Source of the DNA: Macrophomina tecta | Taxonomy: Eukaryota > Ascomycota > Dothideomycetes > Botryosphaeriales > Botryosphaeriaceae | Direction: 5' to 3' | NCBI GenBank assembly: GCA_024180945.1 | Contig: JAKSGN010000005.1 | Location: 62,001-126,000 of the forward strand | DNA length: 64,000 nucleotides | The notes under the pieces: model-generated | What the model saw: the letters and a program-made list of their open reading frames with translations, nothing else | The model's database searches: none | What the model was told of the DNA's origin: nothing | In this document: piece after piece, positions 1-64,000 of the stretch | Position numbering within the stretch: the stretch's first letter is position 1 | Layout of the letters: the number at the start of each line of letters is the position of its first letter | Position numbers and translations under genes: made by a program

Positions 1-269
1 TCTTTATTCTTATCTATAAGGCCCTATATCGTACGAGTAGAAGTTTTCTGCTCGGTATCCTTACTAGGTTTTATATAAATTATATAGGCCTTTTCTTCTC
101 ATCTTATTATAAGTTTTAGCACTCGGTAGCTAATAGTCTTAATATCTACGAGTACGTTATTATCCCGCTATCTTGACTTAAAGGTTCCGCTCTAGCTCTT
201 AGGCTCTAGCGCTTTCTTCTAGCTCTATTAGCTTCTTCTTGCCATTACGAGATAGCATCTATAGTATTC

Positions 270-620
270 GTTAGAAAACGTAATAGTCTCTATTCTCTAG
301 CTAATATATAGGTCGTAAGTCTTTAGCTACGGTATTCCTAGGATAATATCGTATCCGGGGATTATTATTACGTCGAGGTTAATTCGTTCTCGGTGATTAC
401 CGATGGTAAGGGGTACTTCCCCTATCTTAATTCGTATCTAGCTATTTCCGTATTTCGCTGGGGAGCCGTTTACCGTACTTAGCTAATAAGGGTAATTCTT
501 AGCTTACTAGGATAGTTAGTTCTTAACGATAAACTTAGGGTCGATAAATACGCCTTATACGCCGCTATTAATTATAGCCATCGCCTTTTTCCCGTAGAAT
601 GTAACTAGAATATGTAAAAG
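270..620 (-). pseudogene. retroviral-type aspartic protease relic of element A
   Basis: On the minus strand around 575-560 the frame reads INSGV, matching the catalytic DSG of retroelement proteases with D changed to N by a G-to-A transition. About 75 codons later (near 345-318) it reads DIILGIPWL, the conserved second signature (usual form: D.VLGMPWL). The spacing fits a Gypsy protease. The domain would have cut the Gag-Pol polyprotein. It is inactive here because of the lost Asp and the stop codons. Confidence 0.55.
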
Positions 621-1819
621 TTAATATAGGTTTAATCCGGTAGGTATAATTTCGTTTATTATATGTGTAACCTAGTTAAGGGACCTATCTAACGGCCTCT
701 CCTAGGGTTTCTATCTAGGGGAGCCATCTAGTTTTTTAATATAGGTCGTTCCGTTATTTTATAACAGATATACTCATTCTATTCGTTAACTAGGATTAAG
801 ATGTCTTTCTATTACGTCTATCTACCGTGTTTAATTAGTCGTCTCTAGTAGATCCACCCGTTTCGGACCTAATACTAGAAGGTAGGCATATTATATTTTT
901 CGTAGGGTATCTATTATAAGGTGTCTCTGTCTCTAGTTACTATGCTATACTAATAGAGGGTATAGGCTATATTACGGAGATATTATAGGTTTTATTATTA
1001 TCGTGCCCCCTATACCTTGTCCTCTAGCTAAGATGCGAGTTCGTCGGCCGTCTCGAGTAGTAATTTTTTCTAGGGGTTCTAGGTGTCGTCTTACTATACG
1101 CATACGTATATCTTTTCTTACTATACCTTGTATTGCTGCGTCCCGAGGTTAATCGTAGGGCCTAGAATCTAGGTAACCGTAGGCTCTAGGCTATTAGTAA
1201 TGCGGCGTGTCTCTCCGTATCGAGCTAGGTACTTAGTTATCCTTATAAGCATAGCTTCGTTTTGCTACTACTCGTTATCGGTCGTGCTTAACTCTAGGAT
1301 ACTATCGTATAGTTCCTTCGTGTCGCTATCGACTAGGTTCTTATTATTAGAAAAGGCTTCGATAAGCTCTTTCTCTATTCTTAGGGTCGTATTAACGTGT
1401 TATGGCTTCTTAGAGTACTAGTCTATGGCGTTCTTATCGCTCTAGTAAGTAGTATAGTTATTATTATAGTAGGCTATCTAACTAAGCCTTTAATACTTAG
1501 GGCTCTAGCTTTCTTTATATTGCTTATTAAATTCGGCGAAGGGGTTTTCTTACTTAGTAACTGTAGAGACTTCTCGGCTTTTCGGTTTTTACGTCGTGGC
1601 CGAGACTTGTTTATTCTTCTTAAGGTAGTAGTATATCTTTTCCTAAGTCTTACTATAGTAGACGTATAGTTCTTTTTTAAACCTTTATTTTTACTCTAGG
1701 ATCTATTCTTTACGTTGTTTTTCCTTATAGCCATTATTCTTTCCCCTATAGTAGTTGTTTCTTTTAGGTAGGTCGTTCCGGCGGTTAATATTATCTAGCT
1801 CTATAGCATCTCCTCCTTC

Positions 1820-2450
1820 CTAAGTATATCTAGGGCACGCTAGGCGCGAAGTATTTACTTCGTAGTTAGACTTATACTTCTCGGATTAGCGCTCGAAGAG
1901 GCAGTTATCGCATTTAATAGCTAGTTTAATAAGCTCGTCTAGGGTCTTAGGGTCGTTTTATATTATAAGTTAGTCTTTAACCCTTTTCTTAAGTCCTCGG
2001 TAGTAGTAGTCTATAAGGGCGCGGTCGGACTAGTCGTCTAGATACGCTACGGCCTTTTAGAATTCTATAGTATAGTCCGCTACTAAGGTCTTCTAGTAGA
2101 TGTTTATAACGGCTCGTCGGGCCTTATTAACCTCGTCGAGGTCTCCGAAGCTTTACTTAATCTAAGTTACGAAGTACTTATAGCTACTAAAGACTTTCTT
2201 AGTATTCTTCTTACGTACTTCTAGTTCTTTCTCTATTTAGTCTCTAAGATATAGCTTAAACTACTATATCGTAATATCGCGGAGGTAGGTAGCTGCGAAT
2301 ATTATCTTTTTATTATCGATAGGAAAGTCTCTAGAGTTAAAAAAGAAGTATAGGTTAAGTTACGAAAGAAAGGTCTAGAGCTTCTTTTAGTTACCGTAGA
2401 ATAGATCTAGCTTAGCCGTCTTCATACTTCTATTAGAAGGTTAAGTCGTT
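1820..2450 (-). pseudogene. gag relic of element A
   Basis: The minus-strand frame around 1950-1820 reads LDELIKLAIKCDN followed by LFER, a pattern typical of the Retrotrans_gag family in fungal Gypsy elements (usual form: LDELI..AI..DNRLYERR). Stops interrupt the frame throughout. The gag protein would have formed the virus-like particle. No intact zinc knuckle was recognised in this copy. The boundaries are approximate because the start codon was not identified. Confidence 0.55.
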
Positions 2451-3164
2451 GTTAATACCGGAGTATAAATAGGTACCGGGGTAGAGGTTATCGGAATAGC
2501 TTAGTTACGAAGTTCGCCTATTTATTAATAGAGCCGGGTGTTCTCGTTAGTCTACTTCTAGAGTTATCTACGTAGTTCGCCGATCTAGCCTTACATGTCT
2601 TAAATAACCTAAAAGAGGTCGGCTATAGTTGGCTATAGAAAACCGTTGTTATTTATATCGACGTTATTTATTATATTGCTTAGTTAGCGTTAAGTGTCGG
2701 GTAATACTATTTTATTATTAAGTATTCCTCTTCTCGGAACTACCTTTCCTTATAAGAATAGTAGTTAAAGTATAATGGCGGCCTCTTCTACTAGACTTTA
2801 GAATTGCCTAGTAGGTTTAGATAGCTAAAGAATTTACCTTAAAGAATAAGAGAAGGGTAAAGAATTAGAACAATAATAGTAATTACGTAATATATTAGTA
2901 CGCGGTGCGCGTTAGGCTTATTACCTCTAATAGGGTTATATTAGAACTTTAAGTTAACTACGAAGATTAAGGTACTATCTAGGAAGTATATCTATATACT
3001 ATAGAAAATATATAGCAATCTATAGATAGTAGTAGATAGTTAGCATCTTTAGTTATCTAAGTGCTATAGAGAATAGTCGTGATCTTTTATTATCTAATAG
3101 GCCCGGCGGGTCCTACGTAACTTAGGCGCTAAGGCTTATTTTCCAGAACCTAACTTCTACTCTA

Positions 3165-3513
3165 ATAAGCGGACGATATATTCGATATTCTCTTTATTTA
3201 TTTCTTATATCCGAAGCTGGTTTTCTAGATCTATACCCTTTTTCTATGGGTGTCTTTTCCCTACGGGAACTCGGTTCTACTATTCTTCCGGGTAGTCGCT
3301 ATACTACGCGGGCGTCGCTCTCGTGCGGGCTTCTATTATTATCTTGTCTAGGCCCGTACGCGTCATCTTCCCTTAAGGCCAGTTTTCCTGTACGGGCGTG
3401 CTAGTAGTACGGCTCTACCGTTCTTATAGGTTTCTAGCCCCTGTGGTGCCTTTTCCCGTGCGGGCTTTCCGCCCGTGGGGTTATAAAGCCCTTGTGCCCT
3501 AGGGTTCGTAACA
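3165..3513 (-). repeat. LTR of Gypsy relic A (5' LTR)
   Basis: Shares a diverged but clear alignment with 30502-30861 on the opposite strand. Both copies begin TGTTACGAACCC (or its RIP form TATTACGAACCCC), pass a stretch encoding ...CTTTATAACCCCACGGG, and contain several CCCGCACGGG-like palindromic words. The outer edge at 3513 is firm. The inner edge near 3165 is where the two copies stop matching and may be off by tens of bases. It is less AT-rich than the element body, so many CpA sites escaped mutation or were absent. Confidence 0.6.
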
Positions 3514-4229
3514 CCCCGCTAGAAATTCTTAGAAATTCTTATAGAAACTAGTCTCTTACCTTAACTATAAAGAACTTATTTAGGAATACTACTAATAAAA
3601 TTTTAACTACCTAAACCTAGAGTATTCTCCTACGATATAAAACTCGGAGGAGGCGTTAAGAATATCTAAAACTAGTTTACCGGTGCCTTTCGAGAAACCG
3701 CCCTATTAGAACTTACTACGTTACTACTATCTAAACTTAATAACTATACTATATATATCTTCTTAAGCTCTAGCTCCTCTAAGAATAATAAATTCTAATA
3801 TACTATTTTATATTTTTAATTATTAAGAAACTACTTCTACTACTATAAATACTCTAAATGGGCTATAGAAGTAAGAAGGGAGTTTTAAGCTATCTCTAAA
3901 GCCTATTAAGAAGTAAATAGGGCCTTAGTAGTAGCTAAATATTCTCTATAAAGGCAATCGCGCTTCTAATTAACCGAGTTTTCTATAACTATTAATAACT
4001 ACTTACTAAGAACTAAGAGAATCTATAATCTTAAACCGGGATATCCTAAATATTATAGCTACGACCCCGACGAATATACTTAGAGTAATAAGAAGATAAA
4101 GTTCCTAGCTCTTTTTCTAGTAATATCTTATACTTCTTACCCTTCTTACGGTAGTAACTATAGAAAGGTATAACGATAACTTCTAAATAAGTAATATAAG
4201 TAGCTAAATTACGGTACTTAGAGAACTTA
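3514..4229. other. AT-rich segment between elements A and B, no gene assigned
   Basis: The plus strand has a partly open frame toward its right end (about 3840-4140, with words such as LKPGYPKYYSYDPDEYT) broken by TAG/TAA. I do not recognise it. It could be a mutated host or element gene. The segment ends in ACTTA (4225-4229), the target-site copy of element B. Confidence 0.4.
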
Positions 4230-4596
4230 TATTACGCCGTTACTCTTTCTAGGGGAGGTCGGGCGTATCGTCGGGTAGCGTAGGCTTTCGGGGGGCCGTA
4301 GTAGTAGATAGGAAAGAATCACACGTAATATTAGAGTAAGAATTAATTAATAAGTTAACTATAAAGGTTCTATCTACTAGTAACGAATATAGGTTATATA
4401 TATTAATCTAGTTAGCCATTCGTTGGCCGGAGATATAGTATTATTTAGCCATTAGGCTAGCCATTAGCCGGGAATATATACTAGAGGTTACGTAGCTTAG
4501 CTAATGGGGCTCGGGGCGGCGCTAGATAATCTAGTAGTATTCTTTCTATATCGCCCCTATCGTTCCTACTATATCCCTCTTTCTTAGGTCGTAATA
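4230..4596 (-). repeat. 3' LTR of element B
   Basis: Aligned by eye with 10515-10881. Both contain the same GC-richer block (TAGGGGAGGTCGGGCGTA...) and differ mostly by C/T and G/A transitions. Preceded by ACTTA, matching the base run after the other LTR. Confidence 0.88.
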
Positions 4597-4607
4597 CTAT
4601 CCCCCCT
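4597..4607 (-). other. Polypurine tract of element B
   Basis: Minus strand reads GAGGGGGGATAG directly upstream of the 3' LTR. This is the usual plus-strand primer of LTR elements and fixes the orientation. Confidence 0.7.
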
Positions 4608-6199
4608 CTAGGCTGCTTTCGGCCTGAAAGCTTTATATTTAAGGTAGGTACTCACTACTATCCTTACGTCGTTATCGGCTAATTATAGTTTCTACTCGCA
4701 CCTAGCGTCGTTATATATTAGTTTAGTGTATCGTTACTTTCGCTTAAGGGGTATCCGCGGCTTCTTTTTACGATCGCTATACTTATCTTTAGATAGTTTA
4801 TTATAAGGCTTCTTTTTATTCCGCATATTCTAGTTATGCTAGTAAGGGGTTGTCTTCATACGAGGCGATAGCTAATTCTTTAGAATTTAAGTATTTATTT
4901 TTATAGTTTCTAAGTTAGGGCTTAGCTAACTTAGTCTAGTTCGTTATCTTAATCGAGCTTAGGAAGGTCTAGAACGTTAGCTTTAGAAGATAGAGGCCGA
5001 GATTATTCGGGATAAAGCTAAGGCTAATATAGCCGCTACTACTACGAATATAGCTACTTAGGCGGCTATAGCTATAGCATAGAACGCGACTTAGGTAGCT
5101 CGGCGCTTACGAATACGTTAGTAAAAGAAACGTTATTTACGCTTACTTCTTTAGTCTATTAATTAACGGGACGCAGATTTATTTTCTCGTAAGATGCGTC
5201 GTCTTAAAGAGAAGAAGTAGGCCGAGCGAGAGCTTATAGTTTAGAAGAGTCGTTCTTCTTATAATATACCTAAGTTAGATTCGCTTATTAAGTCCGAGGG
5301 GCCTAGGTTCTTCTTAGAGGCTCTTATAAATTAGTTTTAGGTATCTCTAACTCCTTCTCCCGGGTTTACGTTATAGGAGGATGCTCTAGGTTTAGACGGT
5401 TAGGGTTTTATTAGTAGTATTCCTAGATAAGTTCTTTATAGTTAAGATAAGAGACTAGTTTCTATAAGGGTTTCTAAGGGTCTTCGGCGGGGTTCCTTTC
5501 TTTCTATTTAATTAGGTACTTAAATTAACTATTAATCTAGTCTTTATTAAGGATTTTTTCTACTAGCTATTCTCTATCGGCGTTATCGGGGTGTATTTCA
5601 ATTTTTAGATCGGGTTTAGTGTTGCTATATATAGGTTCGAGTAAGGAGATATAGAAAACTAGATATATATCTACTTATTCTAGTAATTTAAGTTTAAAGG
5701 AAATAGATAAAAGTTTTTTCTTAATTTAGTAGGGTCTAATTTTCTTATAGTCTAATTTATCGTTCGATCATATAGTTTTAATATTTTTTTTAAGAAGCTA
5801 GACTTTATTCCCCTTCTTTAGGGGCGGCGATGCCTAGCGCCGTCTATCGTAGTATATAGCTATTTAGTATACGGTAAATTTAATATCTTAAGCTAGTTCT
5901 TAGTATAATTCGTGTAGCTAATCTACCCTAAGTATAGCTTTTTAGGCGAGTACTTCGTAGATCTAGGGTTCTCCGAAGGCGGTAGAATCGAAACTATAGT
6001 TAGCGTAGAAGGGTATAGTTTATATAGCTTTTATTAATATACTATTATATGCGTATTAGACTAGCGGTAGGAGTTCGACCTAGTTATTTTACCTATAATT
6101 TAGATAGAATCTTAGGTACTACTCTAGTATCTAGTTAGTTTATTCCGTTTATTTGTTGGTTTGCGGGTATGCCATTATTAATATCTTATATTTAGTTCC

Positions 6200-8300
6200 T
6201 AGTTTATAGACTAAGGTTTACTAGAACTTCGCTCTAAATCGTAGGTCCCGGTCCGTAATTAGTTCCTTAGATATCCTATAGTGGGCAAAAATATATTTAA
6301 GAAAGAGGTGGGTATAGCCCTCCACTCTAATTTTCTTATTATACGGGATAAAGTATACCCATTTTATTAGACGGTCGACGATAACTAGGATAGCGTTATA
6401 TTATATTTTAGTCACGGGGTCTACTAAAATTAATAGGTCGGTAATAAAGTCTATTATAACTAATTTCTAGAGTTTAGTTAGCGTTATAATAAGCTATAGC
6501 TATTTATATAGTACGTATCGTACCGCTTTATTTCTTATATATTCGTTATATTTCTTAATAACTTTTTCTACTATTTTTCTTATTTAGGAAAAATAGAAAT
6601 ATTTCGTAAGTTATTTTAAGGTTCTTATTATTCCCGGGTATCTATAAACTATAGATTCGTAGTATTTCTTAGTTAGTCGTTTACGTAGAGGTATTAGTAC
6701 GTAGATTTTTTCGCGGAATAGTATATTACCTCTATAATCTTAGACTAGGTCGGGGTTATTATATTTAGGGGTATCTATTCGTTATAGTAGTTTCTAGAAT
6801 AGCGGGTTATTATTATATTTTTTTTAGATAATTTATTTCTAAGTAGCGGTATTATCTTTTTCTTTATTTACTACTTCTTCTATAGTTTTTTTTAGTATAG
6901 GCGTAAGTTCTTTGTCTTATAGTTCCTTATTATCTTTAGGTTTTTATTTAGGTATTAGGGCTCTTAGGGGCTCGTTATCGTCGATAGGGCTTTCTAGTCT
7001 TATAATAGGTGCTAGTATTCGTTCTTTCTATAATATGTCGAGTTCTTTAATAATTTAGGGGCGGTTAGGGCCTAATATACTATTATTATTTTATCTAAGT
7101 ACTACTAGTAATAATTTCGGCTTTTCTTCTACGTAATTAGCTCTATAGCTAAGTACGTCCGCCTTACTATTTTTATTTCCTTTGCGGTAGTAAATCTTAA
7201 AGTAGAAAGAGGCGAGTTATTCTACCTATTATACTTATCTTTTATTTAATATCTTAGTAATTATAAAGTATCCTAGGTTCTTATAATCCGAATATACCGT
7301 GATTTCGTAGTTAGCTTTCTTAAGGTAATATCGCTATTTCTTAAATACTCTAATAATTGCGAGTAGTTTCTTATTATATATCTCGTAGTTAAGTTCTATA
7401 GGTAATATTTTACGGAAGTAGTACGCGATAGAGTATAATCTTTTCTTATCGTCTAGCTAGCTAAGAGTAGCGCTAATAGCGTAGTTAAATATATTAGTTT
7501 TAAGATAGAGGGGCTTATTAAGATCGAATATAATTAATATAGGGGCTTCTACGAAGGCTCTTTTAAGTTAGTTAAACGCTTTCTATTATAGTTCTTTCTA
7601 GGCAAATAAGGTATCTTTTTAGGTAAGTTAAATTAGCAGTTTAGCTATATAGAAGTATCGTTCGATAAACTACCGGTAGAAGTTAGTAAATTCTAGAAAG
7701 GCTTATACTTCTTTAACGTTCTTTAGTTCGGGCTATTTTAGGATATCTTCTATCTTTCTTAGGTCTATAACTACTTTTCCTAGTTCGATAATAAAGCTTA
7801 GAAATTTAATCTTCTAGATATAGAAGGTATATTTTTCTAGTTTAACTAAGAGGCTATACTCGAGTAGTTTCTAGAGAATCTTAGATACGTATTTCTTATA
7901 TTCTTCTAGGGTTTCCGAGTAAATTAGGATGTCGTTAAGATAAGCTATATAGAATCTATCTAGGTATTCCCGTAGGACGTAGTTAACGAGGGCTTAGAAC
8001 ATAGTAAGGGCGTTAGTAAGTCTAAAAAATATTATTAAATATTCGTATAGACCGTATTAGGTTTAAAACGTAGTTTTCTATTTATATTCTTCTTTAATTT
8101 AGATAAGGTAATATCCGTCCCGTAGGTCTAGTTTAGTAAAGAACTGTACTTGTAAGAGGCGATTCCTTAGTTCGTTAATACGAAATAGGGGGTAGTGGTC
8201 CTTAATAATAATATTATTTAAAGATCTATAATCTACGTAAAGGCGTAACTTATCTCCTAGTTTTAGTATAAAGAGAACGGGTAATCCTACTAAAGACTAA
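6200..8300 (-). pseudogene. pol relic of element B (RT, RNase H, integrase)
   Basis: Near 8150-8040 the minus frame reads FFTKLDLRDGYYLI, the Gypsy reverse-transcriptase core. Near 7400-7240 it reads YEIYNKKLLAIIRVFKK and VYSDYKNLGYF, the RNase H signature. Near 6480-6300 it reads IIDFITDLL and ILVIVDRLIKWVYF, the integrase catalytic core. The order RT-RNaseH-IN is that of Ty3/Gypsy. Stops at former Gln and Trp codons (TAG/TAA) fit RIP. It is unlikely to be expressed. Confidence 0.75.
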
Positions 8301-9399
8301 AAGAATTAGATATATTCTTTCTTTAGTAATAGGTCTAGGTATTCTTTTATCGCTTATAATTCTTTTTCTAATATTAGGTATAATAGCCTAAATTAAGGTT
8401 TAGTATCCAGTTTTAGGTTAATCTCGTAATTCTATAGTTAGTATTTTAGTAGCGCGTTTTTAATCTTTTCTCTAAAAATCTTCTTAAACCGGTAGTATTC
8501 CTTAGAAACGCTATTAAGATACTATTCGTATATTCTAGTAGAGTTATCTTCTTCTACGGGTATTAGATAGTCTAGTTCTTCTCGTTTAGTAGTACTAATC
8601 TATCGGGTTCGTTCTTTATTTATAGTAGTAGGACGGTACTATATTATTCTAATTACTTATCTCTTCTTTCGTATTCTTTCTAGCGTAGCTTTCGAGCTTA
8701 GGCTTATATAGGTAATAGGTTCGGCTATAATACGTAGTTTCTATTTTAGTTCTTTTTAATTTCGTTCTCTAGACTTAAGAATAATTTCTTCATTATTCTA
8801 GTTATATTATACTTTCTATTTCTTTTACTAAGGAATATAGAGAATAATATTATACTTAGAAATCTTAGTAACGTCTAGATAGATACGTTCTCTATAGTCT
8901 TTATATTTAAGGATTAGTTTTAGGGTTTTAATAATTATCTTTCTATCTCTAAAGGAGTTAGGTAATTTATTAACTATTCTTAGCTAATAGAATTAGTTCT
9001 TTTCTTAGGGTTTTAGGTTAGCTTTTTCTATAAATTAGTTTAAGATGTAGTTTCCTTATAATACTAAGTTAATAAGAATAAGCGCTCGTCGTCCATTAAT
9101 CTTTATTATAATAACCTAGTAGTTTTTATATTCTATAGAGTTTTCTTTATTCTTTAGTAGGTATCTTATAGTATTTTCGGTTAATGCTACTATAGTTCTA
9201 TAGGGTAGGGGGCTCGCCTACTATAGCCCTAGTTTAGTAGGTGTTTCTAGTTTTTTAGATAGTACCCGCTAATATTCTTAGCTTCTTAGTAAGTTAGGTA
9301 GGCTTTAATACTATAGGTAGACTAGTAGAGAGTATTATAATTAGAAGTTTTAGGTTATTCTTTAGTAGCCGAGGTAGTTCTTTTATTATTAGTCTGCCG

Positions 9400-10200
9400 A
9401 TTACTAGTCTACTTATCTAGATAGTTTCTACTAATATCTCTATACTTCTTATAGTAGAAGTAAAGACTCTTTTTACGTCGGCGTTATTTTTCTTCCGGCG
9501 CTAGCCGGGGGGTTCTTTATTAGTTAGTATCTAGGTCTATAGGGTCCTCTAGTAGTAGACTATTATAGGGTTAGGTAGTATTAGTAGCATTTCTAGAAAA
9601 TCTTTTCGTCTCCTGGAAGCGATTATATAGGCGTAAATTAATTTAGATTATAGTACGCACTATTTTCTAGTACGTAGTAGGTAGCTTAGTATAGGTGAAT
9701 TTATTCTTAATATAATTCTTAAGTCCCTCGTAGAGTATATATAAGACCTCATTGTCCTATTTAAGGCATAAGGCGTATAGTCGAAACTAAATAGTATAGT
9801 TAGCGGCTAATCTAGTTTATTTTAGGCGGTAGATTTAATAGGCGGTATCTTAGTAGTAATCTTTATTATTAAACGTGGCACGTAGTGCCTTAGTAAATTT
9901 TTTAAAACTATTAATAATTTCTTTAGTTTCTTTATATGGCTTAGTGCCATCCTAGTTAATCTAGTATAGTTCGAACTATTTAGCGGTATTACCCCTTAGG
10001 TAGGAGCTAGCGAATAGTACCTTTTAGATATTATCTTAAAAAGAGGTTCGATATATATAAAAGTATATTTAGATTTATTATAGAAATTTATCTAGTTGCC
10101 CTCTAGCCCTATTAAATATATCCGGGGCCTTGATTTTTAGTTTAAAGGCTAGAGGTGCGACTAGGTTTATAAATTTAGGGTTTAAGGCGGGTTCTTACAT
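9400..10200 (-). pseudogene. gag relic of element B with degenerate zinc knuckle
   Basis: Around 9480-9415 the minus frame reads LYFYYKKYRDISRNYLDK. Every Cys and the His of a CCHC knuckle (C-x2-C-x4-H-x4-C) appear replaced by Tyr or Asp at the expected spacing, which is what C-to-T or G-to-A change of TGC/CAC codons gives. The remainder of gag lies upstream (higher coordinates) toward the 5' LTR and is heavily mutated. Confidence 0.6.
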
Positions 10201-10514
10201 AACTTTCTAGTTAGTTATCGGGGTCTATATTAAATAGATAGTCGCGGGAGTTAGGTTTTAGATTAGGCGAGCTATTTATTCGGATTACTTTCGTTAGCCG
10301 AGTTCGAGGCGCTATATAGTAGCTTAAAGGTTCTAGATAAGCCCGTATAGAGCCTATATAGAATCTTAAGGTTAAGGTTAGGGCGGGGATTATTTCTTAG
10401 TTATAGGCACATCTTCCCCTTAGGGGTTATACTAGGGTAGAAAATTCTTATTATTTATAGTTAGTATTTTTTACTAGGTAATTACCTCCGGTGCCTATAG
10501 GGTAGTAGTTAAAG

Positions 10515-10881
10515 TATTACGCTGTTACTCTTTCTAGGGGAGGTCGGGCGTATTATTAGATAGCGTAGGCTTTCGGGGGGCCGTGGTAGTAGATAAGAAA
10601 GGGTCGCACGTAATATTAGAATAAGAATTAATTAATAAGTTAACTACGAAGGTCCTATCTACTAGTAACGAATATAGATTATATATATTAATCTAGTTAG
10701 CTATTCGTTAGCTGGAGGTGTAGTATTATTTAGCCATTAGGCTAGCTATTGGCCGGGAACGTATACTAGAGGTTACGTAGCTTGGCTAACGGGGCTTAGG
10801 GCGGCGCTAGATAATCCGGTAGTACCCTTTTTATATCGCTTCTATTATCTCTACTGTGTCCCTCTTTCTTGGGTCGTAATA
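10515..10881 (-). repeat. 5' LTR of element B
   Basis: Partner of 4230-4596, followed by the second ACTTA copy at 10882-10886. Starts TATTACGCTGTTACTC and ends TCGTAATA. Confidence 0.88.
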
Positions 10882-10893
10882 ACTTACGACTAG

Positions 10894-11383
10894 ATATTAC
10901 GAAATAAGGTTAGAAATAAGTAATAAAATAAATAAGAAAGAACTACTCTATACTTATAGCTTTAAACTTTTAGGCTAAAAGTCGCCTAGAGAGGGAATAG
11001 TATTATAATACTAGCTAGAGGGGATAAAAAAAGAACGGCCCTACTCTCTAAAAAAGATACTAATTCCTTAGAGCGGGAAATCCTTAGTCCAAATCACGCC
11101 CTAAAGGGTAGAAGGTAGATCTATTACCTAGCGTACTAACTATAGATTACTCGATTTACTAGATTATAGTAAGCTAGCTAGTAATTTACCGTAATCTAAC
11201 TAAATACCCTATATATATAGGCTATACTTATTTATATTAGATAGAATTCTTATAGTTAACTTATTAATTAATTCTTACTCTAATATTATGTACGACTCTT
11301 TTCTATCTACTGCTACGGCCCCCGAAAGCCTACGCTACCCGATAATACGCCCGACCTTCCCTAGAAAGAGTAATAGCGTAATA
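10894..11383 (-). repeat. Solo LTR related to the element B LTR
   Basis: The last ~165 bp (about 11215-11383) match the first half of the B LTR in reverse orientation (TTAATTAATTCTTACTCTAATATTA... to GCGTAATA). The rest is different, so this is a related subfamily. The ends are TATTAC and GTAATA, and ACTAG occurs on both sides (10889-10893 and 11384-11388). One extra A at 10894 leaves the left edge uncertain by one base. No internal element is present, so it probably arose by LTR-LTR recombination. Confidence 0.65.
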
Positions 11384-11405
11384 ACTAGTTACTAATAACC
11401 CTAGG

Positions 11406-11645
11406 TGTTAAGGCTTAACCTTAGGGTAATCGCTAAAAGATTTATTATACTATGTATAAGAAGCTAAAACTTAAGAAAAGAAAAAGAAGAAAGAAAAAAA
11501 GCGAAAAGAGAGTAGAGTCTATTTAAATATATAAATCAGGTAAAGTTATATAATATTTATACCTACATAGGTATAAGTCTATTTGTTAGTTATAGCTAAG
11601 GTTCCTCTAAGGCTTTCTTTATTACTAGGCTTCTAGACTATAATA
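11406..11645 (-). repeat. 3' LTR of element C
   Basis: Starts TGTTAAGGCTTAACC and ends CTAGACTATAATA; aligned over its full 240 bp with 17135-17374. The purine tract on the minus strand at 11646-11665 (AAAAGGGGGAAGAGGAG) abuts it. Confidence 0.85.
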
Positions 11646-12184
11646 TTACTCCTCTTCCCCCTTTTTTTTTCTTTTTAGTTTATTCTAAGTTTAATCCTTG
11701 GTTAGGACAGTCGCTTTTTATTATTTAAGGGGGTATATAAGATAAAACAGCGACTCTAATATTTAATAATAGCTATATAGTATAGTTAGAAACTTAGCTA
11801 ACTAGTAATACATGCGTTACGTGCGACCGTATTAAGATAGTAATATCTCGGAGTCGACTAGGAACCGTGTGGTTAAGTTAGCTAGTTATCGAATTAAGGG
11901 CCTATTAATTAATAGAAAGAGAGTTATCTAGCGCTAGTAAATTCCGTCTAGTAGTCTATAATACCCGACTAGGTAACCTAGTACTAGGTTACTTTAATGG
12001 GCAACTATCTTATAGAGCTAACTCTAACGGGTTACTATTCTCTATAAGTTAACGAAAAGAATTAATATTACCTAGATCGAGTCTAGCTTTAGCCGAGCTA
12101 AACCGCTTATCTTTTTTTTTCTTTTTTTTCTATATAGATATCTAGTATTATTATATTCTTAAGAGCGGTTATAGGCTTCTATAA

Positions 12185-15100
12185 AGGCCTTATATAGCCT
12201 TTCTATTTAACTTAATACTATAGCTAGTATCGCCGTTGCCCTAGTTTCTTAGCTATTTATTTATCTAGGATTACTTCTACTATCTATTTATCTTAGCCGT
12301 CTACTTAAATAGGTAGTAGCTAGTAATTATCTTAAATCTAGCTTAGTAGAGGGTTCGTCCTAGCTAATCTAAGGAGGTCTATATTAAAGACGTTATAGAC
12401 CGTACTAGATACGTCTAGCTTATAGCTATAGAATTCAATTACCTTAGTAATAGTAAATTTAGCCGCCTTATTATCGAGCTTTTTACTTAGCTAGTCTATT
12501 CGTAGATTTTTAAGGCTTAGCTATACTTTATTACCTACTTTATATGCTAGTAAGGGGTTTCGTTGCTAATTTACTTAATGTTTTTACTTTTATTAAGTCT
12601 TTACTATTAACGCTTACGCCTAATTTATAACCTCCTTAATTTTTATAATAATAGTCTCGGCCTTAGCTACTAGGGATTACTTCTACTAGCTACTTAGCTA
12701 TACGTCTTTAGGTAACTCGAGCGGCTTAAGATAGTAACCGTAAGAGAGAAAAAAGAGTCTTATCTAAGTAACTATTAATATTTTCCCGTTTAGTACTAGC
12801 TAGATAACCGGTAGCTAGTCTACCTAATCTTATTAATAGTAATCCGTAAATAAGGCTAGCTTTCGTACTATCTCGGTATTTATTCGTTCCGTTAATCCGT
12901 CTATTTAAGGGTAGTACGCTATTAATATTCGCCACTTAATCTTAAGTAACTAATAGATCTATTACTATAGTAGACTAACGAATTATGTTCCTCTATCTAA
13001 TACAATAGACGCCGGTATTTTATAGTCCCGGTAGAAGTAACTAATAAAGAGTCTTATAATAGTTTTCGTTTCTAGATTTACGTATACCTCGAGGATAATT
13101 CCTTTTTCTAACCGGTTAGTTATTACTATAAGTATTTCGTAGCCGTTGCTTAATAGAAGTAGCCTAATAAAGTTAATTAAGATCTCGCGCTACTATCTTT
13201 CTAGTACTAATAGTAGTTTAAAGAGTCTCTATTTTCTATCTCTCTAGACTTTAGTTCTACCGCAACTATTATAGTTTTAATAGAACCTTCGGATATCGTT
13301 AATAAATCCTAACTAAAAGAATTACCTTACTACGAGGTTAATTATCTTAATTTATTCCGAATAAATCGTAAGGGATAAGTTATATATCTTCTAGATAATT
13401 CGTATTCATAATAGTTTTAAATCTAGTACCTATTTTCTTTTTCTAAATAGAAGGTTTCCTTAGTCGTTTAATAAGTATTTAGATACCGACACCTTAATCT
13501 TATTAGATAAGTCTAGGGGAAATATTCTATTCTCTTATTAGACTATTTCTTTTAGTTAGTTTAGAATATTATCCTAATACTATACCCCTTGCTATTAATT
13601 TTAAAGGGTCTAGTCGTATCCGTGCTATTCTAGTAGTATCCGCCTAGTATTATCTTAGTTTATTAATAGTAAGTCCTTATAATTCTAATTCTCTTATTCC
13701 TCGGGGTCTTCTACTAGTCTAGTATTAAGGGTAAGTCCTTAACGGGCTAGTAGTAGTAGCTAGGCTATTTTCTACTTAAGTCTTTAATCCGTATTCTATA
13801 TAGATAGGTCTTAATCCCGTCTAGTAAGCGTATCTACTAATCTATTAGTCGTTCTAGGAGTATATTCGATTATAAAAGAAAACTAGCTAAGTTCTCTTTA
13901 TTATTAAATTTATCTTTTAGATAGTTTTCTCGCGGTAGTAAAATATTCTAAATTCTTATAATTAGTAAGGATTTTAAACTAATTAAGCCCCTTTAATTTC
14001 GTATTTTATTAGTATAGATACTTAACTATCGCGAGTAGTTCCTTATTATAAATTAAATAGTTATATTTAGTAGAAAGATTCTTTTTTAAAAAGAATACTA
14101 CCGGGCGTAGAAAGCCATTATTATTATACTACTAGAGGATACTACTAGTATAGTACCCTAAGAAGTCCATTATAAGAACTATCTCTTATTCTAAATTAAA
14201 TTATATTAGTATTAGGACGGTAATAAAAGCCTTCTTTAGCTTCTTAAAAGCCGTATTAGCTTTCTCGTTTTATTAGAAAACCGTGCCTTTCTTAGTAAGC
14301 GTAACTAAGGGGTGCGTTAGACTAGAAAAGACTTTAATAAACCATCTATAGAAATTAGTAAATCTAAGAAAACCTTATACGCCCTTAACGGTAGTTAGTA
14401 TTATTTATTCTTAGATTACTTAGACCTTCTTTAGATCTATTCGAATACCCTTACTAGCCTCGATTATATAACTAAGGTACTTTATTAACTAGACTTTAAA
14501 CTTATATTTCTTAAGGTCGAGCTAGAGACCTATAGCGTCTAATTTAGCTAATACCTTATTAACCTTCTTACGGTAATTCCTGCGAGAGCTGTTTATAAAG
14601 ATTAGAATATTATCTACGTAGGCTAAGACGAAATCATCTAAGAAGTCCCTTAATGTCTAATTAATATACTACTAGAAGATACTTAGTGTATTAGCTAATC
14701 TAAACGGGGTAACTAGCTATTTAAATAACCTAAATCGAGTTCTAAATATAGTAAGCTATTTATTACCTTTCTTAATTTATATTCTATAGAAGGCGGCGGC
14801 GACGTCGAGCTTAGTAAACTATTTAGCCTTACTAATCTGATTAAGCGTCTTCTAAATAAGGGGTAACGGATAACAGTTCTTCCTAGTAATTCGATTTAGG
14901 GCTTAATAATTATAGTAGAAATAGAGCCCCCCTTCTAGTTTCTTTATAAAGAGAATAGGGGCGGCTACAGGCGAGTTACTAACTCGAATAAAGTCTTTAT
15001 TAAGATAATTATTTAGCGTTTTTCGAAGTACTAGAAGCTCGTTACGAGATATATTATATAGAGGCTTCTATAGTAGTTCTAGTATTCGTTCGTTAGTATT

Positions 15101-16300
15101 CTTTTCTAATTCGATATAGTAATTAATACTAGGCTAATAGAATAGAAATTTCTTAGCTTTTCTTCTCTTAAATAGGAGGTGCTATTTCTAATTAATCTAG
15201 TATAGTAGATTAGTCTTAATGTTAACTAGAGCCTTCTCTTTTAGGGTCTTATTAATATTAGCGAGGCTTATAGTAAAGATTTAGTATTCTTTCTTCTTAC
15301 GTTACTAATATAAAAAGCGGAATACGTGCACTCTAATTAGTATTTCTTAGGCCTTAGGTAGATTAGTATCTTACTTAACTACTAAGCTAGTACTCTTAAA
15401 GGTAATCGTTTATTTACTTTAGTCTAATACTACCTTTTCTTATATTATCTAGGGATTGCCTAGTATAATATCGCAGCTAGTAAGCCTTAGAATAATATAG
15501 AAGAATATTTATTTTTAATTATAGCTACTAATATTAATTTCTACCTAGGCTACCTCCGTAATTCGCTATCTAGTAGGTGTTAAGCCATCTAGTATCCTTA
15601 AGAATATTTAGATGCGCGGGAGTTTATAATGTTTAGCGAACTTATAACTTATTATAGCGTAATATTTATAGCTAGTATTAGTAAGAACTTTATTAAAAGA
15701 CTCTTTATTAATTAAAACTAATATAAAGAGTAAGTTTTATTCTAATTTAGATTACTATTTTCGCTAGTTAGCTTATATTATTCGTTTTTTCTTCTTTATA
15801 GGCTTCTACCTATGTCTTTTAGTAGAAGCTACTTATTTTTTAAATACTATAAGGAGGTATTATAATCTTCTACCTTCTCTAGCTCTAGTTTCTTAGGCTC
15901 TCCTTATTAAGCTAGTCTTACTATATGCTTAGGCTTCTGTAGTAGCCGCTAGGGGTATTAACTAATATAGTACGTAGAGTTACCGTAGTAGTAGTAGTAG
16001 TCTTCTTCTCTATGCTTTTATATTTCTTAGGCATTTGCCTATTTAGTACGGCGCCCCTAGGCTGTCTTAGCTAATCTAGTAGGCTCCTAGTCTATATTAT
16101 TATATTAGAGCGACGTTGGCTTTAACTACTTAGATTCTACTAAGCTAATCTTATTTTAACCTCGCTACTAGCCCTTCTATTAGCCTTGCTAAGCCTTCTT
16201 TTTATTATTACATAAATTAAATACCTCTAGTTAATTACTAATACGCTTTAGTTCTATATAGTAGTTCTTAAAGGACTGGCTTATACTTCTAAGACTAATT
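12185..16300 (-). pseudogene. gag-pol relic of element C
   Basis: Near 16000-15960 the minus frame keeps a zinc-knuckle outline (YYYYGNSTYYIS, Cys and His mutated to Tyr). Near 14830-14790 it reads FTKLDVAAAF, and near 14625-14600 AYVDNILIF, both diagnostic of Tf1-like Gypsy RT with YVDD changed to YVDN. Near 12290-12190 the frame resembles a chromodomain start (IVEVILDK... after a Pro/Leu-rich linker). Chromodomains direct integration to particular chromatin in this clade. Numerous TAG/TAA stops show it is inactive. Confidence 0.7.
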
Positions 16301-17014
16301 ATACTATACTAAAGCTCCTAGCTTAGGCCGGCTTTAAGATAACTTTTAAGAATCTTATCTAGCTAGCTTATCTCTCTAGCTTCGAGCACTAGCTTGCGGA
16401 ATTCGGTAAAATATTCTATAAAAGGCTTATTAGTTTAGCGTAGTTTATATAGCTTATACTAAGCCTTCTTTTATATATAGGGGTCGCTAAAAGATAGGCG
16501 TAGCTAATCTAGTAAATACTAAGCGGTTATACTACTTGTATTAATACTAGCCTATATCTATAGCTATAGCTATCGTACTGCCTCGCCCCTAAGCCGGTTA
16601 TAGAGTATAAAGAATTTCGTGGCTTTAGTATAACTAGTATAGTCTACTAGGAGCTTTGCTTATACTTAGAAGATCTAAGGTTCTAGCTTATTTCTATTAC
16701 TTAAAAATTTGGTAAGAGGGCTAAGGTTTTTAGTAGGCTAATCTTACTAATATAAGGTTATATAGTCTTATTTTTATATTAGTTAGCTAGTATCTCGGGG
16801 CTCGTCTCTTAATAATACGGTACTAGTTATATTTTCTTCTTCTAGCTAATCTACCTTACATGCTAAGGAGGCAATTTAAGATATTATCTATTATAATAAC
16901 TATGTTATTTCTTAAGACTTCTAAGAGTACTATTTCTAAGCCTACTACTCTTACGCTTATTCTTAAGTATTTATTTTAGTAGTTCTAGTAATTTTAGTAA
17001 TTCTAGTAATTCTA

Positions 17015-17100
17015 GTAAGGCCGGTATATAACTGTCTTTACTATTTAGTAATTTTATAAGACCGGTATATAACTATCTTTACCGTTTAGTAATTCTATAT
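17015..17100. repeat. Tandem repeat in the leader of element C
   Basis: Two copies of a ~42-bp unit containing GACCGGTATATAACTATC and TTTAGTAATT, next to a run of short TTCTAGTAA units at 16978-17015. It lies just inside the 5' LTR, in the untranslated leader. No function is evident. Confidence 0.6.
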
Positions 17101-17134
17101 TTAATAAGTTCCTTAGGTATAAAGTTTTAGCTAA

Positions 17135-17374
17135 TATTAAGGCTTAACCTTAGGGTAATTACTAAAAGGTTTATTATACTACGTATAAAAAGCTAAAACT
17201 TAAGAAAAAAAGAAGAAGAAAGAAGAAAAGAAAAAAGAAAGTAGAGTCTATTTAAATATATAAATTAGGTAAAGTTACGTAATACTTATATCTACGTAGG
17301 TATAAGTCTATTTATTAGTTATAGCCGAGGTTTCTCTAAGGCTTTCTTTATTACTAGGCTTCTAGACTATAATA
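17135..17374 (-). repeat. 5' LTR of element C
   Basis: Partner of 11406-11645, starting TATTAAGGCTTAACC. It contains a purine-rich run (17203-17252) also present in the other copy. Confidence 0.85.
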
Positions 17375-17640
17375 CTAGAATTCTTGTATAAGGCTCTCTA
17401 CCGATCGTACGGCCGATTAAATCGCGTTATAAGGTAAGGAGTCCGCTTAATAAAGTTCTTTAGCTACTTCTAGCTAATCTAGCTAGTACTACGCTCGATA
17501 AGTAATTTATTAGCTATATCTCATATAGTACCTAGAGTAGGCGCAAACCCTCGCGAATCTAGGTCTAGTATATATCTAATAATTACCTCCTCTTTAAGCT
17601 TAGTAAGCTTCTTTAATTAAGGCTTATAATTGCGTCGCAT
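17375..17640 (-). pseudogene. Fot1/pogo-type transposase relic (HTH region)
   Basis: From ATG at 17640 the minus frame reads MRRNYKP, then KLTKLKEEVIIRYILDLDSRG, ANKLLIERSTS, and FIKRTPYLITRFNR. This is the N-terminal Tc5/CENP-B-like DNA-binding region of Fot1-family DNA transposases. It contains few stops compared with neighbouring elements. The frame runs into element C at 17375. It appears to continue on the far side (11405-11389, reading RVISN then a TAG at the expected Trp), so element C landed inside this transposase. The catalytic DDE part is not present. Confidence 0.65.
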
Positions 17641-18408
17641 AGCGATTCCGGCACATTGGTTGCGTAGGATAGTTTAGAAGATATTAAATATTTATATAGC
17701 CTACTATACGCTCCTAATCTATTTCTTATTAATAGAGAAGATAGTAAGAAAGATATCTACTTCTTTATAAATTAATTATATATTAATTAGTTAAGCTATT
17801 ATAGTAGAGAGGTAATATATTATAAAAAGTTAGTTAGATAGGTAGCTTGCTTACCTAGGTAGCTTACTTACTACCCACGTTAGAAAAGATACAGAAATAA
17901 GAATAACTAATAAATACTAAAGAACGATATATATCTAAATCTTATTATAGAATTCTATTACTAAAATTCTAATTTTTTATAGAGACGAGATTATCTCTAA
18001 ATAAAAATAATAAAAAATCTTTAAGAACTAGCAGATTTATTATAAACTAAGATAAACGAATAAGATTTATAAGCTTAGAAGAACGTGAAGACCTTATATC
18101 TAGTATAGATTTCTTAGTAGAACCGGCACGATTAGTCTACAGTATAGTAGAATCTACTAACTTATAATATAGCTATTTTTATAAGGACTAACCCTTAGAA
18201 CTCTTAGAATTAAAAAGATTTCTAAATAAACTAAATATTTTAGTCTTCTCTAACTTCTCTAATAATATAAATCCTTACTAAATTATCTTAGACCTATACT
18301 TCTAAAGAAAGTAGTGCTACTTATATAAACGTACTAACTTCTCTAGAGTAGTATCTTCCTTAGTAGTAATATAATCGAACTTTCGATCTAAATAATCTAC
18401 TATAAAAG
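17641..18408. other. AT-rich interval between the Fot1 relic and element D
   Basis: No recognisable protein in either strand. Frequent TA dinucleotides suggest old RIP. It ends with AAAAG (18404-18408), the target-site copy of element D. Confidence 0.4.
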
Positions 18409-18601
18409 TATTAGGATAATAGGCCCTAGTATACTCTTAGGGTGCTTATACTATACGTTCTACGTGCTTATTACGTGCTACGCACGGGCCCCTAGTATAT
18501 AATGCTACTAAGGGGTAAATCCTGCACTACTAAGAATTTGTATCTAAGAATATACGACTCTTCTAAAGGCTCCCTACTTATAACTAGCTTATTTACTTAT
18601 A
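18409..18601 (+). repeat. 5' LTR of element D
   Basis: 193 bp, TATTAGGATAATAGGCCC... to TTACTTATA. Pairs with 25392-25584, and differences are mainly transitions. It shares the GC-rich block CTACGCACGGGCCCCTAG with the other copy. Confidence 0.85.
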
Positions 18602-18989
18602 ATTAAATCCTTCTTAATTTCTTTCGAAAAAGCAGCCAGCCTTAAAAAGCTATATATAATAATTTCGATAATTCTAATAAAAAGAATAGTTTTATGATAA
18701 TAGAAATAAAGGGCTAATAAAGCTATTTAAATACTCGAGACGAACGAATAGAAATAGGCTTATTAACCCCCAAAGGCTATTAAACGCTAATCGTTAATAG
18801 GAGCACCTAGGGCATTAAACACCTAATAGGTAACATAGCCGAACTAGAAACGCCTATAGCTATTAACGAACTATAACGCTTACGTAGCGTACCTACGGAA
18901 GGTATACTAAAAGCCAAGCTTCTAGAACGTCTTAACCGCGTTAAGGTTCTATAATAGCTATAAGCGGTTCTTAACGGTAAACTACCTAC

Positions 18990-19660
18990 CGTTTCTATAC
19001 CAAACGCAGGCGAAACGTATATAGAAAGTAGAGTAGACGATAGTGAAAAGCAACTCGATCTTCTCGTAAGAAATCTACCTCTAAAACTCGAAGGCCTTAC
19101 TTAGGGCTTATACGACTTATAGATAAATATAGTAAAGATATATTTCGGTATATACTAGACGAATAAGAACTACCTTAGAAGAACCCTCTAGGCTATTAAA
19201 GAGCTATTTAAATATAAGACTCTCTTCTAGCACGTCTAAAGACGTCTAATAAACTAGGAGAAACTAGTACTACTCTAGTAGAAGTTTAAGATATTAGTAT
19301 AGAATTATATTCATAATTCTATCGTCTACCGCCTTAATAATGCTATTAGTTATTATACTATAGTAATAAAGGAGGGCTAGAAGTTTATAGAATTCTATAC
19401 CTAAATAAAGACGTATAAGAACAAATTTACGTATTAAATTTAGAATATAGATTACTATATTAACTAGATTTACTCCCGGCTTCTATTATCTATATATATA
19501 GAGCTCGTGCGCCAGTCCTTCCTTACTAGGGTGTAGGTAAAAGAGAATTTAGTGGCTAAAATCTAACGCGTTAAGTAAATGCTAGAGGTAACGAGGCCCT
19601 ATAAAAAGAGCGAGGATGGGTAGTAGTCGTAGGGAACTAAGCGCTCTTTTACTACTCCTA
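18990..19660 (+). pseudogene. gag relic of element D
   Basis: Plus-strand frames in this interval keep long stretches rich in Lys, Glu and Leu with TAG/TAA interruptions. The interval lies between the 5' LTR and the pol domains, which is the expected place for gag. The call rests on position and composition; no specific gag motif was secured. Confidence 0.4.
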
Positions 19661-19929
19661 GCCTAGGACGTAACGGCCCCTATAAGGGTTTTAGAAATAG
19701 TAAAAAGACTAAAGAGAACTAAAGATCTAAAGCTTTAGCTTCTCTAAAGAATGTAGGCGATTTATATAGGTCTAGTACCCCGAACGCAGGTGAAAAGTAG
19801 GCTAAAGACTACGCTAACTAGGCGAACTATAAAAATAAGTAAAGCTTAGAAAAAGAAAAGCCCTAATCGCTTTTCTCTTCTTCTTACGGTTAGGGCCTTA
19901 AACGGGAGGTAGTTTAAAATGTATAAAAA

Positions 19930-22900
19930 TTATCGCTTCGATAGAAACTCTATCTAGTCCTACTAAAATTCGAGTATTAATAGATTATAGTTACTACCTA
20001 AACCTTATATTTCTTAAATACGTAGAGCAACTTACCTTACAAAATATATAAGCTAGTGCTAGGCCATCTACCCGCCTTCTTAATAATACTACTATTACGT
20101 TGCATAACTCTTATTATATAGGGGTTACCACGTGCGACTTAGGGGGCGCTACGCATACTACCGAATTCTAACCTTACTAGAGTAGCTTATTTACGGGCTA
20201 TAATACTATACTTAGTATACCTTAGCTCGGGGCTGCCGGGCCGGTTATCGATTTTAAAAGAGGAATATTTTACTAGAGTATAAACTCGCTAGAGCGTGTA
20301 TATCTAATAAGCGCTACTAAATTATTTTAGGACTTAGAACTAGGGGAGCCTATTTACTCTCTCTAGCCGTCTGACTACTAGCTCTCGCCTACGGGTGACC
20401 TAAAAAGTTAAAGAAATAACTTTAACTCTTTTATAGCCCTCTCGTAGGCGGAAAGTATACTAAATATATATAAGAAGTAGAGCGGAAGTAACTAAAATTT
20501 AAAAGGGCTCTTATCTAACTAAACTCTCTTCTACCTATGGGGGCTATACTCCCGCATCTAAAAAGCATACGAACCGTATAAGGAACTCGCTAGTTTAGTA
20601 GACGTACTACTAGCTAAGATAGCTAAAAAGGTTCACGACGAGATTTTAAATACTTATAGAGAGTACTTAGACGTATTTTTAGACGAATAAGCTACTAAGC
20701 TACCGTAATATACTAAGTTTAATTATACTATTAATCTTGTTATAGGTTCTAAGCTATTATTAATACCCCTATATAGACTCTCCTAATTCGAACTATAGAT
20801 CCTTAGGGAATATATTAATAAGGCCTTAGAACGGGGGTAGATTAGGTATAGTAAGTCGCCTACGGGCGTGTCTATTCTCTTTACCCCTAAGGTAGATAGC
20901 ACTATATAGTTATACGTAGATTATAGGGGCCTAAATAAAGTTACGATTAAAAATAGCTATTCTATACTACTAGTAGACGAGCTACTAGACTATCTAAGCA
21001 CCGTAGAGATTTTTACTAAACTAGATCTACGCGATACTTATTACCGAATCCGTATAAAGAAAGGTAATAAGTAAAAAATAGTATTTAAGACGCGTTACGA
21101 GTATTACAAGTACCTAGTTATACTATTTAGCTTAACTAATACCCCCGTAACCTTCTAGTTATATATTTACCGAGCCCTAGGAGGCTTAGTAGACACGATT
21201 TACGTAGTCTACTTAGATAATATACTTATATACTTAGCGGATAAGTCTTAGCACGCCGAGTATATTAAATATGTTCTCTAAAGATTGCGTGATTAGAACC
21301 TCTACGTAAAACTATCTAAATATAGCTTTTATATAAAGCACGTTAAGTTTCTAGGCTTTATTATTACTTTCTAGGGGGTTATTATAGACCCTATAAGAGT
21401 TAAAGCTATTAAGAACTAGCCGGAGCTATAAAGCTATTATAATATTTAGGTTTTCCTAGATTTCGCTAATTTTTATAGGCGCTTTATATAGAATTACTTT
21501 ATAGTGGTTTAGCCACTAATAAGCTTGTTAAAAGAAGTAGCCTAGAATTCTAATTCGGGGGCTAAACGAGCACTAAAAAAGAGGCTAACTAAATAGTATA
21601 AGCCCTAGAAGTAGCCTATAGGGGTAAAGTAGGCGTTTAGTAGACTAAAAGTATACTTTATATAGGCTTCTATACTATAGTACTATAACCTAAATCTTCT
21701 AGTTATACTAATTACCAACGTATTAAACTATATCTATAGCGGTATCCTTCTCTAACTACTAGATAAAAAAGATAACTAGCGCTACTAGTACCCTATTATA
21801 TATTTTAGTTATAAGTTTACTGGTACTAAAATATGGTACGATACCTATAATAAGAAACTCTACGCTATCGTATAGTATTTTAAGTATTAGAGGCCTTATC
21901 TAGTATATATATAAACGCCGGTGCGGGTATTATCTAATTATAATAATCTATATTATTTTATAATAACTAAGAGCTTTACGGCTCAATAGACTCGGTATAC
22001 TAAAGTCTTAGCTAAATTTAATTTTAATATTAAATATAAGCTAAGTAAGTCTAATCTAGCAGACGCCCTTTTAAGGCGCCTAGACTACACCCTTAGCTTT
22101 AAGAAGGGTGATAAGTATATCTACCTTAATACTATATTGCCTATACTATAACGTAAACTCTAGATTTAGGGGTTAGAAGAACCCCTACGTACTACTAAGG
22201 ACCCCGGCTAAGAGTACGAGAAAAACCTATATATAAATGGTAGTAATAATTACTAAACTACCTTAGTCTATTCCGTTACTTATAAGAAGCACGACGAGTT
22301 TACTTATAAGAGTATAGAACTTTTAGTATATACTTACTATAAGAAAGCTAGTACGAGCTTAGTATAAAGCTTTATACCTTAGTTTATAGTAATAGTAGCC
22401 GCTATAACCGAAATAGTATTCGAAGCTACTCCTAAATCGTTAGTTAATTTTATTCACATTAAGTAACGAAGGGACGCCTTCTATATAGATATACGAGAAT
22501 AGCTTACGAAAAGGGTGCTTTTAGTATATAATTAGTATACGGTCGACGAGTAAGGACTCCTATACTATAAAGGGCAGATATATGTGCTAAAATATATTTC
22601 GCTACGCGAGGAAATTCTATTTAGAAATTATAACAATCTAAGTAGTAGCTATTATAGTATCCGCCGTATCTAAGAAGTATTTTCTAGGAAGTACTACTAG
22701 AAAGGCATTACTATAAACGTTAGGAAATATATATAAAGCTACGATACCTACTAACATAATAAGGCTCGCCGGTATAAACCTTATAGATTATTATAGCTAC
22801 TACTAGTAGCTACTTAACCCTATAGGTACTACTTCCTTAACTTTATTACAGACCTACTAGAATTCGTAGAGTAAGATAGTTAAGTATATAACGTAATCCT

Positions 22901-23990
22901 TATACTCGTTAACTACTTTACTAAATATATATATTATCTACTGGTTAGGAAGACGATTAATAAAATAACGCTTACGGACCTTATTATAAACGATATCTTT
23001 ATATAATTTAGGCCGCCTAATAGCCTAGTCTCGGACAGGGGCTTAACGTTCACGAGCTAGTTCTAGAGCGAATTATACTATAATCTTAGAATTAAGTATA
23101 AGTTAAGTACCTTCTTTTACCCGTAGATAGACGGCCAAACAGAGAGGTAAAATTAGAAGTTAGAGGCGTATCTACGCTACTATACCTCTTAGAACTAGTT
23201 AGACTAGGTAAAGCTTCTCTAGTAGGCTTTACACGCCTATAATTAGAAAACCTACTCTTCTATAGGCTTCACACTAGTTTAACTAGATACGGGAGTAGAA
23301 CTTAACTTCTAAAACGGGGTTTAGAATAACCTTAAAAGAAATTTCTTAACCGAATCGGCCGAAGTAGCTAAAAAGTATACGAAAAGTATACGTAAAGTAT
23401 AGAAATTAGCTACGGAATTTCTTAAATACTCCTAGGAGCTTTAAATGGAATACTATAACCAGAACCGAACTAAAATATATTTTAATATTAGATAACTAGT
23501 CCTTCTCTTAGTAAGAAATATTAGAACTAAACGGCCTTATAAGAAGCTTAATAATCGTTACCTAAAGCTATTTTAGATTCTAGAGAAAATCGGCTTCTAG
23601 GCCTATCGCCTAGACTTACTATAATCTATATCTCGGCTATATAACATTTTTAACGTTATACTACTAGAAGCTTATATAGTAAAGCTAGGATTCTAACCGC
23701 TACTAGTCGAAGAAATCAACGATAGTAAATACTAAGAAGTCGAAGCTATAGTAGCCTATAAAGAAAGGCTACTAAGGTAATACCTACTTAAATAGCTCGG
23801 CTAGCCCTATAAATATAACGAGTAAAAGTAGGAAGAGAAGCTAGATAATTATAGAGAGCTTCTATAGAATTACCTTAAAGAAAACCCTATTTTCTAGAAC
23901 GCCTAGCTAAAACGCAAGCGAAACGTAGGTAGAACGTAGGTTATAAGTAAGCTACGGCGAGGGCGCCCCCTAGAATTAAAGAATAAAAAG
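19930..23990 (+). pseudogene. pol relic of element D (RT, RNase H, IN, chromodomain)
   Basis: RT: FTKLDLRDTYYRI at about 21010-21050, then YLVILFSLTNTPVTF near 21110-21160, and VYLDNILIYL near 21205-21235 (D changed to N in the catalytic pair). RNase H lies near 21810-21990 (IVYFSYKFTG, KKLYAIV). Integrase: ITDLLEFV near 22845-22870, SDRGLTFTS near 23030-23060, and IDGQTER near 23125-23150. Chromodomain: EVEAIVAYKERLLR at about 23735-23780, followed by former Trp codons now TAG. This is a full chromovirus polyprotein inactivated by nonsense changes. Confidence 0.8.
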
Positions 23991-23999
23991 AAATATTAG

Positions 24000-25378
24000 G
24001 GGAAATACTTAATTTATAAAGAAGGGCCCTAAAGGAGTATCTACTTTATATTTAAGTTATACTAAAACTACCTCTTATCTGTATTAGATATCTTTATAAA
24101 GTACTTATTCTTAAACTTCTTATCTACTACTTCGTTGGTTGGCTTTATTAAGCTAACCCTACCTAGTCTAGCCTAATAACGCTACTAATTCTCCGAGCGC
24201 GATACATTATGTATATACTACTAGTTACTATGGCCGCTAGTAGTCGTAATCTTCTTCGTCTTTTACTTCTTATATACCGACACCGTCTTTCTTAATATAC
24301 TAGTATACTTATATAGTGTAAGTACGTTCTTTTCTATAAACTCTAGTATCTTCTTATCGGGAGCGCCATCGAAGCTGTCGTAATAAAACAATAGTAAATT
24401 AGTAGTATAGTAGAATTAAGGGGGAATCTAAAAATAAATTTTATTATTAGCAACGAGCATAAGTAGTATAAAAGTATACGGAAAGTATAAGGAGAGTAGA
24501 GAAAAAGTATACTTACTAGAGTATATTTATAACTACTCTTCGTATACTAATTATACTTAGCATGGGATAGATTCTTAAAGTAGATCTAGCGAAGCCCCCT
24601 AAGAAGCTCCGCAGGCGTAAAATTAACCTATACTTTACCCTCGCGGTAGCGCATCGCACCCTAGTAGCGCACGTAACGTATATAGTATACTACTACTAAA
24701 CTAGGCTATGGCTAAAGATAAGAGAGAAGCTTTACTATATTACCTATAATAGGTATCTACGGAAGCTTATCGTAGAAGTAACCCGAGTAAACAAAGCCGA
24801 AAGGGGTCTATATAGTAATAGTTATTTAGGAGAAAGAAGTAACAAAAAGGGTTAATATTAGTTAAAGACGTTTTAGTTAAAGAAGAAAAGCTAGATCTAA
24901 ACTATAAAAATCTAGAAAGATACCGGGGGTTATTATACCTATTAAAGCTATTAAAAAAATAACCTCGTGCCCTATAAGTATTATTAGCACCTGTAAGTTA
25001 CTAATTAGTATATTTACTAGTATTATTATATAAGGCCAACTCCTATTATCCTTAATAGCAATAATACCTAATAATAAAGAAAAAACCATGCTAACGTACT
25101 ATTACCTATATTTTCCGTGCGTATAGTATGCCGCTAGTATTACTAATAACTACTTAGTAATATATTTTCTTACTTTCCTATTAATTTATTGTTCTTTATT
25201 TATTATTCGCAGTAACGGCTACGTAATAAGGCTAACTCGCCTTATTATATAACGCCTATAGCTAATACATAATACTATATTCTATATAGTAATTAGGTGC
25301 ACTCTTTTTCCTTACTAAAGGTTTTTTAATGAGGTACTAATATAATACCTTCTAATAGAAATCAGGGCGATTCCTACT
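24000..25378. other. Unassigned 3' region of element D
   Basis: The stretch between the chromodomain and the polypurine tract is longer than the usual 3' untranslated region. On the plus strand 24563-24840 there is a run of basic codons (KPPKKLRRRKINLYFTLAVA) with few stops that may be a remnant of an extra frame. On the minus strand a hydrophobic 70-codon frame (24877-25089) is probably chance. No family recognised. Confidence 0.35.
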
Positions 25379-25391
25379 AGAGGGGGGGTAG

Positions 25392-25584
25392 TATTAGAAT
25401 AATAGGCCCTAGCATACCCTTAGGGTGCTTATACCGTGCGTTCCACGTGCTTATTACGTGCTACGCACGGGCCCCTAGTATATAATGCCACTAAGGGGTG
25501 AATTCTACACTACTAAGGATTTATACCTAAGAATATATAACTCTTCTAAAGGCTCCCTACTTATAACCAGCCTATTTGCTCACA
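25392..25584 (+). repeat. 3' LTR of element D
   Basis: 193 bp, ends TTTGCTCACA. It keeps more of the unmutated bases than the left copy (CTCACA against CTTATA). Followed by GAAAG. Confidence 0.85.
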
Positions 25585-27400
25585 GAAAGTTAGTTAGAAG
25601 AATAAAATAAAATAATATAATATCTATAACCCGAGATACTTACTTCTATAATATTATAACCCATGCGACGTACCTTTAAGTAGGTACTATAAATAGAGAA
25701 ATTATCTCTACGCCGTTCTAAAGAATATAATATAATAAGTCCTAATAGTATATTATAGTATAATACAGCCGCTTAGTAGAAGGCTTAAATCTATTAGTAA
25801 GAGAATATTTAGGTGGTATAATAAAAATCTATAATAAGAAATAATATAGAAACCCTATAAAATAAAGAGATATAGCTATATAAGAAAAATCTTCGGGCCG
25901 AAGATTCTAAAAGAGGGAATAGTATTACGGCATAGCCTCTATAGTATAGGAAATAAGAAAGAAAAGAATATTCTACGAAAAATTTTAAAGAAAAGAGGGG
26001 ATTACGTAGCTTAGTATATAAGTACCTAAGAATAGACCTATTAAGTTCTTATAAGCCGGGCTTATAATAGCTTACCTCGAGCCCTCTAGAGCTAGGCTTA
26101 TAATAGTACTACTAAATTATATATACTTTTCTACTTATATATAAACTATACTTCTTAGATAGCTTTAACCTTCGTAGTTAACTTTAATAATAGAATTTAA
26201 ACTCTATTAGTAATACGGCCTTTATACGTAGTATTTAGTTTTATTATGTATTTGACTTCCTCTTACCCTCTTCTTATACCTACTTAAGAAAACCCCCTCG
26301 ATAGGTTTTCTTTCTCTTTAGTAATTAGATTCTTAGAGGCAGAGGCCCGCTCGTTATATTAGGATAGAGATAGTTTACGGTAAGTTATTTAACCCTACCT
26401 ACTATCTATTACCCTAGTAATTATCGGGTATCTTAATAGCGGCGACCTACTTACTACCGTTAGCGCGGCTAGTGGATCTTAGATAATTACTACAACCACT
26501 TAAAACATCTACTATATAATTAACGCTAGAATAGCACCGCGAAGAGCTCTTATCTAACCTAGGTTATATAATTAGTTAGTACCTAATATTATTTAGTTTA
26601 AGTATACTTATAGTAATACCACGATCGCATATATAAAAAAACTATATTTTAATATTATATAGATAGACCTCTACTAGAGCTAGGTATAGGCGCTTAAATT
26701 ACTACAAAATAGAGCTTTTAAATAGGTAGTATTACGGCGCAGCCTTTATAGAATTAGAAAATAGTAGAATAAGATAGTAAGTAGAGAGCTTAAATATAGC
26801 GCGAAAAAAACCTACGCGCGTTGTTAACTAGAGGGACGCTCCGCAAAAGAGTGTCTAGTGAGCCAGAGGGCAAAGGTGGCCAGAACCGTGTAAGAGGCAA
26901 GGAGGGGCAAGAGAAGAGTCTAAAACGATTCTATTAGATAACGCCTCGTAGGAGATTAAGTAGAATACCAAGAACAAATAGACGTGGTCTAGAAAGAGTA
27001 CTGCTTCCATACACCCCGTAAGTGTGCCGCTAAGTAGTAAGAAAAGCCGTATTCCTTTTAGATACCCCGTTTTATGATGACGGTGTTCATCATCGCCGTG
27101 TTGTGCTCCCGTAGCCGTGGTGTTAAGCCTTCTTATGGTGGAGAGCCTCCTTCTGATTCGCTGATCAGTGCTCCCACCTTCCACCAAGAAAGGCCTCCCT
27201 CGCCTTATCCAGCCTGCCTACTTTCTGCCCTACAACAACATATTAGTAGAAAAACCAAGCCTTAAAGCGCTTTATAAAAGTATACTATAACGGCTTATAG
27301 ATGTTATTTAAGCTAGCAGTTATTAAACTCGCTAGTATTCTAGCTTTATAAAGAATTAACTCTTACTGTATTTAAGCAATTCGTTGTTGAATAATGCGAC
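25585..27400. other. AT-rich degenerate DNA without assignable genes
   Basis: Heavily TA-enriched DNA up to about 26800, grading into normal composition near 27060. Two positions (25923 and 26729) begin with TATTACGGC followed by A/GTAGCC or GCAGCC, resembling an LTR terminus. A minus-strand frame of 110 codons at 26855-27187 has a hydrophobic centre but no recognisable family, and I do not call it a gene. Confidence 0.4.
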
Positions 27401-27473
27401 TCCAAAGTGTTGGTGTTAGTCGTAGGATAATTAGCGCCTTGGCCGTGCGCCCTGACTTTTGCACGGGTGCGGT

Positions 27474-27525
27474 AACAGGAGGCCAGTGCGCTGGGCCTAC
27501 GGCCTAGCCATACTGCCGTTGGCTC
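27474..27525 (+). repeat. Short repeat shared with 62939-62983
   Basis: ACAGGAGGCCAGTGCGC and GCCATACTGCCGTTGGCTCC occur here separated by about a dozen bases. At 62939-62983 they are adjacent, with one mismatch (GCCATGCTGCC). Both copies lie outside coding regions, so a shared mobile-element remnant is likely. Confidence 0.5.
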
Positions 27526-27621
27526 CGAGTAGATAGCTTAGAAGAGACCTTATCTATCCTCTTCCGTGACTAAGCTAAATTTTATTGTACTTGCACGTGA
27601 TATTCTAATATAATATCGTGC

Positions 27622-27684
27622 CGGTGAGTCATTATGCTTCAGTTTTAGTTATGAGTCATTATGATATGCTAATAAGTCATTATG
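27622..27684 (+). promoter_or_regulatory. Three tandem TGAGTCAT-like sites upstream of the monooxygenase gene
   Basis: GTGAGTCATTATG, ATGAGTCATTATG and ATAAGTCATTATG occur at about 27624, 27651 and 27671. The core TGAGTCA is the binding site of Gcn4/AP-1-type bZIP factors; the third copy has TAAGTCA. They lie about 540-600 bp upstream of the start codon at 28219. Regulatory function is inferred only from the motif. Confidence 0.35.
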
Positions 27685-28218
27685 ATAAACTACGTCGTTC
27701 TGGTTAGTGCCTACGCTAGTTCTTCTCTGAACGTTTCCGCTTCCGTCCACCTGTATCACCGCCACCGCATCGTCCATTTGGATACTCCTCTTAGAGTCCA
27801 GGCAATGGGATTGCTGAATGTCAAGCACTACGAAGAAGAACCATCCCTCATCTGTTTGTAGCCGAGATAATTGAAAGGAATACTCTAAGCGGGATAGTGT
27901 TACCTATCGAAGAGCCTTTATTTGACCTTTATCAGGCTTTCGTTTGAGTAGAAACCTCGGATTTTTCCCGCTTTTAAGTCAATGTGTCGTCGTACTTTGC
28001 GGTATTAAGATTACAATCTAAGTAAAATAAATGCTGAAAATGGTTACCGCTTCACCATGAGTAGGTGCCAGCTTGCGGTTCTAGCTGCAATATAGTTAGC
28101 TTATAAAGCGCTTCGAAGTCTTCTTCATATTCTCCACGCAGCACTCAGAAATCCACTATCGGTATCTATTTAGCCGCCACGGCCTAAAAACTAAAGTCTT
28201 GCATCGAGAGAATTCAAC

Positions 28219-29809
28219 ATGGGGTTCAAAGTCGTCATCGCCGGAGCCAGCGTGTCGGGCCTGTCGCTCGCCAACATGCTCGAGAAGTTCAACATCGACT
28301 ATGTCATCCTCGAGGCTTATCCGAACGTTGCGCCTCAACTTGGCGCATCCATAGGGCTCCTTCCGAGCGGTCTGCGCATTCTAGACCAGCTAGGCTGCTA
28401 TGAGCCTGTTCGAAGAATGGTCGGAAACTGTTATTACCAAAACAGTCTGCGTCGTTTTGACGGGAGGGTGCTGGCGAAGAATAAGCATATCACATTCTCG
28501 GAAAGACTGGAACAGAAGTACGTGTTTCAAAATGGCCTATAAATATAGTTGCAACCCCCCTTTTTGCACAGAACATGCTAACAAGATTTAAAGAGTCGGA
28601 TATCCTCAGATCTTTATTGATCGGCAGACGCTCCTCCAGGTCCTATTCGACAACCTTAAGTTCAAAGATAGAGTCGTGACGAAGAAACGCGTCACGCGCA
28701 TAGACAAGGCCGAGGGCTATGTGCATGTCCAAACTCAAGATGGATGCACCTACACCGGAGACATTGTTGTAGGTGCTGATGGCGTCCACAGCACGGTGAG
28801 GAAGGAGATGTGGCGCAATGCCAGTGAAGCTGGCTCGGATTTGTTTCATCCGGATGAGGAATCGCGTTCGTAACAACTCTGTAAATTTTTGAGACCCGTA
28901 ATTCTAATATGGCTTCACAGGACTTCAATCTGACTCGAAGTGTATGTTCGGCATCTCCAAACGACCACCGGCATTGCAGGCTGGACCAATTCAAATTAAC
29001 GCATTCTTCAATGGCCGCAACTACATGATGCTTTCAGCACCTGGAGATCGGCTTTATTGGTTTCTCTTTAATGGAATGGAGAAGGCCGGTGGCAGAGACA
29101 TTCCTAAATTCACCAAGCAAGACGAAGCTCATCTCGCAGAACAATATCACGGTGACCGTATCGCCAAGACGACAACCTTTGGGGACATCTATGCCAACCG
29201 CTTGTGCTCGACGCTCGTTGCTATCAAGGAGCATGTCTTTGCAAGGTGGCACTTCGGGCGAATCATTACGATTGGGGACGCCGCTCATAAGGTACCACAG
29301 CTTCAAAGGCTTTGATGAACCGAATAGATACTAACAGCTATATACAGGTCCACCCCATTACCGCTCAAGGAGGCAATGGCGCGATGGAAACCGCAGCAGC
29401 TCTTGTAAATGCTCTTAGGCGAAAACTGGATCAAGGTTCAGCGGATGCAGGACTGTCTGATGAGGATGTTGAAGACATCTTCGCTGAAGTTCAGGCCAGC
29501 CGGTTCGATCGCGCAGCGGATTCCGTTAGCCAAGGCCGCAGAAGTAAAGCAATCTCCACCCAGGATACTCTGTTCTCTCGATTCTTCGTTCATGTCATAT
29601 TGGCCTGGTTCAGTGACCTACTTATTCTGACCCTGGTTCTCAATAATTACAAGAATAGCACAATTGTCGAGGACCTTAATGTACCTAAAAGACATGGAGT
29701 CACTATATTACAAGAAGGCTCGCTGGAATCTAAAAAGCGCTGGTTCTTATGGAGCTCTGGGGCATTTGGAGCGGGACTTCTTTGGGTCCTTCTGTACAAT
29801 TGTACTTAG
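28219..29809 (+). CDS. FAD-dependent monooxygenase (PaxM-like), four exons
   Basis: Predicted 467-aa flavoprotein that would hydroxylate or epoxidise a hydrophobic substrate, as in PaxM-type steps of fungal terpenoid pathways. Exons: 28219-28517, 28594-28865, 28921-29291, 29348-29809. Intron 1 has GTACGT, GCTAAC and AG. Intron 2 has a weaker GTTCGT donor. Intron 3 has GTACCA, ACTAAC and CAG. Phases join perfectly. Motifs: the N-terminal Rossmann dinucleotide fold VVIAGASVSGLSLANML, the DG motif DIVVGADGVHS, and the FAD-ribityl motif TIGDAAHK (the last spans an exon edge). Two hydrophobic C-terminal segments suggest membrane association, as in PaxM relatives. No other biosynthetic gene adjoins it here. 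The family is clear; the substrate is not. Confidence 0.88.
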
Positions 29810-29957
29810 CAAGATATATTACGAGATCTACAAATGTAAACCAGTATCCTCTCTATTCTTAGGCATTATTCCTTAGGCATCTTGGTTTCGCGAATCTTCT
29901 ATCAGGAACATGGAAGGCGTCATCATGCCCAACACCCTCGGTATAGCTGTTGGAAAA

Positions 29958-30086
29958 TGACTAATTGGCAGCCTTGATTCAACTGATGAAGATGAGTTCG
30001 CATAGATTGGCATATCTAGTAGAGGGAGGCCGTACGGGCTTCCCTTATACCTATTCTACCTACTAGGGTAAAACGGGTATGTAACT
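29958..30086 (+). repeat. Direct repeat copy 1 downstream of the monooxygenase
   Basis: CTAATTGGCAGCCTTGATTCAAC ... GTAGAGGGAGGCCGTACGGGC ... CCTACTAGGGTAAAA. It is repeated at 30307-30430 in the same orientation with transitions and small indels. The 349-bp spacing and C/T differences suggest remnants of an LTR or a MITE-like element. No coding potential. Confidence 0.5.
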
Positions 30087-30306
30087 TGCTTACCTGCTGA
30101 GACAGGTGTGCAACGAGTATAAGACATAACTGAATCCAAAACACTACTGAATCCAAAACACTACTGAATCAAATATTCCAACAATAGCACTTCCTCGGAT
30201 ATCTGACTTCCCCGGTTATACTATCTAAAGTTAAGCATATAAAGACACTCTTTCACCTCTCTTTAAATACTAGGCAGAAATACAGATTCTATTCTGTTCG
30301 AAAGAG

Positions 30307-30430
30307 TCTAATTGACAGCCTTTAAACAACTAATTAGAGTATATAGGAATAGATTAGCATATCTCGTAGAGGGAGGCCGTATGGGCTCCTCTTTATACCT
30401 ATTTTACCTACTAGGGTAAAATTTGTGGCG
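30307..30430 (+). repeat. Direct repeat copy 2
   Basis: Second copy of the 29958-30086 unit, more AT-rich (RIP-like), ending CCTACTAGGGTAAAATTTG. Confidence 0.5.
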
Positions 30431-30501
30431 TAGCTTACTAACTTAGCAGGATTACTAGGTAACGAACTATCGATGCCTAGGAATCCTCTAATAGAACTAA
30501 A

Positions 30502-30861
30502 TATTACGAACCCCAGGGCACAAGAGCTTTATAACCCCACGGGTAGAAGGCCCGCACGGGAAAAGACACCGCGGGAGCTAGTAGACCTTACGGGCGGCAG
30601 ACCCGCACGACTAAGAATCCCGCACAGGAATAACCGCCCTAAGGGCGACAGGCACGTACGGATAGCAGTAAGATAATAACCCGCATGAAAATAATTCCCG
30701 CAAAAAAAAGGCCGAAGCGACGAAACAACTAGTAGCTGCACTTTCCGTAGGGGAATAATGTATATAGGAAAACGCTAGATAGATTCCAGGATACTAATAA
30801 TAGATATAGAAAGCGGACTAGAGAATAGTGCATATATCGCCCGCTTACTAGAATAGAAGTC
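30502..30861 (+). repeat. Solo or truncated LTR of the element A family
   Basis: Starts TATTACGAACCCCAGGGC and matches, in reverse orientation, the LTR at 3165-3513 over most of its length, ending near CCCGCTTACTAGAATAGAAGT. It contains repeated GC-rich words around CCCGCACGGG and CCCGCACAGG. A 67-codon frame crossing it is not a gene. No internal element sequence adjoins it. Confidence 0.6.
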
Positions 30862-31082
30862 GTGAACAAAAGTAAAGTAAACCAGAGCCCCCTATTGTGA
30901 CACTCCAGACAAGGCTTGCCTACTCTTCTTTATTTTTTTTTTTTTGGGGGGGGGGGGAGGGGGGATAGTGTTGCGCAGCCTTCACAGTAAAGATTTAGGA
31001 GCGATGGGACTCGTAGTTTTTCTAGTAATTCGAATAAAATTTGGTTCCCTTATTATATCCTCCTACAATGCTATGATACCCG
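30862..31082. other. Spacer with adjoining T-run and G-run
   Basis: At about 30931-30965 there is a run of T (interrupted early) immediately followed by a run of G. Next comes ATAGTGTTGCGCAGCC, resembling the LTR-like starts at 25923 and 26729. It lies just beyond the stop codon of the secreted-protein gene. No gene seen. Confidence 0.4.
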
Positions 31083-33523
31083 CTATAAGTTAATAATTAA
31101 TAGAACTAGAGCATCCATAATTAATGCTTTGGTCCAGACGTGATAAACAACATCCACAGTAGCGCCAACGCCCCCAGTGGGCGAGACGCCGATACCACTA
31201 GCAACAAAGTCCCCAATATTAGTAGAACGGGGCGATGATGACGTAGTCGTTGCCTCGTCCGTCGAACCGGTAATCCTCGCAGACGATTTCGAGCCTTTAC
31301 CTGTCCCACCTGCAGGCAGCAGGCTCGCCGCAATTGTCTTTCCATCCTTCAGTATAACCGCGGTGGAAGGGCCGAGACTGAGCGTTGATCCGTCAATGGT
31401 ATAAACGCCGCCGGGTGTGAGAGTCATGCCGTCGACGATGTAACGCGTCGTCCCGTCCGAAACCACGGGCACGAGCGTCGAGCTGCCAATGGCGAAAGCG
31501 CTCGGGGCGGGCGTTACCGTGCCTGGCATGGCGATGGCTGAAGTCACGCCGTCGACTATCAACATGGAGCCTGAGGGGGGGAGGCTGTACGTCGTGCCGC
31601 CAACGACGATAGCGCTGCCCCCGGGCGAGAGGACCGTGCCGGGGCCGAGCGCGAACTGCGTCATCCCATTGACGACGGTCCCGGCGACCGTCGTACCGCC
31701 GATAACCAACGGCGGTGGTGATGTCCCGCCTGGGGGTTGGTTTGCTGCGCCTGCCGGTGGGGCGGTAGGGGCACCAGAAACAGCGAAAGTATTGCTTCCA
31801 TCGACGACGATGTTACTTCCTCCTGGGAGAACGGACACAGCGATGCCATTTACAGTTACTACCTGGTTTGGAGCCACCGTTTGAGATCCTCCAATAATGA
31901 TACCAGAGCCTGTAGGTACGGCTGCTATAGCGACAGGGCTACTGCCAAGCATGATGGTTTGAGGAACTGGACCACTACCCTGGCTTTGAGGACCTGGACC
32001 GCTACCCTGAGTTTGAGGAGCTAGACCGCTGCCCTGAGCTTGAGGAGCTGGACCGCTACCCTGAGCTTGAGGAGCTGGGCCACTACCCTGAGCTTGAGGG
32101 GCTGGACCGCTACCCTGGGTCTGAGGAGCTGGACCGCTACCCTGACTTTGAGGACCTGGACCGCTACCCTGGCCTTGAGGAGCTGGACCACTACCCTGGG
32201 TCTGAGCAGCTGAGACAGCGCCACCACCCTTGGTCGCCTGGAGCTGTTGGGCATCTTGAGCAATGGAGTTGATGAGCCCACCGAGGTCTATCTTGCTTGA
32301 CCCATCCTTTGGAGCCTCTTTTGACGGCGGCTGCGGTAAGGGCTCGCCCTGTCCAACTGAGGGGTCGGCTTTTCCCGTTGGTGAGACCACTTTTGGCGGA
32401 GAGTCAACTTGCGGTGGAGAGTCAACTTTCCCCGTTGGATTAGTAACACGGCCTGGCCGTTTGACCGTCGTGGTAGATTCCTGCGTTACACTAGTCAAAA
32501 ACTGGACAGTAGTGTGCTGCCGCGTCCCGAAGTCCGAGGATTCGGGCAGTGCGGACGAGGTTGCCTGCGTAAAGGATTGGACCGGAGCTGTTGTCACATC
32601 GGCAGGGTTGGTGGCAACGGTGCACGTCGCCAAGTCAAAGCTTGATCCGTTCGAGATGGCAAAGGGCTGCTGCTTGAGAAAATCTACTATAGAGCTCGGG
32701 ACCGTCATGGACGCCATGGACGCGGCTGTCGACGAGTATACCAGGGCGGACCAGTTCGTTGGCGAGGGCAGGGCAATTCTGCTGACTGTTGCTACGCACT
32801 TCGCAGAACTCTCGGTGTTGCCTTCAGGTTCGTCATTGATACCGAACTCGAGATTCGTGTAGGCAAAATACGTGGTGGGCCACGTCCTGCGTCGTCCGTT
32901 AGTATCTTTGGTAAAAGCTGGGGGATTAGCCCTACGCACAGCACAACGCCGCTCCATGACCACGTAACGGCGGTTGGCGCTTTAGTTATACCGCCCGGGG
33001 TCGCCAGTGTGGCATTGTTTGTTATGGCCTTCGTTTCTAGGCTGGTAGTGAAGCTTCCATCCTCGAAGAAGGTCGTGTGGCGTATGATGGTCTGTGTGAT
33101 GGATACGTTTACGAGTAGGTCTTCCCGCGGATACGTAAGCATGACTGGGTTCCTTGCTTGAAGAACACAACCCGTGCACTCGGGCGCGGGAGTAATATTC
33201 GCATTGCCAGTGGCGTTCCTGGCGGGGGTGTTCACCTGACCGGCCGCCCCCGGTGTCTCTTGGCTTATGAGGACCGTAGCATCTGTGGGGGATGGTGTTG
33301 TTGGAGTACTAGCTGGACTCTCTGGCTCGATCAGTGGAGTCGTGCCACCGGAGGAAACAAGACTGGTGCCAATCGAAGCGTCATTGCCCGGGGACGTCGA
33401 TGCTGGCGGAGAAGTCACCGAGAGCGGGACGCTCGAAGTGCCATTAGACCAGGTGGTGGAGAAGACTGGCTGGATCAGGAAAAGAATCGCCAGCAACGAC
33501 GAGGAATGAGCGGGGGGTTGCAT
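31083..33523 (-). CDS. Repeat-rich putative secreted/cell-wall protein, two exons
   Basis: Exon 1 is 33523-32940 and exon 2 is 32886-31083; the intron (53 bp) has GTGCGT, ACTAAC and GCAG and restores phase, giving about 795 aa. The start at 33523 is preferred because it opens a signal peptide (MQPPAHSSSLLAILFLIQ...), whereas an upstream in-frame ATG (33598) would bury it. Mature regions in order: a Ser/Thr/Pro-rich stretch, a central domain with four or more Cys, a run of about nine 9-residue units of the form QxQGSGPxP, then Gly/Ser/Thr-rich blocks with repeated VVGGTT and IVDG motifs as in fungal wall-associated proteins. The C-terminus is hydrophobic and near a RIP-affected border, so its true end is uncertain. 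No enzymatic family recognised; an adhesin-like or structural wall role is inference. Confidence 0.75.
31956..32206 (-). repeat. In-frame 27-bp tandem repeat (QxQGSGPxP units)
   Basis: About nine consecutive 27-bp units inside the secreted-protein gene. The units differ mainly at the variable second (T/G/S/A) and eighth (A/G/V) residues. Such minisatellites often vary in copy number between strains. Confidence 0.85.
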
Positions 33524-34431
33524 CCTGCTGGGCCGATTTCGCTTGTACGCCAGGGCTCTGAGCACTCGATAGGTATTGAGAGGGCACGCCAGCAGCACGC
33601 GTGCTTTCTAAAGTAATTCAGCACCAGCGATGGCGGCTGACCGCTGTCCGCAGCAGAGGTCCCGGCGCCTCATGGGCAGAATGTTTAGCCTGCGCCGTGG
33701 AGGCGCAGGAAGCCCGGGGGCGCGCGAAATTCCGTTGCTGCGGCGCGGCAAGGGAGTCACGACTACTAGTCTGCTCTGATTCAACAGAATGTCGCGGCAG
33801 TTGCCGATCGTGGCTGGTGGCTGGGCTGCTCAGGCTGCAAGCGTGCGCTGGGTGATCCTGTGTAGCAAGTATAGGCAGAGCGCTAAATAGCCCTTTGGGG
33901 CGCCAAAGGCTCACCTCAGAGAGCGGCGCCGATCGAGCGGCAGCTCCATTGGCTCGATTACGATGCAAGCGTGGTCTGATGGCTTTTTCGGAGCTGGCGT
34001 TGGCCAGTCAGCGCTTATTTCGTCTGGTCCAGCTGAATGCGGGCTCCAAACTCAAACGCCCAGAAGGGATAATAGTAGCTAACCACAATCCGCCTGCCAA
34101 GCACAAGGAGCGCCTGAAGCCAGCTGTACCGAAGTTCCTCCCCGCCCGGATCTGCTGCGTACGGCTGCTCCAGGACGTGCAAGGAACGGCGCAGGGAGAC
34201 CCCTCAGCCACAGTGTGCGGCGCTGGTTTTTTCTGGTAAAGCCTTGATTGCCCGTGCAGGCATTGGGTGATCCCGCCTCTTGTCGCTTGTCCCTCATCTA
34301 CTCAGCATCTAGCCTCGCCATTTCCCCGACACTGCCAGGGCTGCTCGTACATCTTGCAGGCGCTCGACCAGCCCATCCACGGACCGGCCCCACCTGCTCG
34401 CTCGCAACCCAGGCCGACGGGTGCAGGCACG
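33524..34431. promoter_or_regulatory. Divergent intergenic region, shared promoters
   Basis: About 0.9 kb of GC-rich DNA between two divergently transcribed surface-protein genes. Short frames on both strands lack conserved features. A pyrimidine-rich stretch precedes 34432. A signal-peptide exon for the downstream gene could be hidden here, but I could not place one. Confidence 0.4.
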
Positions 34432-36096
34432 ATGGCTATCCATCCACGCACCACAACAGTACCCGCGCCGTACGTTGTGCCGACCACCGATCGGTGGGAT
34501 GGCAGTGACGGCGCGTGGTCAACGTTTAGCATCAGCATCGGCACTCCACCACAGAGCTTTCGCGTGCTCGTCTCAACCCTCGGGCAAGAGACGTGGGTTC
34601 CAGTCCCGGAGGGTTGCACAAGTCTCGACCCCAGCAATTGCGCAGACTCCCGCGGCGTTGAGACCTTCAACAGCGCAGCGAGTCCGGGCTTCCGGACCAA
34701 CGCGTCGTCTACCTGGGAACTGGTTGGGCTCTATGACCTGGGCCTTGAAACAGCTCTGAATTATAGCGGCAATGGTCTGTTCGGCTACGACACGGTCCGG
34801 CTAGGGAGCGGCCAGGACCCAGACGCCATCTCTGTCGCACACCAAGTAGTAGCAGGTATTGCCGCTAAAGACTATTTCCTGGGATTGCTTGGCCTTAATG
34901 CCATGTCTTCGAGCTTCTCCAGCGTGAGTGAGCCGGTCGACAGTCTTTTGCACAGCCTCAAACAGCAGAATGGCATTCCGAGTCTGTCATACTCATACAC
35001 TGCTGGCGCATCATATCGTATGTCGATCCAAATCACCTCTCTGCCTACCGCTAATCAAATCTCAGGCTTCAAAAAGGTCCCTGGAAGCTTGATTCTAGGC
35101 GGCTATGATCGATCACGCTTCGAAGTGCCAGGCTTCAATTTCACGTTCGCCTCCGAACATAATCGCGACTTGATTGTCGGTGTGCAGTCTATAGTTGCAT
35201 CCAACAGCCTTCAAGGCGTAGTTTCTCTCACTTTGTCCGGCCACCTTTCTCTGATTGACTCCACCATTCCACATATTTGGCTTCCGGAAGACGTGTGTGA
35301 GCGCTTCGAAAAGGCATTCGGCTTGACCTACGACCCATCGACCGATCTCTACCTTGTGAACGAAACGGCCCATGCAAAGCTTTTAGAGCTCTCCCCCAGT
35401 ATAACCTTCAAGCTTGGCAACAGCATTTACACAAGCGACAACGCCAGCACCAACATCGTGCTCCCCTACGCTGCATTCGACCAGCAGGTCTCCTGGCCGT
35501 ACTACACAAACGCGACCTATAATTACTTCCCTATCCGGCGCGGGGCCAACGAGACGCAGTACCAAATTGGGCGCACGCTCCTGCAGGAGGCGTATCTGGT
35601 AGTCGACCAAGAGCGTCGGAACTTCTCCATCGGTCAAACCATCTTTTCCGATCCGTTGCCAGAGGTGGACCTCGTCGCCATTCTCTCTCCAAACGATAGC
35701 GCTCTCGGCGGCCTGAAGACGGACTCATCTGGCTTAAGTACCGGTGCAATAGTAGGCATCGCCATTGGCGCCTTGGTGGTCGTCCTTGTCATCGTGGCCA
35801 TCATCTTCCTCCGCCGTCGTCACCGTCGCCGCTCCCCGCTTATCCCCGAGGTCGCCGAGGATCAAGCCGCACCAGAACAAGAGCACGTGCCCGTCGCCCA
35901 GCTCGACGGCCTCCCGGTCCACGAACTAGCGGCCTCGCATGCCCCTGCGGGTTTGAAACGAAAGTGCACACCCCCGCAGGAGTTGTCTGGAGCAATGGAT
36001 GACACTGCAATATTCGAGCTGCCATCGACAGTAGCATATGAAATGGATGCGACAGAGCTTCGGCGTGAAGGAACAGGGAGAGGAGATGTACGATAA
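34432..36096 (+). CDS. Aspartic-protease-like (A1 fold) membrane-anchored protein, active site incomplete
   Basis: About 554 aa from ATG 34432 (an in-frame ATG at 34267 would add 55 low-complexity residues). The N-terminal lobe opens with WSTFSISIGTPPQSFRVLVS, matching pepsin-like proteases, but the catalytic DTG(S) is STLGQ, so the first Asp is missing. The second-lobe motif keeps Asp (LIDSTIPHIWLP) but not the following Thr-Gly. A single transmembrane segment lies at residues ~438-461 (GAIVGIAIGALVVV...), followed by a basic stop-transfer run RRRHRRR and a ~95-residue cytosolic tail. Proteolysis is therefore unlikely; a binding or sensing role is inference. Fungal relatives usually have a signal peptide. 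None is visible, so an upstream exon may be missing. Confidence 0.78.
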   Translation: MAIHPRTTTVPAPYVVPTTDRWDGSDGAWSTFSISIGTPPQSFRVLVSTLGQETWVPVPEGCTSLDPSNCADSRGVETFNSAASPGFRTNASSTWELVGLYDLGLETALNYSGNGLFGYDTVRLGSGQDPDAISVAHQVVAGIAAKDYFLGLLGLNAMSSSFSSVSEPVDSLLHSLKQQNGIPSLSYSYTAGASYRMSIQITSLPTANQISGFKKVPGSLILGGYDRSRFEVPGFNFTFASEHNRDLIVGVQSIVASNSLQGVVSLTLSGHLSLIDSTIPHIWLPEDVCERFEKAFGLTYDPSTDLYLVNETAHAKLLELSPSITFKLGNSIYTSDNASTNIVLPYAAFDQQVSWPYYTNATYNYFPIRRGANETQYQIGRTLLQEAYLVVDQERRNFSIGQTIFSDPLPEVDLVAILSPNDSALGGLKTDSSGLSTGAIVGIAIGALVVVLVIVAIIFLRRRHRRRSPLIPEVAEDQAAPEQEHVPVAQLDGLPVHELAASHAPAGLKRKCTPPQELSGAMDDTAIFELPSTVAYEMDATELRREGTGRGDVR

Positions 36097-37045
36097 GTTA
36101 AATACACCTAGCTAGGGTGTAACTGTACCGATACAACGGAGTGTGCGCTTGATCGGCCCGAATTAATAAGTTACTTGATCAGCTTACCTTTCAGAAGTCG
36201 TTGGGTTAAGTTTCCAAGGCGTTCTATAATCAATGAATAAGCTAATGTTCATTTACTAGCTGGAGCGACGAGCCTAATTAGCCATTGTATATTATTGCGA
36301 AGGATCTATTATCTCTAATAGGGACTTGTCAGAACTCCAAATGGATCATGACGGGTAGATTACTGTCTGTTGCTCGTGATTATATATACAAGGAAAATAA
36401 ATTTGTGTGGTCCATCAGCAGGGGGTAACACTTGGTTTGCTGTCATTCATGGGCACCGTTGTGCCGTTCGCTGAGGCCACCGATGTGCAATCGCTTTAGG
36501 GCACTGGTGGTATGCATGTGGCACCAGCGCTGCGGCGTCCGCTTCCAAGAAGCTGACTTCTATAGGTGTTAACGGAGTCTTCTCCGATTTGATATCCGTC
36601 CCCAAGCACACGACCGTTATCTGTTTCCCCCGTGTGTTTCTTGCAGATCGTCTTTCCTCATGAGATCCGCGTGTGCTTCCGTGGCCATTGCGTCATGTGG
36701 GCTTTGTTCATGTGCGGGCTTTAACTGGCACCTTGCCTTGTGGCTGGGGTGGCGTGGAGGGAGAAGTGGGCGCGTGTGTATGCATGGGCGGCGTCGGTGT
36801 ATCGAGCGAGGCGATGAGAGTCGTAATGGCAGGAGGCAACGAGGGAGGCCTCGCAGCGAAGATACTACAAGATGACATGACGCCAGAAGATGCGAGAAAG
36901 AGCTCATGATTTGCCTCGAACGGGCGCAGCAGTCCGTCCCACTTGGCGTGGCGCTACCAAAGACCTGCTTCGACTGTAGTACCTCCTCTACCTACGTCGT
37001 TCCTGCCACGCCGTAATTGGCAACCTCGAGTAGCATATACACGAT
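36097..37045. other. Intergenic region without recognised genes
   Basis: Overlapping short frames at 36617-36909 on both strands have no conserved motifs and mirror each other, so I treat them as chance. This is the space between the 3' ends of two convergent genes. Confidence 0.45.
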
Positions 37046-39133
37046 TTATGCTGTTTCGGGAACGTGAACTCTAATTATATATGAAGGTGGTTCCGCATTA
37101 CTTATCCATAACTTTCCTTTCCAACCTTGCGACGGTGCCTGCATAGCTTTCTGCAGTTTCTGGTCCCACCGAGGCTGATTAGCTCGTCGGATTTGAAGAA
37201 GTTCCGAAATCAAAGATGTGGCATTACACATGTGCACCCACTCTCCATCGCATTCGCGCCCGTCTTCATCAAGAACTGGAAGGGCTTTGATGTGTGCTGT
37301 TTCCGCTCTCGTCTCATTCGCGTCGTCCAGAGCAGCGTCAGGAACATCGGCTCCATGGAGAAGCAGGAAGAAGACAGCTTGAACATTGCTTGATCCGATG
37401 GCCCATTGCAACGGCGATTTGGAGTATTCTGGCGTACAGTTTGGTGTAGCACCATGTTCCAGAAGCATCTGCAGAACTGGCATTGGTATCGCTGGGCTCT
37501 GGGGTTGGACGGCCAATTGGATCAATCTGCTCTCGTTCTCTGACGCCCTTGCATCCGGATCGGCGCCATACCGCATCAACACTTCAAGATTCTTCCACGA
37601 GCGGCAGGCCATCGCAGTATAGGCTACTGTCCACCCGGACATAGGCCCCTCCGTAGCTCTAGATTCGAGAACAGCAGCCAAGTTGCCCCTTTTTTTTAGG
37701 TTCTCGCAAAGTGTTGTGACCAAGTCAGGATCATCGTGACGGCTTACGAGATGTAAGCCGGAGATCCTTTCTCCAGAAGCTCCTTCGAGAACGGCTCCAT
37801 GCTCCAGAAAGAAGTCAACGATGAGCGGACGCCGGAACAGGATGCTGTGGTTAATGTGGCTCATGTCGCTCCAACTGTCGTTCGGCCGAACTCCGTACTG
37901 GTAAAAAAGGTACCGCACAATATCCAGGCTGCCGTGGAAGATTGCCGCTGCCATATGACTATGTGCTTCCTCACATCCCGGTTGTATTCCGTGCTGTTCC
38001 GCTAGCACAACAAAGCCCTCCAAATTATTATTGTAGACGCTGCTGGCAATTTCAGATGCTTCGATGAAGTTCAAGTCGTAAGCATCCGAGTCTACCAGCT
38101 CAAAGTCGGCATGTCTGTTGAGTGTGAAGCGTTCTAGCTGGTGCAAATAACGCTCGTTGGAAAAATCGCTATTGGTTCCGTCGGACGCCGAGTGCTCCGC
38201 TTGGCGTTCCGCAAATGTGTCGAAATTCAAAGTGCCACCAAGCCAGATCAGTACATTAGCACTGTCCGTGTCAGGCATCTCTGCGAACCCCCGGAGGATC
38301 CGCAGTAGCACGTCCATGTCTAGCTCGGGGGACTCGAAGGACGGATGACGCAATTGGTGGAGCGAAAGACCAAATTCTTCGACCACGCGCACTGCGTCTT
38401 CATCACGCATTAGCGATTGCACGGCCGCATGCGAGCCCAGCTCAATCGCTTTTAGTAGCCATTGTATCTTAGCTACGGTGCTCCATGGCCCGCTAATGGG
38501 GGGTCCAATAGCACCCGAGTACAATCCGGCAAGTGTGACTGCGCACCGGATGGCATCTGTATGACCCACGGCCCTACTGTACTCATTGCGGAGTTTGCCG
38601 ATCATATGTGTGGGCAGTGGTATCTGGCTCAATGCTTTGACCTGGAGTGATTCAGCCACAATAGGCGGTGAGAAATTGCTAACGCGAGGAAGCTTACTCT
38701 TGGGTTTCTCGGATCTATCAAAAGGTCTGCCTGCACAGCCTCAGTGAGGTCTTGTAGCTCCCTGAATTATTCAGCGTCGGCAAATTCAACACAATAAGTC
38801 AATGCAAACCTCGTATTTGATGTTGGGTCCAGTGTCTGGGATACCTCGAATATTGTTGGCCGCGTGGTGGGATCAGAACGCACACATTGACGAATGATAT
38901 TGCGGAAAGTTTGCAACGCAGGCCTATCCGGCGCTCTCTCTAGGAGTGATTGCACTGCAGCTTGATCGTCATGCTGTATCATAAACCGCTGGGTTGGTGC
39001 AAAAGGGTTTTCCCTGCAAAAAGTCAATATGGACCAAAGCAGGAGGCCATAATTGTATATGTCACGCGATAGGCTGTTGATATGTTCCGCGAAAGGGCTC
39101 CCGCGATGGTACTCTGGTGCACAGTAATGCAAT

Positions 39134-39903
39134 TTATTTATTTATTTATTTATTTAGTTTAACGTCCTTCTTGAGTCAGAGACTATCAAAGACGGGCTTT
39201 AGAAGCCGTTTCTAGTTATACATTTTCTAGAGGCTCCTTGTAAAAGAAGCATTCTAGGAGAGCACAAGGAATAGTAGACTTAAAAGCCAAACGAGAGGCA
39301 GGCCTCTAAGGAGATAGTATAAGAGAATAGTAATAGAAAACAAAGGAGTGTAAGCGTCGGACGTATTTAAACCCCGTCGGGCGTGTTGTTAAGAATCCAC
39401 CGGCGCGTAGATATCTTGGTTTTTCTAAGAAACTCAGCTGTTGCTTGAGCGCCTTTATTTGTAGTGAATAGGTCCGTAAGATTAAGAATAGGTTTCTCCA
39501 GAGCGTCTTTTATAGAGAGCCTTTCAGCTCTATATAAATAACAGTCTAAGAGGAGATGTCTCGGTGTTTGCTTTGCCGTACCAGAGCAGTAGCATCTATC
39601 ATCCTCTACATGGTTAAAACGGTAGAGATAGGACTTGAAGTACCCGTGTCCAATCTTCAGCTGGTAGAAGGAGGAAGCTGTTTCCCTTACTGTAGTAGGG
39701 GCGATCAGCTTCCTCTTTATCTTCCAGGTAAATGCTTTACTGTAGGCTGAGCTGGGAACTGATAAGAGCTGGCTTTTCCACTCGTTGTAGAGAACTTCTT
39801 TTAGTTGCATTCCGTAGAATGCAACAGAAGTGTCTTCTGTTGTAGGGGGGATTAACGTTGCTTGTTTAGCAAGTCTGTCGGCCTCCTCATTTCCGTGCAC
39901 GTT
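39134..39903 (-). mobile_element. 5'-truncated non-LTR retrotransposon (Tad1-like LINE)
   Basis: A 770-bp insertion within the kinase gene, flanked by a 14-bp target duplication CACAGTAATGCAAT (39120-39133 and 39904-39917). On the minus strand it begins inside an RNase H-like domain (HGNEEADRLAKQAT), continues with a C-terminal region containing WKIKRKLIAP and CYCSGTAKQTPRHLLLDC, and ends with a 3' UTR and a TAAA-repeat tail (plus strand TTTA repeats at 39134-39158). 5' truncation, a simple-repeat tail and a long target duplication are the hallmarks of target-primed reverse transcription. It is not visibly RIP-mutated. Confidence 0.9.
39367..39903 (-). pseudogene. C-terminal ORF2 fragment of the LINE (RNase H end and Cys/His region)
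   Basis: About 178 codons open up to the stop at 39367. The first residues match the conserved G-N-E-x-A-D of LINE-encoded RNase H. The C-terminal stretch CYCSG...TPRHLLLDC resembles the C-terminal cysteine/histidine motif that follows it in Tad-clade elements. The reverse transcriptase and endonuclease parts are missing because of 5' truncation. Confidence 0.75.
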
Positions 39904-40624
39904 CACAGTAATGCAATGACCCGATGATAACGCCGGAGGTCTGAGTGCAAGCGCCGCAGGTGCCAAGATCTCCAACAGCAGCGGTCAATACACCGTCTCT
40001 TTTGAAGAGGAGGATGTTTTCCGGCTTCAAATCCCCATGGACCAGGCCGCAAGTGTGCAAAGCTCCAATGCCATCGGCGACGTCCGAGGCAAATCGCGCC
40101 ACATCTTGCGGTGAAATGGAAATCCCATCCACTGTCTCGGCAAGTAGATATTGTTTGAGGTCATATGTTGCGAGCTCAAAGACGACGCAAGGACGGATGC
40201 CCACTGGATTTTCTTCTTCTTGGAAAAACACACCGAGGACGGCGGGAAGGTTGCGGTGGCCTCTCAGTTTCGCGCTCGCTAGAAGACGTAGTTCCTGAAT
40301 GATACTCGTCAGGGCCTCATGTTGGACGGTGTTCTCGACATCCACGCTAGCTCGAGTGAATGAGGCATTCGGCTGCTTCACGGCAACAACCTCTGCCGCT
40401 CCTGTGATGATCTCAGCCCTCCATGTGGTTGAGTATGATCCACATCCAAGTTGTGTCCATGATTCAACGTTGAATGAGGTCTTCGGAAAGACTTTAACGC
40501 CAAGTGCACTGGCATAGGATAAGAGGTTCCGATAGCCGACAAGCCCGCTGTTCTGTTTGATGCCGGTAACAGCAAGTTCCAAGTCTGAGGGAGTCGGTTC
40601 GCTACTGCCGTTGGCGCTCTCCAT

Positions 40625-41145
40625 TGCGCATGAGGTTCGTGTGTGGTATGCTTTGGACTGCAATGCGCGTAATTTTCAAACTGGTTCAGCGCGATCGGAA
40701 GAGAAATTTCTGGCATATATATTGTGGGGTTCAGTTCTCCCGCACGACAGGCTACTGCTGCCCAGATGCACGTTACCGCAAGTAGTCAAGCCATTATTGC
40801 CCAGATGCATCTCGCCGGAATTAGCCAAGCCACCTTATGCCAGGTAACCAATCCACTTGCGAATGTGCAGGTGGTGTTCTCGTGTTGCATTCAGTGGTAA
40901 GCGTGCCACAATGCAAGCCTACGTTACTCATTCATGTAATACTCACTCGTCACAATCGAGCCGTTCATGGGTCCAGAGCCATATATTATGCACGATCCCA
41001 CCTTTTGTGCAATTCTGGATTCAGCTCAGCTCCAAAAAGGTTTGACGCTGCGAAGCTCCTCCAAGTTCAATTCCAGGAACCGATGGTCCAGGTGCTATCT
41101 TCTGCATTCTTAAGACCTTCTCGTAATATCCGTGGCACGTCGTTC
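40625..41145. promoter_or_regulatory. Divergent promoter region between the kinase-ankyrin and esterase-pseudokinase genes
   Basis: About 520 bp between the two start codons. It contains an imperfect 39-bp tandem duplication at about 40757-40834 (both units begin TGCCCAGATGCA and end AGTCAAGCCA or AGCCAAGCCA). Sharing of control elements is inferred from the head-to-head arrangement. Confidence 0.4.
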
Positions 41146-44100
41146 ATGGCTCAAGGGAAGAATTTGGCATTCAGAGTGCAGCACGTTCCCTCGGAGTTCT
41201 CCGAATATGACCTTACGACTACTCTTCGAAAATCATTCAAAGGAAATGAGCTCGACCACATTCACCCAGAAGTATCGCTGGTTCCCTCGTATAGTACCGA
41301 TCATCTTACTCAAGATGCACTCGTTCGTTTTGACCCACAACCGCCATCCTTTCTCGAGGGCGTAGCAAAGGACAGGACGAATATGACAGAGTGCCAACTT
41401 CGCATTGAGGGTGCGGTTCTCAGCATCGATAAGCATTTCCACGGACTCACTCAAGTCTCCAATTTCTCTACGGATGAGAACATTAAATTGGAGTATGTAA
41501 CTGTCGAATTTGGGTGGGCCTCAGGCCCGAACTCGGTGAGGTCAGAAGAGAGAATCGAATTTCTGTCTGTGTACTTCTGCCTGTCAATTCGAACGAAGGA
41601 GAATGAATGTCTTAAATACATAAAACTAGAGTGATATAACCGAGGAAATCAGAGTATCCGAGGAAGTATAGAGCATCCGAGGTGTAGGGGAGCACCGAGG
41701 AAGGAATTAATATAGAGCCTAAGGAAGTAATATTAAGAGATACCTGAAAAACAAGGGGATTTTAGTTGATACACCCCCTTTATAATAAGCAGTCTGGTGC
41801 TTGTTATAACCCTAAAATTCGTGTAAAAGTAAATTTAATCTAAGAGGCTATCTTAAGGTTTCTAGGAAATCACGTTCTTAATATTAATAAGGTTTAGTTG
41901 CTTAACAAATTACTAAAAGCGTTGCGTAGGTAAAGCCTTAGTAAGTCCATCCGTAATTATCTTTACTAATAGAGTCTATTAAAGTCTAATTCGCTTATTC
42001 TAAATCTCTTAACGAAGCTAGTATTAGTAAATATCGACATGGCGTAGCTTTATTATAAGTCTAGGCGAAGATTCGTCTAAAAGTCGAATTATCTAGCGGT
42101 TATCGCATTAGATAAAGAGATAATAGTCTAGATCGAACTTAATATATTTAAAGAGGCATTTCTACTAAAGAAGTTCTTTCGCCATATTTAAAAGTAAGAG
42201 GAATTCTACTTTAGTACTTAATATAGTAACTATTCTCTATTTGTTGGCTTTTTAATTAATTAGTCTATTAAATAGCTAAAAGATATATTTCTAAGCTAAT
42301 TTTCTAGTTTCCTAGTCATTGGCGAAGAATGCGTCGCTATAGGATAGGAAGATATTTTATTATAAGCTATAGATTCTATTAAATTCGATTACGAGGTGCT
42401 TAGTTAAGACTAGGTATTTAATAGCACGTATAGCTAGCTGCTAATAACGCTTAGAGGGATTTTATAGGTACTCCGCTAGCCTTAACGCTGCCTATATAAT
42501 ATCTAGACATGTTATAACTACGGTAAAGTTAATAGACCTAATCTTTTACTAATAGGTGTAGATTTCCTAATTAGTGGCCTAATTAGTTAACAGTTAAATA
42601 TCTTTAACTAGAAGTAGTATCTATGGTTACTTATTCTAGTTAATATTAAATTTGGCGCCTAGTTTCTCGATATATAAGTCTTAGTAGAGCTAGAGCTTTC
42701 TCTATGGTCTATCTTAAATAATTCTAATATTAAGAAACTACTCGAGTTCGCTAAGGATTTATAGTTCGTAGATATTAAAAAGTTTCTGTTAAAATTTATT
42801 AACTTAGCGTGAAAATTCTTTTAGGTAAATAACTACGATGTTATTTACGAAGAAGAATAGGATTATTACCTTATTTAAGAATAGGTAGTTAACTCCTAGA
42901 ACTTAGGTAAGGCCGAGATCTTAAAGTATTACTAATAGATAGCTATTTTATAGAGCTAGTAATTACTTAAGGCCGTAGAGTACTCGTAGAAGTTAAATAA
43001 TAAGTCCTAGTTAAAGGTTCTAGAATTCTTCGAGTAGGTAAATTTCCTTTAGTAGTTCGTAGTACATATCCTTATCGATCGGACTATTAACGAAGGTATT
43101 TATTATATTATATTATCGCGATTTAAGGTCGAAGGCTGCCGTAATTACTATAATTGTCAGGATGCGGTAGTTGGTGAGGAGGAGGTCCTTCCCCGGGGAT
43201 AGTAGCGGCCTCGAGCCGCCTAGGGAAGAAAGGTAGTATAGCGTAGATAGATAGCTACCGTCGGAAGGCGTTCTAATAATAATTAACTACTTTTGTATAT
43301 CTCGTTCCCGAAGTCCTATAAGGCCTTGATCCGTTTAGGAAGCGGATCCTGGCAACTAGTAGCTAAAAGCGAAAAAGATTAACCAAGCCCTCTAATCCGC
43401 TAGGAAGAATATCTTCTACTAGGAGAGGAGCCTAAAACGCCGCTTACGAAAGTAGCGCTATATCGAACCCTCCGCACCCCAAACTACCGTACGGGAAGCC
43501 GTCCCTCTTCCTCGAAACCCTATTAACGATTTAAGACTTAGTATATAAGACGCTCTATCCGCCTTCGTAGCCTTTACGATCTCCGCTTCTCTATCGCTGG
43601 CGAAGAACCGCGCTGGCTAAGGAAGGAAGCGGTATACGACGTAAGAGGCGCTAATAATGCGTAAGAATATTCGTAGCTACTTAATTACCTACCGAAAACC
43701 CAACCGATAAAACCCAAAACCGGTATAATAACCGCGATATAAGCATCCTGGAGCGTCTACCGCGGTTACCGGACGCGACTGTCCGGATAGCGTTCTAGCT
43801 AGTCGGTTTCTGGGAGGAAAGACTATCTAATAGAAGGAAACTCGTCGCGACCCTCGAGATAGCTATACCGTTAGCATAAACGATCGTTATATACTATACG
43901 AAGCCGAACGATACTTTCTCCCGTTCTTTCTAACGTAATACTCGTAACTCTCTCGAACCCTCGGAAGTCTAATCGGCTAACTAGTACCCGCTTGACTAGA
44001 ATATTAAGGTTAATGGAAAGGAACCGATTACTACGGCGGTAAAATAGTTTCTTAAGGAGCTTAACTAACTTAATTCTACCCGGAACGAGAACCTCCGTAA

Positions 44101-47100
44101 AGATTACGAAACGAAACGTCAGGAATATAAATAATAGTACGAAAGTAAATTAGTTTCGAAAGCCTAAATAACGCTAGCGGAACTAGGACCTTCTAGTCCG
44201 GTTATAATAAGGACGGAGATACTAGGAGCGTTCGTGGAAATGATACGAGTACTATAGAAATCTTACTCTACCGCTTAGACTCTCTAGAAGAGAGCATAGC
44301 CTTAGGAAGTTATTAAGTTATCGCCATCTACGACTTCCCAGACATCGGAACGATATACTAGCCGGGTAAGTTAGGAACTAGAGAACCAGGACTAGTTACC
44401 TTAGCGCCCTCGGTCGAGAGAACCGAGTGCGCCGGCTCTGAGGAGATTCCGGTAGTACTAAGGGGTAAAGTCGAAACTATTAGTACTTATGCCTATCTAA
44501 TCCCAAACGCCGGAAGGGTTTCTAGAAGAACCGGCGCTAGAGCTCGGTATAAGTAATTCTTTCCCCGAAGAATTACGCCCTAGAGGAGAAAAGGAGTGAT
44601 TCCCCCCGAGAAATCCCTAACGTACTAAGAGTTAGCGCTTATATACTAAGTATAAAGTGGAACTACTTTTGTTGAATTAGAGACGCTAATATGAGACTAA
44701 AGAAGCGGTATATAGGTCTACTTCGCGAGATAAAGGTATAGGAAGAAGACTCCGACGTAATAGCTATTATGAATACGAAGCCCCTTTCCTATAGCCCCAA
44801 CCGGAAAACTCCTAAGCCGCATAGTAAGGTTAATCTTTAGACGCAATACTAATGGAGAGGATTACTAAGGTAGTAAGATAGATCATTAACGAAGAGATTA
44901 TATCGGCGAAGAGAAGAGATCGTAAAGCACGTACCGGGCTTATTAAATAGCCGTTACGGAACGACCGTTTCTCGGCTAGCGTTAATACTGGGCTAATAAT
45001 GTAACGTCGCCCGACCACTATTAGCTAACGATAACTAGAGGATAACGATTTCTCTAGCTTATTCTTCGGAACGGAAAATAGTAACCACGATCGCTTTCTC
45101 GGAAGGGACCGGCGTACGAATCGAAGGCTATTCCGCCGCTTAAGAAGGGACTCCGCCTTGTTAGATTTAAAAGACTAGAGACCACGGGCAAAAGAGAAAC
45201 ATCGGCGAACCCTATACGACGATCTAAAAGTAGACTTTAAAGATAAAGGCCTACTAAAGTACGATAAAGATAAGTTTAAACTAGACGAAGTCGGTTACTT
45301 CGACCCGAATCTTAAAACTACGGGTGAGGACGACGAAGATTTAGTTAAGAAGAACGGTAAACTCTACTATAGAAACGTTCGTTAGTTTATCGAGACGGTT
45401 AAATACTAGCTATACTCTAAAATAGGATCCTTAGTTAGGCGAAGCCTTTAGTAATACCTAAGAGGGACCGCTTAAGCGTAGTATATGGCTTAGCTATCTA
45501 AAACGGAACGTGATTACCTAAGAGGTGGAAGAAGAATTAACTATTAGAAAGAGAAACTAATTAAACGCTTTAAGAAGCGCCCTTCGGAAGTATAAAGAGA
45601 GCTCTAAAGAAAGTACTACGGACTATAAAAAGTAAGGGAAGAGCGTGCGATCGGGAGATTTATTATAGATTACGTTCGGTTGGCTTAAGACGCCGGAATT
45701 ACCCTAATTAAAAGTTAGCTTCTCCAAGCGCACGAGAGGATTAATATAGAACTCCGCCGCGACCTTAAACTACTAATAGGATTAACTACCATAGATGCCT
45801 ACATCTATAAGGCCGAGGAAAAGGTAACTCTTTAGAGAGACCTAATCCGCGAAGAGGAAAGACGAGACCGTAGGCGTAATTGGAATAATTTAAGAAATAT
45901 AGCGCGTTACGACAACGATAATAGGCGAGATCGAGACTATAATCGTGATCGCGACCGGAATAGAAACCGGTATAGAGACCGGTATTAGAATACTAACCGC
46001 GACCGTGATCGTGACTAAGACCGCGACCGAAACCGAAACCGAGATCGCGATCGAGAAAGGGAGTAAAATCGCTACCGTAATCGCGATAGAAAATAAGACC
46101 GAGATAAGGATAAGAACCGTAATTGTACTAGAGATTAAGACCGAAGAGCTAAGAAGAACGAGAAGGATCGTAGTACGGATTCTAAAAAGAAGGCCTACGC
46201 GTATAAGGTAGAATCGGAAATAGACTCCGAAGCCGAAATTATAAGAGAGTTATCTACTGAAGAAGAACCCGAAAGAGACACGGAGAAATCTGACTCGTCG
46301 ATATATATTAGATTTCTTAGGACTATCCCGTCTCTAGTAATCCTATCTACTAACTTTATAATACCGGAATTAGACTCTACTAAAGATAATAAGAAACCGT
46401 TAAGACTACTACCTAAGCTATAAGGGATAATAAAGAAAGACGAATACTAATACTTAATATACGGATCTACTTGGCCGATAAGGAATAAGTTATATACTTA
46501 TATTAGAGAAGAGCATTCTAACCCGAAAAAGACAAGGCCCGTCGCTAAAGGCTTAGTTAATTTAACTAATATTAAGAAGCCCGATACCACTCTAAGACTA
46601 GATTAAGCCCTAGCGGAGATTATGAAAACCGTATAATTAATAGCTAGAATAGAACTAGACACTAGAAAGGCCTATAGGAGTTAGTTATACGCGGTAGCGT
46701 AAGTACGTCTCGGTAATAGCGATAAGAAGGTCGAATCTATGGCGGACATAGACTATACGATATTCGTTACCGATAAATAGTTTCTCGAAAACTCGGGAGC
46801 GAGTTACTAAATCCTAACTATAGAACGAAGCATTAGAGTCGAAGGATTCTAAGGTAATTAGGCGCTATATAATTAGTACGTTCTAATGCGCTTTACTTTC
46901 CGCGCATGGAAGAATGGAACGTGGGTAAATATGATATTTACTAGAGAAATTTATATCGTTTCGGACTACTATAACACGCTCCTCTTGGGAATGGACGTAA
47001 TCGGCCCTAAGGGTATCGTAATCGACTCTACGCGAAGCTGCTTACGCTTAACGCACTGCCAGAATGTAGAAGTACCTATAGAAATTAAAAATCGCTCTAA

Positions 47101-50100
47101 AGGAATAATTAAAGAAATAAAGGCGAGAGCGGCGGAAGATATAGTAATTCCACTACTATCTCTAACGCCGGTAATGGTGAAATTCACGAAAGCCCTCCCT
47201 AAGCAACGGGATTTCGAATTCATCCCGCGGTACGGAGAGCGTAGAAGCAAGAATTAAGCCTAGTTATTAGTATACGCGTATATCGTCGATGCCGAAACGA
47301 AAGCCGTGTGGCTAAGAAATGACAGTTAGGAACCGGTATAAGTACTAAAAAATAAGCCTCTCGGCACTATAACCGATAGACAAGTAACACGATTATACGA
47401 CGTCGAAAGCCACAACCACGGTATAGTAGTACTAGATGCCGACGTAATCCCCCTAGAAATAGAAACTCACCTTAAGAACGGGATTACTATCTACGGTAAT
47501 TAAGAGACGGTAAGGAAATACTATAAGGTAATAAAGAAATATCTAGATCTCTAGAATGAGAAGTTAGCTTACGTCCGCGTTCTAGAAGAAGAATATATGC
47601 CTATCCCTTTAAAGAAAAAGTGGGAAAACACGAAGCTTGCTACTAAGGTCTACCCACTTAGCGTTAGAGATAAAGAGGTGGTCGATAAAATCTTTAGCAG
47701 GCTATACGATTAAGGGAAGCTTAACTAGATAAGCGGCTATACTGTTTTCGGGTTCCTAGTCTTTGTAGTATGGAGATGGATCTTTAAAGATGATAAATAG
47801 GTAGAGAAGCTACGAGCGGTAGTCGACATCTGCGGCTTAAATAAAATATCCTAAAAGGATTTCTATTTCCTACCGAAACAAGACGATATTATCTCTGCAA
47901 TTAAGGGAAAGAAATTTATTATAGTCGTAGACGCGACGTCATTCTTCTACTAATAGAGAGTCCGGAAGGAGGATCGTTATAAGCTAATGGTAAATTCGCA
48001 TCGAGGCCAGGAATCGTTTAACGTAGCCTTAATAGGATATATTAACTTAGTCTAATACGTTTAGCGCTAGCTGGACACGATTCTAAGAGACTTTTAAGAA
48101 TTTTATCGCGCCTATATTAATGATATAACGACATTTAGCCGCACCCTAGAAGAGCACTTAGACTACCTAGATCGAGTTTTTAGCAAACTAGATAGCATGG
48201 GCATTAGCTTATCCCTAACTAAGAGTTTTATCGGATACCCATATACAACGCTCCTCGGACAAAGAGTGGACGCGTTTGGACTAGGTTCTACGCAAGAGAG
48301 AACCAAAGCGCTAGTAGAGATACCCTTCCTGGAAATGTTAAAGTAACTCGAATACTAGATCGGCGCTATAGGGTTCCTATAATCGAAAATCCCCTACTAC
48401 GCTATAATTATTAAACCTTTAACGAATTATAAGACCGCCTTATTAAGAGCGAGTCCAAAGAAAGGAAACGCTAGGAAGGCGTATACTAAGTAAACTAAGG
48501 TAATCCCGTTAGAGGATCGCATAGCGGCGTATAATGCGATAAGGGAATATCTAAAAGATCCTCTATGGCTTACACACCACGATTCTAATAGGCGGTTATA
48601 TGTCGATATCGATGCATCTAAGCAGGGAATCGGAGCGTTAGTATATTACGTTAAAGGTAACCCGGAGCCAGCAACGTAAGAAGGAAGGGTGCTACCCTAG
48701 CCTAATGAGAAGATCTAACTAATTCTATTTCTTTCTAGAGTATTAAAACTAGCGGAGACCCGGTACTGGCCGACGGAACTTAAAGTAGCAGGAATAGTAT
48801 AGACGCTACGAAAAATTAAGCACCTATTATATATAGAATTAGTAAAGGAGGCCTATTTCTTTACGAATTACTACGCAGCAACCTTTATCGCGTAGTATTA
48901 TAACTTATAAATGACCTTAGCCACCGATAAGATGAACCTAAAGCTAGTCATAGCTAGCTAGTATATTTCGTAATTTATAATAAAAGTATAGTATCGTCCC
49001 GGTAGAACCTACCTAGTACCCGATACTCTAAGCCGTCTAATTAAGAAGCGGGAAGAAACGAGTAACGAGAATAAGAATTTATTAGATCCCACGCCAATCT
49101 TTATAATTACCATAGTGGAAATGCCGGATAAGATAAAGGAGCGTATCGCTAAGAAATATCGTAAGAATACGCACTAGCGAAGGATATTAGAGATCCTAGA
49201 CAGAATAAGGGAAACAGATAAGAAGAATATATATAAAAGAAACGCGGAAGAACTAGAAAAGTTAGTGCAGGAATAAGCATAAGAGAAAACGGGAATGTAT
49301 TAAGAATATAAAACCCCGGAAGAGGCTCGATATATAGCACGAAACGACGAAGCGCCGCTAACTAAGAACGCGAGACCGGAAGTAGGGAGCAGCGACGAAG
49401 AAGGAGAGTAAGTAGATAATAAAATCGCGGAGGTAGTCGCGCTAGAGGAGGATTCGCTAATAGGAGACGCGTCGCGGCCGGACACGATAACGTAAAGAAG
49501 AAAGTGGAAACGCTAAAACTTTCTTCCGGACCTAACGGACGCCCCCCGGGCGGAATCGAAAAACACGGCCGAGACCGACGGCCTGAGAATACGAAGAAAG
49601 GCCGCGCAACGCTAAGCACGACTATATTAGCTTACGAGAACGCTTTATGCAGACGCTACGGAAAAGAACGAGAATCCAGAGGCTATATAGAGGTTGCAGT
49701 TCTTCCTAAGGAATAAAATAATCTACTATATAGATCTAGAGAACGGAAGGCACCGCCTTTACATCCCCTCTATAGTCGAAAAGGAGATATTCGAAATAGC
49801 ACATAATAAATAATATTATAGCGGATACTAGAGAACGTATAACTATATTAGGCCTACGATCTTCATTAAGAATATAATAAAGAAATTACAAGCGTACTTA
49901 GTATAGTGCTAGGAATACTAACTGTGTATAATAAAGCGCCACGCGCCGTACGGGGAACTCTATCTAATCTAGGATTCTTTTATTCTAAGAGAAGTCTAGA
50001 TAATGGATTTTATTACGAAAATACCGCCGATAAAGAACGCCTTCGATGCGCTCCTTACTATTACCTGTAAAGCCATAAAGGCCATCCTCTTAGTTAAAGG

Positions 50101-53100
50101 CAAGGAGGACTGGAGCGCCGAGGAATAGGCGGACTGATATATAAAGAAGATCGTCTTCTACGAGTAGGGACTCCCTAGGATCTATATTATAGACCGAGAT
50201 TTACGCTTTATTTCCCGCTTTTGGAAAAAAGCTTGTGAAGCGATAGGAATCGCACGCTATCTCACGACGGCGTATTATCCCCAAGCAGATAGCTAATTAG
50301 AAAGGAGTAATTAAACTGTGGAGATTATATTACGATACTACGTTATAGCAAATCCGGACCGCGAATAGACCGAGGCCCTTCCGCATCTCTAAGCCGTCCT
50401 TAATAACGCGGTGAGCGCTACTACTAGCTTCTCCCCAAACTAGATACTCTATAGTATAAATATTAAACTAGACCCTCTCTCGGCTCTTGCGGAAGTGCTA
50501 GAAGACGAAGCGCAGCTCCGTAACGCTATATGCCGAGAAGCGGAGGAGGTAATTAGTTTCGTAGCTATAAGTTAAAAAGTCCGCTACGATGCTAAATATA
50601 AGCCCCTCCATCTAAAGAAAGGAGATTTAGTGTTCGTAAAACTCTACTAAGGATATAAGATAAAAGAATACGCGGACCGAAAATTCTCTTACTAACGCTA
50701 AGGCCCTTTTAAAGTTAAGAGAATAATCGGGAATCTAGCCTACGAGTTGAAATTACCCGATATATAGAAGATTTATCCCGTCATCTCTATTGCGCAGCTC
50801 GAGCCAGCCCCTAAGGGTATAGATCCCTATAAAAGGAACTAGAAGTACTCTAAACCAGGACCCCTTATAGACTAGGATTAGCCTAATCCGCCGTACGAGA
50901 TCGAAAGACTTCTCGATAAAAGGGAAGTATAGGTCCGGGGCAAGACGAAACGGAAATACCTCGTGTAATAGAAGGGCTAGGGACCAGCCTATAATAGCTA
51001 GCTAGGGGAAGACGCATTGAAGTAAGTAAAGAAGCTCGTCTAAGACTTCGAAGTAAAGTATCCCATTGCCGCGCCTAATCGCCCGATTAGAGGCAGGCGC
51101 AGAACTAAATAGAAATAACTACGAATAGTATAGCAACGATGCTATAGGCCGGAATTATATTTCCCTATAGAAATCGAACCCTTGGTAGAAGCGTTAGTAA
51201 GAACGCTTACGTACCTTCTAGAATTACTACCCTAATGCTCGGACCGACGTAAATATTAAAATAAGATCTTTTCGCGCCAATACGCGTTCTTTTACCTAAA
51301 TAGATATAAACATAAAATTCCTCCCTTATAGATCTATAAACAACACGTATAAAGGATAAGCCTAATGGATTCTATAGCGGTAATCGCCACTTGCGAACGT
51401 CTACTAAGGATTGCTAACTATAGTCCTTTCTCCTCTTCCCTATAAACCAGCTCTATGACTTTTACACCTCGCGATTTTGTAGAGAATAGAATTGCTAACT
51501 CCTACGCTTTCTTTCTTTACCGGAGATACTAGTATACTAATATAAGCAACCGCTTTCCTAGCTTACTAGCCTTATTAGAGACGCTCCGTTTCCCTATTAC
51601 TTACTTAATTATTAATATAATCCGCGCCCGAAGGCCGGATTATTTTACGGCGGATAATCCTGTGAGCTTCCGTAACTTTGATAATATTCTATAGCTTCTC
51701 GCCGAGTATTTCGACTTCTAGCTCGCCCTAGACGAGACTATAATGGATAAGTAGCTTACGACCGCCCTCCCTTTCGAACTTCTAGCCGCGCGCGACGCTA
51801 TATATAGAACCTAGGAACGCTAAATCTCCTAAGTAATCACTGACCTTTCTACCGGGATTGGCGCTATTGCCTAAGAGGAGGCGATCGTCGAGGTAACTAT
51901 CGATATTCTTAAGTAATCTCCTACCCTAATCGCCCCCCTTAATCTTTACGAAACGATTGTACGGTCGATCGTGCGCCTTATTAACTACTATTACCTAGGC
52001 TTTCTTAACCCGGAAGACGGGTACTACGACCTAAGGTACTTTCTAGACTGTATTTGGTGAACCCTTGCCTCTAAAACCGATCTATAGGCGATCCTCGACT
52101 TCTATTGTAATAACGGAAGGTTCGCCCGCTTCCTCGAATTAACCGATTCTACGAATAACGATCTAGAACCGGTAGCTATCTGCGTTGGTTCTCTCGCCCT
52201 CGCTGAAACGATATTCCGGAACTACCTCTTTTAGTTACTACGCTCCTACGATCTTAAAGGATCGGTCTTAGCGGTGCTACTAGACAAAATTGCCTTATAA
52301 AATACCGGATTAGACGAATTTGACGAAGAGGAAGCCGAATCCCCCTAAGGACTTCTCTAAGACCCCCCTCACGGCACGTAGAGCAATATCCTGCCCGAAT
52401 AACCGACGGAATTACTAGTATTTACACGCTCGACCTCCCCTAATCCCGATATGGCGCCACTAAAGGCGATAGATAAGGAGATCTCCCCTTCCTCCTACCC
52501 CGCTAAGGAGAATATATAGCATTTCGGTAACGACTATTCGTAAGGAGTAGTGCGATGGGTAATGACGTAAAAGAAGGCGGCGGAATATAGGGAACTATAT
52601 TTAATAAAACTATACGACACTAATATAATCGTTACGACCAATAATCTCCCGCCCGAGAACGTTATTCTAAGTAGTAATTTGGCCTACTAGGTTATTCGTA
52701 TAGTGCTCTAAACTAGAATCATCCCGTTACGACATTTGTACGAGCTCTAGCCTAGAAATTTCACCACCATTAGCGGTTTCTTGGTCACGATGGAGCTTCT
52801 TAGAAAGCTAGCCCTTATTTAGCAATCCCCGGACGATATTAAGATAACCTTTAGTATATATAATAGCTACGTTTATATCGGCTCCGCAGGCTTTTAGTTA
52901 TTGATCGGATCGATAAATAAGAGCGCTATCTAGATGGCTAAGAAGGCTCGCCCCTAGTATAATTCTAGTTATAAGACCGCAGGACTATATAGCTATAATA
53001 ACTTCGATATACTATTCCTACCTGAGCTAGTTCGTAAGATTAATCTAGAGCGGTTTAACCCTTTTATTACTTATAAAACCGCTTATTAGAAGATCCTCGC

Positions 53101-56100
53101 TAGATATAAGAAAGAAGACTACCCCTTTAGACCCGATAAGAAGTCCCTAACACATCCGGATCGGCAAAGCTACTAGCAGGAAGTGCGTAAAATAGCAGCC
53201 CGCCCCGGTCTAACTAGGGATACGACGTCGCCGGAATACCCTACTAATATTATAGAACGCCTCTCCGCAATTAATGTTTCTCCACCCGATAAGGTTACTA
53301 TAGAGAAGCTAAGCGACGTCGTCGATATTAAGATACTAAAGAGGAGCAAGGTCTGCCGCGATAAGAATATCGCTATTATAGGAAAGCCGACGTATATGCT
53401 GAATTAATAAGTATGGAAGGACTTCCTTTAGGCCGCGGGAGCTACTATTTATAACGCGGTTTCCTTAACTATAAACTATCTTATTACCTACGATAATAGC
53501 GACTCTCCTAGTAGATCTCTTGTTAAGAGCGTAAAGAAATATAGGATTTATATTATAACCGAGAGGGCGTTTGTAGAGAAGTTGCGAAGGACTATAAAGA
53601 CTATAACCGTAAAGACGACCACCCGCCTCGAGAAGGAGAACCCCTCGGACCTAGATAACGACGATAAAGCGATAGAGACCCTAATACCGCCCCCGCGAAG
53701 AGAGACTAGATCTAAGATTAATAACGAGTCGGAAGAGCTTCTAAGAATAGGAGGAATCCTAGCTTCCGTTGGGTATCTAGAATTTATATACCGAGTTACC
53801 TTCTAATAAATCGCCTAAGCGACTAAAATTCTAGAGAGGGTTAAACAGACCACATTCGTGGCTATAAAAGTATAGATCGAGCGCTAGGAAGAGATGCTGG
53901 CATCTCTTACGAAATACGCAAGCCGAGTTACGAATATACTTACTTAGAATTATCTAAAGTATAATATCGAAGCCCTCCGTAACGGACTCGAGTTATAGAA
54001 GGACATCCTGTAGAATAGCTTCGATACTATAACTAAAGATCACGCCACGGGCACTCTTAACTTCGGCGTAGTAATTTCTAAGGTTACGAGAAAGACCTTC
54101 CCGGAAGACAGAATATAAGAGGCGTTATAATACTTTGCGGGTCGAAAGAATATTCCGCTAATCTAAGAGCTCCGAGCTCTAGAAGCTTGGTTTATATTCC
54201 TAGAGCGTTATAAGCACGCTATGTAACGCGATATCGACTAACGCACCGTAATTAGGCAGCGCTTCCACACCGACAAGAAGGAACGCCAGCCGGAGCCAGA
54301 GACACCTAGGAATAAGAAACGCTCGGTACCGCTAGAATTTTATTTACCCTAGGAGACACTAAAGAAAGCTAAGCCGGATGAAATCATCTCGATCTCCGAC
54401 GACGAACTTAAAGTAGGATCGCTAGCCGCTAGCGACCGTTCCCTCTTCCTTTAAGGGGAAAAACCCGTCCTAAGTATAACGATTAAACTGCCGATTTGGA
54501 AGAAGGGAATCCCCGCCCTACTACGAAGTATTCTCTTCGCCTTTTCTTTCTTATTAGCACCTTCTATAGACTAGTACGGCGATACGAAGGTCCAGGGTAC
54601 ACATAAAAAAAAAAAAAAAAAAAAAAAGTCCTTTTCTTTTTGGTTTTCGAGTCACAACGCTTTGGAAGAAGATAATAGATGGAAGGAGTAATACGAAGAG
54701 TTTGTTTTTTCTTTTCTTTTCTTTTATTTCTCTAGCTTTTTTTCCCTCTCTAATCAACTTTCCGCATCTGAGGACCATGATGGATTACGATCTATTAAAA
54801 TCCACCCGCCCAGATGTCAGGATGCGGTAGTTGGTGAGAAGGAGGTCGTTCCCCGGGGATGGTAGCGGCCTCGAGCCGCCCAGGAAAGGAAGGTAGTATA
54901 GCGTAGATAGATAGCCGCCGTCGGAAGGCGTTCTAATAATAATTAACTACTTTTATATATCTCGTTCCCGAAGTCCTATAAGGCCTTAATCCGTTTAGAA
55001 AGCGGATTCTAGCAATAATACTTCTAAAAGTCCACGCGGCTAAAGTTGCTATATATATATCCTATTCGGTAAATTATAGATCGCCGCGGACGCAGAGTCT
55101 AGCTTTAAATTTAATTAGATATTTCTTAGTATCGAGTTTATATTTAAAAACCTAGGTAAAAGGGATAACTTTCTTACTAGCTTATATAGTAACGTAATAC
55201 CTAACGAATCTCTAGGTTCTAATTTTAACGAGGTCTCTAACTTTAGTCTTAAGGGCTAGAATAAATCCTAAAGAAAATAGATGCTAAAGTATTTCCTTAA
55301 AAGTTTATAGTTTTAGTAGTAATTAATCTCTATAAAGCCTTAGTAAACTTTCTAAACTATTAATTACGGCTAAAAATATACTAAAATAGAAAGAATTTAG
55401 AATTTCTCGAATTTCGTTAAGGGCTACGATATAGGTGTCTTTTCGTTTCTTCTTTAGTTTCTTAAATAGATTCTCTAATAGTTAAGGGTTTAGATTTTAT
55501 ATACTACGTTTACTACTCTTACCCTCTTTAGGTATAATAGTATTCTCGGTAACTATACCTAATATCTCTACTCCTCGGGAAGCGACGTTTCCTAGGGCTA
55601 CTTTTAGTTATAGTAGAGTATCATACTAAGCTAGAAGAAGTTATAAAAGCCTTCTTATTAGTTAAACTTCTAGGTCTAGAAGTAATCCTTATAATTACCT
55701 ATGTTATTAACTAGCTATAATCGATAGGTCTAGTAATAGTAGCTATTAATTTCTTCTAGATTTCTCTTATTTAGGTCTTATATCCTATGTTACTTAAATA
55801 GTATAGCTAGCTTTAAAGTTACTATTCTTAGATTTAGCTTCATTAGTTTATTAGTTGACTAGATACTAAATTTTAAGTATTTAAATAATTTCTAAGGCTT
55901 TCTCTTAAAGGAGTTACGTAAGGTCTAGGTCCTCTAGTTAGTAGAATTCGTTCTTATTAAATTTAACGTCTCTAGTTCGAATAATCTTATATTAGCTTAG
56001 TATCTAGATTCGAAAGATATTAGTAGAGTCGTATCTAATAAGGTATTTAAAGTATACTTTTTTAGCGAGTTTCTAGCTTCGTAGAATCTCTTTTTTATGT

Positions 56101-59100
56101 GCATAGGCTCTATAGCCGTAGATACGTAGATAAAAGAGATTTAGTCTCTTACCTATAACTACCTTAAATAGGGTTTTCTAGTTTAGCTTGGCTATTAGTG
56201 TGTGATTATAAATATATCTAGCTATTTTAATGATTTCTAGCTAGAGTAATTACGGTAGATTAGCTTTAATTCTTATAGCTCTCGCCTTAGGTAGAATAAT
56301 ACCCCCTAATCTTTCGGCGTGGCCGTTTTGTTTAGGTGTGGCTAGAGCTAAGGTTTTAAGGGTAATTTCTTTTAACTAGAGAAAGAATTTAGTCTCTATT
56401 TCGATAGTTCATTCGCCGTCGGTTTTAAAGAAAATAATTTAACGCTTATAGCGGGTCTTAATAAACTTAACGACGAACTCGATAATATTCTATACATCTA
56501 ACTTATTTAGATAGGTGAATATAAAGGTAAAATCCGTCTTAACGTAGCTAAAGTAGGAGATTTACTTATCTTAATTATATTCTTTCTAAATTTAGAGTAG
56601 GTTAAATAAAACTTAGTAGAATAATTCGTCGAAGTCTTTCTCTTTAGTCGATTCTCGTAAGATAATTCTCTAGGATTTTAAAAGAGCGTAGGGTTAATAT
56701 TAAGTTATCTTCGGAGTAAAAGGCTTATTAGTAACCGAAACTCCTTCTATATTTATCTCGAGGTGTTAAATAACTTCTAGGTTCGCGTATATAAGGATCT
56801 AATACTACTTCTCTACTAAGGCTTTACGGGTAGCTGCTAGAAGTACTATATATTCTTAATATTTTAAATTAGAATTATATTCCAGCAAGAAATGCCCTTA
56901 ATATTATTAAACTTTATAGTAGTGTTTTTCTTAGTAAATAAGCTATATATTTTAGGTGTTCTAGTAGATCTTTTTACTAAGTACGATGCTTATTAACACG
57001 AGGTTTAATATAAAAAATAGAATAAAGGCGATATTATTTAGTATAATTATTTCTTAGCTAGTTTCAGTTTTAACAGTAATATCGACGGTTTCCTAGGCTT
57101 AGATTAGAATAGACCTATTACCTAATCTAAGAGTTTCGTTAGGTTTAGCCTTCTTCATTTTTTTAAATTTATGTGCTATTAACTAGTTATAGACGTAGAC
57201 GTTAGTTCTAAAATTAAGAATCTAGAAATTAAATAGAGGACTGCTTTAGGCTATAAAGAAAAAGTAGTGCGTAGTTATTACTATAAGCTATCTATCCTAG
57301 GATTAGCTAGTTTATTAATTTTAATTCTTAGATTAGGCTTCTTCTTTTTATTATTTTTGTTGCTAGATTTGCTTATTTTTCTCGAGTGCCTTAGTAATAA
57401 TTTTCTTAAATTTCGGGTTCTAAAGTTTCTTCTAAACTTTAGCTTAGGTCTTAGGGTTTAGCTTAAAGTTCTTGGGTCTTTCTTCGGCTTATGGGTTGAG
57501 ATACTAGTATTCTAAGGCCTAGTAATATATTCTATAGGGATAGGGAGGTGCTATCTTAGCTTATTTTCCTCGAAAGTTAGCGGGGAATACTAAGTAGGTT
57601 TCTTTAGTCTTTTAGAATTTAACTAACTAGTTCTCTCGGTAGTACTAGCGGAATTTCTTAATCATATTATAGAGGTCTGTAACGCGGGTTACTAGGTTAA
57701 GATTCTTGATTTAGTAGGTGCTAACGAATTAAGGTTCGATGGGTTTAAGTATAAGGAGAAAGTCTCGGGTTAGTCGATTATTTAATACTTCGGCTAGGTT
57801 ATGTTTCTTCGCCTTAGTGTAGAGCTTGTTCTATTATTAAAGCTAGGATTCGACGTTCTGACTATGTAAAGGCTTATAGAGTTAATAGTATTAGTACTTA
57901 AGCTTAAGTAGTCTAGCTTGGTTTATTAGCGTAAGGCGCTTCTAAAGTGCTCGAAGAATATTTTATAGATACGGTTCCTCTAAAGTAATAAATAAAAGAT
58001 TAGTTATTAAAATTAACTCTTAGATATATATAGTAAGCTCCGCAAGAGCTTTCTAGCGTCGGTCATAGACGTTAATTTTATATTAAAAGATAGTATATTA
58101 GTTCTTAAATCGTTCTTGTCCTTAGGCGTCGTTATTCGGTGGTAAGAGCGGTAGGTTACCTAGATTCGGAATCTAATCGGGTTATATAGTCTAATTAGGA
58201 TTAACTACTTTCTAAATACCTAGAGCCTTAGCTCGTAAGCGTATAAGGTATAGCCAGTTATTCTAGTCTAAAAATCGATTAAGAATAACGGTTTTCTTAG
58301 TTAATTTCGCTATTGCTAAATAGTCTCGTATTAGAATTCTTTTATTAGTTCTCGGGGAGTAACTTCTTACTCTTTATCCGGTTTACGCGTTGGATGCGAT
58401 AGCCGGGCTTATAACTATCGAATTTAGATAGGCCTTAGGCCCGAACTTAGTGAGGTTAGAAGAGAGAATTAAATTTCTATTTATATACTTCTGCCTGTTA
58501 ATTTAAACGAAGGAGAATAAATGTCTTAAATATATAAAACTAGAGTAATATAACCGAGGAAATTAGAGTATCCGAGGAAGTGTAGAGCATCCGAGGTGTA
58601 GGGGAGCACCGAGGAAGGAATCAATATGGAGCCTAAGGAAGCAATATCAAGAGATGCCTGAAAAACAAGGGAATTCTGGTTGACAGTAACACACCAACAG
58701 CTACCGTCACATAAAGATTTGGCTGACTCAGGGCCAGCGCGGTCCTTGTCACAGGCCTTGACGGCCATGCTTTCGGTTCTTGGACCAGCAGAGCGACCGG
58801 GCTGATGTGGCCACGAGAATTCCTCGGGGACGACCTCGCAGCCGCTCGAGTGATGACCTATGGGTACAATACAAAGCTCTCCAACAACATGTCCCACACA
58901 TTTGACGACTTCTGCAACCAATTGTTGCTAAACCTCAAGCTCGCTCGCCGAAACCCGCCGGTGGGGTCCGAACACGCTCAAGGAATGCCGCGCTAACATA
59001 CCGTAGGCTCTCTACCGGCCCCTTGTTCTCATCGGTCACAGCTATGGAGGACGAGTGATCACAAAGGTCTGTCTCCAAGCTACTTCGAGCGCGGATGTTA

Positions 59101-61299
59101 ACACATCTCCAGGCAGTTGTCAAGTGCAAGATCCAGAATGGAGATGCATATCACAGGGCTCTCTTGTTGTCCCTGAGAACGCTCGTCTTCTTCGGCACCC
59201 CCCATCGAGGAATGGAAACGGACGACATTGAATTGTATTTGCAAGAAATCTTCGCGGCTGAATCCACCGGAGAAGCTCGCAAGAACTTGGTCGCCGAACT
59301 CAAATGCGGCAATCCCGGAGTGGAAAGGGAGCTGCAGGATTTTAAAGACCTCGTAGGGCAAGATTTACAGGTCCAAATTGTCTCTATCTATGAACGCAAG
59401 CCCAGCCAACGGCTAGTTCGGACGGATCAGCGATCAGGAATGCTTTCTTCTAATCATGCAGGCACTCCTTCTGCGTGGAGGCGGGAAGGCGAGGCTTACA
59501 TCTCGCTCACAGATAATTCTGCTCTTTTGGGATTTCCCGCGTGGTTGGAAACCCGAATCCCCAGCGACTCGAATCATTCAAACATGACAAAGTTTGATCA
59601 CAAGGATCTCACATACCAGCTGCTCGTGGAGGAATTGAGAAAGGTGCCGCAAGGATTCGTATCCGATGCGTTTCCCTGGATAACCAACAATCCAGACGCA
59701 CCCAGTCAACGATCTTCGAACTGGCGTGAACTTCTCAAACTCGTTTCGAGTGTGGTGGGAGCCTGCGACCAAAGTAGCTCGAACCTCAGCGAAGCCGCTG
59801 ATCAAGTGCGCAAGATACTTGCGGAGAGCCAGATATTGATTGAACTGGCGGAGGCCTTTACATGTCGAGCTATGCTGGAAGACAAAAGAGCGCAGGCTTT
59901 GGAGGTCAGATTCGTAATGGCCGACGAAGGCCTGCACATGCGCTCTGCATTACAAGTGGTCAAAAGCCGCTTCGCAGTGCGCAGTATGTCTTCCAGCTCT
60001 CCAGAGCCCATGCTCAACGGCTTACAAGATCTGGCTACGCACGCTCTCCGGCTGAACTCCAAGTTAGAGAGTTTGCTGGGTGCTGAGCCATTTCACCTCT
60101 ATTCGACCGCGGCCATGTCGCTCGGGCATCATCATCAGGAAGCAGTCAATAGCCTAATTTCCATGAAACTGTTATCGGAAGGAGAAGGATGCAGGTCGCT
60201 GGGGATTCCAGAAGAGTCGGAAATCAAATGGATTCCTTTTCACTCTCTTTATTTTCCCGCCGAGCCGGCGTTCGAAACACATCGCGCAGAGGGAAACTGG
60301 CTACAGCGGATTCTACAATCACTTACCGCGCCCGAGTCATCTGGCTTGAGGCTCAAGCCTAGGAGATTTGGTGCCCTCAAGACGAAAACAGGCTTCCAGA
60401 ACGTGATGGTGGAATTTTGTCCTTATCCACAGCAGGATTCCGCCGGCTCAGAGTTGCACGCGCTGCGCCGTCGAGCGTTCACTAGCATAGCCCAGATGGT
60501 GCTGTGTAGCCGGCAGGGACCTGTTAAATTCCCGTCCGTGCCACTTCTTTACATCTCCGAGATGGAATCATCCCAAACACCGTGCTTTCTATTCGTCTAC
60601 GCGGCGGAACAGCTCTTCGGCTTGGACGAGGCCCTCTACAGTTTCGTGACGCCTTCCGTAAAAGAGCGCATTTGGCTGGCGCTGTGCTACGCCAAGGCCA
60701 TTGCTGCTCTCCACGCCGCGAACATCTGCCACGGACTCGTTAATCCTTTCAACCTCTACCTGCAAGCTCCTAAGTCTTCTATGGCTCCAGCGGATGGAAA
60801 AAAATCACGGCTTGAAGTCCATCAGGCAGCGCCCATGCTAGCTGGATTCGATATTTCGCGCTCCGTGTTCGGCTGTTCTGACCTCATCGATGTTGAGGAT
60901 CAGGATTGGCGAGTGTACCTGCACGTGGACCGTCTGCGGCAGGGCTACGACAAAGACTTACAGAATCCTAAGCATGACGTCTTTTCTCTCGGTATGGTGT
61001 TGACCGTGATTGGGCTGTGGACAGCTTTTACTTCCTTCAAGAAGTACCAAGGTTGCGAGACGGACCGGCAGAGACAGGAATTTTCCGCAAAGCTAAGGAA
61101 GCAGTTCCAAGGCAATGGCTCAAGCAACACCATGCCAAGCGAGTACAGGGACATTATATCGTACTGTCTTGGACGCCATACGACTCTGCCTGGGGAATCA
61201 GTGGATATAGACGAAGAACCGCTGCTAAGTTTATCTGAAGTTCCGAAAGCATCTCGTGCTGTCAATGCACTAATGAAGGTATACGAACGGTTCTCTTGA
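41146..61299 (+). CDS. SesB-like alpha/beta-hydrolase fused to a pseudokinase, with a 17-kb transposon-filled intron
   Basis: Exons 41146-41492, 58732-58960, 59007-59066 and 59113-61299 join in phase to about 940 aa. Intron 1 has donor GTATGT (41493) and acceptor CTCAG (58731) with branch GCTGAC. Introns 2 and 3 are 46 bp each (intron 2 has a weak GTGGGG donor; intron 3 GTCTGT). Domains: an N-terminal region common in this family (FRVQHVPSEFSEYDL... HFHGLT); an esterase core with VLVTGLDGHAFGSW, nucleophile elbow LIGHSYGG (Ser) and VFFGTPHRG; a helical middle; and a C-terminal kinase-like domain where HRDxxxxN is CHGLVNPFNLYL and DFG is AGFDIS, so catalysis is doubtful. Such lipase-plus-kinase-like proteins occur among fungal NLR/incompatibility families; that role is inference. 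Expression needs splicing across 17.2 kb. Confidence 0.7.
41502..41771 (-). repeat. 3' LTR of the Copia element
   Basis: Starts TGTCGAATTTGGG and ends AGTTGATA. Its first ~150 bp, next to the host gene, are unmutated relative to the other copy; its inner end carries C-to-T/G-to-A changes. Confidence 0.9.
41780..43149 (-). pseudogene. Copia RT C-terminal part and RNase H relic
   Basis: The minus frame reads INTFVNSPIDKDMYYELLKE at about 43105-43045 and LRVLYGLK at about 42985-42960, diagnostic of Copia RT. Near 41990-41880 it reads IITDGLTKALPTQRF followed by QFVKQLNL, the usual end of the RNase H domain. Many TAG/TAA stops are present. The frame is interrupted at 43150 by the nested element. 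Confidence 0.78.
43155..43354 (+). repeat. 5' LTR of the nested Gypsy element
   Basis: TGTCAGGATGCGGTAG... to ...GCGGATCCTGGCA; 200 bp, near-identical to 54815-55014. The termini TGTCAGGAT/ATCCTGGCA form a near-perfect inverted repeat. Confidence 0.9.
43900..51230 (+). pseudogene. gag-pol polyprotein relic of the nested Gypsy element
   Basis: Landmarks in one frame: a gag region with FKDKGLLKYDKDKFKLDEVG (about 45230), an Arg/Asp-dipeptide tract (45905-46140), protease ENSGAS (about 46785; DSG mutated to NSG) and LLLGMDVI (about 46980), RT VVDICGLNKIS (about 47820) and AYINDI (about 48110), RNase H LYVDIDASKQGIGALVYY (about 48597), integrase zinc region ending QAYLV...CIIKRHAPYGELY (about 49890-49965) and ITKIPPIKNAFDALL, YPQAD near 50275, GPFKVKRIIGNLAYELKLPD (about 50700), and a chromodomain with KREV...KTKRKYLV (about 50925-50970). 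Stops are mainly TAG/TAA. The start codon was not placed. Confidence 0.82.
51365..54454 (+). pseudogene. Extra ~1,029-codon region of the nested Gypsy element with a BRCT-like domain
   Basis: From ATG 51365 to TAA 54452-54454 the same frame as gag-pol continues with TAG/TAA stops but no indel, so a long coding region was once maintained. The N-terminal ~600 residues match nothing I recognise. At about residues 655-740 (53330-53585) the pattern KNIAIIGKP, VWKDFL, AAGATIYNAVS, INYLITYD, SLVKSVKKYRIYIITERAFVEKL follows the BRCT fold: two beta strands around the GG/GA turn, then LI, then the K..A....I.II.E..F helix. A basic, Ser/Glu-rich tail follows (RRETRSKINNES, PETPRNKKRS). BRCT domains bind phosphoproteins in DNA repair. 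Its presence after a chromodomain is unexpected. It may be translated as part of the polyprotein or separately. Confidence 0.65.
54605..54627 (+). repeat. Poly(A) run near the 3' end of the nested Gypsy element
   Basis: Twenty-three consecutive A residues about 190 bp before the 3' LTR, followed by a T/C-rich stretch (54690-54745). Origin unclear: slippage, or an insertion scar. Confidence 0.7.
54815..55014 (+). repeat. 3' LTR of the nested Gypsy element
   Basis: TGTCAGGATGCGGTAG... to ...GCGGATTCTAGCA; 200 bp, followed by ATAAT. The few differences from the 5' LTR are mostly transitions. Confidence 0.9.
55020..58415 (-). pseudogene. Copia gag/integrase/RT N-terminal relic
   Basis: At about 56345-56250 the minus frame reads LATPKQNGHAERLGG and ARAIRIKANLP, the conserved integrase C-terminal signature of fungal Copia elements. 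Gag would lie toward 58400 and the start of RT near 55020-55400. Heavy TA enrichment prevents finer calls. A hydrophobic plus-strand frame at 57267-57461 is chance. Confidence 0.65.
58416..58685 (-). repeat. 5' LTR of the Copia element
   Basis: Partner of 41502-41771, starting TATCGAATTTAG and ending GGTTGACA. Here the outer (right) ~100 bp are unmutated and the inner part is mutated. Confidence 0.9.
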
Positions 61300-61955
61300 T
61301 TATATATTGCAGTTCCTATGTTAGTGTTAGAGGTTGCCGGTACGGCGGAGCTGGTCGCACTGCGAGATTGCAGGATGCAGGCCAGCGCGTGCCAGGAGTC
61401 GACACGGTCGAGGCAGGAGCGATTTGCCGCCAGCAAGTCTGCTTGATCGGCAGCCATCCATTCACTGTAGTGGGTGCAAGGCCCAGGTCAGGCTCGTTGG
61501 CCAACAGGGCCCGCTCGACGCCGTAGGACAGCTCCTGTAGGTGGAGATGCTTGGATTGCGAGGTTCAAGGCAATCACTAACTACTTGCTGCCCTACATAG
61601 TGGTAATCACGACTCAGGCGGGAATCTGCATTAATGATGCCTCTTTTCACTGAGGGGCCACGAGGAGAAATGGAATGAGTGAGGAGCCAAGTGCTCATCC
61701 TGGCGCTGAATTTGCAGTACCTTACATCAACAGAGTTCCAATCAGCCTGCATGGCAGACACTTGGTCAAATGAGTAGCTACGCCTCTTGATCATATGTAC
61801 AAACGACCTCTCCGCAGTACAGACACAAATCAGGGAAGCCTGGATAGCAGGGGCTTCTGGTCGACTACAAAATGCCCGACTTGTCGGCAGGGAATAGCTG
61901 GCTTCCACGCTTGATTCCGATCCTTCCGTGTTTCCAGCATTCTCCCTTGCGCACT
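61300..61955. other. Intergenic region, no convincing gene
   Basis: A 165-codon minus-strand frame at 61462-61959 overlaps shorter plus-strand frames, has no recognisable domain, and runs into the DUF1330-like relic. I leave it unannotated. Confidence 0.4.
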
Positions 61956-62369
61956 TCATTGAAGCTTGACCTCGGTCGAGGCAATCAACTTCCAGTCCTT
62001 GAGCGCAGCGTCGCGGTGCTCCAATGCGGTCGCTGCGTAGTCGTCGCTGCCCAGGGTCTTGCGGAAGGTCTCGATGTTCGTGTATTTGACTAGTGCGACC
62101 GCGTCCCAGTCTTCACTCTGCTCGCCGACGATCTTTGAGGCGGGCAAGCCCAGGTACACCAACTCAAAGCCGCCGGCCTCGGTCGCGAGCCTCCTAAACT
62201 CCTTGATGTATCTCACAACCCAGGCCTCTCGGCCGCTGCAGGGAGGGTGCGCGCTTCCTTCCGGATATTGGGCTTGGTCGTGGAATCACAGAAGGTTGGT
62301 CATGAGGACAGGCGTATCTTGGGGGAAATCGCTGGGGATATTGTCGAGCAGGTTCCTGGCCTTGTCCAT
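61956..62369 (-). pseudogene. DUF1330-like (ferredoxin-fold) small protein with a nonsense codon
   Basis: From ATG 62369 the minus frame gives MDKARNLLDNIPSDFPQD and VLMTNLL, then TGA at 62288-62286, then continues in the same frame with FHDQAQYPEGS, CSGREAW, FELVYLGLPAS, EDWDAVALVKY, and an EHRDAALKDW motif to the stop at 61956; 137 codons in all. The pattern (LLRF...YPEG...C/SGREAY... G.P...VG... WD...LVRYPS... HR.AAL) is that of DUF1330-like stress or monooxygenase-type dimeric alpha-beta barrels. The TGA stands where CGA (Arg of LLRF) is expected, so one C-to-T change broke it. A programmed readthrough cannot be excluded from sequence. An upstream exon is possible. Confidence 0.65.
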
Positions 62370-63129
62370 TTTGATGCCGTCGATAAAAGAGCGATGCGGG
62401 TGTCGTAGGCGAATACGGTGGTAATGATCTGGCCGAGGAGTGAACACTGTCCATCTCAAAGAAAAAGCCCCAGATATATAAACAAGTCTAATGCTCAACT
62501 GCAAGTGGACATAGTAAACATATCGATACCAACGCAAATAGTAATCATGACGGCCGCCACAAGCGGTTACATTTTACACCGTCGGTCTAATAACTCGCCG
62601 ATTTCGTTCCTCTGCACAGTAGAGACGCAATGCGACTGGGCAGAGGCACCTGATGGATTAATAACCCAATGCATGAAGAGCTGATCACTGCGGAATAGTT
62701 TACTATACTGACCTCGCTAGAGGTTTAGTGCGGCATGGTCTATTTAGCCGCTAAAGAGGTTAGAGTTAGCCATAGCTACTACCAAGTTTTGTCTCGGACT
62801 TTTCAACCCCTGCCCTTAATCTATGAATACGTCTTGGATATAGCTAGTTGTGTTGGCCGTGATTAGTGATAGACTAAAGCTTGATGGGGGTGGTTAGTCA
62901 ACAAGCTGGGAGCTCCTCCTGGCAGTCGTTGCGTCGGCTGACAGGAGGCCAGTGCGCCAGCCATGCTGCCGTTGGCTCCATGAGAAACTCAGGGCAAAAG
63001 GATACTTTGACTGGATCACTGGCGTCGTCGTATTACTCAGAGACAAGAGGCGAAAGGCGAGAGCCGGGGAGCTGGAAAAGAAAAAATAAGGAAGACTTAA
63101 ATATAAAGGCGGCATATTCTATTACTGTC
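62370..63129. other. Intergenic region with a short repeat
   Basis: Mixed AT-rich and normal DNA. 62939-62983 carries the second copy of the repeat at 27474-27525. No gene seen on either strand. Confidence 0.45.
62939..62983 (+). repeat. Short repeat shared with 27474-27525
   Basis: GACAGGAGGCCAGTGCGC then CAGCCATGCTGCCGTTGGCTCC. The two halves are contiguous here but separated by an insert at 27492-27503. Confidence 0.5.
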
Positions 63130-64000
63130 TTAAAAGAGCACGGGAACACCGCTGGGACTGGCGCTGAGCATCGCGGCGATCAATGACTGCGCAGTGGCTG
63201 CTCCGATCTCAGTCTTTCCCGGCGTCCAGCCCAGCTCCACCGGCAAGCGCTCGTTTCCTACACCGAACCTGTGAGCGATCTGGGGAAGGTGCGGCAAAGG
63301 ACGAGACTCACTGAAGAAATACTCAAAGAACTTCCTGTTTGCGCCCGGATTCTCCACGCTGCCCCACACGAGCATCATCATCGCGCTTTCTCCCACCATG
63401 ATCGTGAGGCTGGACTGCGTGATGGTGAACTCCGGGTTGATCTTGCTCATTTCGTACGCGTGCCGGGCGCGCGCATCAGCGGTCGCGTTCACGCCCAGAA
63501 CAGTCGCGTCGCCGAAGTAGCTGAGGAAGTCGGCGAAGGTGGCAGGGTCGAACTTGTTGGAGCTGTCGAAGTGCATGTCCCGTCGCGACAGGCTGCCGTC
63601 GTGTTCGAGCACATTGTGCTTGTGGAGCATGTCCAAGTCGAACCACTGGAATCGCTTTTAGTTGAGCATCTCGTCATCCCGGGCAGTATATGTCTCGTAC
63701 GTTCGCGTTGGGAGTCGGGTTTGTTCGCAGGCCACCGTTGAAGAAGGTGGTGGCCAGGGCTGGGGCGATGTTCATGGCGCTCCCGAGCGCGTCGATGGCC
63801 TTGTCGAGCGTGATGTTCCGACCATCGTGGGGAAGGAACTCATGGTTGGCCAGTGTGTTGAGCACAGGACACGGCGCGCGGACTAGAAGATGTTCAGTAT
63901 ACATATTGGTGTCGCAGTAGAAGGCACCGCACCGTCACCCTCCCCCGGCGGGCTCCAAGTGAAGTGGTTCGGCTTCAGTTTGCTCTCATCGCGCGCAAGG
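63130..64000 (-). CDS. Chloroperoxidase-like heme-thiolate peroxidase (peroxidase family 2), 5' end outside the window
   Basis: Exons on the minus strand: beyond 64000 to 63933, 63882-63701, and 63645-63130. Intron 63932-63883 (GTGCGG...CTAG) and intron 63700-63646 (GTACGA, CTCAAC, CCAG) join in phase. The first visible residues read NHFTWSPPGEGD, then VRAPCPVLNTLANHEFLPHDG. The Cys of PCP is the axial heme ligand of this family. The catalytic EHD acid follows in LEHDGSLSRRD, after WFDLDMLHKHNV. The family normally has NHG; here it is NHE. These secreted or vacuolar enzymes use peroxide for oxidation, peroxygenation or halogenation. A signal peptide, if any, is outside the window. The C-terminal region is of normal length. 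Confidence 0.85.

Follow-up and report, generated by a model that had tools for sequence, protein, structure and literature searches.

The 64,000-nucleotide stretch of Macrophomina tecta DNA analyzed here (hereafter the window) contains what is almost certainly a RIP-inactivated Ty3/Gypsy LTR retrotransposon with a third gene, ORF3, between pol and the 3' LTR. ORF3 encodes a BRCT domain. We tentatively favor the reading, which as a whole we place somewhat short of an even chance, that the protein of this inactivated element is a nuclear adaptor between the integration complex and repair or replication factors of the host.

The element is 11,860 bp long in the window and hypermutated by RIP, with a RIP index above 1 along its entire length. 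The pair of 200-bp LTRs predicted by the initial annotation, with first letters TGTCAGGAT, is present and is flanked by the 5-bp target-site duplication (TSD) ATAAT. The 5' LTR (43155-43354) and the 3' LTR (54815-55014) pair with each other and have TG..CA termini, and the two duplications, read from the sequence, lie at 43150-43154 and 55015-55019; apart from these unstranded repeats, all features given here are on the plus strand. The LTR has 40 matches across the genome among the matches listed. The 20 bases preceding the 3' LTR, inspected for a polypurine tract, are not purine-rich, and Rfam at gathering score gave no match in 40000-58000.

Within pol, Pfam profiles searched against pieces of the element with X at stop codons identify a reverse transcriptase (RVT_1, 47837-48235, 3.1e-8), RNase H-like domains (RT_RNaseH_2 and RT_RNaseH, 48518-48832, 6.3e-13 and 2.8e-9), an integrase H2C2 zinc-binding domain (49766-49915, 3.4e-4, below the curated cut-off) and a Tf2-1-like SH3 or GPY/F region of integrase (50621-50806, 1.3e-9). 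The LTR pair with TG..CA ends and the short TSD, together with the order reverse transcriptase, RNase H and integrase (zinc-binding match below cut-off, SH3 above), place the element in Ty3/Gypsy. A complete order from gag and protease to the chromodomain had been claimed. From reverse transcriptase to the GPY/F-like SH3 the claimed order holds, with the reservation on the zinc-binding match, whereas gag and protease have no Pfam match in 44306-47500 of the RIP-damaged copy (X at stops). A chromodomain-like end of pol (50894-51052) is readable in the sequence, and the sole match to the chromodomain profile PF00385, in relic L013, scores 22.3 bits, below the cut-off of 25.1.

Downstream of pol, about 3 kb had been described as running in one frame, never frameshifted and interrupted almost exclusively by TAG and TAA. 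Our counts agree: the 46 stops of ORF3 in the window copy comprise 24 TAG, 21 TAA and 1 TGA, an excess explained by the RIP of glutamine codons, which yields such stops. Two homologs are found in M. phaseolina MS6, the intact P0001 (995 aa) and P0002 (670 aa), and the RIP-broken gene of the window covers about 999 codons at 51455-54454. The MS6 contig that carries the P0001 gene measures 11,851 bases, close to the size of a single element. The start proposed at 51365 is corrected to the ATG at 51455, where P0001 begins and which relic L009 keeps, the ATG at 51365 not being kept there. The further proposal of an in-frame extension of the polyprotein is not supported either, as the frame shared with pol does not show fusion. 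In the probable spacer from pol to ORF3 (51110-51454), stops common to all seven compared copies number 8, 9 and 8 across the three frames and thus show no frame preference; L003, which is interrupted by an insertion, is left out of this comparison and of that of the poly(A) tract below. Many codons are stops in all seven copies, and this masks the true stop of pol among RIP stops. Taken with the ATG shared by P0001 and L009, these observations indicate that ORF3 is probably a separate gene, not fused to pol.

The predicted protein begins with an N-terminal region modeled as helical (51455-52234; low confidence, mean pLDDT 31), followed by a middle domain (52502-53101) that is the best conserved part between P0001 and P0002, with 52-95% identity per 40-residue block, and that is common to a more distant homolog considered below. 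The BRCT domain (53342-53563, Pfam; its region corresponds to residues 600-712 of P0001, approximately) precedes a long helical stretch, possibly a coiled coil, in the secondary structure of the same low-confidence model (53795-54097). Near the C terminus, a pattern scan finds a SUMO-interaction-like motif at 54383-54403 that is kept in both P0001 and P0002. No transmembrane segment is apparent in P0001, in which no 19-residue hydropathy window exceeds 1.6 and the maximum is 1.1; an env-like ORF3 was rejected on this ground.

ORF3 belongs to the mobile unit and is present in every testable copy of the family. The genome holds at least 21 family reverse transcriptase copies (86 of 427 candidates scored), and an ORF3 piece lies downstream on the same strand in 20 of these 21; the remaining copy is cut by a contig end, and no family copy shown to be without the ORF3 region was found in the genome. 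The distance from reverse transcriptase to ORF3 is 2,451-2,461 nt in 12 of the 20 copies and greater in the other 8, and every ORF3 copy of the window family among the matches listed contains stops. Around seven family units, the 5-bp TSD is exact in four, differs by one C/T mismatch in one, is absent in one and was not located in one. That the ORF3 region is an unrelated gene or a nested element within a single copy has a negligible probability: its presence in 20 of 21 copies and the exact or near-exact TSDs lying outside ORF3 in five of the seven units refute it for practical purposes, and nothing was found in its favor.

Several observations bear on whether ORF3 evolved as a protein. Among the family copies there is no signal of selection, with 0-10 transversions per ORF3; this test is uninformative because the copies differ almost only by transitions. 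We used transversions against older relics as a RIP-immune measure of change by codon position. These number 129, 100 and 202 at the first, second and third positions of ORF3 (chi-square p 4e-9), with the third position highest in eight of nine relic pieces, against 16, 14 and 11 in a 3' non-coding control. The effect is not significant alone in four of the nine pieces, and a pol-side piece of L009 shows none (31/26/32). The excess at third positions argues that ORF3 evolved as a protein, and the suggestion of the initial annotation that the element possesses an accessory BRCT protein is upheld, both as a regular component of the family and as one that evolved under constraint. Furthermore, relic L013 is a mosaic that combines a closely related pol end with a divergent ORF3, its breakpoint at about 51290-51320 falling inside the spacer; this junction suggests an exchange of modules.

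A poly(A) tract (54605-54627), the sole run of A or T of at least 10 in the element, lies 150 nt past the ORF3 stop and is found in all seven copies examined and in the old relic L009. The uninterrupted frame with this tract behind it resembles a captured mRNA and is indirect evidence that ORF3 may have originated by capture. It would also suit host sequence that the element transduced and carries as a passenger of no use to it. We consider such a passenger improbable given that ORF3 occurs in all testable copies and in divergent lineages and shows the third-position excess of transversions; word-limited protein searches moreover found no donor host gene, and transduction from a known host gene was rejected for want of a donor.

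The BRCT domain of ORF3 is real by sequence. A BRCT-like stretch had been proposed at about 53330-53585, and the profile search matches it at 53342-53563. Against the gathering cut-off of 21.3 bits for PF00533, the window copy falls just short at 20.7 bits when stops are entered as X and reaches 24.6 with TAA and TAG read as Q; intact P0001 scores 30.8 (E 3.5e-7), P0002 24.4 and relic L009 25.9. NCBIfam models of the DNA ligase LigA give a local match to the stretch, with scores far under the cut-offs set for the whole protein, and a PDB sequence search with it returns a DNA ligase BRCT at the top (E 0.024); the same search with the whole of ORF3 yielded nothing useful. Compared with 11 host BRCT stretches, that of P0001 is best matched by C2:849965, identified as replication factor C subunit 1 (RFC1) by Pfam AAA_lid_RFC1. 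Judged from these comparisons, the single BRCTs of RFC1 and NAD-dependent DNA ligase appear to be the closest relatives of that of ORF3.

Could the stretch be a chance resemblance within an orphan protein? Fold searches and profile alignment gave the domain no confirmation. An hhalign comparison with four host BRCTs gave 6.4% probability (P 0.006), and the predicted structures of full-length P0001 (from a two-row alignment, mean pLDDT 31) and of the BRCT fragment (pLDDT 53) are too poor to test the fold. Foldseek and VIA-align searches returned no BRCT among the matches listed, 50 out of 324 and 50 out of 188, those matches being RRM-like or other and non-significant; given the quality of the models, we do not weigh this outcome against the domain. 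Pfam scores above the cut-off in P0001, P0002 and L009 nevertheless make chance resemblance very improbable.

An open 876-codon homolog of ORF3 lies beside a broken pol in an older sister lineage (G000:C19:26175-28805). By hhalign it matches ORF3 across the middle domain and BRCT (probability 90.5, E 1.4e-6), and the observed scores were not reached by any shuffle in any test (300 or 1000 each). With phmmer, at E-values scaled to a database of a million sequences, the link is only E 0.004 to P0002 and 0.014 to P0001. Pfam finds no BRCT in this homolog, a point in favor of chance resemblance, and the PDB sequence search with it gives the DNA ligase that tops the search with the ORF3 BRCT, here at E 1.4. 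We regard this reading frame as a candidate domesticated gene. A broader scenario strikes us as rather doubtful: that a BRCT repair adaptor arose within a chromovirus lineage as an exchangeable third-gene module, that it places and heals insertions together with the chromodomain, and that it was domesticated at least once, as this frame.

In LTR elements, it is usually host factors that are credited with handling the gapped ends that integrase produces and the checkpoint response to them. Under the adaptor reading, the mechanistic part of which is weaker than the anatomy and which we hold more loosely still than the reading as a whole, the ORF3 protein would be located in the nucleus, would oligomerize through its C-terminal helical stretch and would dock through its BRCT onto host repair or replication factors. 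The protein is predicted to benefit the element by helping to bring in gap repair or clamp loading where integrase has left gapped ends, with the chromodomain picking the integration site and ORF3 acting alongside. By eye, of the residues presumed to hold the phosphate in RFC1, the threonine varies, the arginine is replaced by glutamine and the lysine is kept in ORF3; such partial retention weakens the case for binding of DNA ends by ORF3.

Two alternatives retain the BRCT and assign it another use. ORF3 could be a counter-defense or regulatory factor, which would not aid integration but would use its BRCT and SUMO-interaction-like motif to disturb host factors involved in silencing, checkpoint control or RIP. 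The retention of that motif in both homologs and the strong hypermutation of repeats in this genome are in keeping with this, regulators of Ty1 transposition with genome-maintenance roles have reportedly been studied, and the available text on the yeast BRCT protein Rtt107 describes binding to silent chromatin and to repair proteins through different BRCT motifs (PMC1660544). The domain evidence is identical to that for the adaptor, the proposed target is putative only and the family copies are RIPed, so any protection failed; we consider counter-defense unlikely. Alternatively, the protein could act in the nucleus or particle in RNA handling or assembly, in a manner comparable to other additional reading frames of LTR elements, with the BRCT as a self-assembly module. 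Precedents, as described in the available portions of these sources, are GENE23 of Grande, a nuclear protein (PMC7264820), and an accessory protein of Cer1 that functions in nuclear export and forms rods (PMC10309623), and the predicted long helix, modeled at low confidence, would suit assembly. Pfam detects no RNA-binding domain in ORF3, P0001 or P0002, and we find this role distinctly unlikely.

If the adaptor reading is true, a BRCT gene that the element itself encodes and that its lineages have retained would open the gapped-end step to tests on the element, and ORF3 offers a candidate path by which an accessory gene of a transposon becomes a DNA-damage gene of its host. Accessory genes can also hide in RIPed repeats, as the stops of the window copy illustrate. 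Protein searches limited by shared words, length and about 8,000 scored candidates each, in which distant relatives are missed, returned P0001 and P0002 alone, from one named assembly, and no relative of P0001 or of the open sister-lineage frame was found in viral contigs.

A search of titles and abstracts in the open-access literature, which bounds absence weakly, found no BRCT-bearing LTR retrotransposon among the papers listed; the sole paper combining BRCT, LTR retrotransposon and polyprotein concerns, in its available text, the partners predicted for the integrase of a human endogenous retrovirus. The nearest sequences, the BRCTs of RFC1 and NAD-dependent DNA ligase, reside in cellular replication proteins whereas that of ORF3 resides in a retrotransposon; according to the accessible part of one study, the RFC1 domain has been modeled on 5'-phosphorylated double-stranded DNA (PMC5333041).

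LTR retrotransposons with an additional reading frame are themselves a known kind. ORF3 lies between pol and the 3' LTR on the sense strand, occurs in most copies and shows protein-like evolution, as expected of the aORF-3S class, which in the available text is likewise a sense reading frame at this position, in most copies and with a putative function (Vicient and Casacuberta 2020, PMC7264820). The sense frames covered in that work resemble env, and transmembrane domains occur in some of them, whereas ORF3 has a BRCT and no transmembrane segment. Bdelloid rotifer LTR elements carry a third reading frame, in some cases non-env, which is common to diverse retroelements; the products are esterase, exonuclease or env-like, and BRCT is not named in the abstract (PMC5408684). 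In Phalaenopsis Gypsy elements a host-type domain, an AlkB-like RNA demethylase, is likewise fixed in an extra reading frame of Ty3/Gypsy, although the host is a plant, the domain is another and the extra domains that the available text names do not include BRCT (PMC9289625). Fungal chromoviruses are chromodomain Gypsy elements for which a figure legend mentions an additional reading frame of putative function, and unlike for the ORF3 element, BRCT is mentioned 0 times in the accessible text (PMC2864245). Finally, Boty/BcGypsy1 of Botrytis is, in the portions available, likewise a Gypsy element from an ascomycete and carries an additional gene, brtn (PMC8365987), which is antisense (PMC8365987, PMC7264820), whereas ORF3 is sense.

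A single LTR retrotransposon of 11,860 bp fills positions 43155-55014, with 200-bp LTRs that start with TGTCAGGAT and end in CA, and with ATAAT at both flanks. The composite RIP index exceeds 1 in each 2-kb step across 42-58 kb of the window and is mostly negative in adjoining gene-rich DNA, and the composition of the element shows strong repeat-induced point mutation (RIP). Pieces of pol, searched with X at stops, follow one another as reverse transcriptase (RT), RNase H, an integrase zinc-binding match that falls below its cut-off, and Tf2-1 SH3. The same domain search detected neither gag nor protease in this element; of the gag-to-integrase order in the initial annotation, the matches cover the RT, RNase H and integrase part. 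On the gag side, many Arg-Asp/Arg-Asn repeats are visible by eye at about 45860-46200, possibly representing an RNA-binding tail that replaces the zinc knuckle. There is neither a purine-rich tract directly 5' of the 3' LTR (54795-54814) nor, by eye, an obvious tRNA primer site just 3' of the 5' LTR (43355-43380), so priming may be unusual.

The third gene, ORF3 (51455-54454, plus strand), lies between pol and the 3' LTR. As originally described, the frame 3' of pol runs without frameshifts (to 54454) and its nonsense codons are nearly all TAG or TAA (24 TAG, 21 TAA and 1 TGA), which would be expected if RIP converted glutamine codons. The start first placed at 51365 is better moved to 51455, where the homologue P0001 (995 aa) from Macrophomina phaseolina MS6 begins; the ATG at 51455 is present in L009, an old relic in the same genome, and that at 51365 is absent there. 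The stop codon is TGA in both family copy L002 and L009. ORF3 does share the frame of pol, but this need not imply a fusion: in the 345-nt spacer the stops common to all seven compared copies are about equal across frames (8, 9 and 8), whereas ORF3 plus 200 nt has 28 in frame versus 60 and 76 in the other frames. Counting against separate pol and ORF3, L009 can be aligned as protein in the pol frame to about 51316.

Within the genome searched (54.1 Mb, 37 contigs), where the window occupies C5:62001-126000, there are 36 ORF3 matches. RT matches at 74% identity or more occupy 23 rows, two of them further pieces of split copies, giving at least 21 copies with 86 of 427 candidates scored. An ORF3 piece lies downstream on the same strand in 20 of the 21 RT copies found, and the remaining copy stops at a contig end; ORF3 is thus present wherever the copy is not cut. 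The RT-to-ORF3 distance is 2,451-2,461 nt in 12 copies and 3.2 to 14.2 kb in eight, which we read as carrying later insertions. Target-site duplications in seven elements were exact in four and had one C/T difference in one; one element had none, and in one the 3' LTR was not located. The integrase C-terminal piece has 129 matches, 104 of which belong to other lineages (identity at most 39%), and a search for ORF3 up to 12 kb downstream of these, on their own strand, finds it in just one case; there it is part of a family copy, whose own RT lies between the two. The ORF3 query is insensitive to distant homologues such as the one on contig C19.

The BRCT pattern initially recognized at about 53330-53585 is supported at the sequence level by PF00533 (cut-off 21.3 bits): its match at 53342-53563 reaches 20.7 bits when stops are given as X and 24.6 with TAA/TAG read as Q, and the scores are 30.8 in P0001, 24.4 in the second MS6 homologue, P0002 (670 aa), and 25.9 in L009. 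NCBIfam DNA-ligase models give local matches to this stretch, far under their whole-protein cut-offs. Among 11 host BRCT stretches, that of P0001 best matches C2:849965, where the protein is RFC1 according to Pfam; a profile comparison of the ORF3 domain with four host BRCTs gave a weak match. The protein is further predicted to have a helical N-terminal part and a long helix, and it ends in a SIM-like motif. In its middle domain, identity of P0001 to P0002 rises to 95% in some blocks; no transmembrane segment was found. NCBI names both homologues 'BRCT domain-containing protein', and the entries seen record no link to an element. Two fragments of one old relic in the searched genome are 96-97% identical to P0002, which suggests a host that is Macrophomina or closely related to it.

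P0001 is an intact ORF3 on an 11,851-base MS6 contig, nearly exactly one element, so an apparently un-RIPed ORF3 is present in MS6. The RIP signature is very strong at window positions 1-28000 and 42000-58000, whereas an excerpt of PMC3477038 states that RIP bias was not observed in the MS6 genome; either the species or strain differs, or RIPed repeats were missed by the earlier assembly. Long open frames, often of 1,661-1,802 codons, also occur in other Gypsy lineages (for example C13:96471 and C5:987742). They are stop-free in several equally scoring copies, and some of these elements seem to be recent or to escape RIP.

Relative to the window, each family copy has 0-10 transversions in its ORF3; these copies look like one burst and carry no information on selection. 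The older relics, L009 (integrase and chromodomain pieces, ORF3 and LTR) and L010 to L013, do bear on selection. RIP makes no transversions, and those seen against the relics are distributed over codon positions 1/2/3 as 129/100/202 (chi-square p 4e-9; nine aligned pieces, two overlapping by 17 nt), against 16/14/11 in a 3' non-coding control. The third position is highest in eight of nine pieces, significantly so alone in five. The pol-side chromodomain piece of L009 lacks the excess (31/26/32), which indicates that decay after death blurs the test. Judged by this pattern of substitution, ORF3 evolved as a protein.

Between L013 (C7:1390-1391 kb) and the window there are 11 transversions over the 360 nt leading up to 51290, where identity is 82% and most differences are transitions, and 133 over the following 720 nt, in which one 60-nt block has only two. 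L009 shows divergence to either side of this point (65 in 406 nt, then 73 in 321). L013 thus combines a closely related pol end with a divergent ORF3, joined just 5' of ORF3 (breakpoint about 51290-51320). This one mosaic suggests module exchange, although genomic recombination would look alike. About 150 nt 3' of the ORF3 stop lies a run of 10-23 A in seven of seven copies (L003 excluded) and of 12 in L009; in the window this tract (54605-54627) is the element's sole A or T run of at least 10. The uninterrupted ORF3 and A run look like a captured mRNA, though A runs have other possible sources, and word-limited protein searches found no donor gene.

The closest other integrase/chromodomain match (C19:24985-25856; 39% and 37% identical) is followed, about 320-330 nt 3' on the same strand, by an open 876-codon frame (C19:26175-28805; L082:6175-8805). 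With hhalign (90.5%, E 1.4e-6), this frame can be aligned to ORF3 across the middle domain and the BRCT region. Its alignment scores are 139 against P0001 and 112 against P0002 (maxima of 71 and 70 in 300 shuffles). Its BRCT part, cut at positions suggested by the alignment, scores 54 and 60 (maxima 42 and 51 in 1000 shuffles). The link is weaker by phmmer, which, scaled to a million sequences, gives E 0.004 for P0002 and 0.014 for P0001; no Pfam domain was found in the frame. Over some 300 codons, the adjoining pol carries two TGA codons and changes frame, and no RT was found in the 10-kb piece. At that rate about nine lesions would be expected in 876 codons and none is seen (Poisson chance 2e-4, rough and after the fact), so the frame probably outlived its element and is a candidate domesticated gene. 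A second piece of this older sister lineage is ORF3-like on the plus strand (C29:840879-841473), antisense to a nearby minus-strand RT, perhaps through inversion. The surrounding C29:840527-842801 is a distant relative with the minus-strand RT, an LTR-like piece and the plus-strand fragment.

During LTR integration, the joins made by integrase are incomplete: short gaps remain and the 5' ends are still unjoined, and host repair has to close them. A published model places the RFC1 BRCT on 5'-phosphorylated double-stranded DNA (excerpt of PMC5333041). With its RFC1/ligase-type BRCT, predicted assembly helix and SIM-like tail, the ORF3 protein might recruit factors for clamp loading, ligation or SUMO-linked repair to the site of insertion. 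By eye, the BRCT pocket residues are only partly kept in ORF3, which counts against this repair role, and ORF3 may instead serve in counter-defence or RNA handling. Additional ORFs in LTR retrotransposons are already known, as excerpts of PMC5408684, PMC9289625 and PMC2864245 describe, and none of the literature matches listed reports one that bears a BRCT domain.
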